A stretch of DNA of 64,000 bases, taken from assembly GCF_025753855.1 (NCBI RefSeq), contig NZ_JAOWPT010000015.1, positions 1 through 64,000 on the forward strand. The letters are read 5' to 3'. The notes beneath the pieces were generated by a model. The model searched no databases, was not told the origin of the DNA, and saw only the letters and a program-made list of their open reading frames with translations. The translations under genes were made by a program, and so were the position numbers. Each line of letters starts with the position of its first letter. Position 1 is the first letter of the stretch. Source of the stretch: Mesorhizobium sp. ZC-5 (GTDB lineage Bacteria; Pseudomonadota; Alphaproteobacteria; Rhizobiales; Rhizobiaceae). Shown here in pieces: positions 1-64,000 of the stretch.

Positions 1-737
1 CCGCCATTGCGGATGGCCATCTGGCGAAGCGCCTCCAGCGCCAGCCAGTTCCCCATCGAATGGGCGAGGATGGAAACTTCCTCTATCTCTGGATCGCGCC
101 CCAGATATTGAAACAGCGTTTCCAGCGCATTGCGCGTGTAGTTAGTGCTTTCCCTGTCATATCCATAGGCAAACGTGCTGCCACGCGAAGGCCACGTGAC
201 CAGGATGGGAACGCTGTCGGTTCCAGCATCATTGGCAATTTGCGCAAATCGGAAGACCGAGTCCTCGAACCGGTTGTTGAAGCCGTGGATAAAGACAAGA
301 ACGCTGCGATCGGGACTCTTTTTGACAGAGGCGCTGAGCCATCCCTTCGCAGCCTCCGAGGTGAGGTCCGCGCTTCTGAGGACCGCGAAATCGGTAGCCG
401 GATTGGGGGGAAGTTTCTTTGGCCAAGCTACCTCACCAACCTTGCGGACATTGTTTGGTGGAATTGACACCGTCATGTCGGCAAATGCCGGAGCAAGTCC
501 GCGTTCGCCTGTAAACATCTCACCTGGATTGGCCGAGCGGCCACGGGTCGTTGCAACCAGCATCTCCACCCTGCTGGAGGATGGAGAAGTGTCGGCTACC
601 GGCAGGAGAACATCCTTCGGACGACCGGCGCAACCAGACAGGACAATGGAAAGGATCGAGGCTAGCAGAACGCCGTGAATACGCCCGGCGAAGGAAAACG
701 ATGTCGCTCGCGCTAAGCGGCCGCTACTGGTGCTCAC
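1..737 (-). CDS. Alpha/beta hydrolase lipoprotein, DUF900 family (partial)
   Basis: The gene runs off the left edge of the window, so only the first 245 codons are present. The N-terminus is a lipoprotein signal ending in LSGC about 30 residues in, so the product should be exported and lipid-anchored. A later stretch reads VLVFIHGFNNRFEDS, the oxyanion-side strand of an alpha/beta hydrolase, and then ILAHSMGNWLALEAL, where AHSMG holds the nucleophile serine. This matches the DUF900 (COG4782) esterase-like family; the substrate is not known. I chose the GTG at 737 because AAGG lies seven bases before it. That GTG overlaps the TGA of a 24-codon frame upstream, which suggests translational coupling. 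Confidence 0.8.
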   Translation of the reverse strand, partial: MSTSSGRLARATSFSFAGRIHGVLLASILSIVLSGCAGRPKDVLLPVADTSPSSSRVEMLVATTRGRSANPGEMFTGERGLAPAFADMTVSIPPNNVRKVGEVAWPKKLPPNPATDFAVLRSADLTSEAAKGWLSASVKKSPDRSVLVFIHGFNNRFEDSVFRFAQIANDAGTDSVPILVTWPSRGSTFAYGYDRESTNYTRNALETLFQYLGRDPEIEEVSILAHSMGNWLALEALRQMAIRNG

Positions 738-808
738 TGCTTTTCCTTCTGCCCAATATGAACGCGCGGACTCGAACGCGAGCAAGGCATCAAATCGATG
801 TGGTCCAT
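734..808 (-). CDS. Possible 24-residue leader peptide before the hydrolase
   Basis: A short frame begins with ATG directly after a strong GGGAGGAAGG ribosome site and ends in a TGA that overlaps the GTG start of the hydrolase gene (GTGA). The peptide (MDHIDLMPCSRSS...) is polar and resembles no family I know. The arrangement fits a coupling leader. It could equally be the former 5' end of the hydrolase gene, put out of frame. No conservation data support it. Confidence 0.3.
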   Translation of the reverse strand: MDHIDLMPCSRSSPRVHIGQKEKQ

Positions 809-899
809 CCTTCCTCCCTGGCCTTGTTTTTGAATTGCCATGGACGTGCGCCTCCCGAATCGACACTTCAGCGCGCTCCGTCCTAGCCGCATAGATTTG

Positions 900-2402
900 T
901 CACTTCACCACCTCGACGTCCGGTAGCTTCCAGGATCCGTCGTACAACCCTTCCTTGGGTGTGTAGAACCGCATCATTGGGTAGAAGCCTTTTCCGGGGA
1001 CAGTCTCGATCCAGTTGGCCTCAAGACCTGCGGGGGCGCTTCCGGCGGGCCCGAAATAAAGGTCGATCGAGCCGTCCGCCTTGGTCTTGAGCTTGTCGAG
1101 ACCCGAGCGGGCCGAGTCGTTGCCCGGGTTCTTGATCATGGAGCGGGTCGCAGTATCGTAGAGCGTCAGCGACCAGAACTGCTCGGCCGGTGCGTTGGCG
1201 GGCACATGCAGACGATACGACTTTCCGCCGTCGAAACGGTTCCCGTCCTTGTCCTTGAACGCCTGAATGTAGTTTCCGCCGGGACCGGCCTTCATCACGC
1301 CCAGCGCGGGCGTCGTATAGATCGCGCCGTAGGTGTAGTGCAGCCGTTCATCGATCTGGCCGTACGTATCGGTCTGCTGAACGGGATTCACCTGGAAAAT
1401 CCAGTGCCACTTCGTTCCGGGGAACGGCTCGACTCCGAGACCTTCACCGACCTGGTGAAATCGGTCGGGTCCTTCGAACAGCATCACGCGGCCGATGGCA
1501 TCGCCCATCCGCGCAGCCTCTTCAAGGATGGCCTTTTGCCGGGCGTCCGGCTTGAACTCCTTGCCCTTCTCGATGCCCAATGGCTTGAGCATGGCCAGGT
1601 AAAACAGGTCACGTTCCTGGACAGGGTTGTTGTTGATATATCTCGCAAGGCGCTCCCAGAACGCCATCCCCTCGGGCGGGAGCGTGTCCGAGCCTTTCTC
1701 CGACATGGAGAAGAATGTGTTCGGCTTGGGATTGCTGCTTTCGCTCAGCGGATAGACCTTGACCTGCTTGACGTTGGCGACGGCGGCGTCCTTGTTGTCA
1801 TTCTGAACGATGCCGCGAATCATGATGTTGTGGTTGTTGGACGTTGCCCGAACTACGAAATACCCAGCTTGCGGGACGTCGCCTTCGAAGTTGGGCGGGA
1901 CGAGGAGAAATTTCCCGCCCTTGCCTCCGTCAGGTCCGGGCAAGCCGACATCGGTGAGCGATCTCTGCCAGAAGTCGTCGATGATTCCGACGATAGCACC
2001 CGGCGGGATCTCGACGACGAGAGGTCCTGTCTTTCCAAGGTCCACGTTGGTCAGCCCGTATATAGTGGTGTCATTGGCGGTGAGCCAGACGGCCTTCGAG
2101 TTGGCATAATTGTCTGCGATGACGAAGTCGTTGAGATCAGCGCCGAGATCTCGCAGGCTTCCGATGCGGATGGACTCGAACGAAACCGCCGGATAGCCCC
2201 ACAAATAAGCCTGCACGGCTCGCTGGTAGTCAATTTCATCGAAGACCTTGCGTGCGGTCTCCTCGGTAGGAAAGCCCTGCTCGAACTCGAGAGTGCCGAT
2301 GCGGGTGTCTACGCTGTCAGGCGTCTGTGCATACGCGCCTGTGAGGCCCAGCGCACCGACAACCGCGGCTGCGACGAGGCCTTTCCTGTAGTTTGTCATC
2401 AT
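900..2402 (-). CDS. DUF1254/DUF1214 domain secreted protein
   Basis: A 500-residue protein with a Sec signal peptide at its start (MMTNYRKGLVAAAVVGALGL... cut after AYAQ). It carries an N-terminal DUF1254 region, with AVQAYLWGYPAVSFESIR and a following NDTTIYGLTNVDL block, and a C-terminal DUF1214 region with LTLYDTATRSMIKN and YFGP. Proteins of this pairing are periplasmic and of unknown biochemistry. The frame is open for 80 codons further upstream, but the ATG at 2402 has a GGGAGG site nine bases away and puts the signal peptide at the N-terminus. It is the last gene of a four-gene minus-strand cluster, 155 bases after the HupE-like gene. Confidence 0.85.
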   Translation of the reverse strand: MMTNYRKGLVAAAVVGALGLTGAYAQTPDSVDTRIGTLEFEQGFPTEETARKVFDEIDYQRAVQAYLWGYPAVSFESIRIGSLRDLGADLNDFVIADNYANSKAVWLTANDTTIYGLTNVDLGKTGPLVVEIPPGAIVGIIDDFWQRSLTDVGLPGPDGGKGGKFLLVPPNFEGDVPQAGYFVVRATSNNHNIMIRGIVQNDNKDAAVANVKQVKVYPLSESSNPKPNTFFSMSEKGSDTLPPEGMAFWERLARYINNNPVQERDLFYLAMLKPLGIEKGKEFKPDARQKAILEEAARMGDAIGRVMLFEGPDRFHQVGEGLGVEPFPGTKWHWIFQVNPVQQTDTYGQIDERLHYTYGAIYTTPALGVMKAGPGGNYIQAFKDKDGNRFDGGKSYRLHVPANAPAEQFWSLTLYDTATRSMIKNPGNDSARSGLDKLKTKADGSIDLYFGPAGSAPAGLEANWIETVPGKGFYPMMRFYTPKEGLYDGSWKLPDVEVVK

Positions 2403-2557
2403 GGCGTCGTGCCTCCCATGGATCGTGGCTCGTCGTTCATCCCATCCAAATCGAAATCGCCTCGCTTCCAGGTTATCGAACCAAAACTGCAGCGGTGAAT
2501 AGACCGCGACACTCTGGTTTGCGGGACCGAGCCGGGCGCGCGGCTTTGCGCTTCCCG

Positions 2558-3574
2558 TCATGCCCAGAACCCGCCGACCCGCTCGATCAGCCAGAAGGAT
2601 GCGACACCACCGATGCAATAAGCGGCCGCCGCCCGCGCCCAATCGTTCGGCGCGTTCGCTTGCGATCGAAGGACCCCGTTTGAGAGCCTACCCAGAATCC
2701 GGAACGCCGCCAGGACAGCCACCGCAAAGGCGAGTTGTCCCAACTCCACACCAATGTTGAAAAACAGCAGCGCGACTGGGATCGCGTGGTGCGGCAGTCC
2801 GATTTCGCTCAGCGCCCCGGCGAAGCCGAGGCCATGCAGAAGGCCGAACGCGAAGGCCACAAGCCAGGGCCACCGGGCAGTGAGGCTCATCTGTCCTCGT
2901 CGCGATTTCACGATCTCGACGGCAACGAGGACAATGCTCAGTGCGATCGCCGCCTCTACCGGGGGGGCCGGCACATTCAGGTAGCCGAGCGTCGCAGCGC
3001 CGAGCGTGATGCTGTGCGCGGCTGTGAACGCAGTGATCGTGACCGCAATTCGTTGCCAGCTTCCAGCGAGCAGGATGAGGGCCAGCACGAAAAGCAGATG
3101 GTCGACCCCAAAAAGTATATGCTCGACACCCAGCCAGACATAGGTGGCGGCCACCTGTTGCCAGCCGCTGGCCGCCGGAACCGTCCAGGAAGGACTGGCC
3201 GGCGTCAGGCGCGCGGTGCTGACTTCGCCGTTCAGTCTCTGCACACGCACGAGCACATCCGTGCGGCTCTCGGGCAGCCCATCGAACGTAATGGTCTCGC
3301 CGGCGAACCCCTTTACCGCATGCACGGACCACCGCTCGATGTAAGCGTCGTTGAGAATGACACCTTCGCGCGGCGTCGGCTCGGTCACGCTCTGGGGCAG
3401 CTGCGGATAGACCGCGAGCCTGCGTTCTCCCATTGCTGGCGCTTTCCAGAGCACCGCGTAGACCGAGGGCGCGCTCTCGGTGATGGACAGGTATGCAGGT
3501 CTAAGGTCGTGCGCATCAGCGCGCCCGGCGACCAGCGTCAACGCAACCCAAAGAAGGATGAGGAACCGGATCAC
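2558..3574 (-). CDS. HupE/UreJ family membrane protein
   Basis: A 338-residue protein with a signal peptide (MIRFLILLWVALTLVAGRADA), a roughly 110-residue extracytoplasmic beta-rich domain, and then about six membrane segments. The membrane part has the HupE/UreJ_2 hallmarks: GVEHILFGVDHLLFVLALI, TAFTAAHSITL and FGLLHGLGFAG, with several His residues that could bind a metal. Members near hydrogenase or urease genes are thought to move nickel, but no such enzyme lies here, so the substrate is open. The start codon overlaps the stop of the preceding parvulin gene (ATGA), so the two are probably translated together. Confidence 0.85.
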   Translation of the reverse strand: MIRFLILLWVALTLVAGRADAHDLRPAYLSITESAPSVYAVLWKAPAMGERRLAVYPQLPQSVTEPTPREGVILNDAYIERWSVHAVKGFAGETITFDGLPESRTDVLVRVQRLNGEVSTARLTPASPSWTVPAASGWQQVAATYVWLGVEHILFGVDHLLFVLALILLAGSWQRIAVTITAFTAAHSITLGAATLGYLNVPAPPVEAAIALSIVLVAVEIVKSRRGQMSLTARWPWLVAFAFGLLHGLGFAGALSEIGLPHHAIPVALLFFNIGVELGQLAFAVAVLAAFRILGRLSNGVLRSQANAPNDWARAAAAYCIGGVASFWLIERVGGFWA

Positions 3575-4425
3575 GGCGCGACCTCGGCTCGCCTCTCCTC
3601 AAGTGCTCCAGGAGGGATGGCGTCGATCTTGACGACGTAAGTCGATCGAAGCCGCTGGTACAGCGCCTCGTTGGCGACGACCTTTCGAGCATGCAGCCAC
3701 TCTCGCCGCGCGGCGTCGCGGACCTCCTCAACGGGAGGTTCGCGTGCGTCGACGCGACCTGTCACGCGGACCAGGTGCGTGCCATAAGCCGAGGTGACCG
3801 GACCGCTCCACCCGCCCGGGGCCGACCTGTCGATGCCCATGGCGAAGTCGTCGCCGAATGTCTTGGCAACGGCTGACCTCGACACGTCGCGGAAATCAGT
3901 TCCCACCATCAACGGGCTGCCGACGCTCGACGCGTCCACGGTTCCCGCGTTCAAATCCCGCAGCACGTGGTTCAACCGTTCCGCATTCGGGACGCCCGCC
4001 GGGAAATAAACCTGCTCGAAGGAGAAGCGAGCCTCGCTGCGGAACCATTCGGGATGCTCCGCGACGAATGCCTTTAATTCCGCCTCGGTTGGCTCGACGT
4101 CCGCCGTCATATCCGCGACGAACTCCATCTTCTGCCGTATCCGCCGTCGTATCACCGTATCATCCTTGTCGAGCCCCATCGCCACGCCCTGGCGATAGAG
4201 AACCTCGTCGCGGATGTGCTCGTCCACCAGCGCGTCCAGTTCCTTTGCGTTCGGCGGCCGCTGCCAGGTTTGGCTAAAGATTGCAGCAATGCTGCGGATT
4301 TGACCGGCGCTGACGATGATTTCATCGGATGCGGGCTCGTCGCCCGCATCCGAGAATTGGTACACGCCGAAAAGGACTGCACCGATGGTGAGAAAGTGCA
4401 GAAGAGGTTCCCGCAGGAGCTTCAT
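3571..4425 (-). CDS. Parvulin-type peptidyl-prolyl cis-trans isomerase, membrane-anchored
   Basis: A 284-residue protein with one N-terminal membrane segment (HFLTIGAVLFGVYQF), then a SurA/PpiC-like helical region, and a C-terminal parvulin-type rotamase region (ARFSFEQVYFP ... WSGPVTSAYGTHLVRV). It should fold or escort exported proteins, most simply its co-transcribed neighbours. The ATG at 4425 was chosen for its GGGAGG site five bases upstream; a longer open frame reaches back into the DUF3604 gene and is not needed. It lies 13 bases after the DUF3604 stop and overlaps the HupE-like start by four bases. Confidence 0.85.
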   Translation of the reverse strand: MKLLREPLLHFLTIGAVLFGVYQFSDAGDEPASDEIIVSAGQIRSIAAIFSQTWQRPPNAKELDALVDEHIRDEVLYRQGVAMGLDKDDTVIRRRIRQKMEFVADMTADVEPTEAELKAFVAEHPEWFRSEARFSFEQVYFPAGVPNAERLNHVLRDLNAGTVDASSVGSPLMVGTDFRDVSRSAVAKTFGDDFAMGIDRSAPGGWSGPVTSAYGTHLVRVTGRVDAREPPVEEVRDAARREWLHARKVVANEALYQRLRSTYVVKIDAIPPGALEERRAEVAP

Positions 4426-4438
4426 CTTCGCCTCCCGT

Positions 4439-6430
4439 TCAACCCGGCGTGTACCAGATAGGCGACGTGTACGCGCGTTCCTGGCCGAACATCGGCACGC
4501 CGTCGGGCATCCTGACCCCGAAGCGCACCGCGTCATAGGCGGTCCAGCGCGGCGTCGGTATCTCGAGTACACGGGCGTAATAAACGGCCCGCAGATCTGG
4601 ATCGAAATCCGGGTCTGTCCAGGTCTTGATCAGTTCAGACGCACCGATGGTATTTGTCCAGGTAGCTGTCGCTACGTCGACGGTGTTGCCGACCGCCGGC
4701 AACTTGCCGTCGGCACCGGGTACGCGATCGTCCGACCACACCACGTCGTAAACCTTCTCCTGGCGAGCGCCAGCCGCGTCGACCCAGCCCTTGACGACCT
4801 GGATGCGATCCAGGTTGCCTCCAAGCGGGTCCTTCAGCGCTGCTACCAGGAAGGTCGGCGATTTCCCCGCGGGCGCGGCACTGAGGTCGCCACCCATCGG
4901 CACTCCCTTGCTGTAGCCTGCGAAGGCTGGACTGCGCGATTGCGCGTCCGCATCGGTGAAATCCCATCCGCCGAAGAAGCGCACGAGCATACGCGGGCCG
5001 GTCGTTCCATAGACTTCCTTGCGGCGCAGAGCGTCCCAGAGCGCCTCACGTGTATTATCGGTCGCCCACACGCCGGCGTAACCGGAAGCGACCTGTTGCC
5101 AGCCCGTGAGAAATAGGTCGCCATTGCGCATGAATTCGTGTTCAGCGCGATGTGGGCTGGGCTCGGAACCTGAATGCTTGCCGAAGAAGTTATCTTCCTC
5201 GGCGGTGGTGAGCGAGGTATGGCTGTCGGTCGAGCCGATCATGCCGAACTTGTACGGATTTACGCCGAGTTTGCCTTCGAGCTGAAGTCCGGTCTGCAAA
5301 GCCGTGCGAGCATACTCGGCCTGCAGCATCTCGGGCTTCTTCGCCTCGCTGAGGTTCAGGTTGCCTACGTCCCACAGCTCATACCCGGCGAATTCGTCAG
5401 TGGGCGAGAGGTAGGGATGCGCCTCGCCGTCTCCCTTGATCTGCGTCACCTCGTAGAGCGGCTCCCAACGGGCGCGCGTCTCCGCATACTCCGCCGTCAG
5501 GGGCTGTCCGGTAGCGGGATTGGTTTCGGTCGGGAACATCCAGCCGTTCGAGAGATTGCCGTTGTGCGAGATGGCCAGCACCCGACCCCCGGTCTTGTCC
5601 TCGTAGGCCGCGAGATGCTTCCACAGGTCCTCGGGAGTGGTGCTGCCAGCAGGTGGATAGGTCGTGAACGGAAGGGTCTGCTTCGCCTGCTCCGCGCCGT
5701 CGCGATAGATTACGACACGATGGAGATTGTTGCCGGGCGGCACCTGCGAGGTCCATTCGTAGCCGATGAAGGCCGTGAAATGTCCCGGCTCATTGTATTT
5801 TTCCGCCGCTGCAATCATCTGATCCCAGGTCGAGCGATAACCGTCGGATCCCGGCAGGAACTCCAGCGCCTTGGGAAAGGTGCCGCGCGAAAAATTGTCG
5901 ATGATCTCGAGCGCCGCCTTGACGCCGTCCTCGCCGCCTTTTTGCACAAGATCGTACCAGCGCCGGCCGGTGGGGTCTGCGAGCATTTCCGGCTTCCCGG
6001 CAAAGAGAGCGGGGAAGAAGCCCATATTGTCAGAATGGTCGGTGATGGCGAGGAAATCCAGCGGCCGCGAGAGCTTCACGCGCTGGCCGCCGGACGCAGT
6101 CAGTTCTTCCCCGCGGGCGAAACGGTAGGCTTCCTCGAAGCCGAGACGGGTGCCAAAGGCCCCGGCGTCCATCGACGCGCTGGTGTGAAGATGGGTGTCG
6201 CCCCAGAAAACGCGGCTTGGGAAGTTGCGGCCCGCATAAGGCGAATAGCCAGGCGGTTTGCTGGGAAGCACAGTCGCTGGATCGAGGGTACCGATGTCAG
6301 TGATCGTCGATTGTGCCGTTGCCGGCGATGCGAGTAGCAGGCACGCGATCGCCACCGTACCGCGCAGCGGCCTCACTTTTCGCCAGCCATGTCCGTTGGC
6401 AACAGTCGACTGGTCCGGTGCTCTGCGCAT
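4439..6430 (-). CDS. DUF3604 domain protein, exported PHP-like
   Basis: A 663-residue protein with a signal peptide (TVAIACLLLASPATAQ) and a DUF3604 domain. Metal-binding signatures typical of PHP-like phosphoesterase folds are visible: FWGDTHLHTSASMDAGAFG near residue 90, LDFLAITDHSDNMGF, and later ISHNGNLSNG and GMIGSTDSHTSL. The activity of this family is not established. I chose the ATG at 6430, which follows GAGGGAGG; an ATG at 6457 also has a fair ribosome site and would add nine residues. This is the first gene of the operon that continues with the isomerase, HupE-like and DUF1254 genes. Confidence 0.85.
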   Translation of the reverse strand: MRRAPDQSTVANGHGWRKVRPLRGTVAIACLLLASPATAQSTITDIGTLDPATVLPSKPPGYSPYAGRNFPSRVFWGDTHLHTSASMDAGAFGTRLGFEEAYRFARGEELTASGGQRVKLSRPLDFLAITDHSDNMGFFPALFAGKPEMLADPTGRRWYDLVQKGGEDGVKAALEIIDNFSRGTFPKALEFLPGSDGYRSTWDQMIAAAEKYNEPGHFTAFIGYEWTSQVPPGNNLHRVVIYRDGAEQAKQTLPFTTYPPAGSTTPEDLWKHLAAYEDKTGGRVLAISHNGNLSNGWMFPTETNPATGQPLTAEYAETRARWEPLYEVTQIKGDGEAHPYLSPTDEFAGYELWDVGNLNLSEAKKPEMLQAEYARTALQTGLQLEGKLGVNPYKFGMIGSTDSHTSLTTAEEDNFFGKHSGSEPSPHRAEHEFMRNGDLFLTGWQQVASGYAGVWATDNTREALWDALRRKEVYGTTGPRMLVRFFGGWDFTDADAQSRSPAFAGYSKGVPMGGDLSAAPAGKSPTFLVAALKDPLGGNLDRIQVVKGWVDAAGARQEKVYDVVWSDDRVPGADGKLPAVGNTVDVATATWTNTIGASELIKTWTDPDFDPDLRAVYYARVLEIPTPRWTAYDAVRFGVRMPDGVPMFGQERAYTSPIWYTPG

Positions 6431-6654
6431 GGATTCCTCCCTCTGTGTGATGTGCATCGCCGTGCCTCCGTCTGATTTGATCAATGCCTTTGCGGCTGAA
6501 CTGAAGGACCGGGATCGGATCTGACGATACGCCTCACCACGGCGGGCCGCTATCGGAATCCCGCAGCAGCGCGCACCGGCAGACGCTGCGACGATAGCCA
6601 GTCCAGATGAGGTCTGGTATTACAGACTGGGATGATCCCGCAGGGGGAATGCCA

Positions 6655-7662
6655 ATGACGGGGCCGGTCGGTCGGGATAGTCGACGTCTGGAGATCCTTG
6701 CCTCCGTCCAAGCCCGTTATGCGGACTTCGACATGATGGCTGCGAGTGCGGTCGGCTGGGATCAGAAATACGACCACATCGGCCGGGGGCGCTTCGAAGG
6801 CAGCTTGAGCATGGTTGTGCTCAACACGCTGCAGGTTGGGCGGGAACGCTGGAAGCCCGGCATCATGCAGCGCGGCAGCGCGCCGGCGCGCTGCTGGTTC
6901 GTCGGCCTTCCGATCGTCGCGGAAGGAACGATTCACGTGCGGGGACGGCAAATTGCGAGCGGTCAACCAGTCCTGGCCGGACCGTGTGACGACATCGCGT
7001 TCACAGCAAATGGCCATACCGACTTGGCTCAGGCGGTTATCCCTGTCGACCAGATCGAGCATTGGATGCAGGTACGCAGAGGCACGCCCTGCCTGGACAA
7101 GAAATATCTGGATCGGCCTTGGAAGATGCCCGAGCAGGAAATCGTCCGCCGCGGCACCGCCTTGGCGAGACTTCTGCGGTCCCTGCTTAAAGGCACTGAC
7201 GGCACAATCCTACCGGACACGTTGACAGCCATCGAAGGCCAGATCGTCGATGTTGTCCTCGGCATGGTGCCGTCAACCGATGTCGCGGAACCTCTGCACC
7301 GACGCGCTCGTGTCGCGATGAACTTAAGGGACATGCTGCTTGGCCATCTCGAGGTACCCGTCAACGTCAGCGCAATGTGTGAAGCGCTGGGAGTGAGGGA
7401 ACGCACACTCGCTGTTGCCTGCGTGGAGGCCTTTGGTCGTCCACCCAAAGCCATGCTACTCGAACTGCGCCTCAACGCCGTGCGCCGGGCGCTCACCCAT
7501 CCTTCCTCCGAGCGAACGGTTACAACCGTGGCCTCACGGTTTGGCTTCTGGCACTTCGGTGAGTTCTCCAGCGAGTACAAGCGGCAGTTTGGCGAACTGC
7601 CTTCGGTTACCCTCGCCAAAACTTTTGGGACAAGCCACACCCACGTCGCAAGACTACATTGA
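6655..7662 (+). CDS. AraC family transcriptional regulator
   Basis: A 335-residue regulator. The last 100 residues form an AraC/XylS-type double helix-turn-helix: a first helix set near VNVSAMCEALGVRERTL and a second at VTTVASRFGFWHFGEFSSEYKRQFGELPS, which is the family signature. The N-terminal 220 residues resemble AraC_binding_2-type sensor domains. It starts 224 bases from the divergent DUF3604 operon and is the obvious candidate regulator of it. The ATG at 6655 has AGGGGG seven bases upstream; ATGs at 6607 and 6649 are in frame but less well placed. Confidence 0.85.
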   Translation: MTGPVGRDSRRLEILASVQARYADFDMMAASAVGWDQKYDHIGRGRFEGSLSMVVLNTLQVGRERWKPGIMQRGSAPARCWFVGLPIVAEGTIHVRGRQIASGQPVLAGPCDDIAFTANGHTDLAQAVIPVDQIEHWMQVRRGTPCLDKKYLDRPWKMPEQEIVRRGTALARLLRSLLKGTDGTILPDTLTAIEGQIVDVVLGMVPSTDVAEPLHRRARVAMNLRDMLLGHLEVPVNVSAMCEALGVRERTLAVACVEAFGRPPKAMLLELRLNAVRRALTHPSSERTVTTVASRFGFWHFGEFSSEYKRQFGELPSVTLAKTFGTSHTHVARLH

Positions 7663-7857
7663 ATCGAAACCCGCGTTTTTGCTATTCCGCAACATCCGAA
7701 ACAAGTGAGGAAAGCAGTCGCCTGCCAAGGAGCTGAGATGTCCGCCTCCCGTCGCGTCTAGGCAACTAGACTGCCTCGCCAATGTCGGCTTCGGGACTTC
7801 GATGGCCGAAAGCTGCCAGTCTGAAATCGGCCTTGGGGACTTCTCAGAGCGCATGCA

Positions 7858-9093
7858 TCAAATCCACGCCAAGTGAGTGGCCAATCCGGAGACCGTTCCA
7901 ATGGCTGCTAGCAGGACGACAACTGTCCAAGGAGGTAATTTCCAAACGGTCAGCAGCAGGAAACCAGTAAGTGCCAAAGCGAAATCCACCGGAGCGAGGA
8001 CGGCGCTCGTCCACACGGGATTGTAGAATGCAGCACCAAGAATGCCGACCACAGCGGCGTTGGCTCCCCGCATGGCTGCTTGCGCCGTCGGGCGAGCACG
8101 CACCATGTCCCAGAACGGCAAGACGCCATAAGCGAGAAGCCCGCCGGGCAGAAAAACCGCAATGAGCGCAATCGATGCACCCATAATACCACTCGGGCTC
8201 GGCTCCATCACCGCGCCAAGATAGGCGGCGAAGGTGAAGAGTGGACCCGGCACGGCCTGGGTCAGGCCATAGCCTGCCAAAAATGTCTCGTTGGACACCC
8301 AACCTGGAGCGACGACCTGGGCTTGCAATAGAGGTAGCAGCACATGGCCGCCTCCAAAGACGAGAGCCCCTGAACGGTAGAAGGCGTCGAACAGCGCGAT
8401 GGCTTGGTTCCCCGTCACACTCACGAGGACGGGCGGAATTATCAGCAGCGATGCGAACACGATGAGTGCGGTTGCTCCAGCCCGCTTTGTGATGGGGAAC
8501 TCTAAATGACCTGTGACAGGCCCGCCATTGGACGCGCAAAGCCACAAGCCTGCAATCGCCCCGACCAATATCGCTCCGATCTGGCCGAGCATCCCGCTGG
8601 GTGCCACGACTATCGCCACGGCGGCTAGTGCGATTCCGATGCGTTGGCGGTCAGGCGTGAGGTTCTTGGCCATCCCCCATATCGCTTGAGCGACAACGGC
8701 AACGGCAACCAACTTGAGGCCATGGATGAAGCCATCGGCAACCGGTCCGGTGAATGCCGAAGCCCCGAGCGCGAAGGCAAACAAGACCAAGGCTGAAGGC
8801 ATCGTGAAAGCAAGCCAAGCGGCAAAGCCACCCAGGAGGCCATTGCCACGCATTACCCCCAAGGTGAACCCGACCTTGCTGGAGGCGGGTCCCGGAAGAA
8901 ACTGGGAGAGAGCCACGAGATCAGCGTAAGCGCTTTCGGTGAGCCAACGGCGGCGTACAACGAGTTCATCGCGAAAATAGCCTAGATGCGCGATCGGACC
9001 GCCGAAGGAGGTGAGGCCCAACTTGAGAAATGCTGCGAATACCTCTGAGACTGATCCTTTGGTGGTCTCCGAACTTTCCACGTCCACGCTCAT
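7858..9093 (-). CDS. chrA: Chromate transporter ChrA
   Basis: A 411-residue membrane protein built from two homologous halves, as in long-chain CHR proteins. The first half has FLKLGLTSFGGPIAHLGYF and LVALSQFLPGPASSKVGF; the second has SGALVFGGGHVLLPLL and YGLTQAVPGPLFTFAAYLG, which are the paired CHR signatures. The family exports chromate from the cytoplasm. The start at 9093 follows GGGAGAATGGA; a longer frame upstream lacks a ribosome site. No chrB regulator is adjacent. It is convergent with the AraC gene and stands alone. Confidence 0.92.
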   Translation of the reverse strand: MSVDVESSETTKGSVSEVFAAFLKLGLTSFGGPIAHLGYFRDELVVRRRWLTESAYADLVALSQFLPGPASSKVGFTLGVMRGNGLLGGFAAWLAFTMPSALVLFAFALGASAFTGPVADGFIHGLKLVAVAVVAQAIWGMAKNLTPDRQRIGIALAAVAIVVAPSGMLGQIGAILVGAIAGLWLCASNGGPVTGHLEFPITKRAGATALIVFASLLIIPPVLVSVTGNQAIALFDAFYRSGALVFGGGHVLLPLLQAQVVAPGWVSNETFLAGYGLTQAVPGPLFTFAAYLGAVMEPSPSGIMGASIALIAVFLPGGLLAYGVLPFWDMVRARPTAQAAMRGANAAVVGILGAAFYNPVWTSAVLAPVDFALALTGFLLLTVWKLPPWTVVVLLAAIGTVSGLATHLAWI

Positions 9094-9249
9094 TCCATTC
9101 TCCCGCACGTGATCGAAATTGAATTCATCGGAGTAAGGCCGAGTTCTGTCACACGAGTGGACTGAGAGATTCCACCCGTGCAACACCGACCCCGCATTTA
9201 ACTTGAGAGGCCTCTTCGGCCCATCGGGGTAGCTTCGCCCTGGTCGATC

Positions 9250-10140
9250 TTAATTGCTGGATCCTGAAGAGAGTGACCCGTCAACATTGTTGCGCCCAGC
9301 TGGCAGAAACGGCGCGGCGGGAAACTTTTCGGACTTAAAGCCTGCTATCTGGGCCTGGGTTTCCGGCTCCAGCAGGAACTGCACAAATGCCTTGGCACCT
9401 TCCACGTTTGCGTCCGGAAAGCGCTCCGGGTTCACGACGTCAGCCACCATCAGTCGCGACATGATCGGGCCGTCAGGCAAAACCATGCTCAACTGAGTAT
9501 CGCCCGTCTTGCTCTGCCAATCCCTGAACGCGGTAGCCCCCCAAACCGAATAAGCGTTCTTGCTGGCAGCCAGCTCGGCCACCTTGGAGTTTTTCGCATC
9601 AAGATCGAGATACCACCCTTTGCGGTCAGGGGAGCCCGCTGCGTGCCAAAGCGTTTCAACAGCATAGTTGTGGGATTCATCGTTATTCGCAATGAACGGC
9701 GAGCCGCTTTCGGCGATGCGCCTAAATATCTCGACGGGATCCGTGAGACCTGCCACCTTGGCCGGGTCTCCCTCAGGAATAATAAAACCGTCCCGGCTGA
9801 ACAGAACGGCCTGGGGCCAAAGCCCGTAGCCCTCTTGTACGAAGGGTTCTACCCCGAGGTGACTATGACCGAAGTGAGACAGAACAACGTCGGCCTTTCC
9901 GGCTTTGGCGTCCTCGTAGACGAGTTTTCCGACATTGACTTCAACGCGATAGTTCGTGCGGCTTTCAAAGCTCGCAATCAGTTCATCCAGCAATCCACCA
10001 TCACGAGGCGTGCGAACAGTCGCGAGACGAACGGTCGTCTTCTCTGGCTGTGCGGTAGCCGTTTGTGCCAGCGCACTTTCGGACGGTAAGCCAGCCGCAA
10101 GGATGGCGACTACAAACGCCGAAATGGTGAGTTTTTTCAT
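9250..10140 (-). CDS. Periplasmic substrate-binding protein, tungstate (TupA)-like
   Basis: A 296-residue protein with a cleavable signal peptide (KKLTISAFVVAILAAGL... ending ALAQ). The mature part reads TTVRLATVRTPRDGGLLDEL, then ADVVLSHFGHSHLGVEPFV, FIANNDESHNYAVETLWHAAG and WYLDLDAKNSKVAELAASKNAY. These follow the layout of TupA-like tungstate and molybdate binders (PBP_like_2). Permease and ATPase genes are absent nearby, so it is an orphan binder, either a partner of a distant transporter or a sensor for the two-component system transcribed away from it. The ATG at 10140 has AAGGA nine bases upstream. The ligand is inferred, not shown. Confidence 0.75.
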   Translation of the reverse strand: MKKLTISAFVVAILAAGLPSESALAQTATAQPEKTTVRLATVRTPRDGGLLDELIASFESRTNYRVEVNVGKLVYEDAKAGKADVVLSHFGHSHLGVEPFVQEGYGLWPQAVLFSRDGFIIPEGDPAKVAGLTDPVEIFRRIAESGSPFIANNDESHNYAVETLWHAAGSPDRKGWYLDLDAKNSKVAELAASKNAYSVWGATAFRDWQSKTGDTQLSMVLPDGPIMSRLMVADVVNPERFPDANVEGAKAFVQFLLEPETQAQIAGFKSEKFPAAPFLPAGRNNVDGSLSSGSSN

Positions 10141-10472
10141 GACCAGCATTCCTTTATGGTTACTTCATGGGATCTGTCTTCCACCCACGGACAACAGATG
10201 CGGTGGGTCAGCTGAACTGTCCGCGCATTGTCGAAATAGCTCTGAATTGTGGTGCCGCCACCGCGTGCGAGTGGCTGAGGCTGCCTAAAGTGTCGCAACT
10301 TGTCGCAACGGGAAAATCCGAGACATCTGGTTACAAATTTTCCGCGCGAGCCACAGGCACAAGGATAACTGAGGAACCGATCGGGTTCTAAAACCGGGGC
10401 TCCGTCAAGTCAGAGATGTGGAAGAGGACCAGGCATGCGCGAGCCACTGAAACCGATGTTCAGGACGACTTG
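10141..10472. promoter_or_regulatory. Divergent control region with 9-bp tandem repeat
   Basis: This 332-base space separates the orphan binding-protein gene from the two-component genes. It holds a tandem direct repeat, TGTCGCAAC at 10291-10299 and 10301-10309, spaced ten bases start to start. That is the spacing at which OmpR-family regulators bind as head-to-tail dimers. I see no gene here. The repeat is the best candidate site for the response regulator encoded just downstream. Confidence 0.45.
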
Positions 10473-11195
10473 ATGGACCCTGTCCCGCATATCCTCGTCG
10501 TCGACGATCACCGCGACATTCGCGAGCCGCTGGCGGCGTTTCTGAAGAAGCAGGAAATGCGCGTCACCACCGCAAGCAATGCCGCAGTCGCTCGCGAGGT
10601 CCTCGCCAAGGGTGCGATCGATCTGATCGTGCTCGACATCATGATGCCTGGCGAAGATGGCCTCTCGCTGTGCGCTTACGTCCGCGAGGCGATGGACACG
10701 CCGATGATACTCTTGACGGCCAGGGCAGAGACCATTGATCGTATCGTCGGTTTGAAAGTCGGGGCCGACGATTACGTCGTCAAGCCGTTCGAGCCCCTGG
10801 AACTGGTGGCGCGGATCAAAAGCGTTCTGCGGCGTTCCAACGCTCTTCCAAGGACACGCGATGCCTCGCCAAATGGGCGCGTCGCCTTCGGAAGCTGGAT
10901 TTTCGATTTGGGGCGACGTGAGCTCGTCAACGGCCACGGGCTTTCGATACCTCTTAGTGCCGCCGACTTCCGACTGCTGGTCGTTTTGACCCAGCGGGCC
11001 GGTATCGTGCTCTCTCGCGATCAGCTCCTTGATCTGACGAGTGGACGGGAACCACAGATGTTCGATCGCAGCATCGACAACCAGATCAGTCGACTTCGCC
11101 GGAAGATCGAGCCGGACCCAAAGAAGCCGAGCGTGATACAAACCGTATGGGGGAGAGGATATGTCTTCGCCTCGGAGGTGAAGGACGTCAAATGA
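10473..11195 (+). CDS. OmpR-family response regulator
   Basis: A 240-residue regulator. The receiver domain (1-125) has the acidic pair D11-D12, phospho-acceptor D55 in LIVLDIMMPG, T82 and K104 in VVKPF. The C-terminal winged-helix domain has SAADFRLLVVLTQRAG and ends with the family's recognition region, SIDNQISRLRRKIE, and VWGRGYVF. Start at 10473 rather than the upstream in-frame start at 10416, because AGGACGACTTG precedes this ATG and the receiver begins here. It overlaps the kinase gene by four bases (ATGA). The receiver resembles OmpR; the signal is unknown. Confidence 0.9.
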   Translation: MDPVPHILVVDDHRDIREPLAAFLKKQEMRVTTASNAAVAREVLAKGAIDLIVLDIMMPGEDGLSLCAYVREAMDTPMILLTARAETIDRIVGLKVGADDYVVKPFEPLELVARIKSVLRRSNALPRTRDASPNGRVAFGSWIFDLGRRELVNGHGLSIPLSAADFRLLVVLTQRAGIVLSRDQLLDLTSGREPQMFDRSIDNQISRLRRKIEPDPKKPSVIQTVWGRGYVFASEVKDVK

Positions 11196-12532
11196 GGCGT
11201 CTTCTGCCTTCTACCCTGGCCGGACAACTGGGCACGCTTCTCATAATCGGAATCATAGCTGCGCATCTTTTCAGCCTGGCAATTCTTTCGAGTGAGAGCA
11301 CGGATTTGCTGCGTGCGGCGGACCGCAGCCAGGCCGTCGATCGCATTGGCTCGCTCGTAAAAATCCTTGAACTTACACCCAAGGACCTCCGTGGTGAACT
11401 CGTTCAGTCCACGAGCTCGCGCGATCATCAATTTAAAGTCACCTTGCACGTGCAGCCCGACAGCGAAATGAGCGAACCTGAAACACAGCTTGCCCAGGAG
11501 ATGCGCATGCTGTTGGCTCCCCGAGAGGGTGGCGTAAGCATCAATCTGCTGGAGAACGAGGAACGGCGCTCTTTCGGCTGGGCCTATCTCTATGGAGAGG
11601 CCCCGACCGAACTGCATATTTCGGTTCAGTTGAGTGATGGAAGTTGGCTAAGCAGCATATCGGCATTGCAGCCTTCAAATCGAAGGCTGTGGCGGTGGCT
11701 TATCCCGATGGCGGCGAGCGGCATTCTGGTTCTCATTGTGGTTGCCATTGTCGTTCATCGGATCACAAGACCACTCAGCGAGCTGGCACATGCGGCGGAA
11801 CGCATCGGTCGTGGAGAAGACGTCCATCGCCTGAGGGCCAAGGGGCCGGTCGAGGTCCGGGATACGATGACAGCATTCAACATCATGCAGCAGCGTCTCA
11901 CTCAATTTGTGCGCGATCGGACGCAAATGCTCGCGGCAGTCAGCCACGATATCCGTACGCCGCTTACCTCGTTGAGACTGCGCGTTGAAATGGTAGACGA
12001 TGGCGAACTGCGGACGGCTATGGTCCGGACAATCGACGAGATGCGCCAAATGATCGAGGCCACGCTCAACTTTGCACGGGACGACGCTAACGATGAAGAA
12101 GCTCGATCAGTCGATCTTGTCGCCCTTTTGGAGGCAGCTGCCGATGATCTCGCCGCGAATGGTCACCAGATATCTGTCCCGGTTTCCGACCGGGTGCCGA
12201 TCCGATGTCATCCGTTGCAGCTGAAGCGGGCTGTCACCAACCTTCTGGACAATGCGCTTCGCTACGGGGGCGGAGCGGAGATCGGCGTAAACGTGGTTGA
12301 AGACATCATCATTATCACAATTGATGACAACGGCCCTGGAATTGCCGAGAGCGAGCTGACAGCAGTTTTCGACCCATTTGTGAGACTGGACAACTCCAGA
12401 AGTACGGAAACGGGCGGCGTCGGACTGGGACTGGCCACCGCTCGTTCCATAGTGAAGTCCCACGGTGGCGATCTTACCTTGCTCAACAGACCGATCGGTG
12501 GCCTGCGAGCTCAAATACGCCTGCCTGTCTAG
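11192..12532 (+). CDS. Sensor histidine kinase, EnvZ-like layout
   Basis: A 446-residue inner-membrane kinase. Membrane segment 1 is at about residues 12-30 and segment 2 at 166-189, bracketing a periplasmic sensor of about 135 residues. A HAMP linker follows, then the dimerisation helix with H252 in AAVSHDIRTPLTSL, an N box NLLDNALRYGG, G1 DDNGPGI and G2 GGVGLGLATARSIV. The start codon overlaps the stop of the response regulator, so the two form one operon. It is not PhoR: it has no PAS domain and sits with its own regulator, although it is the kinase nearest to the pst operon. Confidence 0.9.
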   Translation: MRRLLPSTLAGQLGTLLIIGIIAAHLFSLAILSSESTDLLRAADRSQAVDRIGSLVKILELTPKDLRGELVQSTSSRDHQFKVTLHVQPDSEMSEPETQLAQEMRMLLAPREGGVSINLLENEERRSFGWAYLYGEAPTELHISVQLSDGSWLSSISALQPSNRRLWRWLIPMAASGILVLIVVAIVVHRITRPLSELAHAAERIGRGEDVHRLRAKGPVEVRDTMTAFNIMQQRLTQFVRDRTQMLAAVSHDIRTPLTSLRLRVEMVDDGELRTAMVRTIDEMRQMIEATLNFARDDANDEEARSVDLVALLEAAADDLAANGHQISVPVSDRVPIRCHPLQLKRAVTNLLDNALRYGGGAEIGVNVVEDIIIITIDDNGPGIAESELTAVFDPFVRLDNSRSTETGGVGLGLATARSIVKSHGGDLTLLNRPIGGLRAQIRLPV

Positions 12533-12658
12533 GTTTTGTTTAAATTCGGCCTCGGGCTGCTGACGAGCATCCAGCGTCGTGACAGTTTGGCGAAGAGTAG
12601 CGATCAAGGGGAACGCGGGGTATTCTGCTTCGTCTAGCTCGGTGGTTGTGAGGCCGAA

Positions 12659-13042
12659 ATGTCAGAATCTACTGTCAATATGCGCTACATGGTTGACGAC
12701 GTCGAAGCCGCCATCGCCTGGTATACGAGCCACCTTGGCTTTTCGCTTTTGTCGAACCATGCACCCGCCTTCGCGGACGTACAGCGCGGAGCGTTGCGGC
12801 TATTGCTTAGCGGGCCAACGAGTTCGGCTGGACGGCCGATGGCAGATGGCGAAACGCCCCACCCTGGCGGATGGAACCGCATCCATCTGGTTGTCGACGA
12901 TCTGTCTGCTGAAGTGGCCCGACTACAGGCCGCTGGGGTCCAGTTTCGCAATGACATTGTCAAAGGTCCCGGCGGCTCTCAGGTCCTGCTGGTCGACCCG
13001 TCCGGCAACTTCGTTGAACTGTTTGAGCAAGCGCGTAAATAA
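12659..13042 (+). CDS. VOC (glyoxalase-fold) family protein
   Basis: A 127-residue single-module protein of the vicinal oxygen chelate superfamily. It has the repeated beta-alpha-beta units, with YMVDDVEAAIAWYTSHLGF at the N-terminus and RIHLVVDDLSAEVARLQAAG ... VLLVDPSGNFVELFE at the C-terminus. The glutamate in NFVELFE is the usual metal ligand. A GAGG site lies five bases before the ATG. Substrate cannot be told from sequence; members include antibiotic-binding proteins and dioxygenases. It lies between the kinase and pstS and has no clear link with either. Confidence 0.85.
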   Translation: MSESTVNMRYMVDDVEAAIAWYTSHLGFSLLSNHAPAFADVQRGALRLLLSGPTSSAGRPMADGETPHPGGWNRIHLVVDDLSAEVARLQAAGVQFRNDIVKGPGGSQVLLVDPSGNFVELFEQARK

Positions 13043-13180
13043 TTGCCATCTGGTGGCAACCGAACTCCATCGACATGGCGACACAACTCCGCTACGAACC
13101 CTTCTCCGGTTGCTGAAACCGAAGGTCATGGCCGACGTTACGCTTCGGCGCGCCATGCTGCCATGTTCGGCCCATCCTGC

Positions 13181-13220
13181 CTGACATTTATGTGCAACAG
13201 AACTGTCATCCAACTGTAAC
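13181..13220 (+). promoter_or_regulatory. Pho box (PhoB binding site) of the pst operon
   Basis: A near-consensus Pho box, CTGTCATCCAACTGTAAC, lies at 13203-13220, with 7-mers CTGTCAT and CTGTAAC spaced 11 bases start to start. A further CTGACAT at 13181 is exactly 22 bases upstream, and a weak unit (GTGCAAC) at 13192 fills the phase, so up to two PhoB dimers could bind. The site ends 70 bases before the pstS start. Confidence 0.85.
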
Positions 13221-13290
13221 AAACGAGGGCTAAGGACACCTCGGGTGCCTAGTGGGGCGTCCGGAAAAATTCCGAGCAGGAGTAGGCGAA

Positions 13291-14295
13291 ATGAATAAAA
13301 CTCTTTTGGCGACCACCGTCGCCGCATTTGCGATCGCCGCGTCAACTGGACTTGCGGCTGCGCGCGATCAGATCCAGATCGTCGGTTCTTCGACGGTCTT
13401 CCCCTTCACCACCGCTGTCGCCGAGAAGCTCGGCCAGGGCGGCAAGTTCAAGACCCCCGTCGTTGAGTCGACCGGTACGGGCGGCGGCATCAAGCTGTTT
13501 TGCTCCGGCGTCGGCGAAAACACCCCCGACTTCACCAATGCCTCGCGCGCCATCAAGGACAGCGAACTTGAAACCTGCAAGGCCAATGGCGCTACGCCGG
13601 TCGAGATCAAGGTCGGTTTCGACGGTATCGTGCTTGCGAATTCGAAAGCCGGCACCGTTGTGGATCTGACCAAGGAGCAGATTTTCAAGGCGCTGGCCAA
13701 GAACGTTGCCGTCGACGGCAAGGTCGTGCCGAATCCCTACACCAATTGGTCGGATGTCGATGCTTCGTTGCCTGCCACCAAGATCGAAGTGCTCGGCCCG
13801 CCCCCGACCTCAGGCACGCGCGACGCTTTCGTTGAACTGGTCATGCTCGAAGCCTGCCAGGACGAAGTTAAGGCTGCCAATGAAAAGGCTTGCCCGGAAA
13901 TCCGCGAAGACGGCGCTTTCATCGAAGCGGGTGAAAACGACAACCTGATCGTTCAGAAGCTTGAAGCCAACGCCAATGCTTTCGGCGTTTTCGGCTTCTC
14001 GTTCCTCGACCAGAATGCCGACAAGCTGCAGGGCCACAAGGTAGATGGCGTCGAGCCGACCTTCGAAAACATCGCGTCCGGCGACTACAAGATTTCGCGC
14101 TCGCTGTTCATCTACGCCAAGAAGGAACATGTTGGTGTGATCCCTGGCATCGAAGAGTTCATCGCCGAGTATACGTCGGACGCCGCCTGGGGTCCCGAAG
14201 GCTATCTCGCCGACAAGGGCCTGATCCCGCTGCCGGACGCCGAACGAGCCAAGTCGGCCGAGGAAGCCAAGGCTCTCAAGGGCATGGGTTCCTGA
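13291..14295 (+). CDS. pstS: Phosphate ABC transporter, substrate-binding protein PstS
   Basis: A 334-residue periplasmic binding protein with a signal peptide (MNKTLLATTVAAFAIAASTGLAAA). Phosphate-binding features are visible: IQIVGSSTVFPFTTAVAEKL, STGTGGGIKLFCSG, DFTNASRAIKDSE and GPPPTSGTRDAFVEL. This is the larger alphaproteobacterial PstS form, with extra cysteines in CSG, ETCKANG, EACQDE and KACPE. A GGAG site precedes the ATG at 13291. It is first in pstSCAB-phoU-phoB, under a Pho box, and is followed by an attenuator hairpin. Confidence 0.95.
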   Translation: MNKTLLATTVAAFAIAASTGLAAARDQIQIVGSSTVFPFTTAVAEKLGQGGKFKTPVVESTGTGGGIKLFCSGVGENTPDFTNASRAIKDSELETCKANGATPVEIKVGFDGIVLANSKAGTVVDLTKEQIFKALAKNVAVDGKVVPNPYTNWSDVDASLPATKIEVLGPPPTSGTRDAFVELVMLEACQDEVKAANEKACPEIREDGAFIEAGENDNLIVQKLEANANAFGVFGFSFLDQNADKLQGHKVDGVEPTFENIASGDYKISRSLFIYAKKEHVGVIPGIEEFIAEYTSDAAWGPEGYLADKGLIPLPDAERAKSAEEAKALKGMGS

Positions 14296-14308
14296 TCAGA
14301 ATTTCAAT

Positions 14309-14336
14309 CGGCCCGGGATGTCTCTGTTCCGGGCCG
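14309..14336 (+). terminator. Hairpin between pstS and pstC (attenuator)
   Basis: A perfect stem CGGCCCGG (14309-14316) pairs with CCGGGCCG (14329-14336), extended by two weaker pairs, and is followed by GTTT. It lies 13 bases after the pstS stop and 62 bases before pstC. The T tract is short, so it probably stops only part of transcription or protects the pstS message, leaving more binding protein than permease. Confidence 0.6.
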
Positions 14337-14398
14337 GTTTCCATGCTTTGGTTTGGCCGGTTGGCAGATTTTTTAAGTAGCGATTGCAGGTTTCGGCA

Positions 14399-15787
14399 AT
14401 GGTCACCTATCTGGTTTTCGCGCTGATTGCTCTTTTCCTGGCCGCATATTTTGCCGGGCGATCTAAAGCGTTGTCGAGTGTGGGCGGGGAAACCTCCAAA
14501 CTTCACTCGCTTCCCAGTCAGCACGGCATGTTCCTGGCGCTGGTCAGCGTCGTGCCCGCGCTGCTGGCGCTCGTAGTCTGGTCGCTGATCACGCCCGGCA
14601 TCGAATCCAATATCGTAAAAAGCAACTTCGCCACCGAACTCGGTGGCCTGGGTATTCCTCAGGTAGAAGCCTTCATACGTGACGCCCGAGCCATCGCCTT
14701 CGGTGGCGTGGTGGGCTTCACCGACGCGACCAAGGAGGCGGCTGCCACCTTGTACAAAACGGTCCATGCGAGAAGCGTGTGGGCCATCGTGGCTGTTTGT
14801 GCGGTTCTGGCGTTCGCCGGTTTCGTCTGGGGATACGGGAAAATCGCACCGGCGTATCGGGCGCGACACATAGTCGAGCGTATCGTACGGATCTTTCTCA
14901 TTGCGTGTTCCGCGGTCGCGATCCTGACCACGATTGGCATCGTGCTCTCGCTGATCTTCGAATCGCTTCGGTTCTTCCAGCAGGTGCCAATCCACAAGTT
15001 CCTTTTCGGCACGCATTGGAGCCCGCAGAGCGCATTCACCGGCGCTGGAACGCAACAGGGTGCTGTCGACCCGAACATTTTCGGCATGGTTCCGCTTTTT
15101 GTCGGAACGCTGTTGATCACTTTCATCGCGATGCTGGTTGCAGCGCCGACCGGTCTCATGGCTGCGATCTATCTTTCGGATTACGCTTCCAAACCGGTTC
15201 GCGCCGTCGCTAAGCCAATCCTTGAAATCCTGGCCGGCATTCCGACGGTGGTCTATGGTTTCTTCGCCGCGCTTACCGTAGCGCCCTTCTTTCGTGGCCT
15301 CGGCGAAAGCGTCGGACTGGGTGTAGCGTCTGAATCGGCGCTGGCCGCCGGCGTCGTCATGGGCATCATGATCATCCCCTTCGTTTCGTCGCTTTCCGAC
15401 GATGTCATCAATGCAGTACCTCAGTCTTTGCGTGATGGCTCAGCAGGACTTGGTGCGACGAAGTCGGAGACCATTCGCAAGGTGGTGTTGCCGGCAGCAC
15501 TTCCTGGCATTGTTTCCGCCATGCTGCTTGCTGTCAGCCGGGCTATCGGCGAGACCATGATCGTCGTGATGGCCGCCGGTCTCGCCGCCAACCTGACAGC
15601 AAATCCGCTCGAGGCCGTCACCACTGTCACGGTTCAAATCGTAACCCTGCTGGTCGGCGACCAGGAATTCGACAGCGCCAAGACGCTCGCCGCGTTCGCG
15701 CTCGGTCTTGTGCTCTTCTGCATCACACTCGCGCTGAACATCGTCGCGTTGCGCGTCGTCCAGAAATATCGGGAACAATATGACTGA
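14399..15787 (+). CDS. pstC: Phosphate ABC transporter permease PstC
   Basis: A 462-residue inner-membrane permease. The first half is the rhizobial N-terminal extension (DUF3708 type), with membrane segments at the very start and near residues 45-65 and 125-145. The second half is the binding-protein-dependent permease domain, with FVGTLLITFIAMLVAAPTG and the EAA loop region at SLRDGSAGLGATKSETIRKVVLPAALPG. It forms the channel with PstA. ATG at 14399 has GCAGG eight bases upstream; a TTG five codons earlier is less likely. It overlaps pstA by eight bases. Confidence 0.95.
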   Translation: MVTYLVFALIALFLAAYFAGRSKALSSVGGETSKLHSLPSQHGMFLALVSVVPALLALVVWSLITPGIESNIVKSNFATELGGLGIPQVEAFIRDARAIAFGGVVGFTDATKEAAATLYKTVHARSVWAIVAVCAVLAFAGFVWGYGKIAPAYRARHIVERIVRIFLIACSAVAILTTIGIVLSLIFESLRFFQQVPIHKFLFGTHWSPQSAFTGAGTQQGAVDPNIFGMVPLFVGTLLITFIAMLVAAPTGLMAAIYLSDYASKPVRAVAKPILEILAGIPTVVYGFFAALTVAPFFRGLGESVGLGVASESALAAGVVMGIMIIPFVSSLSDDVINAVPQSLRDGSAGLGATKSETIRKVVLPAALPGIVSAMLLAVSRAIGETMIVVMAAGLAANLTANPLEAVTTVTVQIVTLLVGDQEFDSAKTLAAFALGLVLFCITLALNIVALRVVQKYREQYD

Positions 15788-17396
15788 TACGACCTCGACG
15801 ACAATGGGTGCCGCCATCCGGCCCCGAAGCATACATGCCGACGATGCGGCCAAAGCGCGCCTGAAAAAGCGTTACGCGGCGGAGCAGCGGTTCAAGTGGA
15901 TTGGTGCTGCAGCCATCGCTGTGTCGGCGTTGTTCCTGGTGCTGTTGCTTTCGACGATCGTCACGCAGGCCTGGCCAGCGTTGCGGATGAATTACATGAC
16001 CTTGCCCGTCGACCTTTCCACTGCAAAGGTCGATCCGGGGGCATTGGGCAGCGTCAACTACGATGCAATCATTCAGGAGGCGCTGGCGGCCAAGATTCCG
16101 GATGCGACAAGCCGCCAAGACAGGCGACTGGTGCGTGGAATGATCTCGACCGGCGCTGGGCTTCAGTTGCGCCAGGACATTGCCAGGGACCCTTCGATGC
16201 TCGGCAAGACGGTGGATTACGCCGTTCCGGTCGATGACTTCGCCGATCTCTATTTGAAGGGCCTCTTGGCGGCCAAAGGCAGCGTTGTTCCACTCCAGTC
16301 GGCGGTTACAGTTTCAGCCGATAGCGGCGATGTGGACCTCGGTTTCGACAAGGGCGACATCCTCACGTTTGCCCACGCCGCCGGTGCCACCGAAGGTGAA
16401 AACGGAGTTCTCAACCTCACCAGCGGCGCGGCTTCGCTACTGCTGGAAGTAAACGGCGGCATCATCAAGCTAACCGAGGTCTCTCCTGCCGCGAACGACG
16501 GCTCGACTGCCAAAGGTACGGTGATCGTGAGGCCGCAGGGCACAGCCCAGGCGGCGGGCGGCGCAGCCAAGCTGCGGGTCATCGACGCACCGGAGAGTTC
16601 GCGGAAGATATCGGACAAGGAAATTGTCTGGCTGGAAGGACTGAAGGGCCAGAATCTCGTCGAAAGCCGTTTCAACACGATCTTCTTCACCGGTGGCGCA
16701 AGCCGCGAACCGGAGCTTGCAGGCGTGTGGGGCGCGGTGGTCGGATCCTTTCTGACGATGGTGGTGACGCTTGCCATCGCTTTCCCCATCGGTGTTGCGG
16801 CGGCTATTTATCTTGAGGAATTCGCTCCGAAGAACCGCTGGACCAACCTTATCGAAGTAAACATCAACAATCTCGCGGCGGTGCCGTCCATCGTCTTCGG
16901 TCTGCTCGGATTGGCCGTTTTCCTGAACTTCTTCGGACTACCCCGTTCCGCACCGGTGGTCGGTGGCATGGTGTTGGCGCTGATGACGATGCCGATCATT
17001 ATCATCGCCTCGCGCGCCTCCATACGCGCGGTGCCCCCTTCGATTCGTGAAGCAGCACTCGGCATCGGCGCTTCCAAGGTACAGACGGTGTTCCATCACG
17101 TTCTGCCGCTGGCGATGCCCGGCATCATGACCGGCACCATCCTCGGCATGGCGCATGCGCTGGGCGAAACCGCGCCGCTGCTGATGATTGGCATGGTGGC
17201 ATTCATCGTCGACATTCCAGGCGGCTTCACCGACCCTGCAACGATCCTGCCCGTGCAGATTTTCATGTGGGCGGATTTTCCTGAACCTGGCTTCCAGCAG
17301 AAAACGTCGGCGGCCATTCTCATCCTGCTCGTGTTCTTGATCATCATGAACGCCATAGCGGTAATCCTGCGCAAACGCTTCGAGCGGCGCTGGTAG
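15780..17396 (+). CDS. pstA: Phosphate ABC transporter permease PstA (long form)
   Basis: A 538-residue permease, far longer than the roughly 290 residues of E. coli PstA. After a cytoplasmic tail and one membrane segment near residue 45, about 240 residues form a DUF3333-type extracytoplasmic insertion; the permease domain begins near [19 protein letters not shown]. The EAA loop reads [28 protein letters not shown], and [11 protein letters not shown] is typical of PstA. The long form is usual in alphaproteobacteria. It overlaps the end of pstC, so it is translationally coupled. Confidence 0.95.
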
Positions 17397-17409
17397 CGGA
17401 GTAAAGGAC

Positions 17410-18225
17410 ATGAACATCATGACTGAAGCCGATATCGAACGGAACCTGTCGGCCAATACCAACGAGCCTTCCATCAAGATGAAAGGCGACAAGGTTTCGG
17501 TGTACTACGGAGAGAAGCGCGCTCTGTTCGACGTCAATCTCGATGTCCGGCAGAACCAGGTGACGGCGCTGATCGGCCCTTCAGGCTGCGGCAAGTCGAC
17601 CTTTCTGCGCTGCCTCAACCGCATGAATGATACCATCTCAATCGCCCGCGTCACCGGCAAGATCACGCTGGACAATGAGGACGTCTACGACAAGAACATC
17701 GACGTCGTGGAGTTGCGCGCCCGCGTCGGCATGGTCTTCCAGAAACCCAATCCGTTTCCGAAATCGATCTATGAGAATGTCTCATACGGCCCGCGTATCC
17801 ATGGTTTGGCTAAAGGCAAGTCCGACCTCGACGAGATCGTCGAATCCAGCCTGCACAAAGCGGCGCTGTGGAATGAGGTCAAGGATCGCCTGCACGAGCC
17901 GGGGACCGGGCTTTCCGGCGGCCAGCAGCAGAGGCTGTGCATCGCACGCGCCATTGCCGTCAGCCCCGAAGTGATCCTGATGGACGAACCCTGCTCGGCT
18001 CTCGATCCGATCGCCACCGCCAAGGTGGAGGAACTGATCGACGAGTTGCGCGAAAACTATACGATCGTGATCGTCACGCACTCGATGCAGCAGGCGGCGC
18101 GCGTCTCACAGCGGACCGCCATGTTCCATCTCGGCTATCTCGTGGAGGAGGGTGCGACCGACAAGATGTTCACCAACCCCGACGACAAGCGCACCCAGGA
18201 CTACATCACGGGCCGGTTCGGCTGA
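17410..18225 (+). CDS. pstB: Phosphate ABC transporter ATPase PstB
   Basis: A 271-residue ATPase with Walker A GPSGCGKS (56-63), Q-loop Q111 in VFQKPNPFP, signature LSGGQQQR (168-175), Walker B VILMDEP (188-194) and H-loop VTHSM. The PstB-typical [19 protein letters not shown] stretch identifies the subfamily. It drives phosphate import through PstCA and is thought to pass the uptake signal to PhoU/PhoR. It lies 13 bases after pstA, with GGAG eight bases before the ATG. Confidence 0.97.
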
Positions 18226-18263
18226 GCCGCTCCGCCTCGCAACCGAATGACGAGGAGAGAATG

Positions 18264-18974
18264 ATGCGCGAACATACCGTCGCGTCTTTCGACGAAGAGC
18301 TCGAACATATCGACCAGCTCATCCGCGACATGGGTGACCTTGCCGGGGCGATGTTGCAGTCGGCGACCAAGTCGCTGCTGCTGTCGGACAACCCGCTTGC
18401 CCAGCGGGTGATATCCGACGACACCATCATGGATGCCAAGCAGCGCGAACTCGACGACCGAGCGATCACGCTTATCGCCAAACGGCAGCCGATGGCACAG
18501 GATCTGCGCGCCGTAGTGGGCGCGATCCGCATGGCCGCCGACCTCGAGCGGATCGGTGACCTTGCCAAGAACATCGCCAAGCGGGTCGGCGCGGTCGGCC
18601 AGAGCACCACGCCGCGCAACCTGTCGCACTCGATCGAAACGATGGCAGCACTTGTGCTGACCCAGGTGCAGGGCGTCGTCGACAAATACGTGGCGCGTGA
18701 GGCTGAAAGCCTGAAGCCTCTGAGAGCCGACGATGAGAAAATCGACATCCAGTACACGGCGGTGTTTCGCGAACTCCTTACCTATATGATGGAAGATCCG
18801 CGCAACATCACCGCCTGCACCCATCTTCTGTTTTGCGCGAAGAACCTGGAGCGGATCGGCGACCATGTCACCAATATCGCCGAGAATGCCTATTACGTGA
18901 TGACCGGCACGCAGTTGCCGCCGCATCGGCCGAAGCTCGACGAGACCGGAATGACAGCGGCACTCGCCGAATAG
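18264..18974 (+). CDS. phoU: Phosphate signalling protein PhoU
   Basis: A 236-residue protein of two homologous three-helix bundles, each ending in the metal-binding pattern of PhoU: AADLERIGDLAKNIAKR in the first and AKNLERIGDHVTNIAENAYY in the second. PhoU keeps the Pho response off when phosphate is plentiful, acting between PstB and PhoR, and also links to persistence and metabolism. ATGs at 18261 and 18264 are adjacent; I take 18264, which is six bases from AGGAG. It lies 38 bases after pstB and 23 before phoB. Confidence 0.95.
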   Translation: MREHTVASFDEELEHIDQLIRDMGDLAGAMLQSATKSLLLSDNPLAQRVISDDTIMDAKQRELDDRAITLIAKRQPMAQDLRAVVGAIRMAADLERIGDLAKNIAKRVGAVGQSTTPRNLSHSIETMAALVLTQVQGVVDKYVAREAESLKPLRADDEKIDIQYTAVFRELLTYMMEDPRNITACTHLLFCAKNLERIGDHVTNIAENAYYVMTGTQLPPHRPKLDETGMTAALAE

Positions 18975-18997
18975 ACGACCGAAAGGACGACAGCCAC

Positions 18998-19687
18998 ATG
19001 ATTGCTCCGAAGATCATGGTTGTGGAGGATGAGGAGCCGCTGTGCGTCCTTCTCCGCTACAATCTCGAGGCCGAAGGCTATCAGGTCGAAGTCGTGACGC
19101 GCGGCGACGAGGCCGAGATCAGGCTTCAGGAAAACGTGCCCGACCTCTTGGTGCTCGACTGGATGGTTCCCGCCGTTTCCGGTATCGAACTGTGCCGCCG
19201 CCTCAGGATGCGGCCGGAAACCGAGCGCCTGCCGGTCATCATGCTGACGGCGCGCGGCGAGGAGAGCGACCGTGTGCGAGGCCTTTCGACCGGTGCCGAC
19301 GACTATCTGGTGAAGCCGTTCTCCACCCCGGAATTCATCGCTCGCGTGCGGGCGCTGTTGCGCCGCGCCAAGCCGGAAGTGCTCTCCAGCGTGCTCAAGG
19401 TCGGCGACATCGTGCTCGACCGGGAGGCGCACCGCGTCTACCGCAAGAAGAGTGAGATCCGGCTCGGGCCTACCGAGTTCCGGCTGCTCGAATTCATGAT
19501 GCAGCATCCCGGCCGCGTTTTCTCGCGCAGCCAATTGCTCGACAATGTGTGGGGCGAGACGATCTACATCGACGAGCGCACTGTCGACGTGCATGTCGGA
19601 CGGCTGCGCAAAGCGGTAAACAACGGGCGCATGCCCGACGTCATCCGCACCATTCGCGGCGCTGGCTACGCTATCCGCGAGGTATGA
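18998..19687 (+). CDS. phoB: Phosphate regulon response regulator PhoB
   Basis: A 229-residue OmpR-family regulator. The receiver has E10-D11, phospho-acceptor D54 in LVLDWMVP, T84 and K106 in DDYLVKPF. The winged-helix domain has GPTEFRLLEFMMQHPGR, the PhoB-type LLDNVWG, and ERTVDVHVGRLRKAV at the recognition helix. It should activate the pst operon through the Pho box. The frame is open well upstream, but the ATG at 18998 begins the receiver and has AAGGA ten bases before it. No phoR follows; a second phoB-like gene does. Confidence 0.95.
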   Translation: MIAPKIMVVEDEEPLCVLLRYNLEAEGYQVEVVTRGDEAEIRLQENVPDLLVLDWMVPAVSGIELCRRLRMRPETERLPVIMLTARGEESDRVRGLSTGADDYLVKPFSTPEFIARVRALLRRAKPEVLSSVLKVGDIVLDREAHRVYRKKSEIRLGPTEFRLLEFMMQHPGRVFSRSQLLDNVWGETIYIDERTVDVHVGRLRKAVNNGRMPDVIRTIRGAGYAIREV

Positions 19688-19738
19688 CTGTCGACGGGGA
19701 GGAGGGTGCTGGTCGGTGACGCAGCAGCGAGGTAACGA

Positions 19739-20437
19739 ATGATCCCACCGAAAATCATGGTGGTCGAGGACGACGGGCCGCTCTGCATGCTGATCCAGTA
19801 CGCCCTCGAGACCGAAGGCTATGACGTCGAAATGGTCACCCGCGGCGGCGACGCTGAAATCCGCCTACAAGACTACTTGCCCGATCTCCTGGTGCTCGAC
19901 CGCATGCTGCCGGCCGTTTCAGGCACCGAGCTTGGCAAGCGCTTGCGCATGCGACCCGAGACAATGCAACTTCCGATCATCATGCTGACGGCACGAGGTG
20001 AGGAGCGTGTGCGCGAACTCTCGACCGGATTTGACGACTATCTGGTCAAGCCTTTCACGACTCCCGAACTCACCGTGCGAGTCAGGACATTGCTCAGGCG
20101 CGTTAAACCTGAAGTGCTGTCAGACGTGCTTGTCGTCCATGACATTACGCTCGATCGTCGGCAGCACCAGGTATTCCGGAAAAGCCGCCCGGTCCAACTC
20201 AGTCCGACTGAGTTTCGGCTTCTCGAGTTCATGATGCAGCATCCCGGTCGCGTGATTTCAAGAGAACAGCTCAGGGATCGCGTGTGGGGCAATAGCGTCT
20301 ACATGGATGGGCGAGCCGTTGACGTCTTCATCAACAGACTGCGAAAGTCTCTGAAGGCTACCCGGGACATCATCAGGACCGTTCGCGGCGCGGGATACTC
20401 CATAGGTCAAGCGACGGACGCACTGCACGGCAGTTAG
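19739..20437 (+). CDS. PhoB-like response regulator (tandem paralog of phoB)
   Basis: A 232-residue regulator clearly derived from the gene before it: the first 90 residues align almost without gaps (MIPPKIMVVEDDGPLC against MIAPKIMVVEDEEPLC). Phospho-acceptor D54, T84 and K104 are kept. Two residues are lost in the loop after LTARGEE, the W after D54 is replaced by R, and GADD becomes GFDD. In the DNA-binding half the recognition region is changed (RAVDVFINRLRKSL against RTVDVHVGRLRKAV), so it may read a different site. It lies 51 bases after phoB on the same strand. No kinase is adjacent. Confidence 0.85.
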   Translation: MIPPKIMVVEDDGPLCMLIQYALETEGYDVEMVTRGGDAEIRLQDYLPDLLVLDRMLPAVSGTELGKRLRMRPETMQLPIIMLTARGEERVRELSTGFDDYLVKPFTTPELTVRVRTLLRRVKPEVLSDVLVVHDITLDRRQHQVFRKSRPVQLSPTEFRLLEFMMQHPGRVISREQLRDRVWGNSVYMDGRAVDVFINRLRKSLKATRDIIRTVRGAGYSIGQATDALHGS

Positions 20438-20478
20438 ATAGGGAAAGCAGACGCAGTGGCGTGCGCCATGCCATCCGG

Positions 20479-21708
20479 TCATGTTTCCGATGCGAGTCCA
20501 TGTAGCTGGCGAACTCGGCCGATGCTGGCGAAGGCCGCGGCGGCCGCGATGCCGAGCACGATCGCGACAGAGAGTGCTGACCAGGTACCGATGCGAGCTA
20601 TCAAAAACGAGAAGAGAAATGGAGCCAGCGCCGAGGCAATGAGACGGATTGCTGAAATCCGGCCCAGCATGGCTCCGTAACCGTCCGAGCCGAACAAGTG
20701 CAGCGGCAGGGATCCCTGCACAATGCTTGTGAGACCCGAGCCAAGGCCGAATAGAATGGCGAAGGCGATGCCGCCGGATATCCACGGGGCTGTGGTCAGC
20801 AGCACGGACAGGCCGACTACTAGGAAAGCCGCAGAGATAACGGCCAAAATGAGCGGCGACAGGCCCTTTCCAAACATCATGTTGATGAAGCGGCTGAAGA
20901 CTTGGGATGGACCGAACACCGTCCCGACCAGGACCGCACTCGCGCCCATTCCGACAGCCGTCAAAAGCGGGACCATGTGGATCAGCAGGGCGGAAAGCAC
21001 AAATCCCTCCAGGGCAAAACCGACGGCCATCAAAAAGAACGCCTTCTTGCGATCCTCGATCGAAATGCTCCCGACCACCGCGGGGATGCGGGACGCCGGG
21101 GCCGATGCATCGCGCAGGCTGCCGGCCTTCATCATGAACGCCAGCCAGAGGTGGATGGGAAGGCAGACGAACAGGTTGATGCCCGCAAAGACGAGGTAAA
21201 CCTCCCGCCACGTGAGATGCTGGTGGAGTTGGGATGTGATCGGCCAAAACAGGGTTGAGGCAAAGCCGCCTATCAGTGTGAGGTGGGTTATGCTCCGTTG
21301 TGCCGTATGTGGCGTGACCTGCACCAGAAGGGCGAACGCGGCATTGTAAAGCACGAAGGCCGAAGCCATTTCGATGGCGACCATCCCGACTGTGAATGTC
21401 ACCCGCTCGGGTGCGAAGCCACAAAGCACAAGAGCAAGCGCGGCAATGACGGACCCGAGCGACATCATGCGCCCGGCTCCGTAACTGTCTATCCACCGAC
21501 CAATGGAAGGGGCAGCGAACCCGCCCAAAAGGAGGGACCCGGAAAACACCCCGAACACCCATTCCTGTGACCAGTTAAAATCCTTGGCCATCTCCGGGGC
21601 GAGGATGGAAAAGCTGTAGTAGAGCGTCCCGTAACCTATGACCTGGGTCAGACCCAATCCCCAGATGATGGCGCTGCGCCGGTGCCCAACTGAAACTGCC
21701 GATATCAT
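20479..21708 (-). CDS. Major facilitator superfamily transporter
   Basis: A 409-residue, twelve-segment membrane protein. Membrane segments alternate from AIIWGLGLTQVIGYGTLYYSF to the C-terminal IVLGIAAAAAFASI, with an MFS A-type motif at PSIGRWIDSYGAGRMM between segments 2 and 3. The neighbouring ArsR-type regulator and the ars operon nearby suggest efflux of a metalloid or an organic arsenical, but the sequence alone does not give the substrate. The ATG at 21708 follows GGAAG; a TTG 12 codons upstream is possible. The start lies 48 bases after the end of the regulator gene. Confidence 0.85.
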   Translation of the reverse strand: MISAVSVGHRRSAIIWGLGLTQVIGYGTLYYSFSILAPEMAKDFNWSQEWVFGVFSGSLLLGGFAAPSIGRWIDSYGAGRMMSLGSVIAALALVLCGFAPERVTFTVGMVAIEMASAFVLYNAAFALLVQVTPHTAQRSITHLTLIGGFASTLFWPITSQLHQHLTWREVYLVFAGINLFVCLPIHLWLAFMMKAGSLRDASAPASRIPAVVGSISIEDRKKAFFLMAVGFALEGFVLSALLIHMVPLLTAVGMGASAVLVGTVFGPSQVFSRFINMMFGKGLSPLILAVISAAFLVVGLSVLLTTAPWISGGIAFAILFGLGSGLTSIVQGSLPLHLFGSDGYGAMLGRISAIRLIASALAPFLFSFLIARIGTWSALSVAIVLGIAAAAAFASIGRVRQLHGLASET

Positions 21709-21756
21709 ATTCCATTCTTCCGGGATTATTGAAATTGATGTCAAAAAAGAGAGGAT

Positions 21757-22071
21757 TCAGGCCGCGTTGTCCCGTTTGATTGAAACGGCGTCCACACAGC
21801 ACTCGTCTGCGAGGAAACCCAGCAGCCCATGCATGACCGGATAATTCGCGCGGCATATCAGCGTCGTTGCTTGTCGCTCTTGGGTGACGAGAGCTGTCGC
21901 GATCAATCGGTGCAGATGATGGGAAAGTGTCGACGCGGCGATGCCGATCTTGTCCTGCAGATGGCCAACCGGAAGGCCTTCCTCACCAGCCCGCACAAGT
22001 GCCCGGTAGACCCGCAATCGTGTCGGGTTGCCGAGGGCTTCCAGTTGCTTTGCTGCTGTTTCGACATTCAT
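21757..22071 (-). CDS. ArsR family transcriptional repressor
   Basis: A 104-residue winged-helix repressor. The DNA-binding region reads LEALGNPTRLRVYRALVRAG ... IGIAASTLSHHLHRLIATALV, the ArsR signature. It lacks the usual ELCVC metal site in the recognition helix but has a Cys pair near its end (DECCVDAV), a plausible metalloid site as in other rhizobial ArsR proteins. It is first in a two-gene operon with the MFS transporter. A perfect inverted repeat lies 41 bases upstream. The ATG lacks a clear Shine-Dalgarno site. Confidence 0.85.
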   Translation of the reverse strand: MNVETAAKQLEALGNPTRLRVYRALVRAGEEGLPVGHLQDKIGIAASTLSHHLHRLIATALVTQERQATTLICRANYPVMHGLLGFLADECCVDAVSIKRDNAA

Positions 22072-22111
22072 GGAAATAAATTAGGCGCTGCTTCCAATGA
22101 CAGTCAAGGAA

Positions 22112-22133
22112 TATTTCGAGATGTGTCGAAATA
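22112..22133. promoter_or_regulatory. Inverted repeat, likely ArsR operator
   Basis: TATTTCGA (22112-22119) and TCGAAATA (22126-22133) form a perfect 8-6-8 inverted repeat in the region before the arsR-MFS pair. Position and symmetry fit an ArsR dimer operator overlapping the promoter. Confidence 0.6.
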
Positions 22134-22638
22134 AGACGTTTCCATGCCAGGTTGGAGTTGCAAGGCTCGCCGTATCTGATTGGCTCGCTTGTGCCAGGAA
22201 CCGTTCACCCGGCGATCCTACATCTGACAACCTGCCATGTAACGACTCGGCAGGGCTCTAGGCTTACATTCGGCATTAGGTAGCAAACGCCACCAATATG
22301 CAGCTAGGTAAGTGTTCCGTTTTCCGCTGATCTCCTTTGTTGCAGAATGCCGGAAAGATCCCATCAAAAAGGCCTCCGGGCGGTTCATGGTTTCTGTCAA
22401 CGAGTTGGATCCGAGGAGTCGGACATTCCGCTTCAAAGGTGGCAACCGGCACAATATCGAAGAAAGACCGAGATCCATCAGCCCTCCGCGACGGGCATGC
22501 ATTCCCAACCCCCTGCTGCCAAGGACGATGGCAGTCAGCTGCGGCGCGCGCGCCAAGACAGTGGGTTTGAAACTCGCGGGGAGGTGAATTAGGTTAGCAT
22601 TCAGGATGGTAACTTAAGCACCCAGATAGGCGACCACC
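22134..22638. other. Intergenic region without a supported gene
   Basis: About 500 bases between the ArsR operator and the antitoxin-like gene. Several frames stay open here on the plus strand, but they overlap one another, lack ribosome sites and show no recognisable protein pattern. I see no tRNA, repeat or terminator. It probably holds the promoter of the next gene and degraded sequence. Confidence 0.5.
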
Positions 22639-23427
22639 ATGGAAAAGCAGCGCAGCGTGTGCGTATTTAACGGAGACGAGTTCGCGTTGGCACTGCAGGC
22701 CGGAATGGAGCCGACCGAGAAGCACAGGCCAGCGAAGAAGACGGCGGAAAGAATGCGCATTGCCGGGAAAGGAAAGCCCGTCAAGCTCGGAGCCATAGGA
22801 AAGCGCATTCAAAAAGCAATCGCCAAGACAATGACGCCGACGAAAAAGGCGAGTCCGTCCGATATGGTGGTCGCAGTTTTCAAAAGCGAGAACCCGCTGG
22901 TTCGAAAGACCGTGCGTGACATCATGGAGCGCGTTCCGTCGATAGTCGAAGCACGGCAGAAGCAGCTGACGGACGACAAGATCGATGCCCTGGTATCTGT
23001 CTACATGCCTTCGCCGCCCGACACCGACGCCACGCAGATTCTATTGGACAGCAACGCCAGAGCCAGGGCTCGTTTCTTGGAAGCATGGCCATGCCTGACA
23101 AGCAAGCAGGTATCCGAAGCCGCCGGTCATGGTTCCAAGAACCAGAGCATGACCACCTCTCGCTGGAAGGGCGGTGGGAAAATCTTCTCCGTTAGGTACA
23201 ATGGCGCGGAGTGGTTCCCGGCGTTCCAGTTCCAGGACGGGCAACCGCATGCGACAGTTGCGCGGGTGCTCCAGCACCTAAGGGAGCGGAAGTCGGGATG
23301 GCAGATGGCTTTCTGGTTCACCTCGCCGAACGGTTGGCTGAATGGCAGGAAACCAGCTGAATGCTTGGATGACGTGGAATCCGTAGCCAGGGCCGCCGCC
23401 GAGGAAGCGGAACCGATCATCGGATGA
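22639..23427 (+). CDS. Antitoxin-like protein with Xre/MbcA/ParS-type C-terminal region
   Basis: A 262-residue protein. The N-terminal third is basic and low in complexity (KHRPAKKTAERMRIAGKGK). The last 110 residues follow the pattern of toxin-binding domains of the Xre/MbcA/ParS group: ARARFLEAWPCLTSKQVSEAAG, a short wing with SRWKGGGKIFSVRYNG, then WFPAFQFQDGQPHATVARVL, WQMAFWFTSPNGWL and RKPAECLDDVESVARAA. Relatives are often followed by a RES-domain toxin. Here an ATG overlaps the stop (ATGA) but opens a frame of only 27 codons. No good ribosome site precedes the ATG at 22639, so the start is uncertain. Confidence 0.6.
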   Translation: MEKQRSVCVFNGDEFALALQAGMEPTEKHRPAKKTAERMRIAGKGKPVKLGAIGKRIQKAIAKTMTPTKKASPSDMVVAVFKSENPLVRKTVRDIMERVPSIVEARQKQLTDDKIDALVSVYMPSPPDTDATQILLDSNARARARFLEAWPCLTSKQVSEAAGHGSKNQSMTTSRWKGGGKIFSVRYNGAEWFPAFQFQDGQPHATVARVLQHLRERKSGWQMAFWFTSPNGWLNGRKPAECLDDVESVARAAAEEAEPIIG

Positions 23428-23619
23428 TAGAGCCGCCGCCGTACCCTTTTCCGGCATCCAATACGTACAGGCTCGCTTCATCCGAACGGCGAGTTCGACG
23501 CAGATGAGCAATGGGAATTGAACAATCTACTCTGGCACTACGATGTCCGTTTCATCTACGACGATGAAGGCCGACTGATCGAGGAGTGGGGCGTCGCCTT
23601 CGAACCGGGTGCGAAGTAG
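23424..23619 (+). pseudogene. Possible remnant of a partner gene after the antitoxin-like gene
   Basis: An ATG at 23424 overlaps the stop of the preceding gene and reads MIEPPPYPFPASNTYRL before stopping at codon 28. A different frame then reads a plausible C-terminus, HPNGEFDADEQWELNNLL ... EEWGVAFEPGAK, ending at 23619, but it has in-frame stops (TGATAG) just upstream and no start. One frameshift near 23480 would join them into about 64 residues. I cannot assign a family; a shortened toxin gene is one reading. Confidence 0.3.
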
Positions 23620-23924
23620 CCTGCGATATAAGGCCCATAACCACCTGCACAGCCTGTGGCTGGAGGTCAGTCCACATTCGCCGTTCACTTTGCCCTTCGA
23701 AGGGCCGACCCCCGGCCTTCTAGTGGTTAAAATCTAACGCTTGGTATCGGAGTGGTAAGCCCGCTCAGGGTTGGAATGCGACTGTTTGTTTTGCCCACCC
23801 GAACGAGCAAGGAGCGCCATCGGCAGACGTTTGGCGAGGACTACATCAACGTCGGAAACGGGGCAAAGCAGTCCTTGCAAGCCGCATATTCGACCTGGAC
23901 GGGCATCGAGGGTGGAGTGGTGCC
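23620..23924. other. Intergenic region without a supported gene
   Basis: This 305-base stretch lies between the remnant and the stop of the minus-strand DUF2306-like gene. Two overlapping plus-strand frames are open near 23750-24000, but they run into the minus-strand gene, lack ribosome sites and resemble nothing. No structural RNA or repeat is visible. Confidence 0.45.
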
Positions 23925-24485
23925 TCAGGTTGAGCTTGCAAGCCTTGCCGTTTTTCGCTGTGAGCGATCGAAAGCAATGACCAGCGGGTGCCGAAACAGG
24001 GCGTAGAGGATCAGCGGCACGCCAATCGCGCTAGGCAGAAGCCAGAACACAATTTGCGGGAGTTCTTTCCAAAGGGGCAGGTTCTTGCCGTTGTCCACGT
24101 AGAAGGCGGTGAGCATGAAGATGTAGGACGCACCCATGCCGGTGAGATGCAGCCTGGGCCAGTGGTACCAGTGCCGCCGGGCAGCGGTGCGACCGAAGAA
24201 TGCAGACGCAAATGAAAGCGTGCCCAGAATGAACAGGTGATAGTTCTCTGCCCACCGCATGAATGACAAAGCGCTCATGGTGACGAATACTCCGGAGAGG
24301 CACCAAAAGTAGATCGTCCCGAAATGCGAATGCCCGCCGCGCCCCTTGTCGCTCAACATCGCAACAGCCCCTGCGATCACCGCCGAAAGCCCGAACACGA
24401 TATGAACGCCAACAATCCCGAGAAAGACCGGATCGGTGGACGGTATCGGGATGCCCAGAATGACCGTTGTGTTTTCGTCTGCCAT
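23925..24485 (-). CDS. DUF2306-like membrane protein
   Basis: A 186-residue protein with about six membrane segments and conserved His residues in GGHSHFGTIYFW, HLFILG and WYHWPRLHLTGMG, a pattern like the DUF2306 family of small haem- or metal-associated membrane proteins. Function unknown. The ATG at 24485 has GGAGG eight bases upstream; the longer frame overlaps the next gene and is unlikely. It lies 62 bases after the TauE/SafE gene, probably in the same transcript. Confidence 0.7.
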   Translation of the reverse strand: MADENTTVILGIPIPSTDPVFLGIVGVHIVFGLSAVIAGAVAMLSDKGRGGHSHFGTIYFWCLSGVFVTMSALSFMRWAENYHLFILGTLSFASAFFGRTAARRHWYHWPRLHLTGMGASYIFMLTAFYVDNGKNLPLWKELPQIVFWLLPSAIGVPLILYALFRHPLVIAFDRSQRKTARLASST

Positions 24486-24547
24486 GCTGCTGCCCTCCAG
24501 GGACGGCTGATGGAAACGCCGTTGTAAGCCTCCTTGCAGCCCCGTCG

Positions 24548-25333
24548 CTATCGATGTTGCCATACCTTGGCGGCCGATAGCAGGAGGATGACGGCCAGCG
24601 CCGGAATTAAGGGGCCGCTCGGTATCAATCCAAGCAACCGACCGCCGATGAAGGTCCCGACGATTGAACCGATCGCCATGACCAGGACAAATGTCCGGTT
24701 CCGGTTGAGAACTGAGAAACTCTGATCGCGGCTGTAGCGTGCGAAGCCAACGATCATGGTCGGAAGGCTGACTGCCAGCGACAGGCTTCCCGCAAGCTTT
24801 ATGTCGGCTCCAAACAATAACACCAGGGTCGGGATCAGAAGCTCGCCGCCTGCGACACCTAAGAGCGACGCAACGATGCCAATTCCGAACCCTGCCACAA
24901 CGCCCGCAACCAGGAGTGCCCAGCCATCAAAAAGCGGGCCGCCGGACGAATTTGAATCATGACCGGTGACGAGAACAATGGCGATCGCCACCAGCAGGGC
25001 CGCAATCACGCGGTAGAGCGTTTCCGACTTCAGCCGCGTCGCCCATCCCGCGCCAAACCAGGCACCAAGCAGGCTGCCCGCCAACAGGTTTATGATGATC
25101 GGCCATTGCGCCACGACTTCACCCAGAGGCACTGAGCCGGCACGGAAGGGCAACGCAGTTGCTATAACCATCAGGCTCATGGCCTTGTTGAGGATGACGG
25201 CTTCCAGTGCGGTGAACCGGAAAATACCGATCAGCAGCGGCAAACGAAATTCGGCCCCACCCAAACCGATAAGGCCTCCAAGGGTACCGATGACAGCACC
25301 CCCTCCAAACGCCACACCGTTGCTGTCTCGCAT
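24548..25333 (-). CDS. TauE/SafE family membrane exporter
   Basis: A 261-residue membrane protein of two related halves, each beginning with a glycine-rich motif: GTLGGLIGLGGAEFRLPLL in the first and GIGIVASLLGVAGGELLIPTLVLLFG in the second, diagnostic of TauE/SafE (DUF81) sulfite/sulfonate exporters. Eight membrane segments are likely. The ATG at 25333 follows AGAGGG. Substrate unknown; its place after the ars operon may hint at a sulfur-linked or metalloid-linked role, but a 326-base gap separates them. Confidence 0.8.
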   Translation of the reverse strand: MRDSNGVAFGGGAVIGTLGGLIGLGGAEFRLPLLIGIFRFTALEAVILNKAMSLMVIATALPFRAGSVPLGEVVAQWPIIINLLAGSLLGAWFGAGWATRLKSETLYRVIAALLVAIAIVLVTGHDSNSSGGPLFDGWALLVAGVVAGFGIGIVASLLGVAGGELLIPTLVLLFGADIKLAGSLSLAVSLPTMIVGFARYSRDQSFSVLNRNRTFVLVMAIGSIVGTFIGGRLLGLIPSGPLIPALAVILLLSAAKVWQHR

Positions 25334-25659
25334 CTGGCACCCTCTGATTCCATGGAGTTTTGCCATCCGCATGGACGTTGTGGTGGCAAATCGATGCAGA
25401 CTTTCAGGAGGGCACTGCTCCAGTCACTCGGCAGGCTCGCGGCAAGCCGAGGGTCAGCGATGGACTAATGCCGACGTTATAAGAAAGGGACAAGGGCAAA
25501 GTTCAAGGTCTGAAAACCAACCTCATCGACGACATTGAAGTCCGCCATGGGCAAGGACCTGAATGGGTCATGGTTTGCCGTAAGACTGCCCAGCGGGAGC
25601 GGCAGCTCAAGGTCGGAAGACGTCTTCCGCATCGGGTACCAAGCGTCGGACTTTCACCA
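25334..25659. other. Intergenic region between arsH and the TauE gene
   Basis: 326 bases with no supported gene. It separates the arsH stop from the TauE/SafE start on the same strand, so it should contain the promoter of the TauE-DUF2306 pair. I see no clear hairpin terminator for the ars operon. Confidence 0.45.
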
Positions 25660-26385
25660 CTAGATAGCCTTGAGTTTGACCCTTGCCTCCAGTTTTTCGG
25701 TATCTTCCTTCCGCTCGCTGTAGCGGTCGGTGAGATAGTCGGAAACGTCCCTGGTCAGGAGCGTGAACTTCATGAGTTCCTCCATGACGTCGACAACGCG
25801 GTCGTAATAGGAAGACGGCTTCATGCGGCCTGCTTCGTCGAATTCCTGATAGGCCTTGGCAACCGAAGACTGGTTGGGGATCGTAATCATCCGCATCCAG
25901 CGGCCGAGAACCCGCATCTGGTTGACTGCATTGAAGCTCTGCGAACCTCCGGAAACCTGCATGACAGCCAGAGTGCGGCCCTGCGTTGGGCGGATCGAGC
26001 CGACAGCAAGCGGTATCCAGTCGATCTGCGATTTCATGACACCGCTCATCGCGCCGTGGCGCTCCGGACTGCTCCAGACCTGGCCCTCTGACCAGAGTGA
26101 CAGTTCGCGCAGTTCCTGCACCTTGGGGTGATCGATCGGCGCGCCGTCGGGCAGGGGAAGACCGGTCGGATCGAAGATGCGGGTTTCCGCCCCGAAATGT
26201 TCGAGCAGGCGTGCTGCCTCCAGTGTCAGAAAGCGGCTGTAGGACCGCTGACGCAGCGAACCGTAGAGCAGCAGGATACGCGGCTTGTGGCGCGAGAAAG
26301 GCTTGGACAGCTGGGCGGTGTCGGGGAGCTGAAGCGCTTCGTCCAGGATGTTGGGCAGGTCAGGCAACGCGGTTTCCTTCGGCAT
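25660..26385 (-). CDS. arsH: Organoarsenical oxidase ArsH
   Basis: A 241-residue NADPH-dependent FMN reductase-fold protein. The phosphate-binding loop reads [17 protein letters not shown]; other ArsH marks are [23 protein letters not shown] and [26 protein letters not shown]. ArsH oxidises trivalent methylated or aromatic arsenicals to less toxic pentavalent forms. The ATG at 26385 overlaps the 3' end of the Grx-type arsC by 26 bases, so the genes are coupled. It is the last gene of the ars operon. Confidence 0.95.
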
Positions 26386-26782
26386 CAATCAGAAGCTCGC
26401 CATCTTCCTTGGCGAACGGGCCCTTCTGCGGGACAGGGAGAATTTCGAGAACGACTTCCGACGGGCGGCTGAGCCGAACACCCCACGGCGTCATCACGAA
26501 CGGTCGGTTGATCAGGATTGGGTGCTCCAGCATGGCGTCGAGCAACTCGTCGCCGGTCAGCGTCGGGTCATCGAGGCCAAGGTCTGCGTAGGGCGTAGCT
26601 TTTTCCCGGATCGCCTCTCGGATCGTGAGGCCTGCCTTGCTGATGAGGTCCATCAGCACCGGGCGCGTCGGTGGCGTCTTCAAGTATTCGATGACGGTCG
26701 GTTCGATGCCAGCGTTGCGGATCAGCGCCAGCGTGTTGCGCGACGTGCCGCAATCGGGGTTGTGATAGATGGTGACGTCCAT
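26360..26782 (-). CDS. arsC: Arsenate reductase, glutaredoxin-dependent type
   Basis: A 140-residue ArsC of the thioredoxin-fold, glutaredoxin-dependent family. The catalytic cysteine is in [21 protein letters not shown] near residue 11. Substrate-binding arginines lie in [23 protein letters not shown]. It reduces arsenate to arsenite for export. Two ATGs are adjacent; 26782 is seven bases from AAGGA. The second-last codons of acr3 overlap it (ATGATGG). It is the second arsenate reductase of this operon and belongs to a fold unrelated to the first. Confidence 0.93.
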
Positions 26783-27843
26783 CATGCGATCCTTTCGGCT
26801 TCCTTGGTGGCTGTGACGGCCGCGCCGCGCTCGTACCAGTCCTTGCTGCGGTTCACGATCCAGACGACCGACAGCATCACCGGGACTTCGACAAGCACGC
26901 CGACGACGGTAGCGAGTGCAGCTCCGGAGCTGAAACCGAACAGGCTGATGGCAGCGGCGACAGCCAGCTCGAAGAAGTTCGACGCGCCGATCAGTGCCGA
27001 CGGTCCCGCCACACAGTGCTGTTCGCCCGAGATGCGGTTGAGCAGATAGGCCAGCCCGGAATTGAAATAGACCTGGATCAGGATCGGAACGGCCAGCAGT
27101 GCAATGATCATCGGCTGCGCGATGATCTGCTCGCCTTGGAAGCCGAACAGCAGGACAAGCGTCGCCAGAAGCGCGACGAGCGACAACGGCTGCAAGGTCC
27201 GCAGCAGATTGTCGAGTGAGGCCTGGCCGCCAGACGCAAGAAGGCTGCGGCGCACGAGCTGGGCGATGATGACGGGGATGACGATGTAGAGGACCACCGA
27301 CAGGACAAGCGTGTCCCATGGCACCGTGATAGCCGACAGGCCAAGCAACAGACCGACGATCGGGGCAAAGGCGACCACCATGATGGCATCGTTCAGGGCC
27401 ACTTGCGACAGGGTGAAATGTGGTTCGCCCTTCGTCAGGTTCGACCAGACGAACACCATGGCCGTGCAGGGGGCTGCAGCCAGGATGATCAGTCCGGCGA
27501 TGTAGGAATCGATCTGCGCCTCCGGCAGATAGGGTCTGAACAGCCAGCCGATGAAGAGCCAGCCGAGCAGCGCCATCGAGAAGGGTTTCACGGCCCAATT
27601 AATGAAAAGCGTCACGCCAATGCCGCGCCAGTGCTGGCCCACTTCACGCAGTGCGGCGAAGTCGATTTTCAGCAGCATCGGGATGATCATCAGCCAGATC
27701 AACGCCGCCACGGGGATGTTGACCTTGGAGATCTCGGCAGCCCCGATCATTTGGAAGACGCCGGGCATGAGGTGGCCAAGTGCAATGCCGACGACAATGC
27801 ACAGGGCAACCCAAATGGTCAGATAGCGTTCGAATGTCGACAT
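26782..27843 (-). CDS. acr3: Arsenite efflux transporter Acr3
   Basis: A 353-residue, ten-segment membrane transporter of the ACR3 (BART) family. The essential cysteine is in AAPCTAMVFVWSNLTKGEP, and VNIPVAALIWLMIIPMLLKIDF and SNFFELAVAAAISLFG are further family marks. It expels arsenite using the proton motive force. It begins two bases after the stop of the LMW arsC gene and ends in an overlap with the next arsC, so reduction and export are made together. Confidence 0.96.
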   Translation of the reverse strand: MSTFERYLTIWVALCIVVGIALGHLMPGVFQMIGAAEISKVNIPVAALIWLMIIPMLLKIDFAALREVGQHWRGIGVTLFINWAVKPFSMALLGWLFIGWLFRPYLPEAQIDSYIAGLIILAAAPCTAMVFVWSNLTKGEPHFTLSQVALNDAIMVVAFAPIVGLLLGLSAITVPWDTLVLSVVLYIVIPVIIAQLVRRSLLASGGQASLDNLLRTLQPLSLVALLATLVLLFGFQGEQIIAQPMIIALLAVPILIQVYFNSGLAYLLNRISGEQHCVAGPSALIGASNFFELAVAAAISLFGFSSGAALATVVGVLVEVPVMLSVVWIVNRSKDWYERGAAVTATKEAERIA

Positions 27844-27845
27844 GA

Positions 27846-28373
27846 TCAGGCGGCATCCGTGGTCTTGGCGGTCGTTCCTGCAAGTTTACCGATGGCTTTG
27901 AGACGCTGGTCAAGCGCCAGGCGGTCGAGCGAGGCGTGCGGCAAGCTGAGAAAGGCCATGATGCGGTTCTTCATGAACCTGGCGGCAGTGCTGAAGGCCC
28001 GCTCCTTCTCGATGTCGGTGCCTTGTACGTTTGAAGGGTCCTCGATGCCCCAGTGTGCGGTCATCGGCTGGCCCGGCCAGACCGGACAAGTTTCGCCGGC
28101 GGCGTCATCACAGACAGTGAAGACGAAATCCATCTCGGGTGCGCCGGGGACGGCGAACTCGTCCCAGGTTTTGGACCGGAAGCCTTCACTCGGGTAGTCG
28201 AGCGCTTCCAGGACCTTCAGCGCGAATGGATTCACGGTGCCCTTGGGTTGGCTGCCGGCAGAGAATGCGTTGAAACGGCCAGCGCCTTCCTTGCGCAGAA
28301 TGCTTTCGGCAAGGATCGAGCGGGCCGAGTTTCCGGTACACAGGAACAAGACGTTGTAGAGGTGGTCGGTCAT
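27846..28373 (-). CDS. arsC: Arsenate reductase, low-molecular-weight phosphatase type
   Basis: A 175-residue protein with the LMW phosphotyrosine-phosphatase P-loop LFLCTGNSARSILAE (CX5R) near residue 11 and the ArsC-specific FVFTVCDDAAGETCPVWPG, whose cysteines relay electrons in thioredoxin-coupled enzymes. The tail (SLDRLALDQRLKAIGKL) is typical of longer proteobacterial forms. The ATG at 28373 has AAGGAG nine bases upstream; a longer in-frame reading overlaps arsN2 and is not needed. It lies 14 bases after arsN2. Confidence 0.93.
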   Translation of the reverse strand: MTDHLYNVLFLCTGNSARSILAESILRKEGAGRFNAFSAGSQPKGTVNPFALKVLEALDYPSEGFRSKTWDEFAVPGAPEMDFVFTVCDDAAGETCPVWPGQPMTAHWGIEDPSNVQGTDIEKERAFSTAARFMKNRIMAFLSLPHASLDRLALDQRLKAIGKLAGTTAKTTDAA

Positions 28374-28387
28374 TGGGGCAGGCTCCT

Positions 28388-28855
28388 TCAAGATGGGATC
28401 CGGCTCGAGGGTTGGATGTTGTGAGGGATGGGCATCATCAAGAGCACGGCCGTCGATGGACAAAGCGATGAGGCCTGTCTTGTTGAGAGAATCTCTGGCG
28501 GGGCGGCATCGCGCTGGATTCGCTTGAATCCGACAGTCTCGAAGAAGTCCGCGGCTGATGTCGTAAGCAAATAGGCGTCCATAGCGCCATGTGCAGCGGC
28601 ATGCTCCAACAAGCCTTTGGTGATTAGACGGCCAATCCCCTGACCGCGTGCTTGCGGAAGAACGACGATCGAGCGGACGAGCATGCTCCTTCCGTAGAGT
28701 TCGATGCCGCCGTATCCGGCTATCGCACCGTCTCGTTTGAAGCGGAAAAACGAGCGATCGCTTGCGGTCAAATCGTCGGTGGGGAGCTGCTCTGCCTCAA
28801 GGGCGGCAATGAAATCCGCAGCGTCCGGCGCGACCGGTTCGAGATCAACGCTCAT
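28388..28855 (-). CDS. arsN2: GNAT acetyltransferase, ArsN2 type
   Basis: A 155-residue GNAT-fold protein. The acetyl-CoA site is RSIVVLPQARGQGIGRLITKGLLE, followed by AYLLTTSAADFFETVGFKRIQRDAAP and a C-terminal SSLCPSTAVLLMM that is characteristic of the ArsN2 group in arsenic operons. Related ArsN enzymes acetylate arsinothricin; whether this one does is inferred from family and place. It overlaps the arsR stop by four bases (ATGA). Confidence 0.85.
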   Translation of the reverse strand: MSVDLEPVAPDAADFIAALEAEQLPTDDLTASDRSFFRFKRDGAIAGYGGIELYGRSMLVRSIVVLPQARGQGIGRLITKGLLEHAAAHGAMDAYLLTTSAADFFETVGFKRIQRDAAPPEILSTRQASSLCPSTAVLLMMPIPHNIQPSSRIPS

Positions 28856-29199
28856 TGCACCGTGTCCGCAGGTTCACAGCAGGACGGAACGAGGGCAGGG
28901 GCACAAATCGCAGGATTGCCAGCACAACAATCCTCCATCAGGAAGCGGATCAGTCCGGTCAAGGCCTGATACTCGGCGGTGTAGACGATCGATCGGGCTT
29001 CACGCCGGGCTGCGACCAAGCCGCCACGTTCCAGCTCCTTCAAATGGAACGAAACGTTTGACGCCGAGACGCCTGCGGCTTCGGCAATGTTTCCCGCAGC
29101 CATGCCGTCCTGACCTGCCTTCACCAGAAGTCGAACGATCCGGAGACGGGTTTCCTGAGACATGGCACCGAAGGCGATCAGGGCTTGACGTTCATCCAT
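28852..29199 (-). CDS. arsR: Arsenic-responsive repressor ArsR
   Basis: A 115-residue winged-helix repressor with QETRLRIVRLLVKAGQDGM and EAAGVSASNVSFHLKELERGGLV. The recognition helix has no ELCVC site, but the C-terminus is cysteine-rich (EDCCAGNPAICAPALVPSCCEP), as in ArsR types that bind As(III) near their C-terminus. It heads the ars operon and lies beside a divergent gene with an inverted repeat between them, so it probably represses both. Confidence 0.93.
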   Translation of the reverse strand: MDERQALIAFGAMSQETRLRIVRLLVKAGQDGMAAGNIAEAAGVSASNVSFHLKELERGGLVAARREARSIVYTAEYQALTGLIRFLMEDCCAGNPAICAPALVPSCCEPADTVQ

Positions 29200-29219
29200 A
29201 TTTCAACAATCATAGAAAT
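29200..29219. promoter_or_regulatory. Inverted repeat between arsR and the DUF6428 gene
   Basis: ATTTC (29200-29204) and GAAAT (29215-29219) form a spaced inverted repeat directly at the arsR start and 22 bases before the divergent start. It shares the TATTTC/GAAAT half-site with the operator of the other arsR gene at 22112. It is the likely operator for both directions. Confidence 0.5.
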
Positions 29220-29241
29220 GTCAAAACAAGGGATAACGCAG

Positions 29242-29793
29242 ATGCTCACTCCTGACAACCGCGAATTTGAACAACCCCTGAATATCGTGATCGACGACGT
29301 CACCATCGGTGATCTTCTCGGCTTCCTCGGGGATCACAAGGAGAAGCCTTTGGTGTTCAGTTACGACGGGCGGGCGGTGAAGCCCGGCTATCATGTCACC
29401 GAGGTCAAGGCTGGAGCATTTTCGGCCTTGGACTGTGGGGCCAACCCGGAATCCTGGACGGAAGTTTTCATACAGTTGTGGGATGTTGAAGAGGGCGAAC
29501 GGACCCACATGCCTGCAGGAAAATTCGTTGCAATTATCCGCAAGGTGACCGAACACGTTTCGCTCGATATGGATGCAAGGCTCACTTTCGAGGTCAGCGA
29601 CGGCATTGCTCCGATACAGCTTTATCAAGCATTCACGCCGTCCATCGTAAACGGCGAGGTCCATGTGGACCTCTCGCCGAGACCGGCGAGCTGCAAGCCG
29701 CGGGACCGTTGGGTGGCGGAACAGGCGAGGTCGGAATCGTCTTGCTGTGGACCGGCAGCGGGAGAGGGTCAGCAGCCGTGCTGCGGACGGTAG
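29242..29793 (+). CDS. DUF6428 family protein with Cys-rich tail
   Basis: A 183-residue soluble protein. The body has LLGFLGDHKEKPLVFSYDGR, VKPGYHVTEVKAGAFSALDCGAN and WTEVFIQLWD, the marks of DUF6428, a family common beside ars genes and of unknown function. The last 30 residues are unlike the body and carry two CC pairs (SSCCGPAAGEGQQPCCGR), a likely soft-metal or As(III) site. The ATG at 29242 has AAGGGA eight bases upstream and leaves the operator free; in-frame starts at 29185 and 29218 would lie inside it. It is divergent from arsR. Confidence 0.75.
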   Translation: MLTPDNREFEQPLNIVIDDVTIGDLLGFLGDHKEKPLVFSYDGRAVKPGYHVTEVKAGAFSALDCGANPESWTEVFIQLWDVEEGERTHMPAGKFVAIIRKVTEHVSLDMDARLTFEVSDGIAPIQLYQAFTPSIVNGEVHVDLSPRPASCKPRDRWVAEQARSESSCCGPAAGEGQQPCCGR

Positions 29794-29934
29794 CGGTTGG
29801 ATGCTTAAGCTCTGCCGCTGCGACCAGCAAGTGCCCAGGAAGACGGAATACAACCTCATGGTCCCCAAGGAATTACTGCCGGGGCAGCGCCAGACCTGTA
29901 GGAGGAAGTTTCCTACGTGCCTATCTGCAGGCAA

Positions 29935-30051
29935 TTAGTCGCCAGGGTGGAGCCGCTCACGGCTCCGGCTACGATCGTATGCGACCCAGCCAAACGCGCC
30001 TGCGGCGATGGCAAGCGGCAGAACGTACCAAAAGAACACTTCGACAGTCAT
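29935..30051 (-). CDS. Small single-pass membrane protein
   Basis: A 38-residue frame with one membrane helix (VFFWYVLPLAIAAGAFGWVAY) and a basic, charged C-terminus (DRSRSRERLHPGD), giving an N-out topology. A GGGAGG site lies nine bases before the ATG at 30051. No family is recognised. The helix pattern and ribosome site support translation; function unknown. Confidence 0.5.
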   Translation of the reverse strand: MTVEVFFWYVLPLAIAAGAFGWVAYDRSRSRERLHPGD

Positions 30052-30297
30052 TGCTTCAGCCTCCCGGGGGGACGCGCCTCGCCACATAATGTAGTCCAAC
30101 CGCAGCAAGAATCCCACCTGCAGGCTGAGAAGGCTGATCCAGGGCGGCGCTTTCAGTTACCCGGTCCGAATCCCACGAATCTTACCTACAATAGTGCGAA
30201 GCCATTGAAGAACTGAATGCGGCGCTGGAGTCTCGGCAACCGCCTGTGGTCAATCATAAAGCTGATGATCACTGCCGGCGATTTGTCGCCGCAACGG

Positions 30298-30990
30298 TCA
30301 GAGCAAAGCAATCGGCTCGATCATGCTCGGCAGGTCATAGGGCTGCCCGTCCTTGGCCGAAGTGTTAACCTCCCGGCCGACACGGTAGAATTCCAAGTCT
30401 CCGTCGAGGTTTTCGTGCAGCAACTGCTTGGCGTCCGCCGCTGGCGTCTCGGGATCGATCCAGGCATCATAGACATCGGGATCGAGGATGACCGGCTGGC
30501 GATCGTGAAGCTGGCGCATCGTCTCGCCTGCCGGCATCGTGATGATGCAGCAGCTGGTCACGCCGAGCTTGTCGTTGTGCGCCCAGATTCCGGCGAAACT
30601 GAATGGCTGGTGCTCGGGCAGGAAAATGTGCCAGGGGTCACGTCCCTTGTCGGCCGGGCTGATCGTCCACTCGTAGAAGCCATCGGCGGGGATCAGGCAG
30701 CGTTTCAACTTGAACGCATCCTTGAAGGCACCTGAAGTCTCGGTCGTCTCCGCCCGGGCGTTGAACATAGCGCCCTTTTGCAGCTCCTTTGCCCACCACG
30801 GCACCAGCCACCAGCGGCCCTCGCGTAGTTTGTGGCCACCATCCTCGCCTGGCGTAACGAACAAGACATCCTGTGTCGGCGCGATATTGTAGCGCGGCTG
30901 GGTATTGCGTCCGACGTCAGCAGGCGCGGTCAGACGATAGAGCCGGTGGATTTCCGACCAAGGAAGATATCGAGTGTAGCGTCCGCACAT
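30298..30990 (-). CDS. SOS response-associated peptidase (SRAP, YedK/HMCES family)
   Basis: A 230-residue SRAP protein starting MCGRYTRY, where C2 becomes the catalytic residue after removal of the first Met. Other active-site parts are RYNIAPTQD (N), CLIPADGFYEW (E) and ITMPAGETMRQLHDRQPVIL (H). SRAP proteins form a covalent link with abasic sites in single-stranded DNA and shield them at replication forks. It stands alone, about 9 kb from the imu mutagenesis cassette. Length and motifs are complete. Confidence 0.95.
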   Translation of the reverse strand: MCGRYTRYLPWSEIHRLYRLTAPADVGRNTQPRYNIAPTQDVLFVTPGEDGGHKLREGRWWLVPWWAKELQKGAMFNARAETTETSGAFKDAFKLKRCLIPADGFYEWTISPADKGRDPWHIFLPEHQPFSFAGIWAHNDKLGVTSCCIITMPAGETMRQLHDRQPVILDPDVYDAWIDPETPAADAKQLLHENLDGDLEFYRVGREVNTSAKDGQPYDLPSMIEPIALL

Positions 30991-31227
30991 GGCGTCAATC
31001 TGGCAGGGGTGCCTCTTCGCTGCAACTACTCACGTTTCGTCCCCCAAGCGGAAGGTCGCCACACGTTGGTGAATACCTTGGGGTCTATTGGAGACCGTCG
31101 TTCTCCAGCCTTCGAAAGGTAGCAATGCGCCCCAATTTCAGACGTTCACCAAACGCTTGCTACTTCCTATAAGCTGACATCCGCGAGTTGATATGAATGG
31201 GGATGCGCGTGCAGCGCAGGAAAACTA

Positions 31228-32406
31228 GTGACCACGGAAGCATTCAGACCATCGAAGATCCCTGTGTGCCAGCAACAGACGAGAAGGGTTACGCGCCAAT
31301 CCGATGGCGATGCCTTCTACCAGATTTATTCAGGCGGCATGCGTGCTGCCGAAGCAAGCGACAATGCTTGGCACATCGAGCCGGTTCTGGACGGCGGGCA
31401 CCCTTGCGCAAAGGGGTTCATGCCAACTGCGATGATGCAGGGTTTTTTCAGGCAGCAAGCCTTCACGTTCATCGCCTTCCATCGGATCGGCTGGTTTAAG
31501 GGAAACTACCATTCCAGCTGGTGCCCCTTCATCCCTGGCCAAACAAACCATCTGCAGGGACCGGCCGATCTCTGGAGCAATGTAGCGGGCAACATCTCAC
31601 GGGCCCGGACGGCGGGCGACCTCGCAGCTATGGCTCAACCTACCCGTGAGCAGATCGCTGCACGCCTCGATAACCGTACCGAGGCTGAGCGCCTTGCCAG
31701 CTCCATCAGCCTGAGCCTTCGCAACATGGACATCAGCGTGGAGCAGATTGCCGAGTTCTATAACGAGCAACTGGTCAATCATATGGCGTCCGATAGCCTG
31801 GAGGGAAAGCGCTCATCATCGACCCTAGATGAGACCCTGTTCGCTCATGTCCATTCCTTCTTCATGCATCTTGGCGCGGCGCGGGACTATCTTGCGGCCT
31901 TATGCGCGCTCAGGATTGGCAAGGACCCGCAGAAGGTCGATTCATTCGCACGGCTTGCGGAAGCAGTCCGGCCAGAGCATTTTGCTGCAGACGATCTACT
32001 CCAGTTGCTCCAAGCGAGAGGCTACTTTCGGCAAAAGCCGACCAGCTCCGTCAAATTTGAATCGGCTGGCTGGATGGAAGAGGTCACAGACTTGCGGAAC
32101 GAATTCATGCACCGGCGGCCCTATGGCGACCGCTTCATCGAGCGCATGGGTTTCGCCCAACCCATTGACCGCGAAGCTGGCCTGTATCGATATGTCAGAC
32201 CGATTTTGCTCAAAAACGCGGAGGACGATGTACAAAATGTGATTTTGCGCCACTACCGGGAGATGACTGCTCTGTGTCACGCGGCCGCCGCTACATCGGG
32301 AAACGACCTCTCTATACTCACATTGACCGACGCCGAGATTATCTCTGTCGAATTCGAGGGCGAACAAACTGCCCAATCCGCAAGCTCTTCGGACGCGGCG
32401 ACTTGA
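31228..32406 (+). CDS. Uncharacterised protein with HEPN-type RN-x3-H motif
   Basis: A 392-residue soluble protein I do not recognise. The GTG at 31228 has AGGA six bases upstream. The first 134 residues are compositionally odd (many W, H, P, C) and may not be translated: an ATG at 31630 begins a more ordinary helical region (MAQPTREQIAARLDNRTEAE). From there the protein is nearly all helix, and near residue 290 it has VTDLRNEFMHRRPYGD, the R-N-x3-H pattern of HEPN ribonucleases. It lies alone on the plus strand of the putative defence island. HEPN assignment is inference from one motif and the helical setting. Confidence 0.5.
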   Translation: MTTEAFRPSKIPVCQQQTRRVTRQSDGDAFYQIYSGGMRAAEASDNAWHIEPVLDGGHPCAKGFMPTAMMQGFFRQQAFTFIAFHRIGWFKGNYHSSWCPFIPGQTNHLQGPADLWSNVAGNISRARTAGDLAAMAQPTREQIAARLDNRTEAERLASSISLSLRNMDISVEQIAEFYNEQLVNHMASDSLEGKRSSSTLDETLFAHVHSFFMHLGAARDYLAALCALRIGKDPQKVDSFARLAEAVRPEHFAADDLLQLLQARGYFRQKPTSSVKFESAGWMEEVTDLRNEFMHRRPYGDRFIERMGFAQPIDREAGLYRYVRPILLKNAEDDVQNVILRHYREMTALCHAAAATSGNDLSILTLTDAEIISVEFEGEQTAQSASSSDAAT

Positions 32407-33057
32407 GATTGTCGACTCTATTCCGGTTATTCAGTAGGTCGCGGTAGCGCACCAAATGCTGCTTTTCCATTCAGCGATACCCATCGTAGCCTTTCGCTTG
32501 GGCTAGTCTTGGTAATGGTCCCAATAGAACTGGAGGGCATTAAGGAATGGGTGCAATGTTCAGGCGACCACGAAACCTCGGAGTTATCGCTTAGAAGGGA
32601 ATAAATGCCGTTGGCGCACTTGAACGTGCTCCGGTCAGCGTTTCCGAATTATGACAAGCAACTCAGCACTGTTCGCTGAAACGATTGTCCGAAAGGTTGG
32701 ATTGGAACTCGATAGAGTAATCCCTCAATATAGTAGTATGGCGCTATTCTGTTCTCCAGAATTCGAATCTGGATCATCTTGTTGCGGGTATTCTTGAACA
32801 CGCGCACAGTGGGCTTACGCTTCTCGTCCGGAGCGTTCACGAGAAAGAGTTGTGGGACGCCCACGTGTCCCTTTCGCAGGTATTCGTGACTGCGAAGATA
32901 GCGATCACCCATCTGTCTATGTCTTGGCCTCGACCGCGAGCGTCCCTTGGAAAGCCCGCAGCCTCAGGTGCCGGACCGCAGGTGGCCCTTCAGACAGAGT
33001 TACCTGGTCAAAAAGCTGGCCCACGTGGGAACGCGAATGTCTGAAGCAATCCGACCA
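32407..33057. other. AT-richer intergenic region, no firm gene
   Basis: About 650 bases between two convergent HEPN-type genes. A minus-strand frame at 32649-32912 (87 codons, MGDRYLRSHEYL...) has some protein-like character but no ribosome site or known relative. Another minus-strand frame ending with a stop at 32917-32919 (…RLRAFQGTLAVEAKT) looks like the tail of a lost gene. Base composition is lower in GC than the surroundings. The stretch looks like debris of past insertions. Confidence 0.4.
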
Positions 33058-34173
33058 TTAGTCGGCGTTCAGGACGCCTGCCGCTTTCAGGATTGCCCTC
33101 TCGTGTCGCCGCTGAGGGTCTTTCCAGTAGCTGAGCGTTCCGATGTAGCGGACGATGGCATGTTCGTCGGCATCATCTTCGATTGGCGGAATGCGGAGGT
33201 TCAGGAATGTGAAAAGCGCTATGCGGTAAAGCGAGCTTGCAAGTAGCAGCAACGGCACCTCATTGATCGCCAATTGCTCGGCCGTCACTTCGTTCCCGTG
33301 AAGAAAAGCGTTTCGAAGGGCATACGTCCGGTGGCAGAGTTCGGAAGCGACCGTGCGGGCGGTCGTCTGCTTTCCAATCTTAACTTCGACCGCCTGGTCG
33401 GCACACCTCAAATCCAGCCAAACTGCCCTATCGAGAACATTCAGGACCTGAGTCTCACCCACGCTGCCTCCAGGGCCGGGATGAAGCAGGATTTCGAAGG
33501 CGCTAATCCATAGAGTAAGCAACCGGCCGACATCGTAGAAACTGTACTCCAGCCCCCCGGGCATCAACATGGCAGCGCGAGCCATGTTGAGGGAACGGAA
33601 TAGCGCGCGGTCCTCCCAGCTTGCCTCTTCGCAACTGAACCGCCGATGCCACCGGAGGAGGACCTCGTCGAAGAGTGGCCCGTCCACACTATATGGCTCG
33701 ACGGCATGCTGCGGCAGCCCCGCATCGATCTGCCCGCGAAACTTTTCCACGTCGTGCGAGCCGAGCATAGCGGGCGTCTGACCGATCAAGTCCTTACCAT
33801 GTCGGTCGACCATCCACGGATAGATCGAGAAGGTCTCGGCCCACACAGGAGCGCCCATCCCGCCACCGTGTGTCACCTGCAGGGCGCGGGCATTAGGTAT
33901 CGTGGACACGGCTAGGAGGTCCCGAAAACCAGCAATCGCAGAAGTGTTTCGGTACGCTTCCTTGGCCTCTCGCCTGATGATTAGGACCGTTGGGGATACA
34001 GGATCACCGAACGCGTCCGTGAAGCGGTCGAGGAATTCACCGATGCGCGGATGCTCGGCGATTGCGTCAACAATTCGGTTATCGTCGACAGCGGTGACCG
34101 CTATGTCGCCATTACCGATCGGCTCTCGTAGCCTGAGGTTTGGCAGGACCAAGATCGGTATCCACTCACTCAT
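33058..34173 (-). CDS. HEPN-type protein, ApeA-like layout
   Basis: A 371-residue protein. The N-terminal 160 residues are beta-rich (WIPILVLPNLRLREPI, VTAVDDNRIVDAIAEHP). The C-terminal half is helical: LLTLWISAFEILLHPG ... CHRTYALRNAFLHGNEVTAEQL, where R-N-A-F-L-H near residue 286 is the HEPN catalytic pattern. Beta domain plus HEPN resembles ApeA-type abortive-infection proteins, though no close match is claimed. ATGs at 34179 and 34173 both follow GGGGAAGG; 34173 has the better spacing. It lies just after a broken gene on the same strand. Confidence 0.65.
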   Translation of the reverse strand: MSEWIPILVLPNLRLREPIGNGDIAVTAVDDNRIVDAIAEHPRIGEFLDRFTDAFGDPVSPTVLIIRREAKEAYRNTSAIAGFRDLLAVSTIPNARALQVTHGGGMGAPVWAETFSIYPWMVDRHGKDLIGQTPAMLGSHDVEKFRGQIDAGLPQHAVEPYSVDGPLFDEVLLRWHRRFSCEEASWEDRALFRSLNMARAAMLMPGGLEYSFYDVGRLLTLWISAFEILLHPGPGGSVGETQVLNVLDRAVWLDLRCADQAVEVKIGKQTTARTVASELCHRTYALRNAFLHGNEVTAEQLAINEVPLLLLASSLYRIALFTFLNLRIPPIEDDADEHAIVRYIGTLSYWKDPQRRHERAILKAAGVLNAD

Positions 34174-34223
34174 ACCCATACCTTCCCCACATGCAGCGCG
34201 CCCGGGGTACTTGCTTCCCGCCG

Positions 34224-34651
34224 TTATCCACGCGGAACATGCGGTCCGTAATTCGCTTTGCACCCTGGACAATAATATATGATGCGGCCCGCTCCCCCCT
34301 TGCTCCTGTCCTGAACAACCTCCAGCTAGTCCCCTCGCTTTTCGCATTTGGGACAAATCGGCCGACCTTTTGGATTGCCAGCTTCATCCGCGAAGAAGCG
34401 GAACTGCCCGCAGTCGACGAGTTGTATCGCTTTGAAGGGCAATTCAGACCGAAGACGAGAGACTTCTTCATGCTTGTCTCGAATTACGCCTTCAGCCTCG
34501 ACTGGGGCTGCCTTTGCGGTGCAAGGGCATCCATCATCTCAATGATCTTCAGACGAAGCTCGGCCGTGTCGAACTGATGATCGACATCCCGCAACTCCTT
34601 CGCCAGACCGATTGCGGCTGTAATTGTTGCAAGTGCTCCGGCGGCAACCAT
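34224..34651 (-). pseudogene. Broken zinc-ribbon protein gene (frameshift plus stop)
   Basis: The start is normal: GGGAGG, then ATG at 34651, MVAAGALATITAAIGLAKEL, a familiar N-terminal helix of a small prophage/island protein family. After codon DALA, near 34516-34522, the frame is broken by what looks like a one-base loss. The next frame continues the family pattern (EAEGVIRDKHEEVSRLRSEL ... RFFADEAGNPKGRPICPKCEKRGD), meets a TAG at 34326-34328, and then goes on with YYCPGCKANYGPHVPRG to a proper TAA at 34224. With both lesions repaired it is 142 residues with two CPxC zinc knuckles. Two lesions make a sequencing error unlikely. Confidence 0.75.
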
Positions 34652-34784
34652 GGCCATCCTCCCGATCAACGGCATTAAGCATTTACCCAGGCTATGACGA
34701 AGGGCAAGAGCGACGCAGGCCGCACGGCGTAGTCGGTCTCACCTCTGATTATCGGATATAACGTAGATCCGATTCTCCGTGCCG

Positions 34785-37700
34785 ATGACCATGTTCGACG
34801 TTGACCCCAAACAAATAGAAAGCCTCGAAGCCAAAGACCTAGTGCTGCTGCTGCGCCGTCTGCTGTATGCTGAGGCTCAGGCCGCTGGTGTCCCCCTGTC
34901 CGGGGTTTCGGTACCGCTGCAGATCACTGTATCTGATGGCGGCGAAGACGGTCGCATCGTATGGACGGGCGGCAAGAATTCAACTGACTTCCTTCCGGGG
35001 CGCAGCACCTTCTTCCAGTGCAAAGCCAGCAAGATCGGACGCGCTGGTTGGAAAAAGGAATGCTGGGACAAGTCGACTCATCGCAAAGGCCGAGCAAAAA
35101 AGCTCACTCCGGCTATGACTTCGATCATCGCCCAAGGCGGCTGCTATGTCGGGTTCACGACCGAAGCGCTCACCGGGGAGAAGCGTGACGACTACATCAC
35201 CGGCATGGAGGAAGCGGTGATCGAGGCTGGAGGTAATCCCACAAGGCTGAGAAAGATCGAGCTCTATGACGCAAACCAAATCGCACTCTGGGCCGCCCAT
35301 CATCCTGCGGTCGCCATCTGGCTATCCGAGAAGTCCCATGGACAATCGTTGGCAGGTTTCCAGACAGTTGAGGCATGGGGCACACAACCAGATTTCAGCA
35401 CCGAGTACGTCGAGGACGGCGATAGCCGCTACATCATCGGGACGGCCAAAGAGCGCGATCGTGGTGGCGACAACAAGGCGATCGCGAAAGTGGCATGGGA
35501 GCGCATCCTCTCGCATGTTGCTGAGCCTGGCCGGCTGGTGCGCGTGGTTGGAACCTCCGGCCTTGGCAAGAGCCGCTTCGTTTACGAGTCCCTCAGAGCG
35601 TCGTCGTCCCAACTAGCCGAGATGGTCCAATACCGCGGAGTCGTTGCCGAGTATAAGGCGGTGCCCACGACCTTGCTCTCGGTTGCGACCAAGCTGGCTG
35701 AAGACAGCAATCGAACCTTACTGGTGGTAGACGAGTGTCCGCGCGACGTCGCAATCGAACTCGGCAAACAAGCTGCGCGCGCCGGAAGTCTCCTTAGCGT
35801 CATCGCGATTGATACTGACGACCAGCCGCTCGAGGATAGCGAAACGAACCTTCATATTGCGCTTTCCCCTAGCAGTGCAGATCTCATCGGGAGCATCATC
35901 CGCAAAACGAACCCAACCCTCGACAAGAGCACGGTCGAGCGACTGCGCGAGCTCTGCGGCGGCTTCCCGCGATTTGGCATCCTGGCCGCAAAGAGTGTCG
36001 ATGCTGGAACATCGCTGTTCGAAACCGCGGATGACGTGATCAATCGCATTCTTGTGGGTGCGAAAATCGAAAACGCCGAGGAGGTGAGGGCCCTCCAATG
36101 CCTTAGCCTATTCGAGTCACTGTCGATCGCGGCGACTTCGCCGGTGGAATTGGATGTCGTCGCGACAGTGCTCGGACGGATGCCGGGCGATGCAATGTAC
36201 GAGCATCTGACCAAGGCACAGCAATTCGACATCGTCGGGCGAAAAGGCGATCGGCTCAGTGCTCAGCCTCTTCCAATCGCCGTCAAACTGGCGATGCGCC
36301 GGGTCGCCATGATGCGGCCGAGTCTGCTCGTTCGCTTTATCGCCGCAGCCAGCGACGAGCTTGCATTGGCCCTGCTTCGACGCTGTCGACACCTCGACAA
36401 GTCACCGGTGATCCTCGAAGTCGGCAACCTGCTTCTGAGCGACGATGATCTTCTGGGAAAAGACGATGCTATCCTGACACCTCGTGGCGCGGACCTGCTC
36501 GATGCCCTAGTCCATGTGTTGCCGGATCGTGTGGCCCAGCATCTCGACCACTTCGTACTCCCACTCGACGACGCTGTCTTGGCGGGAGCTAAGGGTGCGA
36601 GACGCAGTTTGGTGGAAGCAGCTGGCAAGCTGGTGTTCAGGCGTCGGTCCTTCGGCATCGCCGCGCGGCTGTTGATGCGACTAGGCGTCAACGAAAACGA
36701 AGACTGGTCGAACAATGCCACCGCGCTCTTCAAACAGCTATTTCAGCTCTATCTAAGCGGAACCGAGGTTCCGCCTCCTGACCGGTACGCCATTCTCGAT
36801 GAGGGTCTGGCGAGCGACGACCTCGCCACCGTGAACCTGTGTGTCGAGGCGTTGGCCAGCGTTTTCAGCAGCGACGTGATCCGGTTGGGAGACTACGGCG
36901 AGATCGGGTCCTCCCCGCCTTTGAAGGACTGGACGCCCGAGACGTACGATGAAATTCACGACTTTTATCGCGACGGCCTCCGACGGCTGGCCTCAATCCG
37001 CCAGAAGCACCCCGAGCTTGCCGAGCGTTGCGAGGATATCCTGGCGAAGTCGGCGAGGCTCATGCTTAGTACCGGCATTTACAAGGAGTACGCCGACGTC
37101 GTCTCCACAATCGCGAGCGAAAAGGGTGGCTGGCCGGATGCCATCGAAAGTGTTGGCGACTGGCTATACTTTGACCGCACGGACACGGGTAGCGAACGCG
37201 CCGCGTTCGTGCGGGAACTTTATGACCGCCTTTTTCCATACGAGCCGATCGATCGGGCCATTCTGTTCACCAAGTTCTGGCAATCGGATATTCGCGATCC
37301 GGATTTGCGATATGCTGACGAGGACCGAGACTACGACTACTCGCAACGCGCAGCACGCGAGGTCGCCCGTGAGATCTCCGCCAGCCCGGAGCTGACGTTA
37401 GCAGCGGTCCGCCGTATGGTAGTGATGGACCTCAGGACAATCTATCCCTTCGCCGATGAGCTGGGCGAGAAAGCTGGTAACCGCGAAGAGGCGTTCCACA
37501 CGGCACTGGAGGCTGTCGCGGAGTCCAATGGCAGCATACAAATGCTGCGGGGCCTGCTACACGGGATCGATCTCGTCGATTCAGCGATGGCCGACAAGTG
37601 TCTCGCTGAAGCATCGCGCCGCCTGACCGGAACCAAACAATCGATAATCAACCTCCACTCGGCCTTGTCTAAGCAGGACCGTGCGCGGCTCGATTTGGCG

Positions 37701-38639
37701 ATCGCCGACCTGAACTCTGGGCGTATTGCGCCCGTGGACTACGCCTATCTCTCCTATGGTCGCGGGCTGGATAACTTGCCGCCTGAGGACGTGGCTGTTC
37801 TACTGCGCGCCCTGGCTGAGCGGGGAAGCGATGGCGTCTGGACCGCGCTCGAAGTGGCAATGATGTATCGTTACGGAGAACCGGCACCCGTCGCACATGC
37901 GCACGAAATCGCTGCGCTACTCGTCCTGCCAGACCTCGCCGAGCACGCGCGCGAGCGGCGACGGGACTCGCACACATTCAACAGTCTGGTCGATCGGGTA
38001 CGCTCCTCGATCGGTATCAGCGAGCGGTTCGCCGAAGGCCTTGCCCAACAGTTGGTGAGGCTAACGCAGAGCACGGACTACAACCTTGTTCACACACTGG
38101 TCGATGCGATGCGTCATGTCGTCGAAGTGCTCGTTGCGGTCAAGCCGGTAACGATCTGGAGTCACATTGCGCGGTTCTTCGAAACGGCGACCCCGATCGA
38201 ACGTGGCCGGCTCAAGCAAATGATCGGTCCGGATCGCGATCGCTTCGATCGAACCAGGCATACCGGACCCGGCCCTCTGTTCGGGGTCCCTCAGGACCCT
38301 ATCCTGAAATGGGCCGACGAAGCGGCGGATCGACCCCCGTTGCTGATCGACTTCTTCCCCATCCTCAGCGACTCCGACGACGGTGTCCGGGAATGGCACC
38401 CTGCGCTTGAGGCCATCGCGACGCGTTACGGCACGCAGGAAGCGTTCCTAAAGGCCCTTAGTGGTCGCATGCGCCCGTCGTCATGGTCTGGTTCAATCGT
38501 GCCGTTACTCGAAGTTTATCTGGCCCCGCTTGAAAACTGGTACAAGCATCCCGTCCGTGAACTCGCGAAGTGGGCAAAAAGCATGCACCAAAGCCTCGAG
38601 GTTCAAATCGAGCGAGAGCAACAGTACGATGATAGTTAA
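34785..38639 (+). CDS. PD-(D/E)XK nuclease - STAND NTPase fusion, Avs-like
   Basis: A 1284-residue protein. Residues 10-185 look like a restriction-endonuclease domain: DGGEDG at 51-56 and FFQCKAS with QCK at 78-80 give the D...QxK arrangement of Mrr-like nucleases. Next comes a NTPase domain with Walker A VGTSGLGKSRF (256-263), Walker B TLLVVDEC (about 312-318), and a helical lid with LRELCGGFPRFGILAAK. From about residue 450 to the end the sequence is helical and repeat-like (TPR/HEAT type). Effector, STAND NTPase and sensor repeats in that order, and this length, are the layout of Avs antiviral proteins. The start is uncertain: GTG 34779, ATG 34785 and ATG 34791 are in frame and none has a clear ribosome site. 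Confidence 0.75.
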   Translation: MTMFDVDPKQIESLEAKDLVLLLRRLLYAEAQAAGVPLSGVSVPLQITVSDGGEDGRIVWTGGKNSTDFLPGRSTFFQCKASKIGRAGWKKECWDKSTHRKGRAKKLTPAMTSIIAQGGCYVGFTTEALTGEKRDDYITGMEEAVIEAGGNPTRLRKIELYDANQIALWAAHHPAVAIWLSEKSHGQSLAGFQTVEAWGTQPDFSTEYVEDGDSRYIIGTAKERDRGGDNKAIAKVAWERILSHVAEPGRLVRVVGTSGLGKSRFVYESLRASSSQLAEMVQYRGVVAEYKAVPTTLLSVATKLAEDSNRTLLVVDECPRDVAIELGKQAARAGSLLSVIAIDTDDQPLEDSETNLHIALSPSSADLIGSIIRKTNPTLDKSTVERLRELCGGFPRFGILAAKSVDAGTSLFETADDVINRILVGAKIENAEEVRALQCLSLFESLSIAATSPVELDVVATVLGRMPGDAMYEHLTKAQQFDIVGRKGDRLSAQPLPIAVKLAMRRVAMMRPSLLVRFIAAASDELALALLRRCRHLDKSPVILEVGNLLLSDDDLLGKDDAILTPRGADLLDALVHVLPDRVAQHLDHFVLPLDDAVLAGAKGARRSLVEAAGKLVFRRRSFGIAARLLMRLGVNENEDWSNNATALFKQLFQLYLSGTEVPPPDRYAILDEGLASDDLATVNLCVEALASVFSSDVIRLGDYGEIGSSPPLKDWTPETYDEIHDFYRDGLRRLASIRQKHPELAERCEDILAKSARLMLSTGIYKEYADVVSTIASEKGGWPDAIESVGDWLYFDRTDTGSERAAFVRELYDRLFPYEPIDRAILFTKFWQSDIRDPDLRYADEDRDYDYSQRAAREVAREISASPELTLAAVRRMVVMDLRTIYPFADELGEKAGNREEAFHTALEAVAESNGSIQMLRGLLHGIDLVDSAMADKCLAEASRRLTGTKQSIINLHSALSKQDRARLDLAIADLNSGRIAPVDYAYLSYGRGLDNLPPEDVAVLLRALAERGSDGVWTALEVAMMYRYGEPAPVAHAHEIAALLVLPDLAEHARERRRDSHTFNSLVDRVRSSIGISERFAEGLAQQLVRLTQSTDYNLVHTLVDAMRHVVEVLVAVKPVTIWSHIARFFETATPIERGRLKQMIGPDRDRFDRTRHTGPGPLFGVPQDPILKWADEAADRPPLLIDFFPILSDSDDGVREWHPALEAIATRYGTQEAFLKALSGRMRPSSWSGSIVPLLEVYLAPLENWYKHPVRELAKWAKSMHQSLEVQIEREQQYDDS

Positions 38640-38808
38640 AACACGCTTCCACAACAGCATAGACAGCTTGTGGCAATGAAAGGGCGGTGGCTAGCTCACC
38701 TGCGCACGGCCGCCTAACGCCAATCCAACCATACCCCCAATTGAAGGTCCGCAATTCAATTGACGGAGGCCGGAAGCGGCCAGTCTCCTTGCGGCCCCAT
38801 AGCGGCCC

Positions 38809-39012
38809 TCAAAGAAACCGCTCTCCATACTCGCGATGCTCGTAGCAGAACCACTTCGATATGCCCTTGCCGCCGCGGGCAAAACCGAAGGCACCCCACT
38901 TCTTGCAGCCTGGATGCTCGCAATAGTGGTCAATAATGCCAACCGGATTCCGATCGGTGGTCTCCGGGTAGCGCTTCGAAGGATGCGCAACCGGATTTGC
39001 CAACTCGTTCAT
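38809..39012 (-). CDS. Small zinc-finger-like protein
   Basis: A 67-residue protein with HYCEHPGCKKWGAF and WFCYEHREYG, a C-x4-C ... C-x2-H set that could bind one zinc. Short proteins like this are often annotated as hypothetical in rhizobia. It starts ten bases after the end of the gene before it and is last in a three-gene minus-strand set divergent from imuA. ATG at 39012 with a weak site (CCGGAA). Confidence 0.6.
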   Translation of the reverse strand: MNELANPVAHPSKRYPETTDRNPVGIIDHYCEHPGCKKWGAFGFARGGKGISKWFCYEHREYGERFL

Positions 39013-39022
39013 TTCCGGTCGA

Positions 39023-39355
39023 TCATGTCGCCGGGGCCGGTGGCCGATACGGCGTTCTTTGCATTTCGGCGTAGGCAGGCATGAACCGGTCGAAGTCGTG
39101 CGCCGCAATCTCGATCAGCGGCAGGACCCGGGTTTCGATGATCGCAAGGAGTTCATCCGGCATTTCCTCCAGGGAAAGCCAGTCGGTGTTGTAGACAGCC
39201 GTGCTCTCGACGGTCCTGTCCCAGCAGCCGTATTCCTCGACGAGATGGTCAAGCCAAGACTGCCAATCGATATCTGGATTGTCGCGACGCCAGCGATTGA
39301 TGCCGGCAAGGGCTTTTGCCGCCTCCTCGGGCGTTCTCATCACGCTGAATGACAT
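39023..39355 (-). CDS. Hypothetical protein (middle gene of set divergent from imuA)
   Basis: A 110-residue soluble protein, MSFSVMRTPEEAAKALAG followed by WRRDNPDIDWQSWLDHLVEEYG and a helical C-terminus. It has no family I recognise. Acidic and helical with many Trp. The ATG at 39355 lies 11 bases after GGGAGG. It sits 31 bases after the preceding small gene and ten before the zinc-finger-like gene, so the three probably form one transcript. Confidence 0.6.
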   Translation of the reverse strand: MSFSVMRTPEEAAKALAGINRWRRDNPDIDWQSWLDHLVEEYGCWDRTVESTAVYNTDWLSLEEMPDELLAIIETRVLPLIEIAAHDFDRFMPAYAEMQRTPYRPPAPAT

Positions 39356-39386
39356 TTTCCGAACCACCTCCCAGGAGCGGGAATCC

Positions 39387-39797
39387 CTACGCGCGAAGCT
39401 TCCGCATCTCCCACTCCTTTTCGAACTGGGATGGCGTCAGCCCGCGAGCGAAAGCCTCTGATGCCGCCATGATCTTCTCCCGGCGGGCATCTGCCTCCGG
39501 GTCGACCAGTTCCAAATCAGCCGACTGTGAACGCTTTTCCTCTGGCCAGTCGCGGCAACAGGCCGCTGCCGCCGCTTCATCGGCCTCATCCCAGACATGC
39601 AAGAATTCGAAGTCCTCGTCGTCGGGATATGTCTCGTCGTCAGGGAAACCTGCGTCATCCCAACCCTCAACCGCAAATCTGGCTTCGGCCGCGCGCTCGG
39701 CAGAGATGCCAGCCTTGTCAAACACGGCCCGTGCCGCAGCCAACCCACGGGCGATCTCGGCGGCGCTGGCACCGGGTACGGTGATCCTGATGTCCAT
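39387..39797 (-). CDS. Hypothetical acidic protein, divergent from imuA
   Basis: A 136-residue, very acidic protein: an N-terminal strand-helix unit (MDIRITVPGASAAEIARGLA), an Asp-rich middle (PDDETYPDDEDFEFLHVWDE), and a C-terminal helix with ARGLTPSQFEKEWEMRKL. The family is unknown to me. AGGAG lies six bases before the ATG at 39797. Its start is 38 bases from a LexA-type box shared with imuA, so it may be SOS-induced. Confidence 0.6.
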   Translation of the reverse strand: MDIRITVPGASAAEIARGLAAARAVFDKAGISAERAAEARFAVEGWDDAGFPDDETYPDDEDFEFLHVWDEADEAAAAACCRDWPEEKRSQSADLELVDPEADARREKIMAASEAFARGLTPSQFEKEWEMRKLRA

Positions 39798-39834
39798 TAT
39801 CAACTCCTAAGATATTGACTCTCGATGTTGTCAG

Positions 39835-39849
39835 GAACAAATAGGGAAC
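39835..39849. promoter_or_regulatory. LexA-type SOS box between imuA and the small-gene set
   Basis: GAAC-AAATAGG-GAAC matches the alphaproteobacterial LexA site GTTC-N7-GTTC read on the other strand. It lies 31 bases before imuA and 38 bases before the divergent gene. One box could control both transcripts. Confidence 0.85.
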
Positions 39850-39879
39850 ATACAACAGGCCGGGCGAGTTGAAAAGGGC

Positions 39880-40641
39880 ATGCGTGGTGCCGAGAACCAT
39901 TCCATTATCGAAGCTCTGCAGGAGCAGATTCGAAACCTTGAAGGCGGCAAGGGCCATCGCCGGGCCGTGCTTCCCTTCGGAATCGAAGAACTGGACCGAC
40001 GTCTTCCCCAAGGCGGACTGACGCTCGGCGCACTGCATGAGGTGGCAGGTGGCGGCAACGGCGCGCTCGATGGCGCGGCCGCGGCGCTATTTGCCGCTGG
40101 AATCGCGGCACGAACGCGCGGCAAGGTTTTGTGGTGCGTGACGCGGCCGGATCTGTTCGCGCCCGCGATCGCCCAAGCCGGGCTACCTCCGGACCGTGTG
40201 ATCTATGTCGAAGCAGGCGACGAGAAATCGGTTCTGGCCTGTTTCGAAGAAGGGCTTCGGCACGTCGGCTTGGGCGCGGTTGTGGCGGAAGTGGCGCGCC
40301 TTTCGATGACGTCGTCGCGACGATTGCAGCTTGCCGCCGAAAGATCCGGTGCAATCGGCATCGCCATCCGTCGCTGGCGTCGCCAGGTTGAGGCCACCGA
40401 TTTCGGGCAGCCGACGGCTTCGGTCACCCGTTGGCGGGTATCAGTTCTGCCGTCACGACCGCTTCCCGTCCCAGGTATCGGGCGTGCGCGATGGCAGCTT
40501 GAACTGATCCGCAGTCGTACCGGCGAAACCCTCGATCTTGAAGTGGAAGCCTGTGATGCCAAGGGTCGTCTCGCTCTTCCTTCCAAGCTGGTCGACCGAC
40601 CGGCTCAGAAGGAAATTGGGCGTCGCCTCGCTTCCGCCTGA
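39880..40641 (+). CDS. imuA: ImuA, mutagenesis accessory protein
   Basis: A 253-residue RecA-fold-related protein. The ImuA pattern is VLPFGIEELDRRLPQGGLTLGALHEVAG, with GLGAVVAEVARLSMTSSRRLQLAAERSG later. The P-loop position lacks the GK[ST] of RecA, as is common in this family. With ImuB and DnaE2 it performs error-prone bypass synthesis after DNA damage. It is first in the cassette, behind the SOS box, and overlaps imuB by 86 bases. Confidence 0.92.
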   Translation: MRGAENHSIIEALQEQIRNLEGGKGHRRAVLPFGIEELDRRLPQGGLTLGALHEVAGGGNGALDGAAAALFAAGIAARTRGKVLWCVTRPDLFAPAIAQAGLPPDRVIYVEAGDEKSVLACFEEGLRHVGLGAVVAEVARLSMTSSRRLQLAAERSGAIGIAIRRWRRQVEATDFGQPTASVTRWRVSVLPSRPLPVPGIGRARWQLELIRSRTGETLDLEVEACDAKGRLALPSKLVDRPAQKEIGRRLASA

Positions 40642-42079
40642 TAAGCCTTTGGTGCTTGTGGGGCGGGATGGGCAGCGACGGGTGGTGGTTTCTGCCGACC
40701 GCACCGCATTTGACGCAGGTCTGCGGGTTGGCATGCCCGCGACGAAAGCGAAGGCATTGGTGCCTGACTTGATTGTCATGGACGCCGAGCCCGCAGCCGA
40801 TGCCGATGCATTGGATCGGCTCGCTTTGTGGGCGCTGCGGCGCTATGCGCCCGTGGTCGCTGCCGACCCTCCCAACGGCTTGGTGATCGACACCACAGGG
40901 GCCGACCATCTTCACGGCGGCGAACAGGCGATGCTGGCGGATTTGGTCGCACGATGCGGCAGCGCCGGATTGGCAGCACGAGCAGCGATCGCCGATACCT
41001 GGGGGGCGGCCCATGCCGTGGCGCGCTTCGTCAGGCGACCAACCAGCCTGGTTCTTTCAGGCGGTATTAGCACCGCACTTGCCGACCTGCCGATCGCAGC
41101 CCTTCGGCTGCCGCATGAGATCGTCGACAGTTTGCGCGTTCTCGGCTTCGAGCGGATCGGCGAGGTCATGGCGCTGCCGCGGGCCCCGCTGACACTGCGC
41201 TTTGGCCCCGAACTCGGGCGGCGTCTCGATCAGGCTTTGGGCCAACTCGCTGAACCCATCGACCCACTGCGGCAGCCGGATGCGATCGAGGTCCGCCGAG
41301 CGTTCGGCGAGCCGATCAGTGCCGCCGAGACGATCGCACAATACATCGGCAAACTCGTCGAAGGACTGTGCCGTGAACTGGAGGCGAAAGGACAAGGTGC
41401 GCGACGCCTCGATCTCCTTTTGCATCGGGTCGACAACCGTATTGAGGCAATCCGCATCGGTACGGCATTGCCCGTTCGTGACGCCAAGCGCCTGACGCGT
41501 TTGCTGTGCGATAGGATCGAGAAGATCGATCCGGGTTTCGGCATCGAACTGATGCGGCTGGCAGCACCCTTGGCTGAACCGCTTTTCGCGAAGCAGACAA
41601 TTTCGTCCCTGATCGAAGAACCCGAGGTCGAGATTTCCGGGTTGATCGATACGCTCTCCAATCGCGTCGGCGAAGAGCACCTCTACCGTTTCGCGCCGGT
41701 CGCTAGCGACGTTCCCGAACGCTCGGTCAGGCGGGTAGCACCCGCCGCGCCCAACGTCGGAGAATCCTGGCCGGATCATTGGCCGCGGCCAGCACGGCTG
41801 CTTCCATTGCCAGAGCCGATCGAGGCATTGGCGTTGCTGCCTGACCATCCCCCCGCAAGCTTCACCTGGCGCGGCATCCGCCGCCGCGTCAGGCGCGCCG
41901 ATGGCCCTGAGCGCGTCTTCGGCGAGTGGTGGAAACGCGACGCGGAATTGGAAGCCGTTCGCGATTATTTTCAGGTCGAGGACGATGGGGGAGAGCGTTT
42001 CTGGATTTATCGCGCCGGCGACGGCGAAGATGCGGCAACCGGATCGCACCGCTGGTTCCTGCATGGAATCTTCGGATGA
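40556..42079 (+). CDS. imuB: ImuB, Y-family polymerase-like protein
   Basis: A 507-residue DinB-like protein. It begins [18 protein letters not shown], then [26 protein letters not shown] and [16 protein letters not shown]. ImuB proteins lack the acidic triad of active Y-family polymerases and act as hubs joining the beta clamp, ImuA and DnaE2. The C-terminal region ([28 protein letters not shown]) is the usual ImuB tail. The ATG at 40556 follows GGAAG. Its stop overlaps the dnaE2 start. Confidence 0.92.
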
Positions 42080-45000
42080 CGACCCATCGTTATGTCGAGC
42101 TGCAATGCACGTCGCACTTCTCGTTTCTGCGCGGTGCGAGTTCGTGTGAGGAATTGTTTGCACAGGCCGCGGTGATGGAAATGTCAGCACTTGCCGTTGT
42201 CGACCGCAACAGTCTTGCTGGCATCGTTCGCGCCCATGAGGCGGCAAGGACCACGGGTGTCAGGCTTGTCGTCGGATGTCGCCTCGACCTTGTCGAAGAC
42301 ATTTCTCTGCTGGTCTACCCAACTGACCGCGCTGCCTATTCTCGCCTCTGCCGGCTGCTTTCGCTCGGCAAGAAACGGGCGGGCAAAGCCAAATGCACAC
42401 TGCATTGGGAGGACGTCGTTGCCTACGGCGAAGGATTGATCGCCATCCTCATTCCGCATCAGCCGGACGACAACTGCGCTTTTTGGCTTCGCCGTCTGGG
42501 GGAGGCTTTCGGCGACCGTGCCTATTTGGCGCTGACGCTCCGCCGTCGCCCGAACGACCAGCTCAGGATCCACCAACTGTCCAACCTCGCTGTGATGGCT
42601 GGTGTGCCGACGGTCGTCACCAACGATGTGCTGTTTCATGTTCCGCAACGCCGCATGCTGCAGGATGTCGTGACTTGCGTCAGGCACAACTGCACCATCG
42701 ACGATGCCGGATTCCGGCGCGAGCGCCATGCCGATCGCTACCTCAAGCCGTCCGACGAGATGGCGCGCCTGTTCAGCCGCTATCCGGAAGCTCTGGCTCG
42801 GACACGCGAAATCGCCGACCGCTGCCGCTTTTCGCTTGATGAGTTGAAGTATCAATATCCCGAGGAGCGGACGTTTCTCGAACTGACCCCACAACAGGCG
42901 CTGGAAAAGCTCACCTGGGAAGGCGCAGCAGAACGCTATCCTGAAGGCTTGCCGGACAAGGTCGTCGCGTCACTGAAGCATGAACTGCAACTGATCGAAC
43001 GGCTGGAATACGCACCGTACTTCTTGACGGTCAATTCGATCGTGCGATTTGCTCGCAGGCAGGACATCCTGTGCCAAGGTCGCGGATCGGCCGCCAACAG
43101 CGCAGTCTGTTTCGTGCTCGGCATCACCTCGATCGACCCAGACATCAACGATCTTTTGTTTGAGCGCTTCGTGTCGGAGGAACGCAGGGAACCTCCCGAC
43201 ATCGATGTCGATTTCGAGCACGAGCGGCGCGAGATCGTCATGCAATGGGTGTTCGACACCTATGGACGGGATCACGCAGCCCTTTGTTCCACCGTGATCC
43301 GCTATCGTGCTAAGGGCGCATTGCGCGATGTCGGCAAGGCACTCGGTCTGCCCGAGGACCTGATCAAGATGCTGTCATCGCAGGTCTGGGGCTGGTCGGA
43401 AGAAGGCGTCGAGCCGAAGCACGCGGAGGATCTTAATCTCAATCTCGGTGATCGCCGTCTTCGGCTGGCGCTCGATCTGGCGCGGCAACTGATGGGTGCA
43501 CCCCGGCACCTTTCGCAGCATCCGGGTGGCTTTGTGTTGACCCACGATCGTCTCGACGACCTGGTTCCGATCGAACCGGCCGCGATGAAGGACCGCCAGG
43601 TCATCGAATGGGACAAGGACGACATCGACGCGCTGCGTTTCATGAAGGTCGACTGCCTGGCGCTCGGCATGCTGTCATGCATGAAACGTTCGTTTGATCT
43701 CCTGGCGCAGCACAAGGGCGTCGCGCACGATCTGGCGACTATCCCGCAGGAAGACCCAACGACCTACGCGATGATCCGCAAGGCTGACACACTCGGCGTC
43801 TTCCAGATCGAATCCCGGGCACAGATGTCGATGCTGCCGCGCATGAAGCCACGAACCTTTTACGACCTGGTCATCGAGGTTGCCATCGTCCGGCCCGGCC
43901 CGATCCAGGGCGACATGGTCCATCCCTACCTTCGTCGTCGCGAGGGCAAAGAAGAAATCCACTATCCGAAGCCAGAGCTCGAAAAGGTGCTCGGCAAGAC
44001 GCTGGGTGTCCCGCTGTTCCAGGAGCAGGCCATGCGCGTCGCGATCGAATGCGCCGGCTTTACTCCGGGTGAAGCCGACCAACTCCGAAAATCGATGGCG
44101 ACCTTCAAATTCACTGGCGGTGTCTCGAAGTTTGGTGCCAAGCTTATCGCCGGGATGATCGCCAACGGCTATGAGCGTGAATTTGCCGAAAAGACGTTCA
44201 GGCAACTCGAAGGATTCGGGTCCTATGGATTTCCCGAAAGCCATGCGGCGTCCTTCGCACTGATCGCCTACGCTTCGTCATGGATGAAATGCCATCACCC
44301 CGACGTCTTCTGCGCCGCACTCCTCAATGCGCAGCCGATGGGGTTTTACGCGCCAGCCCAGATCGTGCGAGACGCGCGCGAGCACGGTGTCGATGTTCGC
44401 CCGGTGTGCGTCAACACCTCCCGTTGGGACTGCACGTTGGAACCGACTGGAGATGATAATAGCTTCGCGGTTCGCCTGGGGCTGCGAATGGTCCGCTGCC
44501 TCACCAACGACGATGCCGCCACCATCGTCGCGGCGCGCGCCGATGTGCCATTTGCGTCCGTCGACGATCTCTGGCGTCGTGCTGCTGTCCGAACTGCTTC
44601 CCTGGTGCAATTGGCCGAAGCTGATGCGTTTCGTCCGTCGCGGGGGCTGGCCCGTCGCGAGGCGCTTTGGGCAATCAAGGCGTTGAGGGACGAGCCGTTG
44701 CCGCTGTTTGCCGCGGCCTCGGCCCGGGAGGCGGCTGTGCCTGAACTTGACGAGCCTGCAGTTCCGTTGCGGCCAATGACGGCGGGTGGCGAAGTCGTGG
44801 AAGACTATGGACATGTGGGGCTGACGTTGCGGGCGCATCCGGTGAGTTTTCTTCGCGGCGACCTTACGCAACGCCGTATCGTAAGCTGTGCCGCGGCGAT
44901 GCGGGCACGCGACGGGCAATGGCTGGAGGCTGCGGGCCTCGTCCTTGTCAGGCAGCGCCCGGGATCCGCCAAGGGCGTCATGTTCATCACCATAGAAGAC

Positions 45001-45345
45001 GAGACTGGCATCGCCAATCTCGTCATCTGGCCACAGGTTTTCGAGAAGAACCGTCGAACGATTCTTGGATCGAGCATGCTGTCGGTCCGCGGCCGCATCC
45101 AGCGCGAAGGTGACGTTGTCCATCTGGTCGCTCGGCATCTCAAGGACCTGTCGGGAGAACTTGCCAGTGTTGGAGAACGTGATGCAGGGTTCCGGCTCCC
45201 CCACGGCAGCGGTGACGAATTTCATCATGGCAGCCCGACACCGGATTCACGCGGATTGCCGTCAAGGGGCACGAAACCGCGCGACATTTACATTCCTGAT
45301 CTGCACATCGACACGATCAGGGTAAAGCCGAGGGATTTCCATTGA
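42076..45345 (+). CDS. dnaE2: Error-prone DNA polymerase III alpha subunit DnaE2
   Basis: A 1089-residue C-family polymerase, the usual length of DnaE2 and shorter than replicative DnaE1. The N-terminal PHP domain begins [18 protein letters not shown]. Palm motifs are visible: [18 protein letters not shown], and [12 protein letters not shown] with the catalytic aspartates. The OB-fold region ([20 protein letters not shown]) is near the end. It performs mutagenic gap-filling and bypass synthesis with ImuA and ImuB. The ATG overlaps the imuB stop (ATGA). Confidence 0.95.
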
Positions 45346-46240
45346 AGCCGAATGCCGTCCATAGCTCGTGATCAGGCCGGTGTTGGGGAGCCAAGGGTTG
45401 GCGGGACTTGGATATAAAAAGGCAACCCGAAACAGGATTCAAATTAGGTCGGAGGCCTAAAACTGGCGTCCGCCGTCAGGTCGCCAGACTAGATATAAAC
45501 GAGGCGATTTACACAGCATTCGGACCGAATCGATGGGCCGGCCGCTAGCCCAGCTGTCAGTCCCCAGCCGATAGTCGCGTCGGACCACCCAAACATAAAA
45601 CTTGCTGAATTGCTTGTTGGTTACAAAAGACCACAATTCCAGGACATGCGACTCTGAAGGATTGCCTGAGAATTTCGAAAAATCCATCCAGGCGTCAGAA
45701 TAGTTATGACGCGAGCATGGTGCTCGTAAAAAAATCATGATGCTCACAAAAAATTTAAAATCATTTTCTCATTGGCGCTAAGTCTTGAGTACATTTCCGA
45801 AGCTAAAAAAGACGTCACAAGGATTCTCTGGAAAAAATTACGAAATATGCGATAAATAAATGATCATGATATTAAATGACGTGTGTAAGTTCACGCTATA
45901 TCATTTCTCATCGGAGCGGATTGGTCAGAGCAGGCACAAAATTTGCTCGCTTCATTGGGTGAGTTGCGCGAGAGATGCTCGGATCAATTGAGATATACTT
46001 AGTGCCGGCTTGATTTTTGATCTAAAATCGGCAAGATCGCGATCCAGCCGATATTAGTTGTCGGCTGAGTTACGGAGACCCTGAACGAGCGAAAGACTGC
46101 ACGATCCCAGGTTGATGATTTCGACGGGCCGTTGTGTGCCAGACAGCGTTTCCGGGCCTGAAGGCTATTAGCCGGACCGCTGGACCCATGGCGGCGACGG
46201 ACACAGTGAAACACCTGGGTCCTCTGCTGGGAGGTTTGAA
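45346..46240. other. AT-rich, gene-poor region
   Basis: About 900 bases, clearly richer in A+T than the rest of the window, especially 45720-46020. It holds one possible minus-strand gene (45457-45738). Otherwise frames are short and broken. No tRNA, transposase or clean repeat is seen. The composition suggests acquired or silenced DNA near the edge of an island. Confidence 0.5.
45457..45738 (-). CDS. Possible hypothetical protein in AT-rich region
   Basis: A 93-residue frame, MIFLRAPCSRHNYSDAWMDF at its start and SPRLYLVWRPDGGRQF at its end. The sequence is protein-like and the frame is clean, but neither the ATG nor the GTG three codons upstream has a ribosome site, and I recognise no family. 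Treat as tentative. Confidence 0.35.
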   Translation of the reverse strand: MIFLRAPCSRHNYSDAWMDFSKFSGNPSESHVLELWSFVTNKQFSKFYVWVVRRDYRLGTDSWASGRPIDSVRMLCKSPRLYLVWRPDGGRQF

Positions 46241-46468
46241 ATGGAAAATGGAAAGCCGGACCAGTTCCGCGAGATGATGGATTGGCTGGAAGCTAAAATG
46301 GCGGACGTAGTTAGACACGGCTATTTCGAAATTACCATCCGAGGTGACATAGGCACTCGCGGAAGCCGGCGGATTATGGTGTTCGCTGGCAGGAGCTACA
46401 AATTCTATGTTCAGGAGAATGAGGCGGCTCGCGCTACGCCTTCTGCCTCTGAGCGGCGATCCCCGTGA
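46241..46468 (+). CDS. Small hypothetical protein
   Basis: A 75-residue protein, MENGKPDQFREMMDWLEAKM, then a beta-like segment YFEITIRGDIGTRGSRRIMVFAGRSYKFYV and a disordered tail. GGGAGG lies six bases before the ATG, so translation is likely. The pattern suggests a small helix-sheet domain; no family is recognised. It lies just before the AlpA-like gene and may belong to the same element. Confidence 0.5.
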   Translation: MENGKPDQFREMMDWLEAKMADVVRHGYFEITIRGDIGTRGSRRIMVFAGRSYKFYVQENEAARATPSASERRSP

Positions 46469-46568
46469 TGGGGACCGGAAAGCCAAACCGGACGGCTGTT
46501 AATATCGGGAATGATCCGAAGAATGGCCAGGGAGCGCGGGCAGAACAACACACACCCGCGGAACAGCG

Positions 46569-46823
46569 ATGAGACGTCAAAGAAAATCCATAAGACTACT
46601 GACGATGAAGGAGTTGAAAGAAGTCAAGGGCATCTCCTACTCCAAGTCCCAGATCTATCGTTTGATGCGAGAAGGGAAGTTCCCTCATAGCATCGCGATC
46701 GGCGAGAACCGAATCGAGTTTCTTGAGCCGGAAATCGACGGATGGATTATGGTCAAGATATTGGAGCGCAATGCCAACCTGAAGGCAGCGGGCGAGATAG
46801 AGGGTTCGGGCACGGCTTCGTGA
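46569..46823 (+). CDS. AlpA-family DNA-binding protein (excisionase-like)
   Basis: An 84-residue MerR-like helix-turn-helix protein: LLTMKELKEVKGISYSKSQIYRLMREGKFPHSIAIGENRIEFLEPEIDGWI is the AlpA pattern almost in full. AlpA proteins regulate or assist excision of integrated elements. It lies 80 bases from the 3' end of tRNA-Asn, a common integration site. No integrase gene is found in the window, so the element is probably decayed or extends in a form I cannot see. Confidence 0.8.
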   Translation: MRRQRKSIRLLTMKELKEVKGISYSKSQIYRLMREGKFPHSIAIGENRIEFLEPEIDGWIMVKILERNANLKAAGEIEGSGTAS

Positions 46824-46903
46824 ATTTTGTCGAATGTTGCCCCAAAAGTTGCCCCGGGGGGCTCCGGTGCCCTTGGACAGTTGAGCTAAAGGCTTGAAAA
46901 GAT

Positions 46904-46978
46904 TGGCTCCCCGGGCCGGATTCGAACCAGCGACCAACCGGTTAACAGCCGGTTGCTCTACCACTGAGCTACCGGGGA
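46904..46978 (-). tRNA. tRNA-Asn (GTT)
   Basis: A 75-base tRNA including the encoded CCA. The acceptor stem TCCCCGG pairs with CCGGGGA, discriminator G. The anticodon loop CTGTTAA gives anticodon GTT, and the T loop GGTTCGAATCC is standard. Its 3' end faces the AlpA gene, so this end is where an element would have joined. Confidence 0.97.
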
Positions 46979-47171
46979 ACATTGGCGCTCGCATGAACGA
47001 GGCTGCCTATAGCAAACCCGTTTCCGCTTTGCAAAGCGGCATTCCGCAATTTTTTGAGGCTTTTTGGCGCGGCTTGCTGGCATCCGGCTGGCGGTGGCAT
47101 CATATGTCGGGCAACCAGCCGACGAACCATCGGAACCAGCCTCCCGGTTCCGCCCGGCGACGGAACGAGCA

Positions 47172-47447
47172 ATGACCGATCGGAATCACGCCCGGGGCGC
47201 GCCCGCCCACCGCACCATCCACGTTTTCGGCCGCCGGTTCCACATGCCGCGTTCGCGCGCGTTGCGTGTGCTGATCGGGGTGTTGCTGGTCTTCTTCGGC
47301 TTCCTGGGTTTCCTGCCGGTGCTCGGCTTCTGGATGATTCCGCTCGGCCTCCTGATTCTCTCCTACGAATTCCATGTGGTTCGCAGACTGCGGCGCAGGA
47401 CGATCGTCTGGTGGGAAAAGCGCCAGCGGGCAAAGCAGGGCAAATAA
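47172..47447 (+). CDS. Small inner-membrane protein
   Basis: A 91-residue protein with a basic N-terminus and a hydrophobic hairpin (VLIGVLLVFFGFLGFLPVLGFWMIPLGLLILSY, 33 residues at about 35-67), followed by a strongly basic tail (RRLRRRTIVWWEKRQRAK). The central FLPVLGFWMIPLGLLIL resembles PGPGW-type transmembrane proteins. Function unknown. It lies between the two tRNA genes. Confidence 0.65.
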   Translation: MTDRNHARGAPAHRTIHVFGRRFHMPRSRALRVLIGVLLVFFGFLGFLPVLGFWMIPLGLLILSYEFHVVRRLRRRTIVWWEKRQRAKQGK

Positions 47448-47518
47448 CCGGTCGGATGCCGCACGGTGCGCTTGACGCGCATTTTGCGGCAACCTATTGA
47501 AGCCGCACAGAGCGGCGA

Positions 47519-47592
47519 GGCCTCGTGGCGGAGTGGTTACGCAGAGGACTGCAAATCCTTGCACCCCGGTTCGATTCCGGGCGAGGCCTCCA
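47519..47592 (+). tRNA. tRNA-Cys (GCA)
   Basis: A 74-base tRNA including CCA. The acceptor stem GGCCTCG pairs with CGAGGCC and the discriminator is T (U73), the identity base for tRNA-Cys. The anticodon loop CTGCAAA gives GCA. The T arm CCCCGGTTCGATTCCGGG is intact. Confidence 0.97.
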
Positions 47593-47701
47593 GCCCTCTC
47601 GTCCCGGCAGCGTGCGCCGGACCGTCAAAATACATCCCATGTCTGTTTTAAGCGCCAATCGCAGGTTATGGTCGCGGGGTCGCTGATCTGGAGTGTCGCG
47701 C

Positions 47702-47884
47702 TTGAAATCGATCGTTTTTATTCTTCTTGGCCTTTTTCTCGCCGGCTGTGCCAATGACGGCAGCGGCTATGCGTCCTGGACGGCGCGCGAGACCGATCCC
47801 GTGGTCTACAAGAAAGTGTACCGTCAGGGCGGGTCCGGGGCCACGGGAGAGACCGGCCGCGACCGCGCTGCCGGAATCCGCTAA
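47702..47884 (+). CDS. Small lipoprotein
   Basis: A 60-residue precursor, KSIVFILLGLFLAGC at its start, a lipobox LAGC and a short mature part rich in Gly, Arg and Thr (ASWTARETDPVVYKKVYRQG). I chose the TTG at 47702, eight bases after GGAG; a GTG at 47693 in the same frame is the alternative. Function unknown. Confidence 0.6.
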   Translation: MKSIVFILLGLFLAGCANDGSGYASWTARETDPVVYKKVYRQGGSGATGETGRDRAAGIR

Positions 47885-48136
47885 ATCAGCAATTTAATCA
47901 AAAACTGTTGCCGGTCTGTCACGGCGCTCCGGACACTTTTGGTGCGATGGGCCGCCTGCCAAGTGATTGATTGACTGTTAAGGGCAATTTTGCCAAACCC
48001 GCTTCTGACAGAACGCTGGGAAGACGCCTTCCGGGCGTGCCTCGAGTTGCTCCGGGCGTCGATCGACGCTCCGGCGGCAGCAGCGTTCTAAACGGATTTA
48101 AAGCGCCTTTTCGGGCGCAAACGGCCGGCAGGGAAG

Positions 48137-48811
48137 ATGAGCGCCAACTATTCCGAGATGCGCGTGAAGATGGTCGACGGCCAGATCCGCACGACCGACG
48201 TGACCAATTCGGCGATCCTGCTTGCAATGGGCTCCGTGCCGCGCGAAGCCTTCGTCGACGCCAGATTGGGCGAACTCGCCTATATCGACGAGGATCTCGA
48301 GATCGTTGCCGCCGCCGAGGGCCGGCCGGCGCGTTACCTGATGGAGCCGTCGCCCTTCGCCAAACTGCTGCAGCTCGCCGAAATCGAAGCGAGCGACAGC
48401 GTGCTCGATATCGGCTGCGGTACTGGCTACTCGTCGGCGGTCATTTCGAGGATTGCCGCGTCGGTCGTGGCGCTGGAAAGCGATGCCGGGCTGGCCGAAC
48501 GCGCCGCCGCCACGCTGGCCGGCCTTGGCCAAGACAACGTCAAGGTCGTGGCCGGACCGCTGGCCGAGGGCCATCGCGAGAATGCGCCTTACGACGTCAT
48601 CCTTGTCGGCGGCGCGGTGGACGAAATCCCGCAGGCGCTGTTCGACCAGTTGAAGGAACGCGGCCGGCTGGTCACCGTCGAGGGACGCGGCAATGCCGGC
48701 GTCGCGCGGCTATACCTGAAGGACAACGGATTTGTAACTGGCCGCCGCGCCTTCAATGCGGCAGTAAGGCCGCTGCCGGGATTCGAAAGAATCGCGGCGT
48801 TTGAATTTTAG
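48137..48811 (+). CDS. pcm: Protein-L-isoaspartate O-methyltransferase family protein
   Basis: A 224-residue SAM-dependent methyltransferase. The PCMT pattern starts MVDGQIRTTDVTNSAILLAM ... VPREAFVD, and the SAM site is VLDIGCGTGYSSAVISRIA near residue 95. The family repairs isoaspartyl residues in aged proteins. This alphaproteobacterial form regularly lies before tolC, as here. An AGGGAAG site abuts the ATG. Confidence 0.88.
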   Translation: MSANYSEMRVKMVDGQIRTTDVTNSAILLAMGSVPREAFVDARLGELAYIDEDLEIVAAAEGRPARYLMEPSPFAKLLQLAEIEASDSVLDIGCGTGYSSAVISRIAASVVALESDAGLAERAAATLAGLGQDNVKVVAGPLAEGHRENAPYDVILVGGAVDEIPQALFDQLKERGRLVTVEGRGNAGVARLYLKDNGFVTGRRAFNAAVRPLPGFERIAAFEF

Positions 48812-48981
48812 TTCCTTGCGCCACGATGGATGAACAACCATTTTGGCGCGAGGGTTTTGGACGGTCGTTGCTGAGCGCGTGGGCCATCGGCTCGGTTCAG
48901 CGGGGGGCATGAGGGATCAGGACATCTGTCGTCTGGCAGGTACCGGGTCGCTCCCATGAAAACGAATTGAGAGGGTAAGTC

Positions 48982-50373
48982 GTGTCCCAGTTTCGTACCG
49001 GTATGTTTGCCGCGTTTCTAGCTTCGGCCACCGCGCTTGCTCCCGCAAGCGCTTTCGCCGAAACGATCAGTGGCGCGCTTGCCAAGGCTTATCAGCTGAA
49101 TTCGACGCTGAATTCCGCGCGCGCCGGGGTGCGGGTGACCGACGAGGGCGTGGCGATCGCCAAGTCCGGTTATCGTCCGACCATCACCGGTTCGGCCACG
49201 ATCGACTATTCCAACACGCATTCGCGCCCTGAGTTCGGCCATCGGACGACGGAACTGACGACAGGCTCGTTCGGCGTCGAGATCCGCCAGACCCTGTTCG
49301 ACGGCTTCCAGACCAAGAACAACGTCGCCGCCGCCGAATCCCGCGTTCTGGCGCAGCAGCAGAGCCTCAAGAATGACGAACAACTGATCTTGTTCGACGC
49401 GGCGAGTGCCTACATGGATGTGATCCGCGACCGGCAGATCGCCGTCCTGCGCGAGCGCAACCTGCAATTCCTGAGCGAGCAGGTGCGCGCGGCGCGCTCC
49501 AGGTTCGATGTCGGCGAAGGCACCAGGACAGACGTCGCCCAGGCCGACGCCAGCCGTTCGGCGGCTGTCGCGCAATTGGCCGCTGCGCGGGCACAGGCCA
49601 AGTCGAGCGAAGCCATCTACCGGCAATTGATCGGCGAGGAACCGAATTCGCTGAAGGCGCCGTCGCCGCTGGCCAAACTGCTGCCGAAAAGCCTTCAACA
49701 GGCGATGGCCCTGGCACAAGAGCAGCATCCGGCGATCGTCGCTACCGAGCGTATGGTCGACGTGGCAGCCTTCACCGTCAAATCGACGGAAGGCCAGTTG
49801 CTGCCTCAGGTCTCGGCTTCCGCCGGCGTCTCGGAAGCCTATCGCGACAGTTCGCCGGACACGACGGGCCAGAATGGCCGCTCGACGTCCGCCGGCATCG
49901 GCCTGCAATTGACAGTGCCGATTTACCAGGGCGGCCGGACATCGGCGCAGGTCCGTCAGTCGAAGGAGTCGCTCGGCCAGGCGCGCATCGAGGTCGATGT
50001 CAGCCGCGATCAGGTCCGCGCCGCCGTCACCTCCGCTTGGTCCCAGTATCAGGCGTCCGCGGAGAACGTATCGGCGATCCGGGAAACGGTCTCCGCCGCC
50101 CAGCTGGCGTTGGAAGGCGTGATCGAGGAGCGCAACGTCGGCCAGCGCACGACGCTCGACGTGCTCGATTCGCAGGCCGACGTGATCAACGCGCAGATCT
50201 CGCTGGTCGAGGCCGAGCGCAACGTCGTGGTGGCGAGCTACGCCATCCTGTCGGCGGTCGGCAACCTGTCGGCCCGCAGGCTTTCCCTGCAGGTGGCCGA
50301 ATACAGGCCGGAAGAGCACTACAACGCCGTCAAGGACAAGTGGTACGGCCTCAGGACCCCCGACGGCCGCTGA
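48982..50373 (+). CDS. tolC: TolC-family outer membrane efflux protein
   Basis: A 463-residue outer-membrane factor with a signal peptide (…ATALAPASAFAE) and the internal duplication of TolC. Each half has long helices and a strand pair: ALAKAYQLNSTLNSARAGVRV at the N-terminus and LAQEQHPAIVATERMVDVAAF in the second half, with TTLDVLDSQADVINAQISLVEAERN near the end. It forms a trimeric exit duct for efflux pumps and type I secretion. The GTG at 48982 follows GAGAGGG. No pump genes lie beside it. Confidence 0.93.
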   Translation: MSQFRTGMFAAFLASATALAPASAFAETISGALAKAYQLNSTLNSARAGVRVTDEGVAIAKSGYRPTITGSATIDYSNTHSRPEFGHRTTELTTGSFGVEIRQTLFDGFQTKNNVAAAESRVLAQQQSLKNDEQLILFDAASAYMDVIRDRQIAVLRERNLQFLSEQVRAARSRFDVGEGTRTDVAQADASRSAAVAQLAAARAQAKSSEAIYRQLIGEEPNSLKAPSPLAKLLPKSLQQAMALAQEQHPAIVATERMVDVAAFTVKSTEGQLLPQVSASAGVSEAYRDSSPDTTGQNGRSTSAGIGLQLTVPIYQGGRTSAQVRQSKESLGQARIEVDVSRDQVRAAVTSAWSQYQASAENVSAIRETVSAAQLALEGVIEERNVGQRTTLDVLDSQADVINAQISLVEAERNVVVASYAILSAVGNLSARRLSLQVAEYRPEEHYNAVKDKWYGLRTPDGR

Positions 50374-50592
50374 TCGCTTCGCTTCAGCGCCAAGCTTCTA
50401 TCTTGTGCGAAAGCACCAAAGCCTCGAGATGGGGGATTCTCTAGTCCCGGTCCGTCGGGTACGCTTGTCATTGATTCGGAACCTGATTTTTTAGTGGGCG
50501 GTTCCGTGTCGGCATGGTTCCGGGAAGGTTGCACGCCTTCCGGATCAGGATCATGCGGCGAACAACTGGTCACAAGGGCGGCGGATGTGACG

Positions 50593-51345
50593 ATGGCACA
50601 AGCAAGCAGCGCGCAGCGCGAACCTTCCATGGAAGAAATCCTCGCATCGATCCGGCGGATCATCGAGGACAGCGATACGGTCCGTAGTCCCGGCGATGAA
50701 CCGCAGGCGGCAGGGCAGGGCACGCCCGAGCCGGCAGCACCGGAGGCACAACCGGCGACTGGCTCGGTGGTCGACGTGGACGCCTTCCGCGCCGAATTGC
50801 GCAGCGCGCCGGAACCTGAAGCAGCCGGGCAGCCGGCCATACCCGAGGTCGTGGCCGAGAAGAAGCCGGTGACGCTTGCCGAGGTGCAGGCCCAGATCGC
50901 GCGCGAGACGTACACTGAGGCGCCGACGCCCATCGTCGAGCAGCCGGAACCGCAGGAACCGCTCGATACCGTGGACGAGCTTGCCGCCGATCTCGACATC
51001 GAGGATGAGCTCCAGGAGGACGATCAGGCCGAAGAGTCCGCGTTCGTGGCGCCCGATACGGCGTTCGACCGCCGGCAGCCCGCGCTGGACGAAACCCGGT
51101 GGACGCCGCCTCAGCAGCAATCGCCGAAGACGGCGATCCTCTCGGAACACACCGGCCGTCAGGTCGCCGCCGCCTTCGGCGAACTTTCCGAGGCTTTCGC
51201 TGCCACCCGCAAGAAGAGCTTCGACGAACTGGCCGAGGAAATGATGCGGCCGATGCTGCAGGACTGGCTGGACAACAACCTTCCCGTGCTGGTCGAGCGG
51301 CTTGTCCGCGAAGAGATCGAAAGGGTGGCGCGCGGCGTGCGCTAG
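50593..51345 (+). CDS. popZ: Polar organising protein PopZ family (DUF2497)
   Basis: A 250-residue protein with the typical PopZ plan: an N-terminal helix SMEEILASIRRIIEDSD, a long acidic, proline-rich disordered middle (about residues 30-180), and a C-terminal DUF2497 helix bundle with FDELAEEMMRPMLQDWLD and LVREEIERVARG. PopZ forms a polymer at the cell pole that anchors chromosome segregation and cell-cycle proteins. Frames open upstream to 50494, but the conserved start is the ATG at 50593. It lies between tolC and valS. Confidence 0.9.
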   Translation: MAQASSAQREPSMEEILASIRRIIEDSDTVRSPGDEPQAAGQGTPEPAAPEAQPATGSVVDVDAFRAELRSAPEPEAAGQPAIPEVVAEKKPVTLAEVQAQIARETYTEAPTPIVEQPEPQEPLDTVDELAADLDIEDELQEDDQAEESAFVAPDTAFDRRQPALDETRWTPPQQQSPKTAILSEHTGRQVAAAFGELSEAFAATRKKSFDELAEEMMRPMLQDWLDNNLPVLVERLVREEIERVARGVR

Positions 51346-51371
51346 CCCAGTATTTCACCGGCCATGGAACG

Positions 51372-51393
51372 CGCCGCCGCCAGGCGGCGTTTT
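51372..51393 (+). terminator. Rho-independent terminator after popZ
   Basis: CGCCGCC (51372-51378) pairs with GGCGGCG (51383-51389), with a four-base loop, followed by TTTTCGTTT. It lies 27 bases after the popZ stop and about 85 before valS. Confidence 0.7.
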
Positions 51394-51478
51394 CGTTTGG
51401 GAGTGGCACAGTTGACTCGCCTCCGCCCTTCCGATTTACAGCGGCCAGCCAGTTTCCCGACATTTGCGGACAGTTTCG

Positions 51479-54262
51479 ATGCTTGAGAAGACCTACGACG
51501 CAAAGACCGTCGAACCGAAGATCGCCAAACTCTGGGAAGATGCCGACGCGTTCCGCGCCGGTGCCGGTGCCGCCGAAGGCGCGGAGCCCTTCACCATCGT
51601 CATCCCGCCGCCCAATGTCACCGGCTCCCTGCACATGGGCCATGCGCTCAACAACACGCTGCAGGACATCCTGATCCGCTTCGAGCGCATGCGCGGCAAG
51701 AACGTGCTCTGGCAGCCGGGCATGGATCATGCCGGCATCGCCACGCAGATGGTTGTCGAACGCCAGCTGATGGAGAAGCAGATCCACCGGCGCGATCTCA
51801 GCCGCGAGGAATTCATCGACAAGGTGTGGGAGTGGAAGGCCGAGTCCGGCGGCATCATCTTCAACCAGTTGAAGCGCCTTGGCGCGTCGGCCGACTGGTC
51901 GCGCGAACGCTTCACCATGGACGAGGGCTTGTCGAAGGCGGTGATCGAGGTTTTCGTCGCGCTTTTCAAGCAGGGACTGATCTACAAGGACAAGCGCCTC
52001 GTCAGCTGGGATCCGAAGCTGCAGACGGCGATTTCCGACATCGAGGTCGAGCAGCAGGAGGTCAACGGCAATCTCTGGCATTTCCGCTATCCCGTGGAAG
52101 GCCAGAAATTCGACCCGGAGAACCCCAAGACCTTCATCACCGTCGCGACGACGCGCCCCGAAACCATGCTGGGCGACACCGGCGTTGCCGTGCATCCGAA
52201 GGACGAACGTTACAGCCATCTCGTCGGCAAGAACGTCATCCTGCCGCTGGTCGGCCGCAAGATCCGGGTCGTCGCCGACGAATATTCCGATCCCGAGAAG
52301 GGCACCGGTGCGGTCAAGATCACGCCGGCGCACGACTTCAACGATTTCGAGGTGGGCAAGCGCCACAAGCTGCGCGCCATCAACATCATGACCGTCGACG
52401 CGGCGATTAATCTCAACGAAAACGAGGACTTCCTCGAAGGACTTGATTCGACGCCCGAGCTGGAAAAGACGCTTGCGGCGCTGCACGGCCAGGATCGTTT
52501 CGCGGCGCGCAAGCTTGTCGTCGAGATGATGGAGGCCGGCGGCTTCCTGGAAAAGGTCGAGCCGCACAGGCATGCCGTGCCGCATGGCGATCGCGGCGGC
52601 GTGCCGATCGAGCCGTTCCTCACCGACCAGTGGTACGTCAACGCGCACGAAATGGCGAAGCCGGCGATCGCCTCGGTGCGCGAAGGACGCACCAGGATCA
52701 TACCAGGCAGTTGGGAAAAGACCTATTTCCAATGGATGGAGAACATCGAGCCCTGGTGCATCTCGCGCCAGCTCTGGTGGGGTCACCAGATTCCCGCCTG
52801 GTATGGACCCGACGGCCGTGTCTTCGTGGAGAAGACCGAGGAAGAGGCGCTTGCCGCCGCCGTCGAATATTATCTGGCGCTCGAAGGGCCGTGGAAGGCA
52901 TGGGTCGAGGACCAGCTCGAGAACTTCGAACCCGGCAGGATACTCACCCGCGACGAGGACGTGCTCGACACATGGTTCTCCTCGGCGCTGTGGCCGTTCT
53001 CGACGCTGGGGTGGCCTGAAAAGACCCCGGAGCTGGACACTTACTATCAGACCGACGTGCTGGTGACGGGCTTCGATCTCATCTTCTTCTGGGTCGCCCG
53101 GATGATGATGATGGGCCTGCACTTCATGGACGAGGAGCCGTTTCACACGGTCTACATGCATGCGCTGGTGCGCGACAAGAACGGCGCCAAGATGTCGAAG
53201 TCGAAGGGCAACGTCATCGACCCCCTCGAACTGATCGACGAGTACGGCGCCGATGCGCTGCGCTTCACCCTGTCGATCATGGCGGCGCAGGGCAGGGACG
53301 TTAAGCTCGACCCCGCCCGCATCGCCGGATACCGCAATTTCGGGACAAAACTCTGGAACGCCACGCGTTTTGCCGAGATGAACGGCGTGGCGCGCAACGA
53401 TGCGTTCTGGCTCAACGATGCCAAGCTCACCATCAACCGCTGGATCCTGACCGAGCTGACGCGGGCGACGAAGGAGGTCACCGACGGCATCACGTCGTTC
53501 CGTTTCAACGACGCGGCGGGCGCTGCCTACCGCTTCGTCTGGAACCTGTTCTGCGACTGGTATCTCGAGCTGCTGAAGCCCGTTTTCATGGGCGAGGACG
53601 AAGCGGCGAAGGCCGAGAGCCAGGCAGTCGCCGCCTTCGTGCTCGACGAGATCTACAAACTGCTGCACCCGTTCATGCCGTTCATGACCGAGGAACTCTG
53701 GGCGCATACGGCCGGCGAGGGCCGCGAGCGCGCGACGCTGCTTTGCCACGCGGCATGGCCGCAGCCGAGTTTCCAGGACGCCGAGGCGGCGGCCGAGATC
53801 AATTGGCTGGTCGATCTGGTTTCAGGTGTCCGGTCGGTGCGCTCGGAAATGAACGTGCCGCCCGCGGCAATCGCGCCGTTGGTCATGGTCGGCGCCAACA
53901 ACGCGACGCGCGAACGGCTTCAACGGCACGAATCCGCCATCAGGCGCCTGGCGCGCGTCGGCGACATCACCCACGAGACCGCCGCGCCGAAGGGGTCGGC
54001 GCAGATCGTTGTCAACGAGGCGACCGTCTGCCTGCCGCTCGGCAGCCTGATTGACCTGAAGGCCGAAGCCCAGCGCTTGCAGAAGGAAGTGGCGAAGGTC
54101 ACCGAGGAAATCGCCCGCATCCTGAAGAAGCTCTCGAACGAGAAGTTCGTCGCCAATGCCAAGGAGGACGTGGTGGCGGCCGAGCGCCAGAAACTCTCCG
54201 AATACCAGGAAGCGCAGGACAAGCTGCAGGCGGCGCTGTCGCGGCTTCGCGACGCCGATTGA
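51479..54262 (+). CDS. valS: Valyl-tRNA synthetase
   Basis: A 927-residue class Ia synthetase. The HIGH-type motif is in PPPNVTGSLHMGHALNNTLQD near residue 45, and the KMSKS loop is GAKMSKSKGNVIDPLELI. An editing domain carries TTRPETMLGDTGVAVHP. The C-terminal 65 residues are a coiled coil (RLQKEVAKVTEEIARILKKL), as in bacterial ValRS. It charges tRNA-Val. Start at ATG 51479 (MLEKTYDAK). It is followed by a strong terminator. Confidence 0.97.
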   Translation: MLEKTYDAKTVEPKIAKLWEDADAFRAGAGAAEGAEPFTIVIPPPNVTGSLHMGHALNNTLQDILIRFERMRGKNVLWQPGMDHAGIATQMVVERQLMEKQIHRRDLSREEFIDKVWEWKAESGGIIFNQLKRLGASADWSRERFTMDEGLSKAVIEVFVALFKQGLIYKDKRLVSWDPKLQTAISDIEVEQQEVNGNLWHFRYPVEGQKFDPENPKTFITVATTRPETMLGDTGVAVHPKDERYSHLVGKNVILPLVGRKIRVVADEYSDPEKGTGAVKITPAHDFNDFEVGKRHKLRAINIMTVDAAINLNENEDFLEGLDSTPELEKTLAALHGQDRFAARKLVVEMMEAGGFLEKVEPHRHAVPHGDRGGVPIEPFLTDQWYVNAHEMAKPAIASVREGRTRIIPGSWEKTYFQWMENIEPWCISRQLWWGHQIPAWYGPDGRVFVEKTEEEALAAAVEYYLALEGPWKAWVEDQLENFEPGRILTRDEDVLDTWFSSALWPFSTLGWPEKTPELDTYYQTDVLVTGFDLIFFWVARMMMMGLHFMDEEPFHTVYMHALVRDKNGAKMSKSKGNVIDPLELIDEYGADALRFTLSIMAAQGRDVKLDPARIAGYRNFGTKLWNATRFAEMNGVARNDAFWLNDAKLTINRWILTELTRATKEVTDGITSFRFNDAAGAAYRFVWNLFCDWYLELLKPVFMGEDEAAKAESQAVAAFVLDEIYKLLHPFMPFMTEELWAHTAGEGRERATLLCHAAWPQPSFQDAEAAAEINWLVDLVSGVRSVRSEMNVPPAAIAPLVMVGANNATRERLQRHESAIRRLARVGDITHETAAPKGSAQIVVNEATVCLPLGSLIDLKAEAQRLQKEVAKVTEEIARILKKLSNEKFVANAKEDVVAAERQKLSEYQEAQDKLQAALSRLRDAD

Positions 54263-54286
54263 GAGCACTTTCTGAAGTGATTCTGA

Positions 54287-54320
54287 GCCTGCCTTTCCTT
54301 ACCGGAAGGCAGGCCTTTTT
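54287..54320 (+). terminator. Rho-independent terminator after valS
   Basis: GCCTGCCTT (54287-54295) pairs with AAGGCAGGC (54306-54314), then CTTTTT. It lies 24 bases after the valS stop. Confidence 0.85.
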
Positions 54321-54634
54321 GCCTGTCAAATAGGCATACCGCTACGTTAGATGCAGGGCCTGGTGCAATTTTTAGCCGTATTGTTGCCATAATGTAACAA
54401 TGGGCCAAAACGGGCCGATAACGGGCGTTTTTTGCACGCATTGCGCCGGTTTTATTGACTATTTTCCGGCAAGCTGCGCCACAAAACGGCATTTTTGAGC
54501 CCTTGAGTTCGACCCCCGAGCCGGCCTCGCGCCTCCTTTGGTTCCTGGAAACCAATTCGTCTCAAAATCCCGGTTGCACGCATCGGGTGAATTGGTTCTA
54601 GCTTACGTTTACGGAATTCGGGGAGAGAATTTTC
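54321..54634. promoter_or_regulatory. Leader region of the OmpP1/FadL porin gene
   Basis: A 314-base stretch without a gene. It contains TTGTT ... AACAA as a spaced inverted repeat near 54382-54400 and a run of A+T-rich sequence compared with its neighbours. It should hold the promoter and a long 5' leader of the porin. No known riboswitch pattern is seen. Confidence 0.45.
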
Positions 54635-55918
54635 ATGAACAATCTTTTGAAATCGCTGCTGGGGGCAGGCTGCGGACTGGTTGCGATGGTAGGCGCGGCG
54701 AATGCCGGCGGCCTGGAGCGCGGTGGCTACAACATCGACCTTTTGTTCGATGCGTCGCCGTTCGCGGCCGAGGCGTCCGGCACCTATGTCATGCCGGACC
54801 GCAAGCTAAACAATGTGGTCGATATCAACCCGGCCAATGGTATCGGGTCGAATGGAATCGGCGGCGGAGCGAGGAACGGTGTCAGCGACACCGAGGACTA
54901 CTGGGTGCCGCGCATCGGCTTGAAGGCCGGCATCGGCCAGAGTGTCGACTGTATGGTCGACTATTCGCAGCCTTGGGGCGCCCACACCAATCCGGGCGCC
55001 AACTGGATGGGCGCCAACGACAACATCGAAACCAAGATCAACAGCGACAACTACGCCGCGACCTGCTCCTACAAAATGGACGCGGGCAAGGGTCAGTTCC
55101 GCGTGCTTGGCGGTGTCTTCTACCAGGAAGTGGATGGCTTCAAGGAACGTCTCGTCGCGCCGGTGCCTACGCTGACCGGTACCACGGCGTTCGGCAATGG
55201 TATCGGTCGCCTTGACCTGGGGGATGAGGGCGTGGGCTGGCGCATCGGCGCGGCATACGAGATTCCCGAGATCGCGTTCCGCGCGAGCCTGGTCTACAAT
55301 TCGGCGGTCAAGCTTGACGGGCTGTCCGGTACGGTCGACCTGACACAAATTCCCGGTTTCATTATTCCGGGAAACCCGGTGCTCGGCAAAGTGACGCCCG
55401 TTTTCGGCCAGGCGACGATGCCCGAAACCGTCGAATTGAAGGTTCAGTCCGGCATCGCGCCCGACTGGCTTGCCTTCGGTTCGATCAAGTGGGTCAACTG
55501 GAGCCGGCTGCAGTCCGTGGATCTCTGCCCGGTCGGCACCGAGGCTATTCCCTGCGTACAGAGCAGCCCGACGTTCGTCACCTCGCTCGACCTGCTCTAT
55601 CGCGACGGCTGGACGGTTTCCGGCGGCGTCGGCCACAAGTTCAACGACCAGTGGAGCGGCGCTGCCAGCATCACCTGGGATCGCGGCACGACGACTGGTC
55701 TCAGCGCGCAAACCGACACCTGGACCTTCGGTGGTGGCGTTTCCTATACGCCGACCCAGAACGTCGAACTCCGCTTTGCCGGCGCACTCGGCATCCTGAC
55801 CAGTGGCTCGGCCGGCCCGATAACCAAGGACGGGATCACCTACGGCGAAGAAGTGACCTACGACTTCGACAACGATCTGGTCAGCGCGCTTTCGGCGACG
55901 CTCAAGGTAAAATGGTAA
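54635..55918 (+). CDS. OmpP1/FadL/TodX family outer membrane transporter
   Basis: A 427-residue outer-membrane beta-barrel with a signal peptide (LLKSLLGAGCGLVAMVGAANAG). It begins GGLERGGYNIDLLFDASPFA, the FadL-type N-terminal hatch, and has KWVNWSRLQSV and GWTVSGGVGHKFNDQWSGAASITWD, with alternating barrel strands and an aromatic C-terminal end (SATLKVKW). The family moves long-chain fatty acids and other hydrophobic compounds. A GGGGAGAG site precedes the ATG. It is monocistronic between two terminators. Confidence 0.9.
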   Translation: MNNLLKSLLGAGCGLVAMVGAANAGGLERGGYNIDLLFDASPFAAEASGTYVMPDRKLNNVVDINPANGIGSNGIGGGARNGVSDTEDYWVPRIGLKAGIGQSVDCMVDYSQPWGAHTNPGANWMGANDNIETKINSDNYAATCSYKMDAGKGQFRVLGGVFYQEVDGFKERLVAPVPTLTGTTAFGNGIGRLDLGDEGVGWRIGAAYEIPEIAFRASLVYNSAVKLDGLSGTVDLTQIPGFIIPGNPVLGKVTPVFGQATMPETVELKVQSGIAPDWLAFGSIKWVNWSRLQSVDLCPVGTEAIPCVQSSPTFVTSLDLLYRDGWTVSGGVGHKFNDQWSGAASITWDRGTTTGLSAQTDTWTFGGGVSYTPTQNVELRFAGALGILTSGSAGPITKDGITYGEEVTYDFDNDLVSALSATLKVKW

Positions 55919-55934
55919 GCAACACGAATTGAAT

Positions 55935-55964
55935 AAAAAAAGCCGGGCTCTGCCCGGCTTTTTT
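55935..55964 (+). terminator. Rho-independent terminator after the porin gene
   Basis: GCCGGGC (55942-55948) pairs with GCCCGGC (55952-55958), flanked by an A tract before and a T tract after, so it can work in both directions. It begins 17 bases after the stop. Confidence 0.92.
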
Positions 55965-56207
55965 GTGTCCGGTGGTAGGTGCCGCGCCGCGTCGCGTCCG
56001 TCGTGAAGCGGCACCGTTCGTTCTTTGTGCCGTCCGTTCAAATGTGACGATTCCGCAACACTGCCCCAAGATGCGATCTGCCCGCCGGGGCGCGTGCCCG
56101 ATTTGCCCATTTCCCGCCATAAACCAAGCGCACCCGAAAGGCTGTCCTTGTGCGCGTATCTCGATTTTCGCGGCATGAGGGTGCCGCGGTGGGCGGCAAG
56201 GACATAG

Positions 56208-57932
56208 ATGGACGCCAGGGTAATCAACAAGGCCAAGCTTCCCAGCCTGCATGTGACCGTAGGACCGGCGCGTGCGCCGCATCGTTCCTACCTTTATGCC
56301 ATGGGCCTTTCGGCCGCCGAGATCGCCCAGCCGCTGGTCGGCGTCGCATCGTGCTGGAATGAGGCCGCACCCTGCAACATTTCGCTGATGCGCCAGGCGC
56401 AGGTGGTCAAGAAGGGCGTTGCCGCCGCCAACGGCACGCCGCGCGAGTTCTGCACCATCACGGTTACCGACGGCATCGCCATGGGCCACCAGGGCATGAA
56501 ATCGTCGCTGGTGTCGCGCGATGTCATCGCCGACAGCGTCGAACTCACCATGCGCGGCCATTGCTACGACGCGCTGGTCGGCTTGGCCGGTTGCGACAAG
56601 TCTCTTCCCGGCATGATGATGGCGATGGTGCGCCTCAACGTTCCGTCGATCTTCATCTATGGCGGCTCGATCCTGCCCGGCACCCATCGCGGCCGCCAGA
56701 TCACCGTGCAGGATGTGTTCGAGGCGGTCGGCCAGCATTCGGTCGGCGCCATCGATGACGCCGAACTGCTGGAAATCGAACAGGCGGCTTGTCCGTCTGC
56801 CGGGTCCTGCGGTGCCCAGTTCACCGCCAACACGATGGCGACGGTCGCCGAGGCGATCGGCCTGGCGCTGCCTTATTCCTGCGGCGCGCCGGCCCCCTAC
56901 GAGATGCGCGACCGCTTCAACTTCGCGTCCGGCGAAAAGGTCGTGGAACTGATCGCCAGGAACATCCGGCCGCGCGACATTGTTACCCTCAGGTCGCTCG
57001 AGAACGCCGCCGCCGTCGTCTCCGCCACCGGCGGCTCCACCAATGCGGCGCTGCATCTGCCGGCGATCGCCCACGAGGCCGGCATCAAGTTCGACCTGTT
57101 CGACGTTGCCGAAATATTTGCCAGGACCCCGTACATCGCCGACCTCAAGCCTGGTGGCAAATATGTGGCGAAGGACATGTTCGAGGCCGGCGGCATCCCG
57201 CTTCTCATGAAAACCATGTTGGAAAACGGCTACTTACACGGCGACTGCCTCACTGTGACAGGTCGTACTTTGGCCGAAAACATGGAGCACGTTCGCTGGA
57301 ACGATGAACAGGATGTCGTGCGTCCGGCCGACAAGCCGATCACCGTGACCGGCGGCGTGGTTGGCCTCAAGGGCAACCTGGCCCCTGAAGGCGCGATCGT
57401 GAAGGTTGCCGGCATGGCCGTGTTGAAGTTTTCCGGCCCTGCACGCTGTTTCGACAGCGAAGAGGAATGCTTCGAGGCGGTGACGAACCGCAGCTACAAG
57501 GAAGGCGAGGTTCTCGTCATCCGCTATGAAGGCCCCAGGGGCGGCCCGGGCATGCGCGAGATGCTGTCGACGACGGCCGCGCTCTATGGCCAGGGTATGG
57601 GCGGCAAGATCGCCCTGATAACGGACGGGCGCTTCTCGGGCGCCACACGCGGCTTCTGCATCGGCCATGTCGGCCCCGAGGCGGCTGTCGGAGGTCCGAT
57701 CGGATTGCTGAGGGATGGCGACATCATTTCCATCGATGCCGTGTCGGGCATCCTGGAGGTGGCGCTGTCCGACGAAGAACTGGCAGCCCGCGCCAAGGGC
57801 TGGAAGCCGCGCAGCACCGACTATCAGTCGGGCGCGCTGTGGAAATATGCGCAGACTGTGGGTCCGGCCAGGGATGGCGCGGTCACCCATCCCGGTGGAG
57901 TGAAAGAAACGCATTGTTATGCCGACATCTGA
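56208..57932 (+). CDS. ilvD: Dihydroxy-acid dehydratase
   Basis: A 574-residue IlvD/Edd-family enzyme. Fe-S ligand cysteines are seen in [29 protein letters not shown] and [17 protein letters not shown], and the C-terminal substrate region is [24 protein letters not shown]. It catalyses the last dehydration in valine and isoleucine synthesis. The length fits the shorter alphaproteobacterial clade, some of whose members act on sugar acids instead, so the substrate is probable rather than sure. AAGGA lies five bases before the ATG. Its 3' end overlaps exoR by 14 bases. Confidence 0.88.
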
Positions 57933-58815
57933 AACCATAAGGACAGCAGTCCTGTCGGCTCTCGTCGCCGCGACGACGCTCGGCTTTGCCGGCGGCGCCT
58001 TCGCACAGGAGGAGGCGCCGAAGCGCTCCAGCCCGTGGGCGGTGTTCAAGTTCGGCTTCTCCGCCTACAAGAGCGGCCACAAGGAGCAGGCCGTCGAGGC
58101 TTACCGCTATGCCGCCGAAAACGGCCAGATCGGCGCCACTTGGAAGCTCGCCCGCATGTATGCGCAAGGCGACGGCGTCGCCCGCAACGACTATGAGGCG
58201 TTCAAGTTCTTCAACGAGATCGCGCAGCAGGATGTCGAACCCGGCAGCCCGGACGAAAGCTACGTCTCCGACGCGCTGGTGGCGCTTGGCGACTATCTGA
58301 AGACCGGCATTCCCGGCAGCCCGGTGAAGGCCAATCCGGCGGCCGCGCAGGAATTGTACATGCGTGCGGCGGCGAACTACCGCAACCCGGCCGCCCAGTA
58401 TGAAATGGGCAACATGTTCCTCAAGGGCGAGGGCGGCATGAAGGCCAGCGTCCGCCAGGCCGGCCGCTGGTTCCAGCTCGCCGCGGAAAAGGGCCATGCC
58501 GGCGCCCAGGCAACGCTGGGCAACCTTTTGTTCCAGAGCGGCAAGGTGGTGCGCGGCCTCGCTATGATGACAGCAGCACTCGAACGCGCCAATCCGATAG
58601 ACCGCACTTGGATACGCTCGATGCAGGAAGAGGCGTTCTCGCTGGCCGCCGAATCCGATCGCCGTACCGCCATCGCCCTGGCCGAGGACATCCTCACCAA
58701 GGGGCCGGGCGGCAACAGCGGCGGCGACAGGGAAATCGCCGCACCGGCGGCGCCAGGCGTCAACGGCGGTCCCGCCGCGGCGGATACAGGTTCCGCGTTG
58801 GGCTTCGGCCAATAA
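57919..58815 (+). CDS. exoR: ExoR-type Sel1-repeat exopolysaccharide regulator
   Basis: A 298-residue periplasmic protein with a signal peptide ending GAFAQ and three or four Sel1-type repeats ([89 protein letters not shown]). The arrangement and the stretch [11 protein letters not shown] ... [15 protein letters not shown] match rhizobial ExoR, which binds and restrains the ExoS-ChvI system that controls succinoglycan and motility. The C-terminal 45 residues, rich in Gly and Ala, exceed the S. meliloti protein. It overlaps the end of ilvD. Confidence 0.85.
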
Positions 58816-58877
58816 TGCATGTCGCCCGAAAGTGTCCTCGGTTGCGGGATAACGACATGCATCAAATCAAGGAATTT

Positions 58878-58917
58878 AAAGCGCGGCCGCCGAATCCTAT
58901 TCGGCGCGACACGCTTT
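58878..58917. terminator. Bidirectional terminator between exoR and a convergent gene
   Basis: An inner stem GCCGAAT (58889-58895) with ATTCGGC (58899-58905) sits within an outer pair AAAGCG (58878-58883) and CGCTTT (58912-58917). It fills the space between two convergent genes. Confidence 0.7.
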
Positions 58918-58920
58918 AGC

Positions 58921-59256
58921 CTATTCGATGGCCGCCTTGCGGTGATGGTGCGATGCGCCTGTAGCCGGCGGATGGGCATGATCGCGCAGCACGTCGAGCG
59001 CCGCCGAAACCCACGATCCACCGGCCGCACCGGTTGCAGCGCTCGGGCAGCCGTCCTGCACTTTCTTCCACGATGAATTGTTGAGTTCCATGCCGCAGCG
59101 GGCGAGTTGCGTGCCGCCCGGCAGTTTCAGGCAGGCAAGCTGTCCCTGCTCGAACTGGCGGCCATTGGCCCGGCACTGGCACTCGGCGGCGGCCGGCACT
59201 TGCGAGGCTGCAAGAGCCGCAAAGGCAATCAGGCAGGATCCCGTCAACGCCTTCAT
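58921..59256 (-). CDS. Small exported Cys-rich protein
   Basis: A 111-residue precursor with a signal peptide (KALTGSCLIAFAALAASQVPAAAE). The mature part has four cysteines in CQCRANGRQFEQGQLACLKLPGG and ARCGMEL, plus one in DGCPSA, suggesting disulfides, and ends with a His run (SHHHRK). No function is known. It is convergent with exoR. Confidence 0.65.
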   Translation of the reverse strand: MKALTGSCLIAFAALAASQVPAAAECQCRANGRQFEQGQLACLKLPGGTQLARCGMELNNSSWKKVQDGCPSAATGAAGGSWVSAALDVLRDHAHPPATGASHHHRKAAIE

Positions 59257-59325
59257 GGGCCGAGATTACCATGCCGGCTCACGACTTGCACGAGGGATCG
59301 GGTGGCGTACGGATCTGTATGAAAT

Positions 59326-59706
59326 TCAGCGACCGCGATGCGGCCAGAAAAACCAGGCCAACCATGCGGCTGCGACAACCCAGACTGCCACGATGAACAG
59401 CAACCCCGCACGGCTTGTGGGGCGCTGTTCGCTGCGGACCGCCTGCTCGCGGAACTCGGCAAACAATGTCGCCGGAATGAGCTTTATCGCCAGCAGGATG
59501 CCGAGCGGCACGATGATCAGGTCGTCCAGGTAGCCGAACACGGGAATGAAATCCGGTATCAGGTCGATCGGGCTCAGCGCGTAGGCGGCAACGGCAGCGG
59601 CCGCGAGCTTCGCATGCCAGGGTACCCGCGGATCGCGGGAAGCCAACCAGAGTGCAACCACGTCCCGCTTGATGTTTCGCGCCCACGCCTTCAGCGAGGA
59701 GAGCAT
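59326..59706 (-). CDS. YkvA/DUF1232 family membrane protein
   Basis: A 126-residue protein. The DUF1232 core reads KLAAAAVAAYALSPIDLIPDFIPVFGYLDDLIIVP, which is diagnostic; a second hydrophobic segment near the end (LLFIVAVWVVAAAWLAWFFW) is a membrane helix. Function unknown. I take the ATG at 59706, where the conserved LKAWARNIKRDVV begins; an in-frame ATG at 59757 would add 17 residues. Confidence 0.8.
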   Translation of the reverse strand: MLSSLKAWARNIKRDVVALWLASRDPRVPWHAKLAAAAVAAYALSPIDLIPDFIPVFGYLDDLIIVPLGILLAIKLIPATLFAEFREQAVRSEQRPTSRAGLLFIVAVWVVAAAWLAWFFWPHRGR

Positions 59707-59817
59707 CGTTGCACCGCCACCCATTGCTGCTTCCGCGCTTGGATCGAAAGCAGCCATTATAGGTTTCCCGCAAGCCGTCCGGCTACCACTTTCAACAGGG
59801 CGGCGACGAGTGAGGGT

Positions 59818-60015
59818 CTACTGATGAGTTGTTGCCGGGTTGGTGCTGGCAAGCGATCGTCCCGACTTGCCTTTGCTCCGCATTTTCGTGTTTTCGTCGG
59901 TCAGCCGCTCATAGCGGACACCGGAGAAAATGATGACGACGGCGCTTGCGGAACCACCGCGCCTCCGCAAATTCCTGCCGCCTCGTTTCGGCTCGAAGTT
60001 CAAGATGTCACCCAC
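59818..60015 (-). CDS. Small conserved alphaproteobacterial protein
   Basis: A 65-residue protein starting with GTG: VGDILNFEPKRGG at the N-terminus, then SAVVIIFSGVRYERLTDE and a basic tail. The LNF-P-R ... IIIFSGVRYER pattern is that of a short hypothetical protein found next to housekeeping genes in many Rhizobiales. GAGGAG lies seven bases before the GTG, which is why I prefer it to the longer frame upstream. Function unknown. Confidence 0.7.
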   Translation of the reverse strand: MGDILNFEPKRGGRNLRRRGGSASAVVIIFSGVRYERLTDENTKMRSKGKSGRSLASTNPATTHQ

Positions 60016-60190
60016 GCCGCGTCTCCTCTTCCAGATCAGCGTCCGCGCGATTGTCTCGCGCGTATTCACACTCCCTTGTTTCGGGGAAGCCGTATGTGAT
60101 TTTTCGCACAAAGGTATCGGTGGCAGTAAAATTCGAAGCCAAACGCCGTCGGGTTTCATATGATAGATCGCAAGCAGCCGCCGGCCGACA

Positions 60191-60595
60191 TCACTCCTCG
60201 GCGACCGCACACTCCTTCTCGTCCATCCACAATTTCCAGAAGACGATCCTCCCGGCTGCGTCGACCTCCAGGATCATGTTCACCGTGCCTCTTATCGAAG
60301 CGGCCGAGAAGGAAGCATGGTCTGGCGCTCCCGGCGCCGCGAAGTTGAGGCTGGTAAGATCGCCGAAGTGCCTGGTGCATTGGGTGAGCAGGTTCGATAG
60401 ATCTCCGTCCGAATATTGTTCCGACAGCGCCGGCGACAGCAGCGCGCGAAACGCCCTTGCATCGTGGGACCGGTATGCGTGAAAGGTCTGCTGCGCGATC
60501 CGATAGAGAGGATTGGTTTCGAAGGCCTGGCTTGCCGGCGTGCCTGCCAGCGACGCCACAACGCAAATTGCCTGGAATGCAGGGACAGGCTTCAT
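60191..60595 (-). CDS. Exported DUF4864-like protein
   Basis: A 134-residue precursor with a signal peptide (VPAFQAICVVASLAGTPASQAF). The mature domain has FHAYRSHDARAFRALLSPAL and MILEVDAAGRIVFWKLWMDE, like DUF4864/NTF2-type proteins. Function unknown. It lies 51 bases after the xthA stop on the same strand. Confidence 0.65.
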   Translation of the reverse strand: MKPVPAFQAICVVASLAGTPASQAFETNPLYRIAQQTFHAYRSHDARAFRALLSPALSEQYSDGDLSNLLTQCTRHFGDLTSLNFAAPGAPDHASFSAASIRGTVNMILEVDAAGRIVFWKLWMDEKECAVAEE

Positions 60596-60646
60596 GCAGC
60601 ATGCCCGGATAACAGGTGTAGGCGACTGCTGCGATTATATAATTGA

Positions 60647-61453
60647 TCAGGCCGCCTGAAGCGACAGTTCGATCGCGGTCGGTACGTGGTCGGAGGGCTT
60701 TTCCCAAGCGCGGACATGCTTTTCGACCGAGGCCGAGGCAAGCCGGTTGGCGGCTTCCGGCGACAGCATCAGATGGTCGATGCGGATGCCGTTGTTCTTC
60801 TGCCAGGCGCCGGCCTGGTAGTCCCAGAACGTGTAGACGCCCGCCGCGTCGGTCGTCGCGCGAACCGCCTCGGTGAAGCCGAGGCTGGTCAGGCGGCGGA
60901 AGGCCTGGCGGGTTTCCGGCTGGAACAGCGCGTCGGTGACCCAGTTTTCCGGAAACCGCGCGTCGATCGCCTCGGGAATGACGTTGTAGTCGCCGGCCAG
61001 CACCATCGGCTCTTCGAACTCCAGCCGCTCCGCCGCCCAGCGCTCCAGCCGTTCCATCCACGCCAGCTTGTAGGAGAATTTTTCCGTGCCGATCGGGTTG
61101 CCGTTGGGCAGATAGAGCGAGACGACGCGCAGCGCGGTCTTCTTGCCCTTGTCGTCCTTGATCGAGAACACGCCTTCGATGAAGCGCGCGTGGTCGTCGG
61201 CGTCGTCGCCGGGCAGCCCGCGGTTCACCTCGTCGAAGGGCAGCTTCGACAGGATGGCGACGCCGTTGAAGCCTTTCTGGCCGAGCGTTTCGACATTGTA
61301 GCCCAGCGCCTCGATCTCAAGCCGTGGAAACTGGTCGTCGGCTGACTTGATTTCCTGCAGGCAGACGATGTCGGGCGCGCTTTCGGTGAGCCAATGCAGC
61401 AGGTTGCCGATGCGGGCCCTGACGCCGTTGATGTTCCAGGTCACTATTTTCAT
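60647..61453 (-). CDS. xthA: Exodeoxyribonuclease III
   Basis: A 268-residue EEP-fold nuclease. Active-site motifs: VTWNINGVRARIGNLL (N), LQEIKSADDQFP (E), VVSLYLPNGN (Y), AGDYNVIPEAID (D-x-N), WDYQAGAWQKNNGIRIDHLMLSP (D/H) and SDHVPTAIEL (final H). It cleaves at abasic sites and trims 3' ends in base-excision repair. The ATG at 61453 is at the conserved MKIVTWNING; no strong ribosome site is visible. Confidence 0.96.
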   Translation of the reverse strand: MKIVTWNINGVRARIGNLLHWLTESAPDIVCLQEIKSADDQFPRLEIEALGYNVETLGQKGFNGVAILSKLPFDEVNRGLPGDDADDHARFIEGVFSIKDDKGKKTALRVVSLYLPNGNPIGTEKFSYKLAWMERLERWAAERLEFEEPMVLAGDYNVIPEAIDARFPENWVTDALFQPETRQAFRRLTSLGFTEAVRATTDAAGVYTFWDYQAGAWQKNNGIRIDHLMLSPEAANRLASASVEKHVRAWEKPSDHVPTAIELSLQAA

Positions 61454-61581
61454 GAAAATCACGCGACTATTTCAATTAATTCTTGGGTGGTGGAATCCAC
61501 CTTGCGGAACGATCCTGCAATATCCTTCAAGCGAAGGGAACCCGGCCAGGGAACCGCCGGGCAAATAATGGGAACACCGTC

Positions 61582-63066
61582 ATGTCATCAACCACGCATC
61601 CCGTGGACGAGGTGCTGCCAGCGCCGCGTCTTGCCGCGCTCGGCATCCAGCATGTCCTCGTCATGTATGCCGGCGCCATCGCCGTGCCGCTCATCGTCGG
61701 TCGCGCCCTCAAGCTCGATCCCGAGCAGGTCGCCTTCCTGATTTCCGCCGACCTGTTCGTCTGCGGCATCGTCACCATCATCCAGTCGCTCGGCGCCACG
61801 CAATGGTTCGGCATCAAGATGCCGGTGATGATGGGCGTCACCTTCGCCGCCGTCGGCCCGATGGTCGCCATCGCCAACACCAATCCCGGCCCCGACGGCG
61901 CCCGCATCCTGTTCGGTGCCATCATCGGCGCCGGCCTGATCGGTATCGTGATCGCGCCGCTGGCCAGCCGCATGCTGCGCTTCTTCCCGCCTGTGGTGAC
62001 TGGAACCATCATCGTGGTCATCGGCGCCTCGCTGATGCGCGTGGGCATCAACTGGATTTTTGGCACGCCGGTCGGCCCGACCGCGCCGCGGCTGGTAGCG
62101 CCCGAACATGCGGAGTGGCTGAAGCAGGTTACCGAAATGGCCGGCGCTGCCGGCTCCACCATTCCCGCCATTCCGGCAAAACTGGCGCTGGCGCCGACGG
62201 TGGAGAACGCCGCTTATGCGCCGCTCTCCAACATCGCGGTATCGGCGGTGGTGCTCGCCTCGATCCTGCTGATTGCCAGGTTCGGCAAGGGTTTTGTCGC
62301 CAACATCGCGGTCCTGCTCGGCATTATCATCGGCGGTGTCCTGACGGCCGCACTCGGCATGATGCATTTCGACAAGGTCGCCGACGCGCACTGGTTCGCG
62401 CTGATCACGCCGTTCCGCTTCGGCATGCCGATCTTCGATCCGGTGCTCATCCTCACCATGACTTTGGTGATGATCGTCATATTGATCGAATCGACCGGCA
62501 TGTTCCTGGCGCTCTCCGACCTCACCGGCCGCAAGATCACCCAGCCGAACCTGTCGGCGGGGCTCAGGACCGACGGTCTCGGCACCGTCATCGGCGGCAT
62601 CTTCAACACCTTCCCCTATACCAGCTTCTCGCAGAACGTCGGCCTGGTCGGCGTCACCGGCATCAAGAGCCGCTTCGTCTGCGTGGCCGGCGGCGTCATC
62701 CTGGTCATTTTCGGCCTGGTGCCCAAGATGGGCGCGCTGGTCGAAGCCTTGCCGACCTTCGTCCTCGGCGGGGCAGGGCTGGTGATGTTCGGCATGGTCG
62801 CCGCCACCGGCATCCGCATCCTGTCCAATGTCGACTTCAAGACGCAGCGCAACAACATGTTCGTCGTCGCCGTATCGGTCGGCCTCGGCATGATCCCGCT
62901 GGTCGCGCCCGACTTCAAGATGTGGCTGCCGCACGCCATCCACCCGCTGGTCGAATCCGGCATCCTTCTGGCGACCATCTCGGCGGTCTTGCTCAATGCC
63001 TTCTTCAACGGGACGCGCGTCGAGGAAGCCGAAGTGCGCGAAGCGGCGATGGCAGCAGAGGCGTGA
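61582..63066 (+). CDS. Nucleobase:cation symporter-2 (uracil/xanthine/urate permease)
   Basis: A 494-residue membrane protein of the NCS2 family with about 14 segments. The family signature near residue 350 is TSFSQNVGLVGVTGIKSRF, where the QN-x-G pattern belongs to the xanthine/urate branch, and TLVMIVILIESTGMFLALSDLTGRK carries the substrate-binding Glu. Substrate is most likely a purine such as xanthine or urate. The start is the ATG at 61582; GGGAAC precedes it. A long hairpin follows the stop. Confidence 0.9.
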   Translation: MSSTTHPVDEVLPAPRLAALGIQHVLVMYAGAIAVPLIVGRALKLDPEQVAFLISADLFVCGIVTIIQSLGATQWFGIKMPVMMGVTFAAVGPMVAIANTNPGPDGARILFGAIIGAGLIGIVIAPLASRMLRFFPPVVTGTIIVVIGASLMRVGINWIFGTPVGPTAPRLVAPEHAEWLKQVTEMAGAAGSTIPAIPAKLALAPTVENAAYAPLSNIAVSAVVLASILLIARFGKGFVANIAVLLGIIIGGVLTAALGMMHFDKVADAHWFALITPFRFGMPIFDPVLILTMTLVMIVILIESTGMFLALSDLTGRKITQPNLSAGLRTDGLGTVIGGIFNTFPYTSFSQNVGLVGVTGIKSRFVCVAGGVILVIFGLVPKMGALVEALPTFVLGGAGLVMFGMVAATGIRILSNVDFKTQRNNMFVVAVSVGLGMIPLVAPDFKMWLPHAIHPLVESGILLATISAVLLNAFFNGTRVEEAEVREAAMAAEA

Positions 63067-63075
63067 TAGATTGAC

Positions 63076-63120
63076 GCCAGCACGGATTGCTCAAACCCAG
63101 GTAATCCGTGCTGGCCTCTT
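63076..63120 (+). terminator. Long hairpin after the NCS2 gene
   Basis: GCCAGCACGGATT (63076-63088) pairs perfectly with AATCCGTGCTGGC (63103-63115), with a 14-base loop, followed by CTCTT. The 13-pair stem makes a likely terminator although the T tract is poor. Confidence 0.65.
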
Positions 63121-63208
63121 AACGCATGGAGCAGCGTGAATTGCAAAGCATGGCCTTTGCAGCCATACCTCCCGTTGTAGTAGTCGAAATAGACGGAGGA
63201 AACACGGA

Positions 63209-63565
63209 ATGCGTGTTTTGGTCTTCATGCCTTTCTTGGTGCTCGTTGGGTTTTTGATGGGCTGCACGACAGGCAACGGGAATGCCGGTCAAACGCAAAC
63301 TGCCGAAAACAAGGCGCAGTGTGCCGGCTTTGGCTTTGAAGAGGGCACGGATGCTTTCGCCAACTGTTTGATGAAGCTTTCATTGCGGCAGCAGGGCCAA
63401 CTGCCCCCCGATCACGATACAGTCGTTCGCCAGTATAAGTCCCTTAGTATGGCTCGGCAGGGCGATGATCGCTATCCCGTATGCTCCGCCGCTGACATGG
63501 ACAATGAACTTGATACCTCGGCCAACAAGTGGGTAGGCCCCAATTGCCAGATGGCATCGGATTAA
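63209..63565 (+). CDS. Small lipoprotein with conserved Cys pattern
   Basis: A 118-residue lipoprotein. The signal peptide ends in the lipobox FLMGC, and the mature part has CAGFGFEEGTDAFANCLMKLSLRQQ, a pattern found in many small alphaproteobacterial lipoproteins of unknown role. Two more cysteines follow (PVCSAAD, PNCQMA). GGAGG precedes the ATG. Its 3' end overlaps that of the convergent transporter by four bases. Confidence 0.7.
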   Translation: MRVLVFMPFLVLVGFLMGCTTGNGNAGQTQTAENKAQCAGFGFEEGTDAFANCLMKLSLRQQGQLPPDHDTVVRQYKSLSMARQGDDRYPVCSAADMDNELDTSANKWVGPNCQMASD

Positions 63566-64000
63566 TTCAATAATGCCACTCGCTTCCTGCTTGGCATCGT
63601 CATGGCAACCACCCCGGCGATGACGCTGACCAGCCCGATGCCGGCGGTGGTGGTCACCGTCTCGCCGAGGAAGACGACGCCGATCGCCACGCCGACCGGC
63701 ACCCTGAGATAGGCCTGTGCAGTGGCGCCGACCGAACCCAGCGTGTGGATCAGCCGGAAATAGATGGCAAAGGCGAGCGCCGTCGAGAACACCGAAAGCG
63801 CCGCGAGCGCCAGCATGGAGTCCAGGGACGGGCTGAGCGTCCATGGCCGGTCGATGACGAGGCTCAGCGGAATGAGGATGACGGCGCCGCATATCAGCGA
63901 ACCCGCCGCCGGCATCATCGGGTCGAGGCCCTTGAAGCTCTTGCCGAAGATCGCCGCGCCGGCGTAGCAGATTGTCGCCGCGATGACGGCGAGCTGCGCC
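63562..64000 (-). CDS. EamA/DMT family transporter (partial)
   Basis: The 3' 146 codons of a drug/metabolite transporter; the gene continues past the right edge. Visible are membrane segments such as LAVIAATICYAGAAIFGKSF, LALAALSVFSTALAFAIYFRLI, the EamA-type GATAQAYLRVPVGVAIGVVFLGE and AGIGLVSVIAGVVAM. This is the second EamA repeat; the substrate cannot be told. Confidence 0.85.
   Translation of the reverse strand, partial: AQLAVIAATICYAGAAIFGKSFKGLDPMMPAAGSLICGAVILIPLSLVIDRPWTLSPSLDSMLALAALSVFSTALAFAIYFRLIHTLGSVGATAQAYLRVPVGVAIGVVFLGETVTTTAGIGLVSVIAGVVAMTMPSRKRVALLN

Follow-up and report, generated by a model that had tools for sequence, protein, structure and literature searches.

A predicted nuclease-STAND NTPase-solenoid protein of the PD-lambda-4_A family in Mesorhizobium sp. 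ZC-5, a probable single-gene antiphage sensor

The window, that is, the whole stretch of 64,000 nucleotides from Mesorhizobium sp. ZC-5 that was analysed, carries a gene whose product is quite probably an NLR-like antiphage sensor of the PD-lambda-4_A family, complete in a single gene and with a triggered DNA-cutting mechanism. Its three-part anatomy, the conservation of its catalytic and Walker residues, its family membership and the swapping of the N-terminal domain among relatives were computed here. A preliminary description of this DNA had proposed a nuclease-STAND-sensor protein encoded by a single gene and probably directed against phages, and the present analysis supports that proposal. 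No relative was found to act in another process, and the one named family matched is an antiphage system.

The open reading frame at 34779-38639 (+) encodes 1286 amino acids from a GTG codon and is uninterrupted over 1,286 codons; further candidate starts are the ATG codons at 34785 (1,284 aa) and 34791 (1,282 aa). The proteins of two close relatives, loci L003 and L004, begin at the equivalent of the second ATG (MFDV/MFEV), and, judged by these sequences, ATG 34791 is the probable start. Residue numbers are counted from ATG 34785 throughout. The features are as follows:

34785..38639, + strand: gene of the nuclease-STAND-solenoid protein (PD-lambda-4_A family; open frame, PADLOC PDLC03991, rhizobial plasmid homologues)
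34785..35354, + strand: predicted N-terminal PD-(D/E)XK (Mrr-like) nuclease domain, residues 1-190
34935..34949, + strand: presumed catalytic D51...D55 (DGGED), both invariant in 33/33 rows
35016..35024, + strand: presumed catalytic Q78-C-K80 (QxK), Q78 and K80 invariant in 33/33 rows
35427..36104, + strand: STAND NTPase core and helical domain, residues about 215-440
35550..35573, + strand: Walker A GTSGLGKS, residues 256-263, with G256/S258/G259/G261/K262 invariant in 20/20 rows
35718..35735, + strand: Walker B LLVVDE, residues 312-317, with D316 invariant in 20/20 rows
35958..35969, + strand: GGFP, a GxP-type motif as in STAND NTPases, residues 392-395, with G393 invariant in 20/20 rows
36141..36263, + strand: probable winged-helix domain, residues about 453-493 (model topology, extent of the Apaf-1/CED-4 alignments)
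36267..38636, + strand: C-terminal alpha-solenoid, probable sensor, residues about 495-1284

The motifs named in the preliminary description could all be located in the confirmed open frame (DGGEDG 51-56, FQCK 77-80, GTSGLGKS 256-263, LLVVDE 312-317) and are conserved in the aligned relatives; GGFP 392-395, which follows Walker B, was absent from that description. In alignments whose rows were selected for covering the region in question, D51, G53, D55, Q78, K80 and E92 as well as the Walker A residues G256/S258/G259/G261/K262 and the Walker B residue D316 are invariant in 20/20 rows (A1), the first five of these in 33/33 rows of an N-terminal alignment (A3), and the glycines and the lysine of Walker A in 34/34 rows of a further one (A4); because of this invariance across aligned relatives, the motifs are not chance. 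By regular expression the nuclease motif was recognized in 55 and the Walker A motif in 56 of 59 rows, a set that contains the window twice and one record under both L004 and L057. The nuclease pattern is missing from L046, L051, L063 and the truncated L080, the first three of which keep all five residues in A3, and the Walker A pattern from L055 and L056 (both in A4) and L080. The proline of GGFP is replaced in the E. coli branch (GNAR), with G393 kept in 20/20 rows. A single copy of the protein is encoded in its own genome (6.34 Mb, 68 contigs).

Structure comparison of the N-terminus revealed a restriction-endonuclease fold, as the preliminary description had supposed, with the Avs4 nuclease tying with FokI, MspJI, N.BspD6I and EcoT38I at Z scores rated middling. 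Both the core fold and the D...(E/Q)xK residues of the PD-(D/E)XK enzymes are found in the window protein, while no Pfam nuclease family occurred among the best 25 of 27 families matched by 20 members at E up to 1. From sequence and model, the domain is probably a PD-(D/E)XK, Mrr-like nuclease, presumed to cut DNA. One relative, L109, carries about 300 extra residues before the nuclease domain, the start of which resembles an HTH by eye.

A GxP-type motif after the core is part of the definition of STAND NTPases. The window protein has a P-loop core with Walker A and Walker B, followed by such a motif in GGFP at 392, and its predicted model places the NTPase, a helical domain, a winged helix and then repeats in the order of STAND proteins. 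Apaf-1, CED-4, Dark and NRC4 are among the 50 rows listed for the fold of the modelled NTPase; ORC/Cdc6 rows score about equal to Apaf-1 and CED-4 and share the first three parts of this order, NTPase, helical domain and winged helix. The NTPase of the model is of the STAND type by fold, as had been described, with ORC/Cdc6 close behind. The predicted winged helix shows the topology helix-helix-strand-strand, and the Apaf-1 and CED-4 alignments extend to model residue 329-342. The remainder of the model is almost wholly helical, so far in agreement with the long helical C-terminal part of the preliminary description. That description names TPR-like repeats for the sensors of Avs proteins; among the rows listed, several of them with high rmsd, the solenoid looks nearer by fold to HEAT-repeat than to TPR proteins. 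According to the model, the C-terminal arm is a probable HEAT-like solenoid and predicted sensor; in STAND proteins the C-terminal repeats are usually taken to do the sensing (PMC7159879).

The N-terminal domain is swapped among PD-lambda-4_A relatives, some of which align to the window protein only from about residue 190-250 onward. In Vibrio halioticoli (L101), an open frame of 1,380 residues matches the serine-esterase family DUF676 at 22-154 (E 2.8e-6, 27.5 bits, cut-off 20.3) and carries an HSLGG motif, followed by the NTPase and the C-terminus. L101 shares 28% identity with the E. coli A protein over 1,187 columns, 31% with the nuclease-bearing L034 over 1,117 columns, and 21% with the window protein over 779 columns (E 9e-32). 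A search of plasmids with L101 matched 57 records, 14 of them over at least 80%, including relatives in Lelliottia (over 98% of its length; annotated 'alpha/beta fold hydrolase') and Enterobacter roggenkampii (over 97%); most of the matches listed align only from residue 271 on. Among four partial matches, L101 and L103 have a different N-terminus, and L102 and L104 the usual nuclease motif; the N-terminus of L103, from Moraxella, contains DGEIIGFQSK and, by its sequence, is possibly a different nuclease. In a fifth partial match, L135, the open frame has about 60 residues ahead of Walker A. Since the enzyme varies among relatives and switch and arm are retained, the N-terminus can be understood as the output domain.

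Family membership follows from the PADLOC model PDLC03991 (PD-Lambda-4_A), which the window protein matches at full length (residues 1-1282 on model positions 1-1275 of 1283, E 1.3e-81); two shorter PD-Lambda-4_A models match likewise, and no other PADLOC model does so at E up to 1. By this sequence criterion the protein is a PD-lambda-4_A member. Full-length identity to rhizobial plasmid proteins is 53-57%. In E. coli R32_14_1F (L037), protein A fits PD-Lambda-4_A at 1283/1283 positions and the gene after it PD-Lambda-4_B at 303/303 positions; the window protein shares 23% identity with this A over 1,076 columns (BLAST, E 1.7e-43) and 19% in the multiple alignment. In a tree of 47 chosen rows, built by a quick method with SH-aLRT support only and containing some long branches, the window falls into a five-row rhizobial clade (support 100), nested in a 20-row group (support 100) made up of Alphaproteobacteria, Burkholderiales and Cyanobacteria; the E. 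coli rows lie far away. In L018 and L025 of genome G128, the A gene appears in the form of two adjacent ORFs, one with the nuclease part and one with the NTPase part. The PADLOC model is equated by name alone with PD-lambda-4 of Vassallo et al. 2022, where, in the portion of that paper covered, each of 21 candidate systems lowered plaquing of its selecting phage (PMC9519451). A 2023 review, as far as its covered text goes, has a single mention of PD-lambda-4, which stands with the P-loop NTPases, and its PD-(D/E)XK row does not list the system (PMC10952713); the covered parts of the literature give no mechanism for PD-lambda-4.

By analogy, a mechanism can be proposed in which ligand, oligomer and DNA target are inferred, as are the death of the cell and the defensive role of the window gene itself. 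At rest, the HEAT-like solenoid and the winged helix would keep the STAND NTPase closed and nucleotide-bound. An invader component, most likely a phage protein, would bind the solenoid, upon which the NTPase would open and the protein oligomerise; the oligomer would gather several of the Mrr-like nuclease domains, and DNA would be cut. The phage would be stopped and the cell probably killed.

The preferred reading of a sensor complete in one gene has to be weighed against the partner genes of relatives. PD-Lambda-4_B (PDLC03992) has no match in the genome of the window at E 0.001, and for this reason the gene is not filed as a complete PD-lambda-4 system. Among the loci compared, some with short flanks, B was found only in E. 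coli L037, where it is the gene next to A, and in L038 and L043; none lies in the flank of another E. coli A (L039) or in the non-E. coli loci compared, whose flanks vary and are short for some. Near matches in 5,426 E. coli genomes, tallied separately for A and B and not as pairs per genome, number 151 for A (131 over at least 80%) and 149 for B (145). B is annotated as two ORFs in 4/5 records listed and also in L038. In 3/5 E. coli records listed, insertion sequences of the IS3 and IS21 families separate the pieces in which A is matched, perhaps a sign that carrying A has a cost. Three other genes, X, Y and Z, lie downstream of A in L003 (11943-14500), L004, the same record as L057 (11926-15205), and L076 (9924-13198), with X in two pieces in L004 and Z in two pieces in L003, and X follows A in L031 as well. 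X is weakly like the CAP12/Pycsar TIR domain (PF10137, E 0.0042, below cut-off), and Z contains an RSAFLH stretch reminiscent of HEPN by eye. No match to X, Y or Z was found at the window or in Rhizobium gallicum L005 of the same five-row clade. Large proteins of a second family, 1248-1372 aa in length, recur beside A in both rhizobia and E. coli (L003 3819-7937, L005 3886-7950, L037 1787-5533); they share a short stretch with A, and the L003 member has an HTH.

Because B and the X-Y-Z genes of relatives are absent at the window, the gene may need a missing partner, in which case the copy would be non-working or partnered elsewhere in the genome; B following A in L037, the similar E. coli tallies and the recurrent X, Y and Z genes fit this reading. 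We nevertheless consider it unlikely, given that an E. coli A stands without B in the flank in L039, that B occurs in no non-E. coli locus compared and is itself annotated as two ORFs in most of the records listed, that the R. gallicum relative likewise shows no X, Y or Z match, and that the window gene is an intact frame.

The region of HEPN genes and debris that had been described was not confirmed. Of the ORFs tested, the two that lie closest upstream (33058-34356 and 31228-32406) gave no Pfam match at E 0.01, and directly downstream lies an imuA-imuB-dnaE2 mutagenesis cassette (39880-45345, +), of which imuB and dnaE2 were identified by Pfam and imuA by a match to an annotated ImuA gene. 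In the relative G011 the same cassette is conserved at 71% DNA identity, with an ORF read as dinB upstream of it in place of the window gene. The ORF at 33058-34356 (-) encodes 432 aa with no family match; 12 plasmid records, most of them rhizobial, carry relatives of it, and close to the end of the protein the letters RNAFLH resemble HEPN motifs when read by eye. Further upstream are a gene for an SOS-associated peptidase (SRAP; 30298-30990, -) and an ORF at 26360-27598 (-) in which about 270 residues precede a C-terminal arsenate reductase (ArsC) of 140 residues, possibly a fusion or an over-long start.

The window gene is rare and patchily distributed, being matched in 2/101 relatives, namely its own genome and one weak partial match. 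With the PADLOC model, 11/385 genomes of the class match, own genome included, two of them (G135, G395) weakly and due to another large protein (loci L023, L024). An NTPase-solenoid profile matches 30/398 genomes of the phylum and is more than half covered in seven (own included); in an eighth the match comprises the C-terminal quarter, and the other 22 are short. Some relatives have defence genes close by, which favours an antiphage role: L004 has a Piwi protein and a CBASS phospholipase, L005 has restriction genes and AbiE, and at L037 an integrase adjoins ssrA. The annotated flanks of L009, L010 and L033, by contrast, show no defence genes. Relatives occur on 42 of 72,556 plasmid records and on 17 contigs of a viral collection, and therefore the gene may be used by mobile elements against one another, defending by the same mechanism against plasmids or other mobile DNA instead of phages. 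This is quite unlikely, considering that the E. coli PD-lambda-4 system is named for its selection with phage lambda (PMC9519451) and that a plasmid phenotype was not found in the parts of the literature covered.

The preliminary description had put the protein forward as a candidate Avs-like antiviral sensor; membership in Avs was not supported. At E up to 1, PADLOC, whose model library presumably includes Avs models, gives no Avs profile match and names PD-Lambda-4_A alone, and Avs4 (8dgf) is absent from the PDB sequence-search matches listed (in one search the best 60 of 406). The protein does share with Avs4 a restriction-fold nuclease as N-terminal effector, and it could be a divergent Avs4, a true Avs protein sensing phage portal or terminase; we regard this as very unlikely in view of these searches and of the fold rows listed, which are Apaf-1/CED-4/ORC and HEAT proteins, an absence from the listing excluding nothing. 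Hardly credible at all is a MalT-like STAND regulator with a DNA-binding restriction fold that no longer cuts: the earliest studies of bacterial STAND proteins concerned transcription regulators (PMC7159879) and the stretch in front of the L109 nuclease was read by eye as an HTH, but D51, D55, Q78 and K80 are invariant in 33/33 rows, as expected for catalysis, and a hydrolase domain replaces the nuclease in some relatives.

PD-lambda-4 came from a blind selection, according to the literature covered. With nuclease, Apaf-1-like switch, sensor arm and swappable effectors, it would become a testable bacterial NLR. The member contributed by the window lacks B and comes from a deeply separate branch, where its relatives are found in rhizobia, Burkholderiales and Cyanobacteria. 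Our confidence is evenly divided on the wider proposition that PD-lambda-4_A is a bacterial NLR clan apart from Avs, with an Apaf-1-type NTPase, a HEAT-like arm and varied killing domains (Mrr-like nuclease, serine esterase, possibly others), reaching from Alpha-, Beta- and Gammaproteobacteria and Cyanobacteria to haloarchaea, and that the branch of the window works without B.

Compared with protein A of the E. coli PD-lambda-4 system, the window protein is of nearly equal length (1283 aa in E. coli) and has the same order of nuclease, NTPase and C-terminus, whereas A has GNAR in place of GGFP, stands on a separate, distant branch of the tree and belongs to a system that includes B, which the genome of the window lacks. 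The esterase-bearing relatives (L101 and those on the Lelliottia and Enterobacter roggenkampii plasmids) have NTPase and solenoid in common with it, but a serine-esterase domain where the window protein has its nuclease. Apaf-1, CED-4 and the plant NLR NRC4 start with a CARD or a coiled coil, in contrast to the nuclease at the N-terminus of the window protein, which is bacterial and 10-14% identical to them in the listed rows. Avs4 consists of a STAND NTPase and a long helical C-terminus encoded by a single gene, as in the window, and its N-terminal restriction-fold nuclease is likewise common to both; on the other hand, no sequence match to Avs4 was found among those listed for the window protein, whose listed solenoid rows are HEAT-repeat proteins and whose listed NTPase rows are Apaf-1/CED-4/ORC. 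The nuclease effectors of Avs1-4 are activated by phage proteins, terminase and portal among them (PMC12931631), and by analogy the window protein would work like Avs4, filed as a B-less PD-lambda-4_A member and not as an Avs protein.
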